Below are positions 1-41,688 of a DNA stretch of 41,688 bases, piece by piece. The stretch lies in contig CAMQRS010000013.1 of NCBI GenBank assembly GCA_947036815.1, positions 1 through 41,688 of the forward strand, written 5' to 3'. The DNA is from an uncultured Erysipelotrichaceae bacterium. GTDB lineage: Bacteria; Bacillota_I; Bacilli_A; Erysipelotrichales; Erysipelotrichaceae. Each line of letters begins with the position of its first letter. The first letter of the stretch is position 1. The notes below the pieces were generated by a model. The model was not told the DNA's origin. It was given only the letters and a program-made list of their open reading frames with translations, and made no database searches. The position numbers and the translations under genes were made by a program.

Positions 1-611
1 GAAAAGATGTATTACGTATGAGTGTAGATGAAAGAAGCAAAGCGGGTTTGTTTTTAGGGATGCAATATCCTCAAGAAATTAACGGAGTAAACAACTCCGA
101 TTTTATGCGTGCTGCAATGAATGCAAGAAGAGAAGATCCAATCTCATTGTTTAAGTTCATTAAACAAATGGAAACAGCGATTAATACTTTAGAAATGAAG
201 GCAGATTTAGCTCATCGTTATTTAAATGAAGGATTTTCAGGTGGAGAGAAAAAACGTAATGAAATTGTACAAATGATGTTACTACAACCAAGTCTTGCGA
301 TGTTAGATGAAATAGACTCAGGACTAGATGTTGATGCATTGAAAATAGTGGCTACTGCCATTTTAAAATTACAGGCAGAAACTAAACTATCGCTATTAGT
401 AGTATCTCATTATGAGAGATTTTATGAATTACTACAACCAACCCATGCGCATGTGTTAATGGATGGAAAAATCGTGGAAGCTGGTGGCTATGAATTAGTA
501 CAAAAAATTGATACTCAAGGATATGAGTGGCTAATTAAAAAACATGGCATTGAAGTAGTGAATGAAGCGAAAAAAATTATTATATTAGATAGTTGTGGAG
601 CTAAAAAATAA
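1..611 (+). CDS. sufC: SufC, Fe-S assembly ATPase (5' end missing)
   Basis: ABC-type ATPase of the SufBCD complex, which powers Fe-S cluster assembly in the cytosol. The reading frame is open from base 3, so the gene begins outside the window; about 202 of the usual roughly 250 residues are present and the Walker A loop is lost. Visible are the ABC signature FSGGEKKR (bases about 234-255), Walker B with catalytic Glu in MLDEIDSGLD, and the H-loop in VVSHYERF. The stretch MSVDERSKAGLFLGMQYP is typical of SufC and separates it from transporter ATPases. The stop codon overlaps the sufD start by one base (TAATG), so the two are translationally coupled. The ATG at 18 is internal and not the real start. 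Confidence 0.95.
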   Translation, partial: KDVLRMSVDERSKAGLFLGMQYPQEINGVNNSDFMRAAMNARREDPISLFKFIKQMETAINTLEMKADLAHRYLNEGFSGGEKKRNEIVQMMLLQPSLAMLDEIDSGLDVDALKIVATAILKLQAETKLSLLVVSHYERFYELLQPTHAHVLMDGKIVEAGGYELVQKIDTQGYEWLIKKHGIEVVNEAKKIIILDSCGAKK

Positions 612-1417
612 TGGAAACATTAACATTTCATGAACCAAGTGTTAACGTTCAAATAGAAAATAAAGGAACTTATGAAATTGTAGTAAATGATGCGCAAGAG
701 CTAGTGATTTGGATACATGCGCAAATACACGCAATAGTAGTTGTTCATGTGTCAAGTAGAGACATAAAGATAAAACTTCATTTAGATGATTATGCATTTG
801 CGAATGTACTTTACAAATTTGATGATGAATGTGTAATTGAAGAACAAACCTATTTGCAAAAAGGTGCAAATCTAGTGTTGGCTTACTATCACTTACATAC
901 TCGTAGCGCAATTCATAAACTACAGTATTTCTTACAAGGATTTGAAAGTCGTATTGAGTTAATCACGAGTAGTGTAACAAGTGGGATACATCACTATGAT
1001 ATCGAATGCATTCATGAAGTAGGACTAAGTTCTAGCTACATGGAAAATTATGCTATTGTAAACGAAGGTGCAGATTATCTAATGCAAGCGAATGGAATTA
1101 TTAAGCAGGGAAGTAAAGGTAGTAAATCTCATCAATCAACTCGTGTACTAACAAGTAGCGATAAACAAAATAGTAAAGTGACACCATTATTATTTATAGA
1201 TGAAAATGATGTTGAAGCAAGTCATGCAGCAAGTGTAGGTCAAATTAATGAAGATCATTTATACTACTTACAAACGAGAGGCTTATCTAAGAGCGAAGCG
1301 ATTGGTTTATTAACCTTATCTTATGTATTACCAATATTAAAAGTAGTAGAGGGCGATGATGAGATAAAACAAAAATTATCGTTAGAAATAGAAGAGAAAG
1401 TGGGTTTATCATGTTAA
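611..1417 (+). CDS. sufD: SufD, Fe-S assembly scaffold subunit (short form)
   Basis: SufD partners SufB and SufC in the SufBC2D scaffold complex. The C-terminal half carries the SufB/SufD beta-helix pattern: a repeat of polar beta strands, then SHAASVGQINEDHLYYLQTRGLSKSEA, which mirrors the matching region of SufB downstream ([27 protein letters not shown]). At 268 aa it is much shorter than the usual 400 or more residues; most of the N-terminal helical domain is missing. It starts at the TAATG junction with sufC and overlaps sufS by 7 bases. The call rests on the C-terminal family motif and on operon position. Confidence 0.88.
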   Translation: METLTFHEPSVNVQIENKGTYEIVVNDAQELVIWIHAQIHAIVVVHVSSRDIKIKLHLDDYAFANVLYKFDDECVIEEQTYLQKGANLVLAYYHLHTRSAIHKLQYFLQGFESRIELITSSVTSGIHHYDIECIHEVGLSSSYMENYAIVNEGADYLMQANGIIKQGSKGSKSHQSTRVLTSSDKQNSKVTPLLFIDENDVEASHAASVGQINEDHLYYLQTRGLSKSEAIGLLTLSYVLPILKVVEGDDEIKQKLSLEIEEKVGLSC

Positions 1418-2643
1418 ATGTTAAAAAAATTAGAAAAGACTTTCCAATGCTTTCTAATAAATCAAAAAAAGGACATGATTTAATCTATTTTGATAATGCA
1501 GCGACTACCTTTAAACCACAAGCGGTGATTGATGCTGTTTGTGAATATTATACAAGTTATAGTGTAAATGCACATCGTGGTGATTATGAATTAAGCTATC
1601 AAGTAGACCAACAATATGAATCGTCTAGAAAAACAGTCGCTAATTTTATTCATGCAGATGTGAAAGAAATTGTATTTACGAGTGGAGCAAGTGAGTCATT
1701 AAACTTAGTGGCCTATGGATATGGACAAAAATATTTAACAGAAGGCGATATTGTATTAAGTAGTGAAGCAGAGCATGCCTCTAATATATTACCTTGGATG
1801 AAAGCTTGTGAAGTTACAAAAGCTACCTTAGATTTTATTCCATTATTAGATACTGGTAAAATTGATGTAGAAGCGTTTAAACTGAAAATGAATCATCATG
1901 TAAAAGTAGTCACATTGGCTCAAGTAACAAATGTATTGGGATATGTAGTAGATATTCAAAAGATATGCGAAATTGCTCATGAATACGGAGCAATTGTCGT
2001 TGTTGATGGTGCTCAATCATTACCTCATATGCCAGTAGATGTGAAACAATTGGATTGTGATTTCTTTGCTTTCTCAGCACATAAATTATGTGGGCCTACA
2101 GGAGTTGGAGTATTGTATGGTAAATATGAATTACTACAAATGAGTGATCCCTTTATGTTTGGTGGAGGCAGCAATGCACGCTTTGATATGTGTGGTAATA
2201 TCTTGTTGAAAGATGCTCCCTATCGCTTTGAAAGTGGAACACCTGCAATTGAAGCCGTGCTGGGAATGAAAGCAGCAATTAATTATATTATGAATATAGG
2301 CATGGAACATATTCATGCTTATGAATTAGAATTAAGAGAGTACTTAGTGGCTCAGATGAGACAACTAGAAAATGTAGTTATTTATAATGATCACAATGAT
2401 AGTGGTATAGTTACCTTTAATATTAAAGATGTATTTTCACAAGATGCAGCCACTTACTTTAGTGATTATGGAATCGCAATTAGAAGCGGACAACATTGTG
2501 CTAAGCTATTAATGAATAAATTAAATACAAGTTCTACGTTAAGAGCAAGTGTATACTTCTATAATACAAAAGAAGAAGTAGATCACTTCATCAAAATATG
2601 TAGTCAAATAAATGCAGATACAATGCTAGATGTATTCTTTTAG
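1411..2643 (+). CDS. sufS: SufS, cysteine desulfurase
   Basis: PLP-dependent class V aminotransferase-fold enzyme (group II cysteine desulfurase) that takes sulfur from cysteine as a persulfide and hands it to SufU. The PLP lysine is Lys225 in SAHKLCGPTGVGVLYG and the persulfide-forming cysteine is Cys363 in RSGQHCAKLLM, both at the places expected for SufS (410 aa, normal length). The N-terminal YFDNAATTFKP and ESLNLVAYGYG blocks are also typical. It overlaps sufD by 7 bases and is followed 12 bases later by sufU, with AGGAGG (2642-2647) ahead of that gene. Confidence 0.96.
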   Translation: MLNVKKIRKDFPMLSNKSKKGHDLIYFDNAATTFKPQAVIDAVCEYYTSYSVNAHRGDYELSYQVDQQYESSRKTVANFIHADVKEIVFTSGASESLNLVAYGYGQKYLTEGDIVLSSEAEHASNILPWMKACEVTKATLDFIPLLDTGKIDVEAFKLKMNHHVKVVTLAQVTNVLGYVVDIQKICEIAHEYGAIVVVDGAQSLPHMPVDVKQLDCDFFAFSAHKLCGPTGVGVLYGKYELLQMSDPFMFGGGSNARFDMCGNILLKDAPYRFESGTPAIEAVLGMKAAINYIMNIGMEHIHAYELELREYLVAQMRQLENVVIYNDHNDSGIVTFNIKDVFSQDAATYFSDYGIAIRSGQHCAKLLMNKLNTSSTLRASVYFYNTKEEVDHFIKICSQINADTMLDVFF

Positions 2644-2655
2644 GAGGATTAAAAT

Positions 2656-3105
2656 ATGAACGATATGATGAAAGATCCAATGATACTAAGAAGTATAATA
2701 ATGGATCACTATAAGTACCCTAAAAATCATAAACTAAATGATTCAAATGAATATATAGAAAAACACATGGCAAGTGAGTCATGTATTGATGATATAAGAG
2801 TACAAGCATTAATTAAAAATGCAATATTAGAAGATATTTGTTTTGATGGTGAAGCATGTACTATAGCGACTAGCTCTACTTCAATCATGAGTGATTTACT
2901 AAAAGGTAAAACGATAACTGATGCAAGACAAATAATTAGTGAATACCGTAAGATGATAGACCAAAAAGAATATGATGAAGAATTATTAGAAGAAGCCGTT
3001 GCTTTTCAAAATGTAGGAAATCAAGCAAATAGAATTCATTGTGCAACTATAGGTTGGGATGCAATTGAAAGTTTAATGGAAGAAAGTGAGAAACAAAATG
3101 GATAA
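2656..3105 (+). CDS. sufU: SufU, zinc-dependent sulfur acceptor for SufS
   Basis: IscU-like protein of the Gram-positive SUF system; in this family it binds Zn and accepts persulfide sulfur from SufS. The three cysteines are present: Cys43 (SESCIDD), Cys68 ([12 protein letters not shown]) and Cys129 ([11 protein letters not shown]). Asp45 after the first Cys matches the family's Zn-ligand Asp. The insert between the second and third cysteines is longer than in IscU, as expected for SufU. Length 149 aa is normal. It overlaps sufB by 8 bases. Confidence 0.95.
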
Positions 3106-4498
3106 TACACACAATCTTCCAGATACTGAATATAAGTATGGTTTCTCTGATAAAGATATAAGTATTTATAATACGGGTAAAGGATTAACTAGAGATGTTG
3201 TTGAAGAAATATCAAATATTAAGAATGAACCACAATGGATGAAGGAATTTAGATTACGTGCCTATGATTCATTTTTGAACCAAGAAATGCAAACATGGGG
3301 TCCAGATTTAAGCGACCTAAATTTTGATGATTACATATATTTTATTAAATCTTCGGATAAAACAGAAGATAGCTGGGATGATGTGCCAGATGAAATTAAA
3401 GAAACATTTGAAAAATTAGGAATACCTGAAGCAGAAAGAGAATTTTTAGCTGGTGTTACTACTCAATATGATAGTGAAGCAGTTTATCATAATATGTTGG
3501 CTGAAGTAGAAGAAAAGGGAGTTATCTTTTTAGATACAGATACAGCATTAAAACAACATCCAGAATTATTTAAGAAGTATTTTTCTAAACTAGTACCACC
3601 AAATGATAACAAGTTTGCGGCTTTAAACAGCTGTGTATGGAGTGGAGGAAGCTTTATTTATGTCCCTAAGGGAGTTAAATTAGATAAGCCATTACAATCT
3701 TACTTTAGAATCAATACAGAGCGTATGGGACAGTTTGAACGTACTTTAATTATCGTTGATGAAGGAGCTGACATTCACTATGTAGAAGGTTGTACAGCAC
3801 CTACGTATTCAAAAGATAGCTTACATGCAGCAGTAGTAGAAATTTATGTACATAAAGATGCACATTGTCGATATTCAACGATTCAAAACTGGAGTGATAA
3901 CATAGTCAATCTAGTAACTAAACGTACTAAAGTATTTGAGAATGGACATATGGAATGGATCGATGGAAACATTGGTTCTAAAACAAATATGAAATACCCT
4001 GCCTGTATATTGGCAGAACCATATGCAAAAGGAACCTGTATTAGTATTGCGGTAGCAAGCACGAACCAGGTACAAGATGCAGGAGCGAAAATGATTCATT
4101 TAGCACCGTATACAACGAGTTCGATTGTATCTAAATCAATTGCTAGAAATGGTGGAGAAGTGAACTATCGTGGATTGGTATATCATAGCCCAAATGCTAC
4201 ACATGCAAAAAGCAAAGTAGAGTGTGATACATTAATATTAGATAATATTAGTAGAAGTGATACGATACCAGTCAATATAGGGAAAACAAATGCTTCTACA
4301 ATTGAACATGAAGCAACTGTTTCAAAAATCAGTGAAGATCAATTATTTTACTTAATGAGTAGAGGATTAAGTGAAGACCAAGCAACTCAAATGATTGTGA
4401 TGGGATTCTTAGAACCATTCACAAAAGAATTACCGATGGAATATGCAGTAGAATTAAATCAATTATTGAAACTAGATATGGACGGTTCTATTGGTTAA
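3098..4498 (+). CDS. sufB: SufB, Fe-S cluster assembly scaffold
   Basis: Core scaffold of the SufBCD complex, on which Fe-S clusters are built. At 466 aa it has the normal family length. Diagnostic blocks include [53 protein letters not shown], and the C-terminal [20 protein letters not shown] holding the Cys near the proposed cluster/sulfur site. An upstream in-frame GTG at 3086 is possible, but ATG 3098 gives the usual N-terminus, so it is chosen. It overlaps sufU by 8 bases, and its stop overlaps the next start (TAATG at 4496-4500). Only core SUF genes occur here, with no regulator inside the visible part. Confidence 0.96.
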
Positions 4499-5040
4499 TG
4501 AAGGTAACACAAAGAACATCTTGTGCAACTAGACGTAATGAATTAAGTAAAGAAGAAAGAACTATAAAAAACAAGGAGATTAGTGAATTACTAATCTCTT
4601 TACTACGAAATTTAAACTTAACTATATCTACACTTACAATAGCTATGTATATGCCTATTCGTAGTGAAGTAGATATCACTTCTTTATTTAATGAATTTAA
4701 GGCAGTAGCAATACCCAAGGTAATGAATGATACAAATATGACATTTTATTCGATACCAAGTATATCAGATGTTGAAATAGGAAGCTTCAATGTATTAGAA
4801 CCTATTTCAGAGCACCCTATGTGTCCTAATGAAATAGATGTTGTTATTGTACCTATGGTAGGGTATGATACGAATAAGCAGCGAATTGGCTATGGGAAAG
4901 GGTATTATGATCGATATCTCAATACTACGAATGCAATATGTATAGGAGTAGCCTATGAATGTCAAAAAGTAGAGCATATATGTATCAATGAATATGACAA
5001 GGCAATGAATTATATAGTTACAGAACAAGGTTCTATTTAA
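4498..5040 (+). CDS. 5-formyltetrahydrofolate cyclo-ligase
   Basis: ATP-dependent enzyme (5,10-methenyltetrahydrofolate synthetase) that converts 5-formyl-THF to 5,10-methenyl-THF in one-carbon metabolism. The ATP/Mg motif RIGYGKGYYDR spans residues 129-139, and the N-terminal KVTQRTSCATRRNELS block has the Lys/Arg residues expected for substrate and ATP binding. YMPIRSEVDITSLF and DVVIVPMVGYD are further family blocks. Length 180 aa is normal. Its ATG overlaps the sufB stop by one base, so it is co-transcribed and probably translationally coupled with the SUF genes. A functional tie to Fe-S assembly is not evident from the sequence. Confidence 0.93.
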   Translation: MKVTQRTSCATRRNELSKEERTIKNKEISELLISLLRNLNLTISTLTIAMYMPIRSEVDITSLFNEFKAVAIPKVMNDTNMTFYSIPSISDVEIGSFNVLEPISEHPMCPNEIDVVIVPMVGYDTNKQRIGYGKGYYDRYLNTTNAICIGVAYECQKVEHICINEYDKAMNYIVTEQGSI

Positions 5041-5107
5041 ACGATTAAATGGTTACTGTTCTCTTAGATACAAAAAATGAATATTATGATAAATACATAC
5101 TATGAGC

Positions 5108-5138
5108 ATCGTTTCTTTTTAAAGAAACGATTTTTTTT
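5108..5138 (+). terminator. Rho-independent terminator of the suf operon
   Basis: Perfect inverted repeat ATCGTTTCTTT / AAAGAAACGAT (5108-5118 and 5121-5131) with a short T-rich loop, followed by a run of eight T. It lies 67 bases past the cyclo-ligase stop and ends the suf transcript. Confidence 0.9.
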
Positions 5139-5182
5139 ATTACACGGTCTTTATACAATCTTAATACAAGGTATGCTTTTCT

Positions 5183-5211
5183 TTGCACACAATTAATATC
5201 TATTCTTGTAT
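5183..5211 (+). promoter_or_regulatory. Probable sigma-A promoter of the kdp operon
   Basis: TTGCAC (5183-5188) and TTGTAT (5206-5211) are 17 bases apart; TATAGT at 5209-5214 is an alternative -10. Transcription would begin near 5218, some 19 bases ahead of the ATG at 5237. No recognisable riboswitch fits in so short a leader. A KdpE box should lie nearby but I cannot define one. Confidence 0.5.
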
Positions 5212-5236
5212 AGTAATTAGTACAGGAGGAAATCTT

Positions 5237-5422
5237 ATGCAACACCTTATTAATGGAATACAAAATGAATTTGATATAAGTATAAACTATTTTCGATTAA
5301 ATCATCCATATATATTAATTAATTTATTTATTATAGGTATTCCATTGATTATATTAATAATTGTTTTCGCTTGTGTTTCAATTATTATGTATCCAATTTC
5401 ATTAATACTTGGATGGATATGA
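5237..5422 (+). CDS. Unrecognised 61-aa membrane peptide at head of kdp operon
   Basis: I do not recognise this family. The 61-aa product has a polar N-terminal third (about residues 1-24) and a strongly hydrophobic remainder (about 25-61) that could form one long or two short membrane helices and ends in LILGWI. The start at 5237 is chosen because TACAGGAGGA lies just upstream at proper spacing; the in-frame ATG at 5183 falls inside the likely promoter. It sits 71 bases before kdpF, in the same direction and behind the same promoter, so a role with the Kdp pump or its regulation is an inference from position only. Confidence 0.65.
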   Translation: MQHLINGIQNEFDISINYFRLNHPYILINLFIIGIPLIILIIVFACVSIIMYPISLILGWI

Positions 5423-5493
5423 TGAGTTGTATAATTTATATTAATAAACATATAGTTTAATGAAATAAAAATAAATAAGAAAAGGAGAATAAC

Positions 5494-5586
5494 ATGTCAA
5501 CTTTAGGACTATTATTTTTAGGGGTAGTGCTTATTTTACTAATTGGATATTTATGTTATGCGCTTATATATCCAGAAAAATTTTAA
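5494..5586 (+). CDS. kdpF: KdpF, small stabilising subunit of the K+ ATPase
   Basis: A 30-aa single-helix peptide whose pattern GYLCYALIYPEKF closely follows the C-terminus of known KdpF peptides (G-Y-L-x-Y-A-L-x-x-P/A-E-x-F). KdpF sits in the membrane and stabilises the KdpABC complex. The ATG at 5494 has AAAGGAG (5481-5487) upstream. It is placed directly before kdpA, as in other bacteria. Its small size makes it easy to overlook. Confidence 0.93.
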   Translation: MSTLGLLFLGVVLILLIGYLCYALIYPEKF

Positions 5587-5623
5587 CGTGTAGAATATTT
5601 AATTATCAAAGGGAGGAACGGAA

Positions 5624-7363
5624 ATGTTTCAAATTATAGTTACTTTAATTATTTATATGGCGTTAGTGATACCGATGGGTATCTACTTATATCATGTAGC
5701 AACATATAAAAAAACGTTTGCAGATTCAATTTTAAATGGTATAGACAATTTCATTTATAAAGTAGGAGGTGTAGATCCAAAGCAGGCAATGAATTGGAAG
5801 AAATATCTAGCTGCGGTTCTTATAACAAATGGAATTATGGTTTTGCTTGGATATATCGTATTGAGGATTCAATCAATAGATTTTTTGAATCCGAATGGAA
5901 TCGAAAATATGGAAGTAGATCTTTCGTTTAATACTATTATAAGTTTTATGACAAATACGAACTTACAACATTATGCTGGAGAAAGTAGCTTATCTTTTCT
6001 ATCTCAAATGATTGTGATTACATTCATGATGTTTGTTTCAGCAGCAAGTGGATATGCGGTTTGTATTGCATTTGTAAGAGGATTAGTTGGTAAAACAAAA
6101 GACAATATGGGTAACTTCTATTCTGATTTAATCAGAATAATCACTCGTATTTTATTACCACTTTCGATTATTGTAGGTCTTATGCTTGTGTGGCAAGGAG
6201 TACCTCAAAATTTATCTGCAACAATTACTGCAACGACAATAGAAGGAACTTATCAAGATATTGCAAGTGGTCCTGTTGCTGCTCTTGAATCTATTAAACA
6301 TATAGGAACAAATGGAGGAGGTTTCTTTGGAGCAAACTCTGCAACACCATTTGAGAATCCTACTATATGGTCTAACTTAATTGAATTGTTTTCTATGATG
6401 TTATTACCAGGTGCGTGTGTAATTATGTTTGGAAAAATGGCAAGTGAAACCAAGAATAAGATTAAAAAAAAAGAAAGTGATTTATGTGAAAAACGTTTCA
6501 ACTTCTTTGGGAAAGAAGGGAAAACGATATTTATTGCAATGTCTGTACTTTTCTTAATTGGTTTAGCTATATGTTTCTTTGCAGAAATGGCAGGGAATCC
6601 ACTTCTTGCAGAAGCTGGGTTATCACAATCTATGGGAAGTATGGAAGGGAAAGAAGTCAGACTTGGAGTAAGTCAATCAGCTTTATTTACTACTTCAACT
6701 ACTTCCTTTACAACGGGTAGTGTAAATAATATGCATGATACGTTAACACCATTCGGAGGATTTGTAGCAATGCTACATATGATGTTGAATTTAGTCTTTG
6801 GTGGTAAAGGTGTTGGATTAATGAATATGATCATTTACGTCCTTTTAACCGTATTTATTTGTGGACTTATGATTGGAAGAACTCCTGAATACTTGGGAAA
6901 AAAAGTAGAAGGAAAAGAAATGAAGTTGGTTGCTTTATGTATTATTATTCATCCACTTTTAATTTTAGGTTTTTCTGCCTTAGCATTAGTTAGTACAGCA
7001 GGGCTTGAAGGAATTAGTAATGGAGGTTTTCATGGATTGTCGCAAGTGCTTTATGAATTCTCTTCAAGTGCAGCGAATAATGGTTCAGGATTTGAGGGAC
7101 TAACAGATAATAGTGTTTTCTGGAATATAACAACAGGACTTACAATGTTCTTTGCTCGTTATGCAGCTATTGCGATGCAACTGGCTATTGCGGGTTCATT
7201 AATGAAAAAACAAAGAGTAAATGAATCTACAGGAACACTTAAAACAAGTTCTATGACATTCACAATTTCACTAATATTAGTTATCTATATATTTGCTGCA
7301 TTGACGTTCTTACCCGTTCTATGTTTAGGACCAGTAGCAGAACATTTAGTTTTATGGAACTAA
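5624..7363 (+). CDS. kdpA: KdpA, potassium-binding channel-like subunit
   Basis: KdpA is the K+-selective membrane subunit of the KdpFABC high-affinity uptake ATPase and belongs to the superfamily of K+ transporters with four pore loops. Filter-like segments are seen: TNGGGFFGANS (residues about 229-239, Gly232 at the same number as the Escherichia coli filter glycine), TTSFTTGSVNNMHD, and SSAANNGSGFEGL. About ten hydrophobic helices span the protein. Its 579 aa is slightly above the usual 555-565. GGGAGGAACGGAA gives a strong ribosome site ahead of 5624. kdpB follows 12 bases downstream. Confidence 0.97.
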   Translation: MFQIIVTLIIYMALVIPMGIYLYHVATYKKTFADSILNGIDNFIYKVGGVDPKQAMNWKKYLAAVLITNGIMVLLGYIVLRIQSIDFLNPNGIENMEVDLSFNTIISFMTNTNLQHYAGESSLSFLSQMIVITFMMFVSAASGYAVCIAFVRGLVGKTKDNMGNFYSDLIRIITRILLPLSIIVGLMLVWQGVPQNLSATITATTIEGTYQDIASGPVAALESIKHIGTNGGGFFGANSATPFENPTIWSNLIELFSMMLLPGACVIMFGKMASETKNKIKKKESDLCEKRFNFFGKEGKTIFIAMSVLFLIGLAICFFAEMAGNPLLAEAGLSQSMGSMEGKEVRLGVSQSALFTTSTTSFTTGSVNNMHDTLTPFGGFVAMLHMMLNLVFGGKGVGLMNMIIYVLLTVFICGLMIGRTPEYLGKKVEGKEMKLVALCIIIHPLLILGFSALALVSTAGLEGISNGGFHGLSQVLYEFSSSAANNGSGFEGLTDNSVFWNITTGLTMFFARYAAIAMQLAIAGSLMKKQRVNESTGTLKTSSMTFTISLILVIYIFAALTFLPVLCLGPVAEHLVLWN

Positions 7364-7375
7364 AGGAAGGTTACA

Positions 7376-9427
7376 ATGATGAAACAATCAAATAAAAAGT
7401 TTTTAAACAAAGAAATATTAATCCAATCATGTAAAGGTGCAATCATAAAAATGAATCCAAAATCTATGATTAAGAATCCTGTTATGTTTGTTGTAGAAAT
7501 AGGATTTATAATTTCCTTATTACTATCTATTTTCCCAACTATTTTTGAAACAAATGGACAGGAGATGCGTACTTATAATAGTATTGTTTGCGTTGTGTTG
7601 TTAGCCACATTATTATTTGCGAATTTTGCTGAGGCAATTGCTGAAGGTAGAGGGAAGGCACAAGCACAATCTTTGAAAAAAACGCAAAAAAATACAAAAG
7701 CAAGACTTGTGTCTGCAGAGGGTAGTGAAACTATTGTAGATTCATCAGATCTTAGAAAAGGCGATGTTGTCATTGTTTCTCTTGGTGAATTAATTCCTAA
7801 TGATGGAGAAGTAATTGAAGGGGTAGCCACCGTTGATGAATCTGCTATTACCGGTGAATCAGCTCCTGTTGTTCGTGAGAGTGGAGGAGATTTCTGCAGT
7901 GTAACTGGAGGAACAACGGTTGTAAGTGATAGTCTTAAAATTAGAATTACTTCTGATCCAGGAAACAGCTTTTTGGATAAAATGATTTCTCTTGTTGAAG
8001 GAGCATCACGTAAAAAAACACCAAATGAAATAGCATTAAACACATTACTTGTTTCTTTAACAATTATATTTTTAATTGTTATTATTACTTTATATCCTAT
8101 TGCAGCTTATAGTGGTATTTCCATTTCTATATCTACGTTAATTGCATTAACAGTTTGTTTAATTCCTACAACTATCGGTGGTCTTCTTTCAGCAATAGGT
8201 ATTGCAGGAATGGATCGAGTTACTCGTTTTAACGTAATTGCGATGTCAGGCAAAGCAGTTGAAGTTTGTGGTGATGTAGACACTATGATATTGGATAAAA
8301 CCGGTACAATTACATTCGGTAATCGATTAGCAGCAGACTTTTTAACAGTAAATAATATAACTAAAAATGAGCTTATAAAAAATGCGATGATTACTTCCAT
8401 TTATGATGAAACACCAGAAGGAAAATCAACACTAGAACTTGGAAAACAATTAGGATACGAAGTACCCGAAGTACAAGTAAAAGAATCATTTGAATTTTCA
8501 GCACATACAAGAATGAGTGGATTAGATTTAGAAGATGGTACAAAAATTAGAAAAGGTGCAAGTGAAGCAATTTCACAATATATCCTTTCCATAGGTGGAA
8601 CTATTCCTTCTGACTTACAAAGTAAAGTAAACGAAGTAGCATCACTTGGTGGAACTCCTCTTACTGTTTGTTGTAATGATACTATTTTAGGAGTTATCTA
8701 TTTAAAAGATACTGTAAAACCAGGTATGAAAGAACGTTTTGAACGTTTAAGAGCAATTGGTATTAAAACAATAATGTGTACAGGAGATAACCCTCTTACA
8801 GCAGCAACAATAGCTAGTGAAGCAGGAGTAGATGATTTTGTAGCTGAATGTACACCAGAAGATAAAATAGATGTAATTAAAAAAGAACAAGATAAAGGAA
8901 AAATTGTAGCGATGACTGGAGATGGAACAAATGATGCTCCAGCACTCGCACAAGCAAATGTCGGACTTGCCATGAATAGTGGAACAGCTGCTGCGAAAGA
9001 AGCAGCAAATATGGTCGACTTAGATTCAGATCCTACGAAGATACTAGAAGTTGTAGAAATTGGTAAACAAATGCTTATTACAAGAGGAAGTCTTACTACG
9101 TTCTCATTATCAAATGATATTGCAAAATACTTTGCGATTATACCAGCAATGTTTATGGTAGAAATACCACAACTTAAAATACTTAACATAATGCAATTAG
9201 AAACTCCAAATAGTGCAATTTTATCAGCATTGATATTCAATGCGATTATAATTCCATGTCTGATTCCATTGGCCATGAAGGGTGTCACATATAAGCCAAT
9301 GTCGAGTGATAAACTATTACGTAAAAATCTGCTTGTTTATGGTTTAGGTGGAGTTTTCACCCCGTTTGTGGGAATCAAAATAATAGACTTATTAGTTTAT
9401 CCACTACTTAATATATTAGGAAGTTAA
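7376..9427 (+). CDS. kdpB: KdpB, P-type ATPase subunit
   Basis: Catalytic subunit that hydrolyses ATP to drive K+ uptake through KdpA. The phosphorylated aspartate is Asp307 in DKTGTIT. The actuator loop TGES ends at Ser162, the position whose phosphorylation inhibits the E. coli pump, so that control point is kept. The hinge motif [23 protein letters not shown] is intact, as are the family-specific KdpB segments. Length 683 aa is normal. The protein starts with two consecutive Met codons (7376, 7379); AGGAAGG at 7364-7370 is spaced better for 7379, a trivial difference. Confidence 0.97.
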
Positions 9428-9439
9428 CAGGAGAAAAAT

Positions 9440-10075
9440 ATGAAAAAAACAATCAAAAAAATCGGAAATGTGATAAAACAACCAATTCTAGTAACAACAA
9501 TATTAATGCTTATTTGTGGGTTTATTTATCCTATGTTCATGACTGGGGTGGCAAGTGTGTTTTTCCCTCACCAAGCAGGAGGAAGTTTAATAGAGGTAAA
9601 TGGAACTATCGCAGGATCTGAACTTTTAGGGCAAGATTTTAAGGAAGACTACTACATGAAATGTAGACCTTCAGCAATTGACTACAATACGTATACAGAG
9701 CAAGAAAAAGAAAGTGGAGAATATAATGGAGTTGCTTCAGGTTCTAGTAATCTAGCTCCTACCAATCCCGACTTAGTTGCTCGTGTAGAAGAGGATATGA
9801 AAGCATTTTTAGAAAAAAATCCTTCTGTTAAAAAAGAGGATATACCAACTGATTTATTGACAGCTTCAGGTTCGGGATTAGATCCACATATTTCTCCAGA
9901 GTCAGCAATGGTTCAACTAGATGGTCTTGTAGAGGAATCAGGATTAACATTCAGTGAGTTGGAAAAAATAGTAGAAAATAACACAGTGAATAAAAGATTT
10001 GGAATTTTTGGGGAAGCTACAGTAAATGTATTAGGAGTGAATCTAGAAATAGCCAAATTAATGGGTAACATATAA
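9440..10075 (+). CDS. kdpC: KdpC, K+ ATPase chaperone-like subunit
   Basis: KdpC is an inner-membrane subunit with one N-terminal helix (here about residues 17-38) and an extracytoplasmic domain; it is needed for complex assembly and ATP affinity. Family blocks seen are PHQAGGSLIEVNG, GSELLGQDF, the YYMKCRPSAIDY segment, SGSGLDPHISPESA, and NVLGVNLEIAKL. Length 211 aa is slightly above the usual 190-200. AACAGGAG precedes the ATG by a normal gap. It is the last gene before a terminator. Confidence 0.95.
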   Translation: MKKTIKKIGNVIKQPILVTTILMLICGFIYPMFMTGVASVFFPHQAGGSLIEVNGTIAGSELLGQDFKEDYYMKCRPSAIDYNTYTEQEKESGEYNGVASGSSNLAPTNPDLVARVEEDMKAFLEKNPSVKKEDIPTDLLTASGSGLDPHISPESAMVQLDGLVEESGLTFSELEKIVENNTVNKRFGIFGEATVNVLGVNLEIAKLMGNI

Positions 10076-10089
10076 ATGAATAAATAATA

Positions 10090-10120
10090 AAACAGAGGTC
10101 GTCCCATCTCTGTTTCACTT
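10090..10120 (+). terminator. Probable terminator after kdpC
   Basis: AAACAGAG / CTCTGTTT inverted repeat (10090-10097 and 10108-10115) with a loop of about ten bases, followed by a weak T-rich tail (TTTCACTTTATG). It separates kdpFABC from kdpDE; the weak tail suggests partial read-through. Confidence 0.6.
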
Positions 10121-10146
10121 TATGTTATTTTAAAATATGTTATGAT
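10119..10146 (+). promoter_or_regulatory. Extended -10 promoter of kdpDE
   Basis: TGTTATGAT (10138-10146) is an extended -10 (TGn plus TATGAT). The -35 is poor (TTTATG, 10119-10124, 16 bases before the -10). Transcription would begin around 10153, just ahead of AGGAGG at about 10156. It gives kdpDE an expression route separate from kdpFABC. Confidence 0.55.
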
Positions 10147-10167
10147 ATACAAAATAGGAGGTGTCAT

Positions 10168-12858
10168 ATGAATAGTAATGAATTTTTATCAAGTGAAACA
10201 AAAGGACTCCTAAATCAAGAAAAAAAACAATTGAGAAAAGGAAATCTGAAAATATTTTTTGGGTATGCTGCCGGAGTAGGAAAAACGTATGCAATGCTTA
10301 AAGCGGCACACGCTGCCCAACAACAAGGAATTGATATTGTAGTTGGTTATGTAGAACCTCATCAACGACCGCAAACTTCGTCTCTTTTAAATAATTTAGA
10401 ACAGTTAGAAGTGAAACACATAAATTATAAAGGGGTTCGCTTAAGAGAGTTTAATCTTGACTTAGCCCTTGAAAGAAAGCCGAAACTTATTTTGGTTGAT
10501 GAGCTTGCACATACAAATGCCGCTGGAAGCAGACATTCTAAACGATATCAAGATGTTGCTGAATTATTACGTAACGGAATAGATGTATACACTACAGTAA
10601 ATGTGCAGCATATAGAGAGTTTGAATGATATGGTAGAAGCAATTACTGGTATCGTCGTAAAAGAGCGGATACCCGATCATATTTTTGATAGTTCTTCTCA
10701 TGTTGAACTGGTAGATATTGAACCAGAGGATTTGATTACAAGATTAAATGAAGGAAAAATTTATAAAGAGGTACAAGTAGCGAAGGCTCTTTCAAATTTC
10801 TTTGATATTAAAAATTTAACAGCACTTAGAGAAATCGCACTTCGAAGATGTGCTGACAGAGTAAATAGTATGGCTGAAAAGGTAAGGATAAGTTCTAAAA
10901 ATGATTACTATACCGACGAGCATATTTTAATTGGATTATCATCTTCACCTTCAAATACGAAGATTATACGAACTGCTGCTAGAATGGCAAAAGCATTTCG
11001 CGGAAGATTTACAGCCTTATTTGTAGAAACATCTTCTTTTTCTACGATGAGTGATGAAAACAGAAATAGATTACGTCAGAATATACATTTAGCTAAACAA
11101 TTAGGTGCGGCTATAGAAACAGTGCAAGGAGATGATATTCCTTTACAAATAGCACAATTTGCAAGAATATCTGGAGTTTCTAAGATAATATTAGGTAGAA
11201 ATAATGCGAAAAAGAAACATTATTTCAGTAAGCCGACATTAATTGAAAAATTAATTGAAAATGCTCCCAATCTTGATATATATATCATTCCTGATGAAAA
11301 AGCACCTAAATTTATAGAACAAGCCAAAAAGGAAAATTTACCCAAATTTATCATATCCGATATTTACAAAAGTGTTGGATTATTAAGCTTAGCAACTATG
11401 ATAGGGTACTTATTTTATCGATTGGAGTTTTCAGAAGCTAATATTATTATGGTGTATATATTAAGTGTACTTTGTATATCTATATATAATACACAACGAA
11501 TATACAGTTTAATTTCTTCTGTAGTTAGTGTATTATTATTTAATTATTTTTTCACTGTTCCTAGATACACGTTTGCTGCATCGGGAGCTGATTATCCAAT
11601 TACATTTTTAATTATGTTTATTTCTGCGTTTATTACAAGTTCGTTAGCTGATAAATTAAAACAGCATGCAAAAAAATCTGCGGAAAAAGCATATCGCACC
11701 AAAATATTATTAGAAACAAATCAATTGTTGCAAACAGCAATTACAATTGAAGATACAATTACTATTACTTGTAATCAATTAACGAAGTTATTGTTAAAGG
11801 ATGTAGTTTTTTATCCTATAGAAAAAGGCATCATGTTACCACCCTTAGTTTTTTGTGAAGATAAATCACATGAAAAAGAGTTGATTAACACACATGAACA
11901 AACGGTAGCTTTATGGGTGTTTAAAAATAATAAGCATGCTGGTGCAACAACGAATACATTATCAACTTCAAAATGTTTATATTTAGCTGTTAGAGTAAAT
12001 GATGGTGTCTATGGAGTAGTGGGGGTAGCATTAAATAAAAGTGCTTTAGACTCTTTTGATCATAGTATTATGTTATCTATTATCGGTGAGTGTGCATTGT
12101 CTATGGAAAAACAATATGCAAACATTGAAAGAGAAAATAGTATAATCCTTGCAAAAAATGAACAATTAAGAGCGAACCTACTTCGTTCCATCTCTCATGA
12201 TTTACGTACACCACTTACGTCTATTTCAGGGAATGCTAATATTTTACTTGCTAGTGAATCTAAAATGGACGTAGCAACAAAAAATCAAATATATTCGGAT
12301 ATATATGAAGATTCTTTATGGTTAATAACGCTTGTAGAAAATATTTTGATGGTGACTCATATAGAAGATGGAACAATGAACTTAAAATGTTCAACAGAAT
12401 TAATTGAAGATATCGTGAATGAAGCATTGAAACATATTGATAGAAAAAAAACTGAGTATATAATAGAAGTGATAAACTTGGAAGAATTTTTATTTGTTGA
12501 AGTTGAGCCTAAATTGATTATGCAAGTAATCATTAATATCGTCGATAATGCAATTAAATATACTCCATCAGGGTCGGAAATTACAGTTACTACAAGAAAA
12601 AAAGATTGCAGTATTATTGTTGAAATAGCTGACAATGGTGGAGGTATTCCAGATGATGCAAAACCTAGAATATTTGATATGTTTTATACTTCTAATCGAG
12701 ATATTGTAGATAGCCGAAGAAGTTTAGGATTAGGATTAGCCTTATGTAAGTCAATTATTAAGGCACACAATGGGGAAATATCAATTATTGATAATGCTCC
12801 AAAAGGGAGTGTGTTTCAATTTTCAATTCCTTTAAAGGAGGTAACATTAAATGAATAA
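10168..12858 (+). CDS. kdpD: KdpD, potassium/osmotic sensor histidine kinase
   Basis: Sensor kinase that phosphorylates KdpE to switch on the Kdp pump. Domains in order: N-terminal KdpD ATPase-like domain with Walker A GYAAGVGKT (32-40) and Walker B VDELAHTN (Asp111); universal-stress-protein-like domain (about 248-375); four membrane helices (about 402-497); GAF-like linker region; HisKA with His677 in SISHDLRTPLTS; and an ATPase domain with N box NIVDNAIKYTP, DNGGGIP, and a final GLGLALCKSI block. Length 896 aa is normal. In the USP domain, Ser258-x-Ser260, 20 residues, then FTALF (281-285) matches the cyclic-di-AMP signature of the S. aureus protein, with Phe for the last Tyr. It overlaps kdpE by 8 bases. 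Confidence 0.97.
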   Translation: MNSNEFLSSETKGLLNQEKKQLRKGNLKIFFGYAAGVGKTYAMLKAAHAAQQQGIDIVVGYVEPHQRPQTSSLLNNLEQLEVKHINYKGVRLREFNLDLALERKPKLILVDELAHTNAAGSRHSKRYQDVAELLRNGIDVYTTVNVQHIESLNDMVEAITGIVVKERIPDHIFDSSSHVELVDIEPEDLITRLNEGKIYKEVQVAKALSNFFDIKNLTALREIALRRCADRVNSMAEKVRISSKNDYYTDEHILIGLSSSPSNTKIIRTAARMAKAFRGRFTALFVETSSFSTMSDENRNRLRQNIHLAKQLGAAIETVQGDDIPLQIAQFARISGVSKIILGRNNAKKKHYFSKPTLIEKLIENAPNLDIYIIPDEKAPKFIEQAKKENLPKFIISDIYKSVGLLSLATMIGYLFYRLEFSEANIIMVYILSVLCISIYNTQRIYSLISSVVSVLLFNYFFTVPRYTFAASGADYPITFLIMFISAFITSSLADKLKQHAKKSAEKAYRTKILLETNQLLQTAITIEDTITITCNQLTKLLLKDVVFYPIEKGIMLPPLVFCEDKSHEKELINTHEQTVALWVFKNNKHAGATTNTLSTSKCLYLAVRVNDGVYGVVGVALNKSALDSFDHSIMLSIIGECALSMEKQYANIERENSIILAKNEQLRANLLRSISHDLRTPLTSISGNANILLASESKMDVATKNQIYSDIYEDSLWLITLVENILMVTHIEDGTMNLKCSTELIEDIVNEALKHIDRKKTEYIIEVINLEEFLFVEVEPKLIMQVIINIVDNAIKYTPSGSEITVTTRKKDCSIIVEIADNGGGIPDDAKPRIFDMFYTSNRDIVDSRRSLGLGLALCKSIIKAHNGEISIIDNAPKGSVFQFSIPLKEVTLNE

Positions 12859-13537
12859 ACATACCGTTTTAATCGTAGAGGATGATAATGCGATTCGTAA
12901 TTTGATTTCTACTACATTAGAAATACACAATTATGATTTCTTGGTCGCTCAAAATGGAAAAAGTGCTATCATGCTTGCAACATCTCATAATCCAGATGCG
13001 ATATTACTTGATTTAGGACTTCCTGATATGGATGGTGTAGAGATTATTAAGAAAATACGCACTTGGTCCAATACACCTATCATTGTCATCAGTGCTCGTA
13101 GTGAAGATCGTGATAAAATCGATGCACTGGACTTTGGCGCTAATGATTATTTAACAAAACCATTTTCAGTAGATGAGCTTTTGGCTCGTTTACGTGTTTC
13201 TCTACGATCTCAAAATAATGAAAAAGTAGCATCTTCAATATTTTCGAACGGCGATTTGAAAATAGATTATTCTGCAGGATGCTTTTATGTAAATAATAGT
13301 GAAATACATCTCACTCCAATGGAGTATAAATTAATTTGTATCTTGTCTCAAAACATAGATAAGGTGTTAACACATACGTTTATTACGAAAGCTATTTGGG
13401 GTACCTGTTATGATACAGATATTGCTTCATTAAGGGTATTTATGGCCACGTTAAGAAAAAAGATAGAAGTAGATACATCAAATCCTAAATATATACAGAC
13501 ACATGTAGGAGTTGGTTATCGAATGCTAAGAGTATAA
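12851..13537 (+). CDS. kdpE: KdpE, response regulator
   Basis: OmpR/PhoB-type regulator that receives phosphate from KdpD and activates kdpFABC. The receiver domain has the acidic pair Glu10/Asp11-Asp12, the phospho-acceptor Asp54 in ILLDLGLPDMDG, and Lys in TKPF. The C-terminal winged-helix DNA-binding domain follows (HLTPMEYKLICIL ... HVGVGYRMLRV). Length 228 aa is normal. The start lies within the end of kdpD with AAAGGAGGTAA ahead (about 12834-12844), typical for paired kinase-regulator genes. Confidence 0.96.
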   Translation: MNKHTVLIVEDDNAIRNLISTTLEIHNYDFLVAQNGKSAIMLATSHNPDAILLDLGLPDMDGVEIIKKIRTWSNTPIIVISARSEDRDKIDALDFGANDYLTKPFSVDELLARLRVSLRSQNNEKVASSIFSNGDLKIDYSAGCFYVNNSEIHLTPMEYKLICILSQNIDKVLTHTFITKAIWGTCYDTDIASLRVFMATLRKKIEVDTSNPKYIQTHVGVGYRMLRV

Positions 13538-13597
13538 ATATTAAATACTCCTTTAAAATTTATTACGAAAATCTTACTTGATAGGACTTTCAAACTC

Positions 13598-13620
13598 AAA
13601 CATTGTGAAACGCAATGTTT
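13598..13620. repeat. Hairpin between kdpE and its terminator
   Basis: AAACATTGTG / CGCAATGTTT forms a 10-bp stem (one G-T pair) around a three-base AAA loop. No T-run follows, so it is not itself a terminator. It may be an mRNA 3'-end structure or an operator; nothing else in the sequence decides this. Confidence 0.5.
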
Positions 13621-13635
13621 ACTTAATCAAATGTG

Positions 13636-13676
13636 AAAAAGATATGAAAGTTAATATTTTCATATCTTTTTTATTT
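13636..13676 (+). terminator. Terminator of kdpDE
   Basis: AAAGATATGAAA / TTTCATATCTTT (13638-13649 and 13658-13669) with an 8-base loop, then six T followed by an AT-rich tail. The A-run on the left arm means it may also work for minus-strand transcripts, such as that of the broken GNAT gene. Confidence 0.85.
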
Positions 13677-13728
13677 GTGTTTTCAAATAAGAATTCGGAT
13701 AACATAAGTTCAATTCTTTTTTGAATTA

Positions 13729-14082
13729 TTAGTGGAAATTAACAAAACTAATGCACCCAAATTGATCTAAGGATTTAAAAGCCAAAGATTTATAAAAGTA
13801 TAAGTTATTATCTCTACTATCACTTAGTAATACCATTTGATGTACATGGTTATATTTTTTCTTCATACTTTCAATCAATAATTTCCCTACTCCTAATTTC
13901 GATTATTTCATTCACTATATAAGTCCCAAGAATATATAGTGAATGTTCATAGGCTAGTTTCAATGTATCTGGAATTTCGCAATAGTTTTCCAATTAACAG
14001 ACATATATAACTTTATTATTTCTGTTTCATTAAAATATTTGTACACGCGCAAACTTACTGTTTGTGTATTTTAGTTCCTCCT
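13729..14082 (-). pseudogene. Broken GNAT-family N-acetyltransferase
   Basis: Read on the minus strand, this stretch encodes pieces of a GNAT acetyltransferase in different frames. A C-terminal piece of about 54 residues runs from GVGKLLIESMKKKY through LLSDSRDNNLYFYKSL to FGCISFVNFH and a stop at 13729-13731; it holds the acetyl-CoA loop end (GxG) and the typical FYKSLxFK motif. An N-terminal piece (about 13974-14061) reads VYKYFNETEIIKLYMSV and WKTIAKF, then shifts frame to PDTLKLAYEHSLYILGTY. The central beta strands between them (IIG...QDLLVLPEYQRR in intact relatives) are deleted. AGGAGG survives at 14077-14082, but the start codon is not evident. At least two frame changes plus a deletion make it non-functional. 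Confidence 0.8.
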
Positions 14083-14250
14083 ATATAAACGTTCTAAGTG
14101 TTGAATATCCCAATGATTTAATAAAATTAGTATTGCATGCTATCTTTCATATCACTATATCTAAGCAATGTAGATGCATTTATGATAGATAGATTTATCG
14201 AAAACAAATTTACTAAAAAAATTATAGAAGTAAATAATAAATGATATACA

Positions 14251-14279
14251 TTGTAAAAATATTCTAATTTTGATAATAT
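14251..14279 (+). promoter_or_regulatory. Probable parE-parC promoter
   Basis: TTGTAA (14251-14256) and TAATAT (14274-14279) with a 17-base spacer; GATAAT at 14272 is an alternative -10. It lies directly before the parE ribosome site. The 168 bases from 14083 to 14250 hold no gene that I can support. Confidence 0.45.
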
Positions 14280-14304
14280 ATTAAGGTTAAAGGAAGTGAT
14301 TGAT

Positions 14305-16230
14305 ATGGCAGGCAAAACATATGATGGTAGTTCGATACAAATACTTGAAGGATTAGAAGCTGTTAGAAAAAGACCGGGTATGTACATCGGTTCTACAGAT
14401 GGAAGAGGACTTCACCATTTAGTATGGGAAATAGTAGATAACTCAATAGATGAAGCGTTGAATGGACATGGGAGTAGTGTAACAATTACAATCCATAAAG
14501 ATGAATCAATTAGCGTTGAAGATAAAGGGCGAGGAATGCCCGTTGATAAAGCAAAAAATGGAAAGAGTGCCCTAGAGGTAATTTTCACTGTATTACATGC
14601 AGGAGGGAAATTTTCTGAAGAAGGTGGATATAAGACGAGTGGAGGATTACATGGAGTTGGTGCAAGTGTTGTAAATGCATTAAGTTCATGGTGTGAAGTA
14701 GAAGTATGCCGTAATGGTAAAAAATATAATATGCGATTTGAGAATGGTGGTAAAAAGATTGGTAAATTAATAGAAGTAGGAAAAAGTAATGCTACAGGAA
14801 GTAAAGTTACCTTTAAACCTGATCCTTCTATTTTTTCAACGACTCATTATTCATTCACACAAATATGTGAACGTGCTAAAGAGAGTGCATTCTTATTAAG
14901 TGATATTAAAATGACTTGTATTGATGAACGTAAAAAAGACTTAGTCGTAGAGGAGTATCACTTTGATAAAGGATTATATGCATTTATGGAGTACTTACAT
15001 GAAGACAAACAAGTGTTTCATGATCCCATCTCATTTAGAGGCGAAATGATAGGTATTACTGTAGATTGTGCATTTCAATACATAGATGAATACCAAGAAA
15101 ATATATTTTCTTTCGTGAATATGGTACGTACGAAAGATGGAGGAACACACGAAGTAGGTGTTAGAACTGCTTTTACAAAAGTGTTTAATGAATATGCAAG
15201 AAAATACGGTCTGTTAAAAGACAAAGATAAGAACTTTGAAGGAAATGATGTTCGAGAAGGGTTATCTGTCATCATTTCATTAGGAATACCTGAAAACTTA
15301 CTTCAATTTGAAGGACAAACCAAAGGGAAACTGGGAACTAGTGAAGCTAGAAACGTAGTTGACAACATAGTGTCTGAAAAATTAACTTATTTCTTAGAAG
15401 AAAATAAAGAAGTAGCAACTACTTTAGTACGAAAAGTACAGAAAGCATCATTGGCTAGAGAAGCCGCTAGAAAAGCTAGAAATGACGCAAGAAATGGAAA
15501 AAGTAAGGCAAAAGAGCGAATTCTTTCTGGTAAATTAGCAAGTGCTCAAAGTAAAGATCCTCGTAAAAAAGAAATTTATTTAGTCGAAGGGGATTCAGCT
15601 GGAGGAAGTGCGAAACAAGGAAGAGATTCAAAATATCAAGCAATCTTACCTTTACGAGGTAAGGTCTTAAATACACAAAAAGCAAGTATCGCAAATGTAG
15701 AGAAAAATGAAGAATTAAATACTATAATTCATGCACTAGGTGCTGGTGTTGGACCAAATTTCAATGTAGGGGATGCAAACTATCATAAAGTAGTTATTAT
15801 GACCGATGCCGATACAGATGGAGCTCATATCCAGGTATTATTATTAACTTTCTTCTATCGTTATATGAGACCCTTAATAGAACAAGGCTTAGTATATATT
15901 GCATTGCCTCCGTTATATAAATTATCGAAAGGTAAAGATGTAGCTTATGCATGGAGTGAAGACGAACTTGCTAGTATTCGTTCTACACATAAAGGATATA
16001 GCTTACAACGTTACAAAGGACTAGGGGAAATGAATGCAGAACAGTTATGGGAAACAACAATGGATCCATTAACTCGTACCCTAATTCAAGTAAGTATAGA
16101 AGATGGTGTAGTAGCAGAAAAAAGAGTATCCGTATTAATGGGTGATAAAGCCGATTTAAGACGTGAATGGATTGAAGAGAACGTATCCTTTACAATGGAA
16201 GATACATTCAATGAGGAGGTTAAAAAATAA
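14305..16230 (+). CDS. parE: ParE, topoisomerase IV subunit B
   Basis: ATPase subunit of topoisomerase IV, which unlinks daughter chromosomes. The GHKL ATPase domain has EIVDNSIDEAL, DKGRGMPV and GGLHGVGASVVNALS; the transducer has QTKGKLGTSEAR; the TOPRIM domain has LVEGDSAGGSAKQGRD and the metal site TDADTDGAHI. It is closer to Firmicute ParE than to GyrB by its N-terminal KTYDGSSIQILEGLEAVRKRPGM style, and because parC follows. AAAGGAAGTGAT (14289-14300) is a strong ribosome site for ATG 14305; an in-frame GTG at 14296 lies within that site and is rejected. Length 641 aa is normal. The stop overlaps the parC start (TAATG). Confidence 0.94.
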   Translation: MAGKTYDGSSIQILEGLEAVRKRPGMYIGSTDGRGLHHLVWEIVDNSIDEALNGHGSSVTITIHKDESISVEDKGRGMPVDKAKNGKSALEVIFTVLHAGGKFSEEGGYKTSGGLHGVGASVVNALSSWCEVEVCRNGKKYNMRFENGGKKIGKLIEVGKSNATGSKVTFKPDPSIFSTTHYSFTQICERAKESAFLLSDIKMTCIDERKKDLVVEEYHFDKGLYAFMEYLHEDKQVFHDPISFRGEMIGITVDCAFQYIDEYQENIFSFVNMVRTKDGGTHEVGVRTAFTKVFNEYARKYGLLKDKDKNFEGNDVREGLSVIISLGIPENLLQFEGQTKGKLGTSEARNVVDNIVSEKLTYFLEENKEVATTLVRKVQKASLAREAARKARNDARNGKSKAKERILSGKLASAQSKDPRKKEIYLVEGDSAGGSAKQGRDSKYQAILPLRGKVLNTQKASIANVEKNEELNTIIHALGAGVGPNFNVGDANYHKVVIMTDADTDGAHIQVLLLTFFYRYMRPLIEQGLVYIALPPLYKLSKGKDVAYAWSEDELASIRSTHKGYSLQRYKGLGEMNAEQLWETTMDPLTRTLIQVSIEDGVVAEKRVSVLMGDKADLRREWIEENVSFTMEDTFNEEVKK

Positions 16231-18719
16231 TGGCTAAAAAGAAAATAGAAGTTGTTGATACATCTAAAGTTATTGTTTCTCCTTTAGAAGACATTATGGG
16301 TGATCGTTTTGGAAGATATTCTAAATATATAATTCAAGAAAGAGCATTACCTGATGTAAGAGATGGATTAAAACCAGTACAAAGAAGAATCTTATATGGA
16401 ATGCAAGTAGAAGGAAATACGCACGACCATAAATATCGTAAGAGTGCTAAAGCAGTAGGTATCATTATGGGGAATTATCACCCACATGGAGATAGTTCTA
16501 TTTATGATGCAATGGTTCGACTATCGCAAGACTGGAAAAGCCGTATTCCCTTAATTGATATGCAAGGAAATAATGGTAGTATTGATGATGATCCAGCAGC
16601 AGCAATGCGTTATACGGAAGCTAGATTATCACCTATTGCTCAAATGATGTTGAGTGATATCGAAAAAGATACAGTTAATTTTGCCTATAACTTTGATGAT
16701 ACAGAAATGGAACCTACGGTATTACCAGCTAGATATCCGAATGTATTAGTTACGGGAATTAGTGGGATTGCAAGTGGATATGCAACGAATATTCCTCCAC
16801 ACAATTTAAATGAAGTTATCAATGCGACGATTTATCGTATTCAACATAAAAACAGTTCGTTAGATGAATTAATGGAATATATTAAAGGACCAGATTTTCC
16901 TACCGGAGGAATTGTCCAAGGATTACAAGGAATTAAAGATGCCTTAACTTCTGGTAAAGGGAAAGTAATCATTCGTGGTAAAAGCGAAGTTGTGAAAACA
17001 AAAACAATTCAACAAATTATCATTAGTGAAATTCCATATGAAGTAATCAAATGTAATATGGTTAAAAAAATGGATGAAATACGTGTCAATAAAGACATTG
17101 ATGGATTAGTCGATGTGCGTGACGAAAGTGATCGTAACGGACTGCGTATTGTGATTGATGTTAAAAAAGATGTAGATACAAATTTAGTGTTAAACTACTT
17201 TTATAAACATACAGATTTACAAGTAGCGTTTAATTATAATATTGTTGCAATCGTAGATAAGAGACCAGTTCAATTAGGATTATGTGCTATATTGGATGCT
17301 TTTATCGAACATAGAAAAGACGTTGTATTAAGAAGAAGTAAATATGAACTAGATAAAAAAGAAAAACGTTGCCATATATTAGAAGGATTAATTAAATGTA
17401 TTTCTGTATTAGATGAAATCATTTCAATCATTCGTTCGAGTAAAGACAAAGGTGATGCGAAACAACAAATTATTAGTGCATACAATTTCAGTGAAACTCA
17501 AGCAGAAGCAATTGTAACATTACGTTTATATCGTCTATCAAATACAGATGTATATGCACTTCAAAATGAATATGCACAATTAACAAGCGAAATTGAATCA
17601 CTGAATGAAATTATTTCAACACCGACGATTCTTAGAAAAGTTATTATTAATGAATTAAAAGAAGTAAATAAAACATATAATAGTGAACGATTAAGTGTAA
17701 TTGAAGCAGAAATTGAAGAGATTAAAATAGATAAATTAGCAATGATATCAAACGATAGAGTAATGGCAACAATATCTAATGATGGGTATATTAAACGTGC
17801 GTCACTAAGATCTTATAGTGCTAATCAAAATCCAGGAATGAAAGATGGAGATGAATTACTAGGTGTGCAAGAAGTGAATACCTTAGATAATATCTTATTC
17901 TTTACAAGCAAAGGTACCTATGGATATTTACCAATGTATGAAGTAGAAGAAAGTAAATGGAAAGATGTAGGAATGCACATCAATGCTAAAATGAAAATAA
18001 GTGCTGATGAAAAAATAGTAAATGCATACATCATCGCTAAATTCCAAACCGAAGGATACTTCATCAGTGTGAGTGAACATGGATTAATTAAGAAAAGTAT
18101 GATATCGGATTTTGAGGTTTCTAGAAACAATAAAACAATGGCTTGTATGACCTTAGGAAGCAATGATAAAATGCTTACTAGTTTGGTGGCATACGATGAT
18201 CAAGATATAGTATTAACAAGTAAAAAAGGGTATAGTACACGATATAGTGTGAATTTAATCCCGGTAAGCTCAGGTAAAGCAAAAGGTGTGAAAGCCATGA
18301 ACCTAGTAGATGATGTTTTAGTCGGTTGTGATGTTGTAACTCAACCGAATGTTAACTTATTAGCGATTTGCGAGAGTGGAAGTATGAAGCGTGTTAAATT
18401 AGATGATATTCCTTTATTAGGTAGACCGGTAAAAGGAAATTTGATTCATAAGATAGTAAAAAGTAATCCCGCATTTATAAAATGTACTCGTTTAGTGAGT
18501 GCTAATGATTCGATTTCATTGTATAGTGATGAAAAATTAACATTGGTTGCTAAAGAGATATCAATTATGAAAAAGGATGCTACATTCTCTAATGTATTAA
18601 AACTAAATACATCATTTTATATGATGAAAGAATTACGTATGATAATGCAGATAGAAAAGAAAGAAATACCAATAGAAAAAGAAACAGAGCAAATTGAAGA
18701 ACTACACTTCGATTTATAG
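16230..18719 (+). CDS. parC: ParC, topoisomerase IV subunit A
   Basis: DNA breakage-reunion subunit of topoisomerase IV. The catalytic tyrosine is Tyr128 in AMRYTEARLSP. The quinolone-resistance region reads YHPHGDSSIYDAMVRLSQDW; Ser89 matches the sensitive-type serine (Ser80 in S. aureus GrlA), and Asp93 stands where GrlA has Glu84. The C-terminal domain shows beta-pinwheel repeats (SNDGYIKRASL, SKKGYSTRYSV and similar) but no clear GyrA box, which supports ParC over GyrA. Length 829 aa is normal. The start overlaps parE by one base, and GAGGAGG at 16213-16219 inside parE serves as ribosome site. Confidence 0.95.
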   Translation: MAKKKIEVVDTSKVIVSPLEDIMGDRFGRYSKYIIQERALPDVRDGLKPVQRRILYGMQVEGNTHDHKYRKSAKAVGIIMGNYHPHGDSSIYDAMVRLSQDWKSRIPLIDMQGNNGSIDDDPAAAMRYTEARLSPIAQMMLSDIEKDTVNFAYNFDDTEMEPTVLPARYPNVLVTGISGIASGYATNIPPHNLNEVINATIYRIQHKNSSLDELMEYIKGPDFPTGGIVQGLQGIKDALTSGKGKVIIRGKSEVVKTKTIQQIIISEIPYEVIKCNMVKKMDEIRVNKDIDGLVDVRDESDRNGLRIVIDVKKDVDTNLVLNYFYKHTDLQVAFNYNIVAIVDKRPVQLGLCAILDAFIEHRKDVVLRRSKYELDKKEKRCHILEGLIKCISVLDEIISIIRSSKDKGDAKQQIISAYNFSETQAEAIVTLRLYRLSNTDVYALQNEYAQLTSEIESLNEIISTPTILRKVIINELKEVNKTYNSERLSVIEAEIEEIKIDKLAMISNDRVMATISNDGYIKRASLRSYSANQNPGMKDGDELLGVQEVNTLDNILFFTSKGTYGYLPMYEVEESKWKDVGMHINAKMKISADEKIVNAYIIAKFQTEGYFISVSEHGLIKKSMISDFEVSRNNKTMACMTLGSNDKMLTSLVAYDDQDIVLTSKKGYSTRYSVNLIPVSSGKAKGVKAMNLVDDVLVGCDVVTQPNVNLLAICESGSMKRVKLDDIPLLGRPVKGNLIHKIVKSNPAFIKCTRLVSANDSISLYSDEKLTLVAKEISIMKKDATFSNVLKLNTSFYMMKELRMIMQIEKKEIPIEKETEQIEELHFDL

Positions 18720-18728
18720 GAGAACAAC

Positions 18729-19421
18729 ATGAACGAAAATGAAATTATTGATGTGGAAGTAAACGAAATAATTGAAGTAAATGAAGTAATTGAAACGATT
18801 CCGATGGAAGATGAAGTACTGTATACAGATGTAGAAATTGATACAATGTTACAAGATGTAAAAGATCTGATAATCACTAAAAAAGATATGACAGCAGCCT
18901 TCGAAATGGCTCAAAAGATAGCTGTAAATTCAAAAGAGTATTTAGATTGTGATACGTATTTATGGGTAATGTATACATATTCGTTAACCTATAAAAACGA
19001 AGATAATCAAAATGCATGGCGTTACTGCTGTATTCGTATGAAAGAAGTATTAGAAGCGAGTAAAGGGAATAGTCAAAAGCAAAAAGCACTTACATTTGTA
19101 CCGATTACTTTAAGTGAAGCAGTCATAAACAATACTTACGAAGCATGTGAGTTTATGGAAGTAACAAAAAAACAAATCCGTAATCAATTTTTTATGATGC
19201 AAGCTGGTTTAATGGCTATTTTCTTATTTGTGATTAAAGTTATATTAAGTTATTCTTGGTTGTATGCAATTGGATTCAGTGGTGTCTTATTCATATTAAA
19301 TGTGAAATTAACGTATGGAAGCTTAAAAGGTAAATATGTTGTAAACCAAACTAATGCTTGTAAAGAGTATGCGAAGAACGATGAGTTAATAGCATTTGAT
19401 CTACCAGTACTTAACTCATAA
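18729..19421 (+). CDS. Unrecognised two-TM protein with acidic N-terminus
   Basis: I do not recognise the family. The 230-aa product opens with an acidic, repetitive stretch (NEIIDVEV, NEIIEVNEVIETI), then a mostly helical region (about 35-150) with conserved-looking aromatic and Cys residues (TYLWVMYTYSLTY, WRYCCIRMKE) that could form tetratricopeptide-like helix pairs. Two adjacent membrane helices (about 156-195) follow, and a short cytosolic tail. It starts 9 bases after parC with TAGGAGAA as ribosome site, so it is in the same transcript. A location at the membrane is likely; the function is unknown. Confidence 0.75.
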   Translation: MNENEIIDVEVNEIIEVNEVIETIPMEDEVLYTDVEIDTMLQDVKDLIITKKDMTAAFEMAQKIAVNSKEYLDCDTYLWVMYTYSLTYKNEDNQNAWRYCCIRMKEVLEASKGNSQKQKALTFVPITLSEAVINNTYEACEFMEVTKKQIRNQFFMMQAGLMAIFLFVIKVILSYSWLYAIGFSGVLFILNVKLTYGSLKGKYVVNQTNACKEYAKNDELIAFDLPVLNS

Positions 19422-19429
19422 GGCACCTC

Positions 19430-20161
19430 ATGGAAATACTATCAAGTAATAATGTGAAGGTAAAGACATGGCAAAAATACCATATCAAGAAACATAGAGA
19501 TAAAGATAACAAGTTTTTAATTGAAGGAGAGCACCTAATACAAGAGGCACTAAAAGTAAATTGTGTAGAAGTAATCCTAATACGTAAAGGTGTAAATACT
19601 AAGTTTGATCACTCGCAAATAATTATGGTTAGTGATGAAGTAATGCGTAAACTTTCTAAAAATGTATCATTAGTCGATGTGATTGCAGTTTGTCATAAAA
19701 TTAAATATCAACAGAATAAAGAAGAACGAGTTATCTTTTTAGATGATGTACAAGATCCTGGTAATGTAGGAACCATTATTCGTAGTGCTCATTCATTTGG
19801 TTTTGATTGTGTATATTTATCAAAGGCAAGTGCTGATATGTATAATGAAAAAACAATCCGTTCAACACAAGGAGCACTATTTCATATACGTATAGAAACA
19901 CTTGATATATTAGATAAGATAGTAGCGCTTAAAGCGGAAGGTTGTATTGTATATGCAACTGCTTTGACGAATGCTGTAGGATTGTCTAGTATCGATAAAA
20001 CTAGCGATAGCGTAGCACTTGTATTTGGTAATGAAGGCGTAGGGGTAAGCAAGGAAGTAATTCAATTGTGTGACCAAAGCGTATTTGTTGAAATGTCTAC
20101 TTTTGAATCGCTTAACGTAGGTATCGCTGCAGGTATATGCATGTATGAATTCAGAAAATAA
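19430..20161 (+). CDS. SpoU/TrmH-family RNA 2'-O-methyltransferase
   Basis: SAM-dependent enzyme with a C-terminal SPOUT (knotted) domain. The three family motifs are intact: motif 1 PGNVGTIIRSAHSFG (Asn112, Arg118), motif 2 LVFGNEGVGVS (Glu202), motif 3 ESLNVGIAAGI (Asn229). The N-terminal region (KYHIKKHRDKDNKFLIEGEHLIQEAL) is the SpoU substrate-binding domain, which suits an rRNA methylase of the RlmB/TrmH type; the exact target cannot be told. Length 243 aa is normal. It has a weak ribosome site (AAGGCACC) and starts 8 bases after the preceding stop, which implies coupling. Confidence 0.9.
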   Translation: MEILSSNNVKVKTWQKYHIKKHRDKDNKFLIEGEHLIQEALKVNCVEVILIRKGVNTKFDHSQIIMVSDEVMRKLSKNVSLVDVIAVCHKIKYQQNKEERVIFLDDVQDPGNVGTIIRSAHSFGFDCVYLSKASADMYNEKTIRSTQGALFHIRIETLDILDKIVALKAEGCIVYATALTNAVGLSSIDKTSDSVALVFGNEGVGVSKEVIQLCDQSVFVEMSTFESLNVGIAAGICMYEFRK

Positions 20162-20179
20162 ATTTATAAAAGACTAATA

Positions 20180-20223
20180 AAAATCCTTTCGTAGTTCGAA
20201 TGTAACTAGGGAAGGATTTTTTT
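20180..20223 (+). terminator. Terminator after the parE-parC-methyltransferase transcript
   Basis: AAAATCCTT (20180-20188) pairs with AAGGATTTT (20212-20220), with an inner TAGTT/AACTA stem (20192-20196, 20204-20208), then TTTTTTT through 20223. Confidence 0.85.
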
Positions 20224-20365
20224 GCATAAATTCAGTACGGAGTGTTAAATTAGTCATAGGATAATTTCCAAACATTAGTATATAAATCATATAATAAAAA
20301 CAATAGAAACGGTAAATAAAGAAGACCCAAAGGCTAATTACTAATTAAAAAATGTTGAAATAATC

Positions 20366-20394
20366 TTTACAACATACACAATTAATAGTATTAT
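20366..20394 (+). promoter_or_regulatory. Sigma-A promoter of the TSCPD gene
   Basis: TTTACA (20366-20371), a 17-base spacer, and TATTAT (20389-20394). It matches the consensus well and lies about 33 bases before the gene. The stretch from 20224 to 20365 has no gene I can support. Confidence 0.65.
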
Positions 20395-20426
20395 TACATA
20401 AGAGAAATCGGAAAGGAGCGTTTATC

Positions 20427-20681
20427 ATGAACAAATTTACTTATAAAACAAAAGGCGTATGCTCACAAACTATGACATTTACAATGGATAATGAAACAAT
20501 TAAAGAAGTCAAAATAGTTGGAGGATGTGCAGGTAATTTGTTAGGAATATCGAATATTATTAAAAACAAAACAGTAGACGAAGTAATACAATCATTTCAA
20601 GGCGTTCCTTGCGGAACTAAAAAAACGTCTTGTCCGGATCAAATCGCACAAGCTTTAAAGGAATATAAAGCTAGTTTATAA
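20427..20681 (+). CDS. Small TSCPD-domain protein
   Basis: Stand-alone TSCPD-domain protein of 84 aa (TIGR03905-like). The namesake motif TSCPD is at residues 67-71. Four cysteines (12, 34, 62, 69) are placed as in the family and could form a metal site; GGCAGNLLGIS is the other conserved block. TSCPD domains are also found at the C-terminus of some B12-dependent ribonucleotide reductases; the role of the stand-alone form is not known to me. It has GAAAGGAG ahead of its ATG, its own promoter and its own terminator, so it is a single-gene unit. Confidence 0.88.
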   Translation: MNKFTYKTKGVCSQTMTFTMDNETIKEVKIVGGCAGNLLGISNIIKNKTVDEVIQSFQGVPCGTKKTSCPDQIAQALKEYKASL

Positions 20682-20715
20682 TAAGAGAGAATAATCTTAT
20701 TATTTTGGTATTACT

Positions 20716-20745
20716 AAGTAAGTACTTTTTGTACTTACTTTTTTT
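20716..20745 (+). terminator. Terminator after the TSCPD gene
   Basis: Perfect 10-bp stem AAGTAAGTAC / GTACTTACTT around a TTTTT loop, followed by T's to 20745. It ends 20 bases before the ABC exporter start, and no clear promoter lies between, so the exporter may depend on read-through. Confidence 0.88.
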
Positions 20746-20765
20746 ATGTAGAAGGAGAACCACAT

Positions 20766-22547
20766 ATGAAAGAACTGAAATTTATTATGAAATATTTACA
20801 TGGTAAAAAACATTTGTTTATTATTATGTTTATATGTGTATTTGTATATTCACTAAGCTTATTATTAAGTCCATTAATAGTAAGTTATGTATTAGATAAT
20901 GTCATTAATGGATTACCTATTAATGATCCTATTACCCAAATAATTGATCAATTACTTGGGGGAGCAACTTATGTTAGAAATAATTTGTGGACAGCAGCTT
21001 TGGCTGTCATCGTTATATATAGTATGATTGCATTTAGTGTATATTTGAAAGGGCTTTGTACGGGAATAATCAGTGAGTTATTTTCTAAAAACTTAAGAGA
21101 TGACGTATATGATCATTTACAAAAATTAACATTCACTTATCATAAAAGCAAGGATAGTGGAGATTTAATTCAAAGATCAACATCAGATATTGATCAAATA
21201 AGACGTGCATTAGCTTCACAAGTAAGTGAAATGTTTTATTGCATCTTTACAAGTATCATTGCACTTAGTATTTTAGTATCAATTAATGTACAACTTACAT
21301 TAATATCATTTTTTGTTTTACCTATTTTATTTTTATCTAGTTATATGTTTTTTAAGAAAAGTAAAAAAATATTCTTAGAATGTGATTTAGCTGAATCAAA
21401 ATTAACGACAATTATACAAGAAAATTTAGGTGGGGTAAGAGTCGTAAAAGCATTTAATAGTGAACAAGAAGAAATTATAAAGTTTGAACTTGCGAATAAT
21501 AAATACAAGGCTAAAGTATTTAATTTAATGCAAGCAATGGCTATCTTTTGGAGTACGACTGATGTACTTGCTTTAGGCCAAATATTGATTATGATTGTTG
21601 CAGGAATTGGGTTTGTTCATGATGGAAGTATTAGTGTAGGACAATACTTTGTATTCCTTTCTTATGTGAGCTTTGTGATATGGCCACTAAGACAATTAGG
21701 TAGAATCTTAGCTGACATGGGGAAACTAAGCGTATCTATACAACGTATTGATGAAATACTATGTGAACCCGCAGAAGACTTAGAAATTGGTAAAACACCT
21801 ACAATAAAAGGAAGTATCATATTTTCAAATGTAAGCTTCACTTATGACAAAGACACTAAACCAACACTTGAGGATATCAATTTTAATATAAAAGCAAAAC
21901 AAAGTATCGCTATTATGGGACCTACAGGAAGTGGTAAAAGTAGTTTGGTTAATTTATTAAGTAGGCTATATGAATATGAAGGAAATATTTTAATTGATGA
22001 TACGCCATTAAATGAAATAGCTAAAGGATGGGCTAGAAAAAATATAGGAATTGTATTACAAGAACCATTCTTATTCTCTAAGACTATCTACGACAACCTT
22101 GCACTAACGAAGAAAGATGCTAAAAAAGATAGTATCTATGATGCGGCTAAAATTGCATCTATACATGATGTCATTGAAGGGTTTAATGAAGGGTATGAAA
22201 CAGAAGTAGGAGAAAAAGGAGTTACTTTATCAGGAGGGCAAAAGCAACGTATTGCGATTGCTAGAACATTGGTAAATGAATGTCCAATCTTAATATTCGA
22301 TGATTCATTAAGCGCTTTAGATTCAAAAACAGATGCACAAATTCAACACTCATTGAAAAGGATGAAAAATAAAGCTACGATGTTAATTGTTACACATCGT
22401 GTTAATAGTGCGATTCATGCCGATCAAATTATTGTGTTAGATAAAGGAAGAATCGCACAACAAGGAAACCATGCAACCTTAGTGAAAGAAGAAGGATTAT
22501 ATAAACAGATTTATGAACTTCAAATGGGAGGTGATGTAAATGAGTAA
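20766..22547 (+). CDS. ABC exporter half-transporter, degenerate Walker B
   Basis: Membrane domain of six helices (about residues 1-320) fused to a nucleotide-binding domain. Walker A is GPTGSGKSS (385-393), the signature is canonical LSGGQKQR (from Leu488), and Walker B reads ILIFDDSLSALD; the residue after Asp512 is Asp513 where catalytic exporters have Glu. This marks it as the non-catalytic-site partner of a heterodimer, as in TM287/288 or BmrCD. Its 593 aa is normal. AGAAGGAGAA lies before the ATG. The next gene overlaps by 8 bases and encodes the partner. Substrate unknown; many relatives export drugs or lipids. Confidence 0.93.
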   Translation: MKELKFIMKYLHGKKHLFIIMFICVFVYSLSLLLSPLIVSYVLDNVINGLPINDPITQIIDQLLGGATYVRNNLWTAALAVIVIYSMIAFSVYLKGLCTGIISELFSKNLRDDVYDHLQKLTFTYHKSKDSGDLIQRSTSDIDQIRRALASQVSEMFYCIFTSIIALSILVSINVQLTLISFFVLPILFLSSYMFFKKSKKIFLECDLAESKLTTIIQENLGGVRVVKAFNSEQEEIIKFELANNKYKAKVFNLMQAMAIFWSTTDVLALGQILIMIVAGIGFVHDGSISVGQYFVFLSYVSFVIWPLRQLGRILADMGKLSVSIQRIDEILCEPAEDLEIGKTPTIKGSIIFSNVSFTYDKDTKPTLEDINFNIKAKQSIAIMGPTGSGKSSLVNLLSRLYEYEGNILIDDTPLNEIAKGWARKNIGIVLQEPFLFSKTIYDNLALTKKDAKKDSIYDAAKIASIHDVIEGFNEGYETEVGEKGVTLSGGQKQRIAIARTLVNECPILIFDDSLSALDSKTDAQIQHSLKRMKNKATMLIVTHRVNSAIHADQIIVLDKGRIAQQGNHATLVKEEGLYKQIYELQMGGDVNE

Positions 22548-24378
22548 GTCAATTTTAAAAGAAGAAGAATTTGAATTTAAATCATTAGATAAAAGAATTT
22601 GGTCAAAATTAATTAAAATAATGTGGGAAGATAAAAAACGTATCATTCAAATCGTTGTGATTATGATTATGATGTCGGGAATAGATGTGGTATTACCTTT
22701 CTTAAATAAGATTGCGATTGATTACTATATAAGTAGTGATCATGGCTATAATTACATTGTATATTTTATATTATTATATGTGAGTTGTATTATTATTCAG
22801 TCCTTAAATGTATTTGTTGGTTTTTCAAAAGCTGCACATTTAGAAGCTGATTTTGGTGCTAGACTACGTAGTAAAGCATTTAGTAAGTTACAAAATTTAT
22901 CATTTTCATACTACGATAAAACTGCGAACGGTTGGCTTGTAGCTCGTTTAACAGGTGATGTGAATCGACTTGCAGAAATACTTGCTTGGAGTATCATTGA
23001 CTTTGGTTGGGGTATCTGTCTGATGGCTGGTATCTTAATTATGATGTTTAGTATTCATGTAAAGATGGCACTTATATTATTGGTGTGTATGCCATTTGTA
23101 TTTATTGTATCAAGATACTTTCAAAAGAAAATATTACTTGCACAACGTAAATCAAGAAGTATCAATTCAAGAATTACTGCCTCATTTGCGGAAAGTATTA
23201 ATGGTGCAAAAACAACGAAGACCTTAAATTTAGAAGAAAATAACTATGAAGACTTCATTGAAATTACTGCAGATATGAAAAAGTATTCGGTTCGTGCAGC
23301 TAAAATAAACGCTTTATTTCAACCAGTTATTTATTTGTTTTCTGCAATTGTAATTGCTTCATTACTTCAAATTGGTGGAGTTGAGTTAAGTAATAATACG
23401 ATTACTTTTGGAACACTAGCCTTATTCATTAACTATGCACAAATGTTTTTTGATCCATTGAAACAAATTGCTAGACTATTAGCTGAATTTCAGATGGCAC
23501 AAGCAAATGCAGAACGAATTATTTCTTTGATTGAACAAGAGGTAGATATAGTTGATAGTGAAGAAGTAGTAAATACTTATGGAACGATACTGAACCCTCA
23601 TAAAGAAAATTATGAATCAATCGAAGGTAGTATTGAATTTAAAGATGTTCATTTTTACTACAATGAAGAAGAGGTCATCTTAAATAACTTCAATTTCCAT
23701 ACGGACTCAGGTAAAATGATTGCCCTTGTCGGTCATACAGGAAGTGGAAAAAGCACACTGATAAACTTGTTAAGTAGATTTTATGAGCCTATTAGAGGTG
23801 AAATACGAATAGATGGAGTAGATTATCGTAAACGAAGCTTAGGTTGGTTACATTCGCAATTAGGGTATGTACTACAAACACCAACCTTATTTAGTGGAAC
23901 GATTAAAGATAATATTTGTTATGGAAGACAAGATGCTACGATTCAAGAAGTAATGGATGTAGCCAAACTAGTAAATGCTCATGAATTTATTACTCAATTA
24001 AAAGAAGGGTATGAAACTCAAATTGGAGAAGGTGGAGATGTTTTATCTACTGGAGAGAAACAATTAATTTCGTTTGCTAGAGCTTTGATATGTAATCCGA
24101 AAATCATTATCCTAGATGAAGCTACTTCCTCTATTGATACCCAAAAAGAACAGTTAATTCAAGAAGCAATGAAAACATTGTTAGAAGGAAGAACAAGCTT
24201 TGTGGTTGCCCATCGATTATCTACTATTGAGAAAGCAGATGTTATCTTAGTAATGGAACATGGTGAAATAATGGAACAAGGAACACATAGTGAACTATTG
24301 AATAAACGAGGTATCTACTATGATTTATACCATAAACAAAAAATGTTAGATGAACAAGAAAAATTATTAAATAAGTAA
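22540..24378 (+). CDS. ABC exporter half-transporter, catalytic Walker B
   Basis: Second half of the heterodimeric exporter: an N-terminal extension, six membrane helices (about 30-330) and a nucleotide-binding domain. Walker A is GHTGSGKST (398-406), Walker B has Asp526-Glu527 in IIILDEATSSID, but the signature is LSTGEKQ (502-508), not LSGGQ. The two departures fall in one composite site: Walker A/B of the first protein and this signature form the degenerate site, while this Walker A/B and the partner's LSGGQ form the working one. GGGAGGTGATGTAAATG gives a strong start within the end of its partner. Confidence 0.93.
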   Translation: MSKSILKEEEFEFKSLDKRIWSKLIKIMWEDKKRIIQIVVIMIMMSGIDVVLPFLNKIAIDYYISSDHGYNYIVYFILLYVSCIIIQSLNVFVGFSKAAHLEADFGARLRSKAFSKLQNLSFSYYDKTANGWLVARLTGDVNRLAEILAWSIIDFGWGICLMAGILIMMFSIHVKMALILLVCMPFVFIVSRYFQKKILLAQRKSRSINSRITASFAESINGAKTTKTLNLEENNYEDFIEITADMKKYSVRAAKINALFQPVIYLFSAIVIASLLQIGGVELSNNTITFGTLALFINYAQMFFDPLKQIARLLAEFQMAQANAERIISLIEQEVDIVDSEEVVNTYGTILNPHKENYESIEGSIEFKDVHFYYNEEEVILNNFNFHTDSGKMIALVGHTGSGKSTLINLLSRFYEPIRGEIRIDGVDYRKRSLGWLHSQLGYVLQTPTLFSGTIKDNICYGRQDATIQEVMDVAKLVNAHEFITQLKEGYETQIGEGGDVLSTGEKQLISFARALICNPKIIILDEATSSIDTQKEQLIQEAMKTLLEGRTSFVVAHRLSTIEKADVILVMEHGEIMEQGTHSELLNKRGIYYDLYHKQKMLDEQEKLLNK

Positions 24379-24408
24379 AATGTTTGTTATGATAGACAAT
24401 AAAAAAAA

Positions 24409-24460
24409 GCAACCTTTCAGTTGCCTAGAAGTAGAACAATATAGTTGTTCTACTTTTTTT
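24409..24460. terminator. Two-hairpin bidirectional terminator
   Basis: The right hairpin AAGTAGAACAA / TTGTTCTACTT (24429-24439, 24445-24455) ends in a T-run to 24460 and serves the plus-strand ABC genes. The left hairpin GCAAC / GTTGC (24409-24413, 24420-24424) is preceded by eight A, which is a T-run for the minus-strand antiporter transcript. The plus T-run overlaps the end of the antiporter gene. Confidence 0.8.
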
Positions 24461-25919
24461 ATTTACCATGTATTTTATTATAAATACGAACAATAATCAT
24501 TAAACTTAATAATCCACTAGCAAACGTAATATATACATTTAATGTAATACCAGCGACGATAAATCCAATGAAAGAAGCTCCAGCTACTAATAAAGCATAA
24601 GGAAGTTGAGAACTAACATGTTCTATATGATCACATTGTGCTCCGGCACTTGCCATTATTGTAGTATCAGAGATAGGCGAAATGTGATCACCACATACAG
24701 CTCCAGCTAAGATACTTGCGATACAGATAACCAATAATATATCTCCATCAGCAAAGATAGAAGTTGCAATTGGTATTAAGATACCAAATGTTCCCCAAGA
24801 TGTACCAGTTGAAAATGCAAGAAGCATTGCTGAAACAAATAGCGTAGCTGGTAGTATCGTATACGGAATATTTGCATCATACATAAAGTTACTTACAAAT
24901 ACACCAGCATTTAATCCTTCAGAAACTATAGAACCAAGAGTCCAAGCTAGCGCTAGAATACAAATAGCGGGAACCATTGTTTTAAATCCTTCAGGTATGT
25001 TTTGTGCAAATGATTTATAACTAATAATGCCTCTTGGTATATATAACACAAAGATAAAACATAGGGTATAGAATGAAGCTAAAACTAACGCAGTTGAAGC
25101 ATCACAGGCTGCAAAAGCTGAAACGAAGTCTACACCATCGAAGAATCCACCAGTATACAACATAGTTACGATACTAGAACCAATTAAGAATACGATAGGT
25201 AATAATAAATCATATATCTTCGCCTTTGTTTCTTCAACTTCTATTTCGACTGGTTCAATGAATTGTGCATTTTGTTCACATTCTTCCATAAGTCCATAAT
25301 TTTTATCTTTCACAATAACATAGACAACCATAACTATAGTTAATAAAGCATATAAGTTAAAAGGTATGGTCATTAAGAATAAAGTGAATCCATCTCCCTC
25401 AGTATAGCCACTAACTGCAGCTGCCCAACTTGATATGGGAGCAATGATACAAATAGGTGCCGCTGTTGAATCTATAATATATGCAAGTTTTGCACGAGAT
25501 ATTTTATATGAATCTGTAATATCTTTCATGACACTTCCTACCGTTAAACAGTTAAAATAATCATCGATGAAGATAATTGTTCCTAACGCAAAGGTAGCAC
25601 CTAATACACTTCTTTTTGTTTTTAATTTCTTTTGAACCCATTTAGCATACGCTAAACTTGCTCCACTTTTTGAAATTAAACATACAATGACACCTAATAA
25701 TATTAGGAATATTAAAATTCCAATACTACCTCCACTTTTAATAGATTCAGTCATTGTGTCAAATATTATTTCAGTTGCTAGTAGCGGGTGAAATTCACTA
25801 ATTAGTAAAGCACCAGTTAGAATTCCAAAAAATAATGATAAATATACTTCTTTTGTTTTTAATGCTAAAGCAATAGCAATAAATGCGGGCAATAATGCCC
25901 ATATTGTTGAATCAAACAT
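24459..25919 (-). CDS. nhaC: NhaC-family Na+/H+ antiporter
   Basis: Integral membrane protein of 486 aa with about twelve hydrophobic segments. The block FIDDYFNCLTVGSVMKDITD, then SRAKLAYIIDSTAAPICII and APISSWAA, is characteristic of the NhaC family (Na+/H+ antiporter, PF03553), as are STGTSWGTFGI and CGDHISPISDTTIM in the second half. It exchanges cytoplasmic Na+ for external H+ in known members; related proteins carry other organic ions, so the substrate is probable and not proven. AAAGGAG (forward bases about 25929-25935) precedes the ATG. It is a single gene between two terminators/promoters. Confidence 0.9.
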   Translation of the reverse strand: MFDSTIWALLPAFIAIALALKTKEVYLSLFFGILTGALLISEFHPLLATEIIFDTMTESIKSGGSIGILIFLILLGVIVCLISKSGASLAYAKWVQKKLKTKRSVLGATFALGTIIFIDDYFNCLTVGSVMKDITDSYKISRAKLAYIIDSTAAPICIIAPISSWAAAVSGYTEGDGFTLFLMTIPFNLYALLTIVMVVYVIVKDKNYGLMEECEQNAQFIEPVEIEVEETKAKIYDLLLPIVFLIGSSIVTMLYTGGFFDGVDFVSAFAACDASTALVLASFYTLCFIFVLYIPRGIISYKSFAQNIPEGFKTMVPAICILALAWTLGSIVSEGLNAGVFVSNFMYDANIPYTILPATLFVSAMLLAFSTGTSWGTFGILIPIATSIFADGDILLVICIASILAGAVCGDHISPISDTTIMASAGAQCDHIEHVSSQLPYALLVAGASFIGFIVAGITLNVYITFASGLLSLMIIVRIYNKIHGK

Positions 25920-25946
25920 ATTAATAATCTCCTTTTAAGCCTTATA

Positions 25947-25999
25947 AAAATAACACACATTCCATAAATTATCAATGAAAATATAATGCGTGTTATTTT
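25947..25999. repeat. 14-nt inverted repeat upstream of the antiporter gene
   Basis: AAAATAACACACAT (25947-25960) and ATGCGTGTTATTTT (25986-25999) are inverted copies with one mismatch, 25 bases apart. They flank the region where the minus-strand promoter of the antiporter should be. A paired repressor site or an mRNA hairpin would both fit. Confidence 0.6.
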
Positions 26000-26105
26000 G
26001 ACATAATGACATAAGCAATTAAAATATGAATATGATTACTAAATACAAAAAAAAGAATTAATTAAACTATATGTAGAAGTGATAAATAGTGTCATTCGAT
26101 TTATT

Positions 26106-26134
26106 TCGACAATAGAATTATGCTGTGTTATAAT
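26106..26134 (+). promoter_or_regulatory. Promoter of the DUF4230 pair
   Basis: TCGACA (26106-26111), a 17-base spacer, and TATAAT (26129-26134) preceded by TGT (extended -10). It is one of the best matches to the consensus in the window. The start near 26141 rules out the upstream ATG at 26120. Confidence 0.75.
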
Positions 26135-26182
26135 TTTATAAGCTTGCTATTATATACAATAAAAGCATATAGGGGAAACAGT

Positions 26183-26836
26183 ATGTATGAAAATAAAGAA
26201 ATAATAAACGATTCAAACAAAGAAGTAAAAAAGAATTCTGATAAGTATAAAGTAATAGTTAAAAATTTTGATAGAAGTAAACTAAGTCGAATGATGATGA
26301 TATTAATTTTAGGCATTGTGATCGGTATTATGTTGCTTTTAAACTTTACTAATACGAGTTCAAATAGCAAAGAGATATTATCTGAAAGTTCGTTAGAAAA
26401 AATGCTGAACATTACTGATTTATCAACGTATCAGGCAATTTATAATGGTATTTCTACTGTCGAAAATGAAGATGGTGCTGTAAATTATCACGTTTCTTAT
26501 GAAGCAGTTGTAAAAGCGGGATTAAATTTTGAAGATATTAAAATTGATAATAATGAAGAAGACAAAATAATTACTGTTACGTTACCTCCAACTGAGATTA
26601 CTGATATTAACGTAGATATTGCATCTTTGGACTTTATCTTCGAAAATAAAAAATCACATACAGATACAGTACTCCAAGAGGCTTATAAAGCTTGTATTAA
26701 TGATGTTGAACAAGAGAGCTCTGAGAAAACAGCTATTTTTGAATTTGCTCAAGAGAATGCTGAAAATACAGTAATAGCAACACTGGGACCTTTTATAGAT
26801 CAATTAGATGATGATTATAAAATAGTATTTAAATAG
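26183..26836 (+). CDS. DUF4230 membrane-anchored protein, first copy
   Basis: 217-aa protein with a charged cytoplasmic N-terminus (about 1-35), one membrane helix (about 36-55) and an external domain. NYHVSYEAVVKAGLNFEDIKI followed by ITVTLPPTEITDINVD fits the DUF4230 pattern (a strand, xGV-xLGID, then LPxAxIL). The start at 26183 is used because AGGGGAAA (26171-26178) precedes it and the longer frame begins inside the promoter. It forms a two-gene unit with the next gene, which is the same family. Function unknown; the domain probably lies outside the membrane. Confidence 0.8.
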   Translation: MYENKEIINDSNKEVKKNSDKYKVIVKNFDRSKLSRMMMILILGIVIGIMLLLNFTNTSSNSKEILSESSLEKMLNITDLSTYQAIYNGISTVENEDGAVNYHVSYEAVVKAGLNFEDIKIDNNEEDKIITVTLPPTEITDINVDIASLDFIFENKKSHTDTVLQEAYKACINDVEQESSEKTAIFEFAQENAENTVIATLGPFIDQLDDDYKIVFK

Positions 26837-26846
26837 GAGAGCGGAT

Positions 26847-27473
26847 ATGAAAAAATACACAAAGATAATAGTAGCTTTTACTATTACGCTTATAATGATT
26901 GTATGTATAATCTTTGGATACAAATTATTTACAAATGAGAAAGTACCTAGTCAACCACAAGTATCGGAAATGAAGTCTATTTGTGAACTGGCAACATTAA
27001 AATGTTATTTCAATAACGTTGCAAAGTATAGTGAAGAAGATGTAGAAGGAATTTTGTTTTGGAAAAAAGATGCAAATTTTTGGGTGGAATACAACGGTGT
27101 AGTTACCTTAGGTATTGATGCCTCCTTAGTAGATATGTCAATAAACGGCACAAAAGTTACAATAGCATTACCAAAAGCTAAAGTATTGAGTAGTAATGTA
27201 GATGAATTATCATTAAATGAAGATTCATATGTCTTCGAAGAAGGTAGTGCAAGCATTAGTGCTGAGAAACAAAGAGAAGCCTTTGAGCATGCACAAAAAA
27301 CTATGAAGCAGACAGCTAGTTCCGATGTAAGTTTATTATTAAGTGCACAACAAAGAGCACAGATATTATTAGAGGAATACATTAAAAATATTGGTGATGC
27401 AGTGAATATACAGTATGAAATTGAATGGAAATATTTAGAAACAGATGGAACACCGGATGATACAGAAGAATAA
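26847..27473 (+). CDS. DUF4230 membrane-anchored protein, second copy
   Basis: 208-aa protein with an N-terminal signal-anchor helix (about residues 6-25) and a DUF4230 domain: FWVEYNGVVTLGIDASLVDM, then VTIALPKAKVLSSNVDE, closer to the family consensus than the first copy. The C-terminal helix segments (KQREAFEHAQKTMKQTA, QQRAQILLEEYIKNIG) match the long amphipathic helices of the family. AGGAGAGCGG precedes the ATG, 10 bases after the upstream gene. The function of DUF4230 proteins is not established. Confidence 0.85.
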   Translation: MKKYTKIIVAFTITLIMIVCIIFGYKLFTNEKVPSQPQVSEMKSICELATLKCYFNNVAKYSEEDVEGILFWKKDANFWVEYNGVVTLGIDASLVDMSINGTKVTIALPKAKVLSSNVDELSLNEDSYVFEEGSASISAEKQREAFEHAQKTMKQTASSDVSLLLSAQQRAQILLEEYIKNIGDAVNIQYEIEWKYLETDGTPDDTEE

Positions 27474-27526
27474 AATAGTTGATATAAAAACTATATTTAA
27501 TCTTTCACATTACTTATGAAACAAAT

Positions 27527-27570
27527 AAAAAGCAATGTCACTTGAATTTAAGTGACATTGCTTTTTATTT
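27527..27570. terminator. Long bidirectional terminator
   Basis: A perfect 17-bp inverted repeat from AAAAAGCAATGTCACTT (27527-27543) to AAGTGACATTGCTTTTT (27550-27566), with loop GAATTT. It has a T-run on both strands and lies between converging genes, so it can serve the DUF4230 unit and the gatZ gene. Confidence 0.92.
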
Positions 27571-27584
27571 TGTTTACTAACGAT

Positions 27585-28907
27585 TTAGAATAACTCTTTT
27601 TGATTTGTAGCAAATAAGTATTCATCTAATGTATTAATAATACGATCAATAATTAATGCTTCTGGATCATTTTCAATAATACCTTCTCTTACTTTCGTAT
27701 ATTGAATCGGCATGAATTGTGTTAATAGATTTAAAGGAACTCCTGTTTCTCTTAAGTTCGCAATAAGCGTATCTAGTGTAGCACTTACATTTGTTGTTGG
27801 CATGTAGTAACGACTACGATCTGAGAATGAAAATTTACGTTTAATTCTTAATTCTGCATCATTTCCGTGATAGTGTTTTGCCCAGTATTTATTTTCTTCC
27901 ATCATTGCTGTTTCTAGTACTTCAATGAAATTACTTTGTTTAGCAACATCGTGGTGTAATACTTCTTTTTCAATATATGCTAATGCGAAAATCGCTTCTC
28001 TCATTGCAAACGTTAAACCAGGCCCAACTTTTAAAATTGCAACACCATCTTCGATTAATTGTTTTAATTTATATTTTGTTTGGTAATCCGTTGAATGTCC
28101 TTCATATACAAGGTTAGGGAAGTTTTTCATAGCAGCCATTAAATCAGCTGCTTTTTCACGATCATATTCACTACATCCTGAGTCTTTTTCTTCAACACCT
28201 GGTTGTACAACTACAGAGATAACTTGATTCCAAGTATCACTTAATCCTTCGTTGTCAAATGCATTTTTAAATGCAGCAACAGTTGCCTTCATATCTTCAA
28301 CTTTAGTAACTTGTACTCCTTCATCAATAGCACTTGTTGCACCACCTGGAATTGGCACTTCACTACCAACGATATACACTGGTGCAATAGCTTCAGGATT
28401 TGTTTTCAATAATTCAGCATAAGTTTCTTCAGCTACTCTTGCTAAACGAGCTCCACGAGCCGCGATAATTTCATCACTTAGGCGAGTATTAGCATCGTCA
28501 CTTGCTAACTTCATACTAGTATCGATATGGATTTTAGTAAATCCAGCACCTACATAATGTTTAATTAATGTATCTGCGTCATTCATTGCCTCATCTTCAT
28601 TTTTAGAAGCAAATGTAAGAGGTCCTAAGTGATCTCCACCTAAAAATAATTTAGATGTATTAAATCCTATTCCATTAGCGATTTCTAATACGAAATTTTT
28701 AAAGTTCATTGGTGTCATACCTGTATACCCACCATTTTGATCACATTGATTAGATGTACTTTCAATCAATACACATGAATCATCGTCCTTACCTCTTAAT
28801 AGAGTTGCTTTAATCACATATTTATTTGCACTACATGCACTATAGATACCTACTGCTTTTCCTGCTTTTTGTTGTTTTACTAATTGTACTAATGGATTTT
28901 CGTTCAT
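27585..28907 (-). CDS. gatZ: GatZ/KbaZ family (tagatose-bisphosphate aldolase subunit-like)
   Basis: 440-aa protein of PF08013. The family is known as the non-catalytic, stabilising subunit of class II tagatose-1,6-bisphosphate aldolase, acting with GatY/KbaY. Typical blocks are QQKAGKAVGIYSACSANKYVI, FLGGDHLGPL, KIHIDTSMKLASD, YIVGSEVPIPGGA, VVQPGVEE, YEGHSTDYQT and KVGPGLTFAMREA. No GatY, PTS or kinase gene is beside it, so the usual galactitol/N-acetylgalactosamine context is missing; some family members have been reported as sugar-phosphate epimerases, which would explain a solitary gene. The start has AGGAGG (28915-28920 region) and a strong promoter. Confidence 0.88.
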   Translation of the reverse strand: MNENPLVQLVKQQKAGKAVGIYSACSANKYVIKATLLRGKDDDSCVLIESTSNQCDQNGGYTGMTPMNFKNFVLEIANGIGFNTSKLFLGGDHLGPLTFASKNEDEAMNDADTLIKHYVGAGFTKIHIDTSMKLASDDANTRLSDEIIAARGARLARVAEETYAELLKTNPEAIAPVYIVGSEVPIPGGATSAIDEGVQVTKVEDMKATVAAFKNAFDNEGLSDTWNQVISVVVQPGVEEKDSGCSEYDREKAADLMAAMKNFPNLVYEGHSTDYQTKYKLKQLIEDGVAILKVGPGLTFAMREAIFALAYIEKEVLHHDVAKQSNFIEVLETAMMEENKYWAKHYHGNDAELRIKRKFSFSDRSRYYMPTTNVSATLDTLIANLRETGVPLNLLTQFMPIQYTKVREGIIENDPEALIIDRIINTLDEYLFATNQKELF

Positions 28908-28933
28908 TCTAAAATCCTCCTTTTATTACTGAT

Positions 28934-28962
28934 ATTATAGTATGTTAAATATTTATTGTCTA
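28934..28962 (-). promoter_or_regulatory. Promoter of the gatZ gene
   Basis: On the minus strand TAGACA (28957-28962), a 17-base spacer, and TATAAT (28934-28939). It lies about 27 bases before the gatZ start codon. Confidence 0.7.
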
Positions 28963-29012
28963 ATAGATTTATCTTTTCTTACTAGTTTAGATAAAACATT
29001 GAATGAAAAACA

Positions 29013-29065
29013 CAAATTGAACTATTAACTATGCGTGTTATCCATGGTTTTTAAGTTTCAATTTG
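29013..29065. repeat. Long imperfect hairpin between divergent genes
   Basis: CAAATTGAA-CT (29013-29023) pairs with AGTTTCAATTTG (29054-29065), and inside it AACTATG (29027-29033) pairs with CATGGTT (29043-29049). The loop includes part of ATGCGTGTTAT (29031-29041), an 11-mer also found at 25986-25996 before the antiporter. No T-run follows on either strand, so it is not a simple terminator. Confidence 0.5.
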
Positions 29066-29144
29066 TTAATGTAAAATAATTGTCAGGATGAATTGATTAT
29101 CATCTTTTATCTTTCAATATTCGATAAAGTTCTTAACTATAATA

Positions 29145-29153
29145 TGATATAAT
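29145..29153 (+). promoter_or_regulatory. Extended -10 of the putative Mn exporter
   Basis: TGATATAAT (29145-29153) is TGn plus perfect TATAAT; a second TATAAT lies at 29138-29143. The -35 is not clear. No yybP-ykoY (Mn2+) riboswitch elements can be recognised in the leader. Confidence 0.5.
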
Positions 29154-29179
29154 AATTTATAAATTAGATAGAGGTACTT

Positions 29180-30022
29180 ATGATACATACATTTATACAT
29201 GCAATAGAACATACTTTAGTAGATACTTGGACAATGCTTCCTTTTTTATTCATAACATATTTAGGTGTCTTTTATATAGAGAGAAAAAGACATACAACGA
29301 TAAACAATCGAATTGAAAGAGGTATGAATCCAATCGTTGGATCTTTACTAGGTTGTATTCCTCAATGCGGGATTAGTGTTCTCGTTGCTGATATGTTCAA
29401 TAATAACAAGGTCAGCATGGGAACTTTACTCGCTGTTTTCATAGCTACTTCAGATGAAGCGTTAATTATCTTATTAAGTGGTAATATAGGATTCTTAAGT
29501 TTAGGGATTATCCTATTCATAAAAGTTACATTAGGAATGATTATTGGTTTACTAGTGGATCAATTGGATAAACATCAAATTTTATCAAGTTATAAAGAAA
29601 CCAGTTCGATTCATCACAATAGTTTTTGTTGTGTAAAATCCAATGGTTTGTTTCATTCAGCAATCATGCATACATTAAAAACGTACTTCTTTATCTGTGT
29701 TGTTTCTTTCAGTTTCACAATGATTTTATCATATGTAGGTGATGAATTCATTGCTAGTATATTATTATCAGGACATCAGGTACAACCCTTCATTTCTGCC
29801 TTTATAGGATTCATTCCTACTTGTGCAAGTTCAGTTCTCATTGCGCAATTACTCCTACAAGGAAGCATTAGTTTTGGTTCAGCAATGGCGGGTTTAATCA
29901 CAAATGCTGGCTTCGGCATCATTGTGTTAATTAAAGGAAATACGTCTAAGATAGAGGTAGGTAAGATTCTGTTTATCTTATATTTTGTAGCAGTGTGCAC
30001 TGGAATCTTATTAAGTTTTTAG
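29180..30022 (+). CDS. Putative manganese exporter (10-TM, ArsP_2-like)
   Basis: Hydrophobic 280-aa protein of the 'putative manganese transporter' group (PF11449-like, 10-TM heavy-metal exporters). It has two similar halves: GSLLGCIPQCGISVLVADMF with GTLLAVFIATSDEA in the first, and SAFIGFIPTCASSVLIAQLL with GSAMAGLITNAGFG in the second, which suggests an inverted-repeat fold. A His/Cys-rich loop (SSIHHNSFCCVKSNGLFHS) joins them. GATAGAGG precedes the ATG. The CDF-type exporter follows about 65 bases later, fitting a Mn-efflux role; the substrate is inferred from family naming and the neighbour. Confidence 0.8.
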   Translation: MIHTFIHAIEHTLVDTWTMLPFLFITYLGVFYIERKRHTTINNRIERGMNPIVGSLLGCIPQCGISVLVADMFNNNKVSMGTLLAVFIATSDEALIILLSGNIGFLSLGIILFIKVTLGMIIGLLVDQLDKHQILSSYKETSSIHHNSFCCVKSNGLFHSAIMHTLKTYFFICVVSFSFTMILSYVGDEFIASILLSGHQVQPFISAFIGFIPTCASSVLIAQLLLQGSISFGSAMAGLITNAGFGIIVLIKGNTSKIEVGKILFILYFVAVCTGILLSF

Positions 30023-30033
30023 TTAATTTCATT

Positions 30034-30060
30034 TTGTCTTTATTATAAATGTGTTATAAT
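30034..30060 (+). promoter_or_regulatory. Extended -10 promoter of the CDF gene
   Basis: TGTTATAAT (30052-30060) is TGn plus perfect TATAAT; TTGTCT (30034-30039) is 15 bases before the -10, short but usable with an extended -10. The start would fall near 30067, ahead of the ribosome site GAGGG (30076-30080). Confidence 0.55.
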
Positions 30061-30086
30061 TCTTGAAATTGAAAAGAGGGAATACA

Positions 30087-31277
30087 ATGAAATTTATCTT
30101 TAACTTATTCATAAAAAACAATAAACAATTAGATGACATTAATGTCAGAAGTGCCTATGGTAAGGTAAGTAGTGTAATTGGTATTATTCTAAATGTATTT
30201 TTGTTTACATCTAAGTTTTTAGTAGGAACAATGAGTGGAAGTGTTTCGATTGTTGCAGATTCTTTTAATAATTTAAGTGATGCCGGAAGTGGGGTAATCG
30301 CATTTATTAGCTTTGTATACTCTAGTAAACCAGCTGATGAAGATCATCCATTTGGACATGAACGTTTTGAATATGTATCTAGCTTGGCCCTTTCATTTTT
30401 AATCTTAATGTTTGCCTTTGAATTAGTTACCTCTAGTGTTCAGTCTATATTCAATCCCAGTGAATTAACATTTAGCTTAGCGTTAGTTGTGGTTCTAGTA
30501 ATTTCAATCATTGTTAAAATATATATGTATGCATATAATAAAAAATATGGAAATTTAATCAATAGTAGTGTGATGAATGCAAGCTCTCTAGATAGCATTT
30601 CTGATGCCTTTGCTACTAGTGCAGTCTTAATCGCATTAATTATCTCTCATTATACAGGGTTACAATTAGATGCCTATATGGGAGTTGTTGTCGCTATTAT
30701 GATTGCTAAAGCAGGAATTGATATTATTAAAGATACATTAAGTAAAATACTAGGAGAAGCACCGGACCCTTCATTTATTAAAGAAATTCATGAGAAAGTA
30801 ATGAGTTATTCAGGTATTCATGGTATTCATGACTTAGTAGTACATTCTTATGGAGTAAATAAGATGTTTGTTACCCTACATGCTGAAGTAAGTGCAGAAG
30901 AAGATATAATTATTAGTCATGACACTATTGATACCATTGAAAAAGATTTTAAAGTGAATGAAAATATAGATTTAGTTATTCATTTAGATCCTATTCAAAT
31001 GAATGATTCTCTAACACGTATCTTAAGAGAATCAACAATTGAGTTAATAATTGCTATTGATAGTTCATTAAGTATGCATGACTTTAGAGTTGTTAGAGGA
31101 ACTACTCACAATAACTTAATCTTTGATGTTGTGGTTCCCTTTAATTTTAAATATACCAATGAACAGTTGATTCAATTGATTACAGAAGGTCTTCCAAGAA
31201 CGGAAGATAATATACCTAGTATTGCTGTCATTACGTTAGATAGTGCGTATTCATCATCGATAATAAAGAAAGCATAA
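30087..31277 (+). CDS. CDF-family cation exporter, probably Mn2+
   Basis: 396-aa cation diffusion facilitator with six membrane helices and a C-terminal cytoplasmic ferredoxin-like domain, plus a further C-terminal extension. The membrane metal site is Asp-x-x-x-Asn in ADSFNNLSDAGSG (helix 2) and Asp-x-x-x-Asp in LDSISDAFATSA (helix 5): the D-N-D-D set is that of the manganese branch, while zinc exporters have D-D-H-D. HPFGHERFEY is the helix 2-3 signature. The start at 30087 has GAGGGAATACA ahead; the frame open from 30063 lacks such a site. The 3' end overlaps the converging gene by 24 bases. Confidence 0.9.
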   Translation: MKFIFNLFIKNNKQLDDINVRSAYGKVSSVIGIILNVFLFTSKFLVGTMSGSVSIVADSFNNLSDAGSGVIAFISFVYSSKPADEDHPFGHERFEYVSSLALSFLILMFAFELVTSSVQSIFNPSELTFSLALVVVLVISIIVKIYMYAYNKKYGNLINSSVMNASSLDSISDAFATSAVLIALIISHYTGLQLDAYMGVVVAIMIAKAGIDIIKDTLSKILGEAPDPSFIKEIHEKVMSYSGIHGIHDLVVHSYGVNKMFVTLHAEVSAEEDIIISHDTIDTIEKDFKVNENIDLVIHLDPIQMNDSLTRILRESTIELIIAIDSSLSMHDFRVVRGTTHNNLIFDVVVPFNFKYTNEQLIQLITEGLPRTEDNIPSIAVITLDSAYSSSIIKKA

Positions 31278-32132
31278 TACGATTACAATGAACATATGAA
31301 GCATACGATATCTTAGAAAAATTGTATAATTAAACTTTGTACCCATCATACTGATGATTTGAAAGTGAACACACAAACCTCCGTATGACAATAATAGTGA
31401 GGTAAGGATTAATTTTATAAAATAAGAGATATCCATAGAAGATACAATGAAACTACCATTTGAAAATTCACTTAGAATTTGAAGTGGTAGTTTTACTATT
31501 ACTGGGGTATATAACGTAATTAAATGAATCCCTACTAATACAATTACTAAATAAGCTAGTATGTATATTAAGATAGTAAAACTTTGAATAATAGATTTCT
31601 CTAATATAACATGTAAATGATTGTCATGCTCTTTCACATGTAATTTTAATGGAATGGACCTAGTGAATAACAACATAATAAATATAGATACTAGTTGTAT
31701 AACTAATAGTTGATACGTAAATACAGTAGAATATACTACTTGTAGTGAGATTAAAATAAAGGTAGGAGAACACATAAAAACAATACAAGTAAAACGATGA
31801 TACTGCTTACTTGTGAAGGAAGTATCGCTGACTTCGTTTAAAAAAGCACTAGAAGAAGGAAAACCTAAACATACGGCATAGATGAAATATTCAAATGTCG
31901 TACTATCAATATTAAATAAATAGTTAAAGAAAGGATTGAAATAGCTTAGAGGACGTTTTAAAGGTCGATAAGGGGCTAATATACGAATTAGTATATAAGG
32001 GAATATAAACGAAGGAACTAACGTGTAAAACCACAGTTCTATGGCCTGTGTGCTTGCAATCATACTTTCATTAGCATTCGTTAAACAAAGAAGAAATAAT
32101 GTAAATCCAAATAGTAAATACGTTCTTTTCAT
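31254..32132 (-). CDS. YlbJ-like integral membrane protein
   Basis: 292-aa protein with about eight hydrophobic segments. LVPSFIFPYILIRIL, AVCLGFPSSSAF and LLLSYGGLCVHFQIISMMG resemble the nucleoside-transport/gate family of Bacillus YlbJ and SpoVV (Gate domain, GFPSGA and SYGGLSVHxQ). YlbJ is a sporulation membrane protein in Bacillus; no other sporulation gene is seen here. ATG at 32132 is chosen because AAGGGTGATGAT precedes it; the frame runs 38 codons further upstream without a site. Its 3' end overlaps the CDF gene by 24 bases on the other strand. Confidence 0.7.
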   Translation of the reverse strand: MKRTYLLFGFTLFLLCLTNANESMIASTQAIELWFYTLVPSFIFPYILIRILAPYRPLKRPLSYFNPFFNYLFNIDSTTFEYFIYAVCLGFPSSSAFLNEVSDTSFTSKQYHRFTCIVFMCSPTFILISLQVVYSTVFTYQLLVIQLVSIFIMLLFTRSIPLKLHVKEHDNHLHVILEKSIIQSFTILIYILAYLVIVLVGIHLITLYTPVIVKLPLQILSEFSNGSFIVSSMDISYFIKLILTSLLLSYGGLCVHFQIISMMGTKFNYTIFLRYRMLHMFIVIVLCFLYYR

Positions 32133-32153
32133 ATCATCACCCTTATTAATATA

Positions 32154-32182
32154 TTCAATATAAAGTTGAATTATGGTACAAT
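32154..32182 (+). promoter_or_regulatory. Extended -10 promoter before a decayed ORF
   Basis: TTCAAT (32154-32159), a 17-base spacer, and TACAAT (32177-32182) preceded by TGG. It points at the short ORF at 32212 and may drive the small gene at 32590 further on. Confidence 0.55.
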
Positions 32183-32211
32183 AATGAAAATTATAGAGTT
32201 CATGATAAAAA

Positions 32212-32510
32212 ATGATTGGATTCAATAAACAGCGCATACTAAACACAATACATAATTATTATGAAGAAAATAATTTTCAAAGTTTAATACGTGAGAAAAA
32301 TGTAAAACTATGTCATAATGTATGGGTAGATAAAGACGCTGAATGTATTTGGCCTAGCTTACATAATAGAATCATTAATACGTTAGAGTTGTGAAGTGCA
32401 CTTAAAATTCATATCATCATACTATGAGATGGGAACGTTATTCCTTGTTGATTAGATGAAGATGGAATTATTCATTTAAGTAATATGTTAAAAGACAACA
32501 TATAAGTTAT
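32212..32510 (+). pseudogene. Possible decayed gene, family not recognised
   Basis: An open stretch of 60 codons (32212-32394, MIGFNKQRILNTIHNYYEE ... NTLEL) is followed by protein-like pieces in other frames: CEVHLKFISSYYEMGTLFLVD in the next frame, then LDEDGIIHLSNMLKDN back in the first. They read as one interrupted protein with two frame changes. There is no good ribosome site ahead of 32212, although a fair promoter lies upstream. I cannot assign a family. It could instead be a non-coding leader of the gene at 32590. Confidence 0.35.
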
Positions 32511-32589
32511 TGATTAACGTATAAAATTTAAGGAACTGTGACATGGGTATAGATTTCATACACAACTTATGTAGAAAGAAGGGGTATCA

Positions 32590-32862
32590 ATGAGTAAAGA
32601 TGAAATGGTTGAATTAATTGGTAACCAATTAATTGTTGAGATTAAAGAATTAGCAAAACAAAAAAATGTAGATGTTCGTAAAGTAATAGATCACTTTGAA
32701 TCAATGATAGATATTAATATAGTGAATCCTGACATTAGTGCTGATGAAGTGGCACAATCAAATGATCAAGGCATGGATATCGATAATTTAAAAGAAGAAG
32801 TACTGTATTATGTACACGAACAATTGAATCAAGAATACATCATACCCATGTTTTTAAATTAA
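32590..32862 (+). CDS. Small acidic hypothetical protein (90 aa)
   Basis: I do not recognise the family. The product is 90 aa, acidic, with no membrane segment or signal and no cysteines. It looks mostly helical, in two parts: a first half (MVELIGNQLIVEIKELAKQ, VRKVIDHFESMID), a linker of about residues 47-64 (DISADEVAQSNDQ), and a second half (IDNLKEEVLYYVHEQLNQ). GAAAGGGGTATCA is a good ribosome site. A terminator overlaps its stop codon, so it ends its own transcript. It lies between a decayed ORF and the phosphohexomutase gene. Confidence 0.7.
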   Translation: MSKDEMVELIGNQLIVEIKELAKQKNVDVRKVIDHFESMIDINIVNPDISADEVAQSNDQGMDIDNLKEEVLYYVHEQLNQEYIIPMFLN

Positions 32863-32888
32863 AGTTACTATTCGAGTAACTTTTTTTT
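32861..32888 (+). terminator. Terminator overlapping the stop codon of the 90-aa gene
   Basis: AAAGTTACT (32861-32869) / AGTAACTTT (32875-32883) with loop ATTCG, then T's to 32888. The left arm begins inside the TAA stop codon (32860-32862). Confidence 0.88.
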
Positions 32889-32914
32889 GTGTTTTAGGAA
32901 GAGTCGGTTATAAT
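32887..32914 (+). promoter_or_regulatory. Possible promoter of the phosphohexomutase gene
   Basis: Perfect TATAAT (32909-32914) with a poor -35 (TTGTGT, 32887-32892, 16-base spacer) lying next to the preceding terminator. AGGAGGA follows just before the ATG at 32942. Confidence 0.45.
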
Positions 32915-32941
32915 GTATGTGGGGAAACAGGAGGAATTTAA

Positions 32942-34456
32942 ATGAACTTAAAAAGATTACAAAATGGTAGCGATATTCGTGGTGTGGCAATTGATGGTGT
33001 GGCAAATGAGCCAGTTACGTTAACACATGAGGAAGCATATGCACTAGCTAGAGGATTTCAAATCTTCTTACAAGAAAAAACAAACAAGAAACAAGTTAAA
33101 ATTGCAGTAGGACATGATTCACGCTTATCTAAAGATATGATGAAGAATGCAATATGTTCTTCTCTTAAAGCAGGAGGATGTCAAGTCATTGATTGTGGAC
33201 TATCAAGTACACCATCTATGTTTATGTCTACTATTTTTGAAGATTTCAAAACAGATGGGGCAATTATGATAACTGCATCTCATTTACCATTCAATCGTAA
33301 TGGGATGAAATTCTTTGATCAAGCTGGTGGGCTTGATAAGAAAGATATAGCGACAATCATAGAATATGCAGCTAAAGAAGAAGAAACAAAAACGACAGGT
33401 AGTATTATTGAACAAGATTTAATTGCGACATACTCTAACTATCTAGTAGATATTATACGTAAAGAAGTGAATCATCCAACGAATTATACTGTACCTCTAA
33501 CAGGAATGCATATTATCGTTGATGCTGGAAATGGAGCAGGTGGATTTTATGCTGAACAAGTATTAAAGCCACTAGGAGCAAACACAACAGGATCACAATT
33601 TTTAGATCCAGATGGAACGTTCCCGAATCATATCCCGAATCCAGAAGATAAAGAAGCGATGGAGTCAATTTGTCGTGCTGTATTAAACAACAATGCAGAT
33701 TTAGGTTTGATTTTTGATACAGATGTAGACCGTAGTAGTGCCGTTGATAAATATGGAAAAGAAATGAGTCGTAATGCCATTGTTGCGTTAGCAGCAGCAT
33801 TAGTTTGTGAAACTAATCCAAATACTACTATTGTGACAGATAGTGTTACAAGTGATGAATTAACAGTATTTATTGAAGGTGAATTAAAAGGAAAACACCA
33901 CCGATTCAAACGTGGTTATAAAAATGTAATTAACGAAGCTATTCGTTTAAATGAACAAGGAATTGATGCTCAATTGGCAATTGAAACAAGTGGACATGCA
34001 GCATTAAAAGAAAACTATTTCTTAGATGACGGTGCCTACTTAGCTACTAAAATTGTGATTAAAGCAGCTAAAATGCATTTAGAAGGAAACTCTTTAGATA
34101 CATTAATTCGTACGTTACAACATCCATTAGAAGAAAAAGAAGTAAGAATCTCAATCACTTGTGAAGATTTCCAATCTTATGGAGATGATGTACTAGCAAA
34201 ATTAAAAGCATATAGTGAAACAAACGTAGCATTTAATCTTGCTCCAATCAATCACGAAGGGCTAAGATTTTCGTTTGATGAAGAAAATGGAAATGGTTGG
34301 ATGTTATTACGTAAGTCTTTACATGATCCAATTTTACCATTGAACATGGAAAGTAATACAGCTGAAGGTTGTGTCGTATTAGCTAAACAAATGTTAGAAT
34401 TCTTAACACAATTTGATCAGTTAGATGTTTCAGCATTAGAAGCATTTTGTAAATAA
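32942..34456 (+). CDS. Phosphomannomutase/phosphoglucomutase family enzyme
   Basis: Alpha-D-phosphohexomutase that moves phosphate between C1 and C6 of a hexose, feeding cell-envelope sugar synthesis. The phospho-serine is Ser113 in MITASHLPFNRNG, the metal loop is DTDVDR (259-264), the sugar loop is ETSGHAALKENY and a family block is GTFPNHIPNPEDKEAM. Length 504 aa is usual for this branch, and the N-terminal GSDIRGVAIDG matches bacterial PMM/PGM. Which sugar is preferred cannot be told. ACAGGAGGA gives a strong ribosome site. Confidence 0.92.
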   Translation: MNLKRLQNGSDIRGVAIDGVANEPVTLTHEEAYALARGFQIFLQEKTNKKQVKIAVGHDSRLSKDMMKNAICSSLKAGGCQVIDCGLSSTPSMFMSTIFEDFKTDGAIMITASHLPFNRNGMKFFDQAGGLDKKDIATIIEYAAKEEETKTTGSIIEQDLIATYSNYLVDIIRKEVNHPTNYTVPLTGMHIIVDAGNGAGGFYAEQVLKPLGANTTGSQFLDPDGTFPNHIPNPEDKEAMESICRAVLNNNADLGLIFDTDVDRSSAVDKYGKEMSRNAIVALAAALVCETNPNTTIVTDSVTSDELTVFIEGELKGKHHRFKRGYKNVINEAIRLNEQGIDAQLAIETSGHAALKENYFLDDGAYLATKIVIKAAKMHLEGNSLDTLIRTLQHPLEEKEVRISITCEDFQSYGDDVLAKLKAYSETNVAFNLAPINHEGLRFSFDEENGNGWMLLRKSLHDPILPLNMESNTAEGCVVLAKQMLEFLTQFDQLDVSALEAFCK

Positions 34457-34486
34457 TTGATAGTAACTAGTAAAGATTATTAGGAC

Positions 34487-34515
34487 TTGACGATTGCATG
34501 TTTATAGTTTATTAT
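34487..34515 (+). promoter_or_regulatory. Sigma-A promoter of the MATE leader
   Basis: TTGACG (34487-34492), a 17-base spacer, and TATTAT (34510-34515): one of the best -35/-10 pairs in the window. The transcript would begin near 34522, right at a small hairpin CCGAT-GTA-ATCGG (34520-34532), about 113 bases before the MATE start. Confidence 0.75.
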
Positions 34516-34537
34516 ATATCCGATGTAATCGGAGGGT

Positions 34538-34630
34538 ATGTTATACTTAAATAACTGCTGGATAAGATGTTTTACCAATTGGTACGACATCTTATCCAGT
34601 TTTTTTATTTTAATTATAATGATAAGGTAA
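34538..34630 (+). CDS. Candidate 30-codon leader peptide (uORF) before the MATE gene
   Basis: ATG at 34538 is preceded by GGAGGG (34531-34536), though this is close to the start (one base gap). It is open for 30 codons, running MLYLNNCWIRCFTNWYDIL, a short hydrophobic tail and stop at 34628-34630. The frame passes completely through the terminator hairpin (34558-34606), and the stop is only four bases before the MATE ATG at 34635. That arrangement would let translation control both termination and coupling. It is a prediction from sequence; the peptide is not a known family, and an open frame this short can arise by chance. Confidence 0.4.
   Translation: MLYLNNCWIRCFTNWYDILSSFFILIIMIR
34558..34606 (+). 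terminator. Strong hairpin terminator or attenuator before the MATE gene
   Basis: CTGGATAAGATGT (34558-34570) pairs perfectly with ACATCTTATCCAG (34587-34599), with an inner ACCAATTGGT palindrome in the loop (34574-34583), then seven T (34600-34606). It is about 100 bases past the phosphohexomutase stop and only 28 bases before the MATE start. With a promoter at 34487-34515 it would make an RNA of about 85 nt if termination is complete. Confidence 0.9.
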
Positions 34631-34634
34631 GAAA

Positions 34635-35960
34635 ATGAATGTATTAAAGGGAAATATAGAAAAGATATACTTTAAGTATTTAGCAGCGTCTTTTGGAGGC
34701 GCAATCCTTCAATCGGTATATGGATTAGTAGATATGGCAGTTGTGGGTCAATATCATGGACCAAGTGGTTCAGCTACGATGGCTATTATTGCGTCAATCA
34801 TGAACGTGATTTATAGTTTTGGATTAATGACTGGTATTGGTGCATCCATATTGTTTAGTATAGAAAAAAGTTCAAATAGAAATAACAATAATACTGCTAA
34901 TTCTTATTTTACGGTTGGATTGATTCTAACGCTATTTATTTCATTTATACTGTGGATGTCCATCGTATTTTTTGATACAGAAATTTTACTATTATTAGGG
35001 GCAGATGAAACCATGTTGCCACTTGCTAAAGACTATTTAATACCATTTAAATTTGGTACGCCTGTATTCTTGTGTATGCAGTTCATGGCAGCATTTCTAA
35101 GAAATGACAATAATCCTACATTAACAACTAAAGCCATAGTAGTAGGAGGTGTATTTAATATTGTAGGTGATATTTTATTTGTATTCACCTTTGATATGGG
35201 TATTCTAGGAGCTGGATTAGCTACTGTATTAGGGGCATCGCTTTCATTACTTATTATGCTGACTCATTTACTAAGTACAAAGAATACATTGCGACTAGTA
35301 AGACCAATAAATATATTCAATCAAACGAAAAATATCGTGACCCTTGGTTTTTCAACTTTTTTTGTAGATCTATCAATGGGTATCTTAACGATGTTATTTA
35401 ACATTCAAATAATGAAATACTTAGGAGGTAATGCTCTTGCGGTATATGGTATTATTGTAAATATATCAACATTCGTACAATGTTGTGCATATGGAGTAGG
35501 GCAGGCATCACAGCCAATTTTATCAGTCAATTTTGGAGCCAACAAATGGCATCGAATAAAGAAACTTTTAAGATACAATATTATGACCACATCGCTAATA
35601 AGCTTAGTTTGGTTAGTTGTGACAATGCTATTTCCTAATGTGTTTGTCCATGCATTTATGACACCAAGTGCAGAGATTTTAGAAATAGCACCCGCAATTA
35701 TGAAAGTGTACTGTATTTCATTTGCATTTTTACCTTTCAATATATATTCAACTTATTATTTTCAATCTATAATGAAAGCGAGGATAGCCTTCGTTATTTC
35801 GGTTAGTAGAGGTTTAATCATTAGTGGTGTTCTAATTATGGTGTTGCCTATGTTGTTTGAACCGAGTTCTATTTGGCTTGCTATGCCAATTAGCGAAGCA
35901 ATTATCTTTACATTTGCAGCAATGGCAATGAGATTGCCGGATAAAAGAGGGAATCAATAA
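34635..35960 (+). CDS. MATE-family multidrug efflux transporter
   Basis: 441-aa membrane protein with twelve hydrophobic segments in two similar halves, of the MATE (multidrug and toxic compound extrusion) family; uses Na+ or H+ to export drugs or metabolites. Typical stretches include VYGLVDMAVVGQYHGPSGSATMAI near the N-terminus, FLRNDNNPTLTTKAIVVGGVFNIVGDI in the first half, and VYGIIVNISTFVQCCAYGVGQASQPILSVNFGA in the second. AAGG (34624-34627) precedes the ATG. Its leader suggests regulated expression. TATAAT at 34615-34620 might instead be a -10 of its own. Substrate unknown. Confidence 0.92.
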   Translation: MNVLKGNIEKIYFKYLAASFGGAILQSVYGLVDMAVVGQYHGPSGSATMAIIASIMNVIYSFGLMTGIGASILFSIEKSSNRNNNNTANSYFTVGLILTLFISFILWMSIVFFDTEILLLLGADETMLPLAKDYLIPFKFGTPVFLCMQFMAAFLRNDNNPTLTTKAIVVGGVFNIVGDILFVFTFDMGILGAGLATVLGASLSLLIMLTHLLSTKNTLRLVRPINIFNQTKNIVTLGFSTFFVDLSMGILTMLFNIQIMKYLGGNALAVYGIIVNISTFVQCCAYGVGQASQPILSVNFGANKWHRIKKLLRYNIMTTSLISLVWLVVTMLFPNVFVHAFMTPSAEILEIAPAIMKVYCISFAFLPFNIYSTYYFQSIMKARIAFVISVSRGLIISGVLIMVLPMLFEPSSIWLAMPISEAIIFTFAAMAMRLPDKRGNQ

Positions 35961-36005
35961 ATAAAGTGAAGTTCATTTGCCTACTATAAATGGCTACATT
36001 AAACA

Positions 36006-36047
36006 AAAAAGAAACAATCGTTAGTGTATTAACAATTGTTTCTTTTT
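36006..36047. terminator. Bidirectional terminator between MATE and pgeF
   Basis: AAAAAGAAACAAT (36006-36018) / ATTGTTTCTTTTT (36035-36047), a perfect 13-bp outer stem with an inner GTTA/TAAC. The A-run and T-run on the two sides allow it to serve both converging genes. Confidence 0.85.
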
Positions 36048-36084
36048 GATTATTTTGATATACATGCATCTTATATAAAAGTCA

Positions 36085-36846
36085 TTACTTTCTTAAAATG
36101 AATGTCATATTTCTTCCAGTATCTTTGTTCTTACGATAAGAGAAGAAGTCTTCTTCATTTTCAAAACTATCATTATCACATAAGAAGATGTTCATATCCG
36201 GTACACCTGCTTCTATTAATATTTGATAATTCATACGTTTGTTGTCGAAGAAATATTTTCCTTCTCCTTTATCTATAATAAAGGTATCGGTATTCATTTT
36301 TGTATCTTTGATTGCATCAATTACTTCAGTATCTACTTCATAAGAGAAGAAATCAATACTAGGTCCAATATAAGCAAATATATCTTTTAATTCACTATCT
36401 TCATCATATAGTAAAGTATGAACCATCTTTTTAAGGATTAGTGAAGCACTACCTTTCCATCCTGAATGAACAGCACAAATAATACCTTGGGCTTTATCAT
36501 AAAGTAGGATAGGTACACAGTCTGCTGTAAACGTACCTAGTAATACATTTTTTTCTCTTGTATAAATAGCATCACAATCTTGAATTGCATCCTTCACACT
36601 AAAGCAACCTGCTCCTATATCTTCTTTTTTAATACAGTGTATATGATTACTGTGTGTTTGATTCATAAATACACATTGTTCTAATTTATGGTTTAACTCA
36701 CTCATAAATTCTTTACGATTCTTGATGATATCATCTGTATGCTCACTTGTATGTAATGCTAAACTATAGGCCTCTACTTTATTTTTATCTCTTAACTGCG
36801 TTCCCGCGTATAATTCTTCAATTGCGAACCAATCTATATATGGCAT
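36085..36846 (-). CDS. pgeF: PgeF/YfiH family (laccase-domain) protein
   Basis: 253-aa cytosolic protein of the DUF152/YfiH family (multicopper-polyphenol-oxidase-like fold), related to human LACC1. The Zn-type site is visible: MNQTHSNHIH (His), TADCVPILLYD (Cys) and AVHSGWKGSASLIL (His). Known members act as purine nucleoside phosphorylase/adenosine deaminase, and E. coli YfiH (PgeF) prevents incorporation of wrong residues in peptidoglycan. The ATG at 36846 is chosen: AAAGGAGTGAT lies 5 bases upstream; an upstream in-frame GTG (36855) is within that site. It is a single gene, diverging from hrcA. Confidence 0.92.
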   Translation of the reverse strand: MPYIDWFAIEELYAGTQLRDKNKVEAYSLALHTSEHTDDIIKNRKEFMSELNHKLEQCVFMNQTHSNHIHCIKKEDIGAGCFSVKDAIQDCDAIYTREKNVLLGTFTADCVPILLYDKAQGIICAVHSGWKGSASLILKKMVHTLLYDEDSELKDIFAYIGPSIDFFSYEVDTEVIDAIKDTKMNTDTFIIDKGEGKYFFDNKRMNYQILIEAGVPDMNIFLCDNDSFENEEDFFSYRKNKDTGRNMTFILRK

Positions 36847-36905
36847 GAAAATCACTCCTTTTAGGATATTCTAACATAAGAAGAGTAGGAAAGGGGAATT
36901 AATTT

Positions 36906-36952
36906 CTACACCTTTTTAGCACTAAAGTGTTGACAGTGCTAAAAAGGTGTAG
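36906..36952. promoter_or_regulatory. CIRCE 1, HrcA operator with 18-bp perfect palindrome
   Basis: TTAGCACT (36916-36923) and AGTGCTAA (36935-36942) are the CIRCE half-sites (consensus TTAGCACTC-N9-GAGTGCTAA; position 9 of each arm differs). The perfect inverted match continues outward to 18 bases, CTACACCTTTTTAGCACT (36906-36923) and its complement (36935-36952), about twice the usual CIRCE arm. The -35 of the operon promoter lies in the loop and right arm. Confidence 0.9.
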
Positions 36953-36958
36953 TATATT
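36930..36958 (+). promoter_or_regulatory. Sigma-A promoter of hrcA-grpE-dnaK-dnaJ
   Basis: Perfect TTGACA (36930-36935), a 17-base spacer, and TATATT (36953-36958). HrcA bound at CIRCE 1 would cover the -35 and spacer, and bound at CIRCE 2 would block just downstream of the start near 36965. Confidence 0.85.
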
Positions 36959-36959
36959 A

Positions 36960-36986
36960 TTAGCAGACATAGATAAAGAGTGCTAG
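36960..36986 (+). promoter_or_regulatory. CIRCE 2, second HrcA operator
   Basis: TTAGCAGAC (36960-36968), nine bases, then GAGTGCTAG (36978-36986). It has the canonical 9-9-9 spacing with three of 18 positions off consensus. It abuts the ribosome site AGGAGG (36985-36990), so the transcribed copy can also fold against it. Confidence 0.8.
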
Positions 36987-36998
36987 GAGGTGGAACTC

Positions 36999-38018
36999 AT
37001 GTTGAGCCAAAGGCAAAGTGTGATACTGAAAACTATCGTTGATGAATTCACAAAGAGTGCAGAACCTGTAGGATCTAAGTTCTTAATGAATATATTAACA
37101 TTTCAAGTATCAAGTGCTACATTAAGAAATGAAATGGCAACTTTAGAAGAGTTAGGTTTACTTGAGAAAACACACACTTCTAGTGGGAGAATTCCTTCTA
37201 GTAAAGGATATCGATACTATGTTGAAAATCTAATGGATAAGAAACTAGATCAAGAAGTAGAAAATAAACTTCAAACTATATTCCATAACCGAAGATATTC
37301 AATGGATGAAGTAGTACAAAAAAGTTGTGATATCTTATCACAGATGACAAATTTAACTTCCGTTGTACTTGGTCCTGAAACAAAGAATCAAACATTAGAG
37401 CATATTCAAATGTTTCCTATTAATGAGAGAAGTGCTGTATGTGTATTTATCACAAATCATGGACATACAGAGAATAAAACATTTCACTTTGATGAGAACA
37501 TGTCATTAAATGATATTCAAACTTGTTGTAATATATTAAATGAGAATCTAGCCGGCACACCGATTACAGAAGTCGTAATGCGAATGCAAGAGATGAAGCC
37601 ATTGCTTCAAACACGAATTGCTAGACATGAAGTGTTGTTTCAAGCATTTGTCAGTGCATTTGTTAAGTTTGCAAGTGATAACGTATATACCTCGGGTGCA
37701 AATAACATGTTGTATCAACCAGAATTTGCGGATATACAAAAGTTACAGCAATTAATGAAAATGCTAGAAGATACTAATATTTGGAGACAGTTGGGAAGTG
37801 GAAGTGAAGATTTAGTAGTACGTATTGGTGAAAGTAATGAAATTATGCCAATGAATAATGTATCAGTCATCACAAGTAAGTTTAAAATAAATAGTGAAGA
37901 AGAAGGTCAGCTTATGGTAGTTGGACCTACAAGAATGCCATACAATAAAGTAGTGGCATTAATGGAATATATGTCTAAAGTAATTGAAGAAATGTACAAG
38001 GATGGTGAGGAGAACTAA
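36999..38018 (+). CDS. hrcA: HrcA, heat-inducible transcription repressor
   Basis: Repressor of heat-shock genes that binds CIRCE. The N-terminal winged helix (QRQSVILKTIVDEFTKSAEPVGSKF, then SSATLRNEMATLEELGLLEKTHTSSGRIPSSKGYRYYV) is strongly conserved; GAF-like and inserted dimerisation domains follow. 339 aa is normal. ATG at 36999 is used because AGGAGG ends 8 bases before; GTG 36990 in frame overlaps that site. It controls its own operon through the two upstream CIRCE sites. grpE begins one base after its stop. Confidence 0.95.
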   Translation: MLSQRQSVILKTIVDEFTKSAEPVGSKFLMNILTFQVSSATLRNEMATLEELGLLEKTHTSSGRIPSSKGYRYYVENLMDKKLDQEVENKLQTIFHNRRYSMDEVVQKSCDILSQMTNLTSVVLGPETKNQTLEHIQMFPINERSAVCVFITNHGHTENKTFHFDENMSLNDIQTCCNILNENLAGTPITEVVMRMQEMKPLLQTRIARHEVLFQAFVSAFVKFASDNVYTSGANNMLYQPEFADIQKLQQLMKMLEDTNIWRQLGSGSEDLVVRIGESNEIMPMNNVSVITSKFKINSEEEGQLMVVGPTRMPYNKVVALMEYMSKVIEEMYKDGEEN

Positions 38019-38019
38019 G

Positions 38020-38622
38020 ATGGAAGAAAACAAACTGAATGAAGAAGAAGTAATTGTTGAAGATGTAGTTGAAAATGCAAGCGAAAACGTAGCTGAAGAA
38101 GTAAACGAAGACGTAAAAGAACCAACAAAAAAAGAAAAGAAAAAACTTTTCAAAAGTGAAAATGAAAAATTAAAAGAAGAAATTATTAAACTTCAAGAAG
38201 AATTAGGAGCAAGTAAAAATGCATACTTTAAAGCGTATGCAGATACTGAGAACTTAAAGAAAAGATTACAAAGTGATACAGATATGATTCGTAAATATCG
38301 TATTCAAGGATTCTTAAGTGATGTATTACCAGTCATTGATAACTTAGAAAGAGCAATGAATGCACCTACAGATTCAGAAGAATTAAAAACTCATGTTGAA
38401 GGATTAAATATGATTCATCAACAATTAATGGGTGCACTAGCGAGAGAAGGTGTTAGTGTTATTGAAGCAAAAGACAAACCGTTTGATCCACACTTTCACC
38501 AAGCGTTAATGCAAGAAAAAGTGGAAGATGTAGTGAGTGGTATTGTATTAGAAGAAATTCAAAAAGGATATGTATTAAAAGACCGCGTCGTAAGAGCGAC
38601 ATTTGTAAAAGTTAGCGAATAA
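38020..38622 (+). CDS. grpE: GrpE, nucleotide exchange factor for DnaK
   Basis: Homodimeric co-chaperone that releases ADP from DnaK. The N-terminal 50 residues are highly charged and disordered (EENKLNEEEVIVEDV), followed by the long coiled coil (KSENEKLKEEIIKLQEELGASKNAYFKAYADTENLKKRL), the four-helix section with LPVIDNLERAM, and the beta-domain with DKPFDPHFHQALM and GYVLKDRVVRATFVKVS. From ATG 38020 the protein is 200 aa. The earlier in-frame start (37984) lies within hrcA and lacks a site; GAGGAG precedes 38020. Confidence 0.95.
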   Translation: MEENKLNEEEVIVEDVVENASENVAEEVNEDVKEPTKKEKKKLFKSENEKLKEEIIKLQEELGASKNAYFKAYADTENLKKRLQSDTDMIRKYRIQGFLSDVLPVIDNLERAMNAPTDSEELKTHVEGLNMIHQQLMGALAREGVSVIEAKDKPFDPHFHQALMQEKVEDVVSGIVLEEIQKGYVLKDRVVRATFVKVSE

Positions 38623-38626
38623 CTAG

Positions 38627-40432
<1,806 letters not shown>

Positions 40433-40445
40433 TCGCATGCAGATG

Positions 40446-40475
40446 AAAGTTCTAGTAATCACTAGAACTTTTGTT
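40446..40475 (+). repeat. Hairpin between dnaK and dnaJ
   Basis: AAAGTTCTAGT (40446-40456) / ACTAGAACTTT (40461-40471) with loop AATC, followed by only a short T-rich tail (TTTTGTTTG). It may be a leaky terminator or an mRNA 3'-end stabiliser that makes less dnaJ than dnaK. Confidence 0.65.
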
Positions 40476-40499
40476 TGTGAAAAATATAAGGAGTAAATG

Positions 40500-41594
40500 A
40501 TGGCTAAAAGAGATTATTATGAAACACTAGGGCTAAATAGAGGGGCTAGTGACGATGAAATAAAAAAAGCATATCGCAAGATGGCTAAAAAATATCATCC
40601 AGATGTAAATAAAGCAGACACAGCAGAAGATAGCTTCAAAGAAGTAAATGAAGCGAACGAAGTATTAAGTGATGCTCAAAAGAAAGCGACGTATGATCAA
40701 TACGGGCATGCTGGATTAGAAAATGGCGGACAAGGATTCGGTGGTGGCCAAGGATTTGGTGGCTTCGAAGATATTTTCGGATCATTCTTTGGTGGCGGAG
40801 GAGGACAACGTCGCCAATCAAACGGACCAAGAAAAGGGCAAGACCAATTCATGCAAATGCGCATTGATTTCATGGATGCAGTATTTGGTAAAACTGAAAA
40901 AGTTACACTACAAGTAGATGAACAATGTAGTGAATGTTTAGGTAGTGGAGCTCGTAGTAAAAGCGATGTTAAAACATGTGGTAGATGTCATGGAACAGGT
41001 CGTGTTATGACACAACAACGTACAGCCTTTGGTGTATTCCAAAGTGAAGCGGTATGTCCAACGTGTAATGGTGATGGAAAAGAAATCACTCACAAATGTA
41101 GTAAATGTCATGGTCATGGTTATGAAAATAAACGTGTTAAATTAGATGTTAAAATACCAGCAGGAATTCAAAGTGGTCAACAAGTACGTATTCCAAACAA
41201 AGGGGAACGTGGAGCAAATGGTGGTCCTAATGGAGATTTATTCATTGAAATTATTGTAGCGAAACATAGAAACTTTGTAAGAGACGGAAATGATATTCGT
41301 ATTCGTGTTCCTATTAGTGCAATAGATGCAACAATAGGTTGTGAAATTGATGTACCTACAGTGTATGGTGATGTAAAATTAAAAATACCAGCAGGAACAC
41401 AACACGGAACACAAATGAGATTAAAAGACAAAGGTGTGAAATCAATCCGTGGTATTCAAGGGGATGAATATGTTGAAATTAAAATTGAAATTCCAACTAC
41501 CCTAAACAAGGAAGAAAAAGTGTTATATGCAAAATTAAATGATGCAAATAAATCGAGTTCTCCTTTTGAAAAATTCAAAAAAGCATTTAAGTAA
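40500..41594 (+). CDS. dnaJ: DnaJ, Hsp40 co-chaperone
   Basis: Co-chaperone that delivers substrates to DnaK and triggers ATP hydrolysis. The J-domain (residues 1-70) has the HPD motif in KKYHPDVNK; a Gly/Phe-rich linker (about 72-104) follows, then four CxxCxGxG zinc modules ([32 protein letters not shown]) and two C-terminal beta domains. 364 aa is normal. Two tandem ATG codons exist (40497 and 40500); AAGGAG (40488-40493) is 6 bases from the second and 3 from the first, so the second is preferred. Confidence 0.95.
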
Positions 41595-41641
41595 ATTGAA
41601 TTAAAATAGTAAACAAAAGTAATTGTACATAATATGATATG

Positions 41642-41681
41642 TACCCTCTTTACTGGACAAACCAGTGAGGAGGGTATTTTT
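41642..41681 (+). terminator. Hairpin with T-run after dnaJ
   Basis: TACCCTCTTTACTGG (41642-41656) / CCAGTGAGGAGGGTA (41662-41676) with loop ACAAA (two G-T pairs), then TTTTT. It ends the heat-shock operon or attenuates what follows. The right arm holds AGGAGGG (about 41669-41674), a ribosome-site-like sequence seven to eight bases before an ATG at 41682, so it may hide the start of the next gene. Confidence 0.85.
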
Positions 41682-41688
41682 ATGCGTT

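Follow-up and report, generated by a model that had tools for sequence, protein, structure and literature searches.

A conserved RNA upstream of MATE efflux pump genes in Erysipelotrichaceae and other gut bacteria, probably acting as a transcriptional switch

What decides whether transcription enters the MATE-family efflux transporter gene of this uncultured Erysipelotrichaceae bacterium? In the window (the whole stretch of DNA analysed, 41,688 nucleotides), the gene stands behind a short leader in which a promoter, a sequence resembling a Shine–Dalgarno site, a small upstream open reading frame (uORF) and a strong intrinsic terminator lie close together. To the first-pass annotation this arrangement looked like ribosome-controlled attenuation: a ribosome moving through the uORF would unfold the terminator hairpin and allow transcription into the pump gene. 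Part of this proposal stands, as the terminator most likely does decide on transcription into the MATE gene, while the idea that a ribosome translating the uORF exerts the control does not agree with the relatives of the leader. We consider it likely that a conserved cis-regulatory RNA, acting as a transcriptional switch, has one of its copies at positions 34528–34605.

The leader and its gene

The features of the locus are collected in Table 1. The upstream neighbour of the MATE locus is a phosphohexomutase gene; downstream, a reverse-strand gene is followed by hrcA-, grpE- and dnaK-like genes (assigned by eye). The MATE protein of the window does not reach the cut-off of any listed NCBIfam MATE model.

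The elements described by the first-pass annotation were all found again. The SD-like GGAGGG occupies 34531–34536 and the 30-codon frame opens at ATG 34538 and closes at TAA 34628–34630, 4 bases upstream of the MATE ATG at 34635. The terminator hairpin (CTGGATAAGATG...CATCTTATCCAG) extends over 34558–34599 and the T tract over 34600–34606. The leader (34519–34612) folds with −36.6 kcal/mol, against −14.8 ± 3.0 kcal/mol for shuffled sequences (z −7.2, 0/200). In this A+T-rich region the promoter match taken alone is not above chance, 14 promoter-like matches being found and 17.7 expected. Its place is conserved: a sigma-70-like pair (score at least 9/12) is located 9–16 nucleotides before GGAGG in 45 of 49 related leaders, compared with 4% of shuffles. 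Transcription therefore probably starts a few bases before helix P0 (described below), in line with the start near 34522 that had been predicted. A small hairpin around this predicted start (TCCGAT-GTA-ATCGGA, 34519–34533) would compete with P0; it was not seen in relatives.

Table 1. Features of the MATE locus in the window
Feature	Position	Strand	Basis or remark
Sigma-70 promoter, TTGACG-17-TATTAT	34487..34515	+	predicted transcription start ~34522
Whole conserved RNA element	34528..34605	+	model R2 match, 50.2 bits, window left out of the model
P0, 5′ strand AUC	34528..34530	+	pairs with 34566–34568
Internal loop, 5′ half GGAG	34531..34534	+	GGAG in 50/52 leaders; Shine–Dalgarno of the first-pass annotation
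P1a, 5′ strand	34535..34538	+	pairs with 34556–34559; MFE fold of 34522–34572
30-codon uORF	34538..34630	+	frame not conserved; judged accidental
Hairpin P1, GUUAU/AUAAC, loop 34545–34550	34540..34555	+	window fold; family covariation
Intrinsic terminator: 12-bp outer stem, inner hairpin, T7 tract	34558..34606	+	
Internal loop, 3′ half GGAUAA	34560..34565	+	same bases within the terminator 5′ arm; GGAYAA in 49/52 leaders
P0, 3′ strand GAU	34566..34568	+	window MFE fold and family P0 complementarity
MATE-family efflux transporter gene (regulated gene), 441 aa	34635..35960	+	Pfam MatE 5.5e-37

A conserved RNA core

The same parts recur ahead of several MATE homologues: CGGAGGG, a hairpin that varies, GCTGGATAAG and a terminator. 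A covariance model (R2) was built from 46 leaders, from which the window was left out. Its score on the window (Table 1) corresponds to an E-value of 1.9e-10, or 7.4e-9 across the 1.68-Mb genome. Over the 46 leaders, 96.1% of the helix cells are paired, and two-sided changes are seen at 18 of the 23 pairs. None of 500 shuffles reached any of the five covariation measures and slid partners pair in 32–46% of cells; fitting the alignment to the structure works in favour of pairing, and the shuffles leave the kinship of the leaders in place. All six aligned P1 pairs undergo two-sided changes across the family, the three family P1a pairs all form in 43 of 52 leaders, and the terminator hairpin is present in every leader of alignment A5.

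Helix P0 was proposed after the folds of two divergent leaders (L006 and L043), in which the bases just 5′ of GGAG pair with those just 3′ of GAUAA. The complementarity of the two strands is leader-specific, with 49 distinct pairs (z 8.75, 0/20,000 permutations; the test permits an optional bulge, and so does its null). The types observed include UCAUC/GAUGG, UCAC(U)C/GGUGA, UUGC(U)C/GGCAA and CACC/GGUG. The helix comprises 3–7 bp in nearly all relatives and 3 bp in the window.

The two halves of the internal loop merit closer attention. Four positions of GGAUAA never change in alignment A5. Furthermore, the lower terminator stem is lopsided, with 36 departures on the 5′ arm versus 97 on the 3′ arm; in P1 (65/51) and in the upper terminator hairpin (82/76) departures are balanced between the strands. 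Base pairing alone does not account for the lopsided stem, so that the 5′ arm probably has another role. In L006 the sequence GAUAAG lies outside the terminator arm and is kept nevertheless, which fits a role in the core. On the other side of the loop, GGAGG is flanked by a conserved C (93%) and a final G (96%), neither of which fits the anti-Shine–Dalgarno sequence. These patterns favour a place for GGAGGG in a conserved RNA core, where GGAG faces GGAUAA between two helices, over the ribosome binding site of the earlier reading.

Without the terminator 3′ arm, the window (34522–34572) and three other leaders fold unaided into P0, the GGAG/GGAUAA loop and P1. The window core alone folds with −6.2 kcal/mol, no better than shuffles (z −0.45). 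In this copy GGAG, GGAUAA, P1a and P1 are intact and its own loops do not form a convincing kiss. Because its P0 has 3 bp only and its core is no more stable than shuffled sequence, the copy in the window may be weak or drifting.

Several leaders depart from the common form. The leader of the nearest protein relative of the window's MATE (L033) is also divergent. L006 and L043, both before MATE genes, carry a form of their own (CATCGGAGGA / CACCAGAGGA ... GATAAG[AG]TGTCGAGTGCGCTCGGTT) which the model misses or scores weakly. Finally, L071 and L072:1501-1555 hold a shortened element without a separate upper terminator hairpin, still before MATE.

Distribution and association with MATE genes

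With a first covariance model, 49 of the 196 genomes sampled from the order Erysipelotrichales proved to contain the element. In a sample of the phylum it was found in 16 of 392 genomes, all of them inside the same order. In the class of a Paralachnospira MAG about 9 of 291 genomes hold the element, the weakest of the listed matches being chance, and the same first model found it in Brachyspira. BLAST searches placed it on plasmids of Treponema saccharophilum and Subdoligranulum variabile, before MATE genes, which suits a self-contained sensor.

The first same-strand gene downstream encodes a MATE protein in 47 of 50 loci from Bacillota and Spirochaetota; these loci come partly from a search with the window's MATE protein and mostly from the RNA model alone. 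In two further loci (L090 and L129) the element precedes disrupted MATE frames. The sole exception (L054:877-960) has a broken P1; the gene ahead of it resembles that of ribosomal protein L17, and a MATE gene runs towards it. L054 is an unverified human faecal phage record. The MATE frame of L087 looks disrupted as well, and all three may be pseudogenes or assembly errors. The MATE proteins downstream of the element belong to several subfamilies, with identities to that of the window down to ~24%; the RNA is thus not merely inherited with one orthologue.

The core pattern (P0, both loop halves and a free gap) was also compared with 2.9 million viral contigs and gave four matches. One of them (L244) is a perfect 35-nt copy, UCAUC-GGAG-GGCAU-GACAUG-AUGCC-GGAUAA-GAUGA, in which P1 adjoins the loop, and it lies 63 nt upstream of a gene with a Pfam MatE match. 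The remaining three are near-identical to one another and come without the hairpin and without MATE. Two sister core patterns gave no matches over the viral contigs, and the other viral-contig searches returned mostly chance matches. In the window's own genome, a weak model match (L161; C12:33120-33198, minus strand, 31.7 bits) has the terminator loop TTGAAAT, is without GGAG and precedes a gene resembling that of a sugar-binding ABC protein.

Proposed mechanism

At the level of sequence, the comparison of the leaders demonstrates a conserved structure, the predicted mutual exclusion of two folds, a promoter and a link to MATE genes. As is expected of a riboswitch, the conserved structured RNA is located upstream of the gene it would control and on the same strand. 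In addition, the terminator 5′ arm supplies bases to P0, to P1a and to the internal loop, so that the two folds exclude each other.

We propose that the nascent transcript would fold the core first, with P0, the internal loop GGAG/GGAUAA and the hairpin P1a/P1. The 3′ half of the core, GCYGGAUAAGG, would double as the 5′ arm of the terminator, and the emerging 3′ arm would compete for GCYGGAUAAG; owing to this shared segment core and terminator would be mutually exclusive. Stabilised by a ligand, which is probably one of the pump's substrates, the core would keep the terminator from forming and the MATE gene would be transcribed. If the core were not stabilised, the terminator would win. By analogy, we infer the logic of a transcriptional ON riboswitch, in which a small molecule would bind the core directly and binding would turn the gene on. 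As only one gene family is linked to the element, there is little clue to the identity of this presumed ligand.

A contact between the P1 loop and the terminator loop may add to the folded state. It mostly joins UUCA with UGAA, and CGCA with UGCG in L133, with modest support (p ~0.005). A plain kissing-loop switch was considered and rejected: the support for the contact is modest, that for P0 is far stronger, and the loops of the window are not convincing.

Alternative explanations

Translation of the uORF (34538–34630) through the hairpin, by which a ribosome would prevent the terminator, appears very improbable to us. In the window the frame does begin just past GGAGGG, cross the hairpin and end shortly before MATE, and in leaders of the tet(M) type ORFs run across terminators. 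However, only 2 nt separate the ATG from GGAGG, less than normal initiation would require. The first-pass annotation had let its reading depend on the relatives, and these keep the hairpin and not the frame: a window-like start (GGAGGGTATG) occurs in 3 of 48 leaders (the window, L033 and L034), whose peptides are unrelated and stop at different places, and in 12 of 48 there is no ATG within 30 nt of GGAGG. Moreover, the P1 pairs covary and their changes remove the uORF ATG in part of the leaders. Where ATA has become ACA (Ile to Thr), the opposite arm of the terminator has changed to match, by which the helix is kept; the frequent ‘SWIR’ peptides in other leaders arise because the RNA is conserved. 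A near-cognate AUU start 6 nt past GGAGGG was also considered and rejected, as no common frame follows it (by eye). From the sequences at hand, the uORF looks accidental. A constitutive terminator is hardly credible. It would yield an 85-nt small RNA or insulate the MATE gene from the upstream gene, and MATE would use a −10 element of its own (34615–34620). The terminator is indeed very strong and TATAAT is found at 34615, but the promoter scan listed no pair using this −10, and a plain terminator needs neither an invariant internal loop nor a sequence-specific P0 nor a fixed place before MATE.

The core could also bind a protein, or the 30S subunit with GGAGG as a decoy Shine–Dalgarno sequence, and the bound factor would block or allow the terminator. 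Protein-controlled antitermination with overlapping hairpins is known, and GGAGG is close to the RNA 5′ end and an almost perfect match to the anti-Shine–Dalgarno sequence. We nevertheless believe this to be unlikely. The conserved C and G around GGAGG do not fit such pairing, and binding of the 30S subunit leaves the second invariant half, GGAUAA, unexplained. As for a protein, no partner gene was seen adjoining the Treponema plasmid copy, and the element recurs across phyla.

Comparison with known RNAs

With Rfam 15, no family was found above the gathering cut-off in the window or its relatives, except one tRNA elsewhere in L043; matches under the cut-off were at chance level. Among the papers on new structured RNAs that were searched for MATE, none describes this motif; it may have been listed earlier under another name. 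The uORF attenuators of ABC-F, erm and tet(M) genes resemble the element in having a promoter, a leader and an attenuating hairpin before a resistance-type gene; they differ in that the element has no conserved uORF and has a conserved RNA core. ANTAR-target RNAs have a pair of hairpins whose hexaloops carry A1 and G4. This candidate was rejected, as the upper loop of the element is mostly UGARAU and its P1 loop is variable in length and without the A1/G4 pattern.

Guanidine-I (RF00442), like other transcriptional ON riboswitches in which aptamer and terminator overlap, has an aptamer whose 3′ part doubles as the 5′ arm of the terminator. This general ON logic is alike; in sequence guanidine-I has no match to the element. 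Rfam 15 detected guanidine-I before sugE genes, and 12 of the Clostridia sugE loci hold it. On a plasmid of Paraclostridium bifermentans (L100:1330-1460), sugE is preceded by a guanidine-I-like riboswitch (by eye).

Nearest in behaviour and gene class are guanidine-IV and its variant Gd4v, whose conserved bases and gene range appear to differ from those of the element (PMC7736828, PMC9788692, PMC11611296). Guanidine-IV (the GGAM-1 or mepA motif) is a short leader with an intrinsic terminator, often found before MATE genes, and functions as an ON switch by antitermination; the loops of its two hairpins can kiss (PMC7736828, PMC11611296). Gd4v, which has an orphan ligand and likewise acts on MATE genes by way of a terminator hairpin, is described as extremely similar in sequence to guanidine-IV, with the differences D1–D4, and mostly precedes transaminase genes. 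Guanidine-IV was a first guess. The gene class and the terminator control are the same, and there are likewise two hairpins whose loops may kiss; still, we regard membership in either class as quite improbable, as judged from their descriptions.

The features checked speak against guanidine-IV, in a comparison that was made with descriptions and is partly textual. GGAG and GGAUAA are nearly invariant here, whereas guanidine-IV is described with few highly conserved G's (PMC7736828), so that the conserved bases appear to be other ones. The second loop gives a mixed picture. In guanidine-IV its bases G66, U67 and G72 (L. lactis numbering) are 97% conserved. In alignment A5, the position ahead of the conserved U is mostly U or C and the sixth position past it mostly U, where G's would be expected for guanidine-IV. 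The second loop of L050, GUGAAAG, fits the guanidine-IV G/U pattern. A less strict text search, for G-U-N4-G anywhere in the hairpin, matches 15 leaders, and these matches are not confined to the loop. Furthermore, the core described here uses the terminator 5′ arm directly (P0 with GGAG/GGAUAA) and would exclude the terminator by ordinary pairing.

The commonest guanidine-IV gene, sugE, was not found downstream of the element in the 50 loci, and model R2 gave no significant match on seven sugE loci. The leaders of three sugE genes (L149, L150 and L099) share a hairpin loop GCCGG and a terminator hairpin AGGCC-N3-G and are possibly guanidine-IV; Rfam gave no match on L149 and L150. These three leaders are not matched by the model of the element, and CCGG, their loop sequence, occurs in 0 of ~50 P1 segments.

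Implications

Overall, we lean towards a new riboswitch class with a core of ~35–55 nt, which would sense a compound that MATE pumps export from gut bacteria and would turn the pump on by antitermination; we hold this with less assurance than the presence of a conserved switch as such. For most MATE pumps, to our knowledge, no natural substrate is known. The putative sensor RNA accompanies several distant MATE subfamilies across two phyla. If the proposal is right, whatever shifts termination would be a candidate MATE substrate, which would give a direct handle on what these pumps export. The orphan riboswitches would also gain a class whose core is very small, and the element would suggest how pumps of the multidrug type are induced in gut bacteria without a nearby regulator protein.
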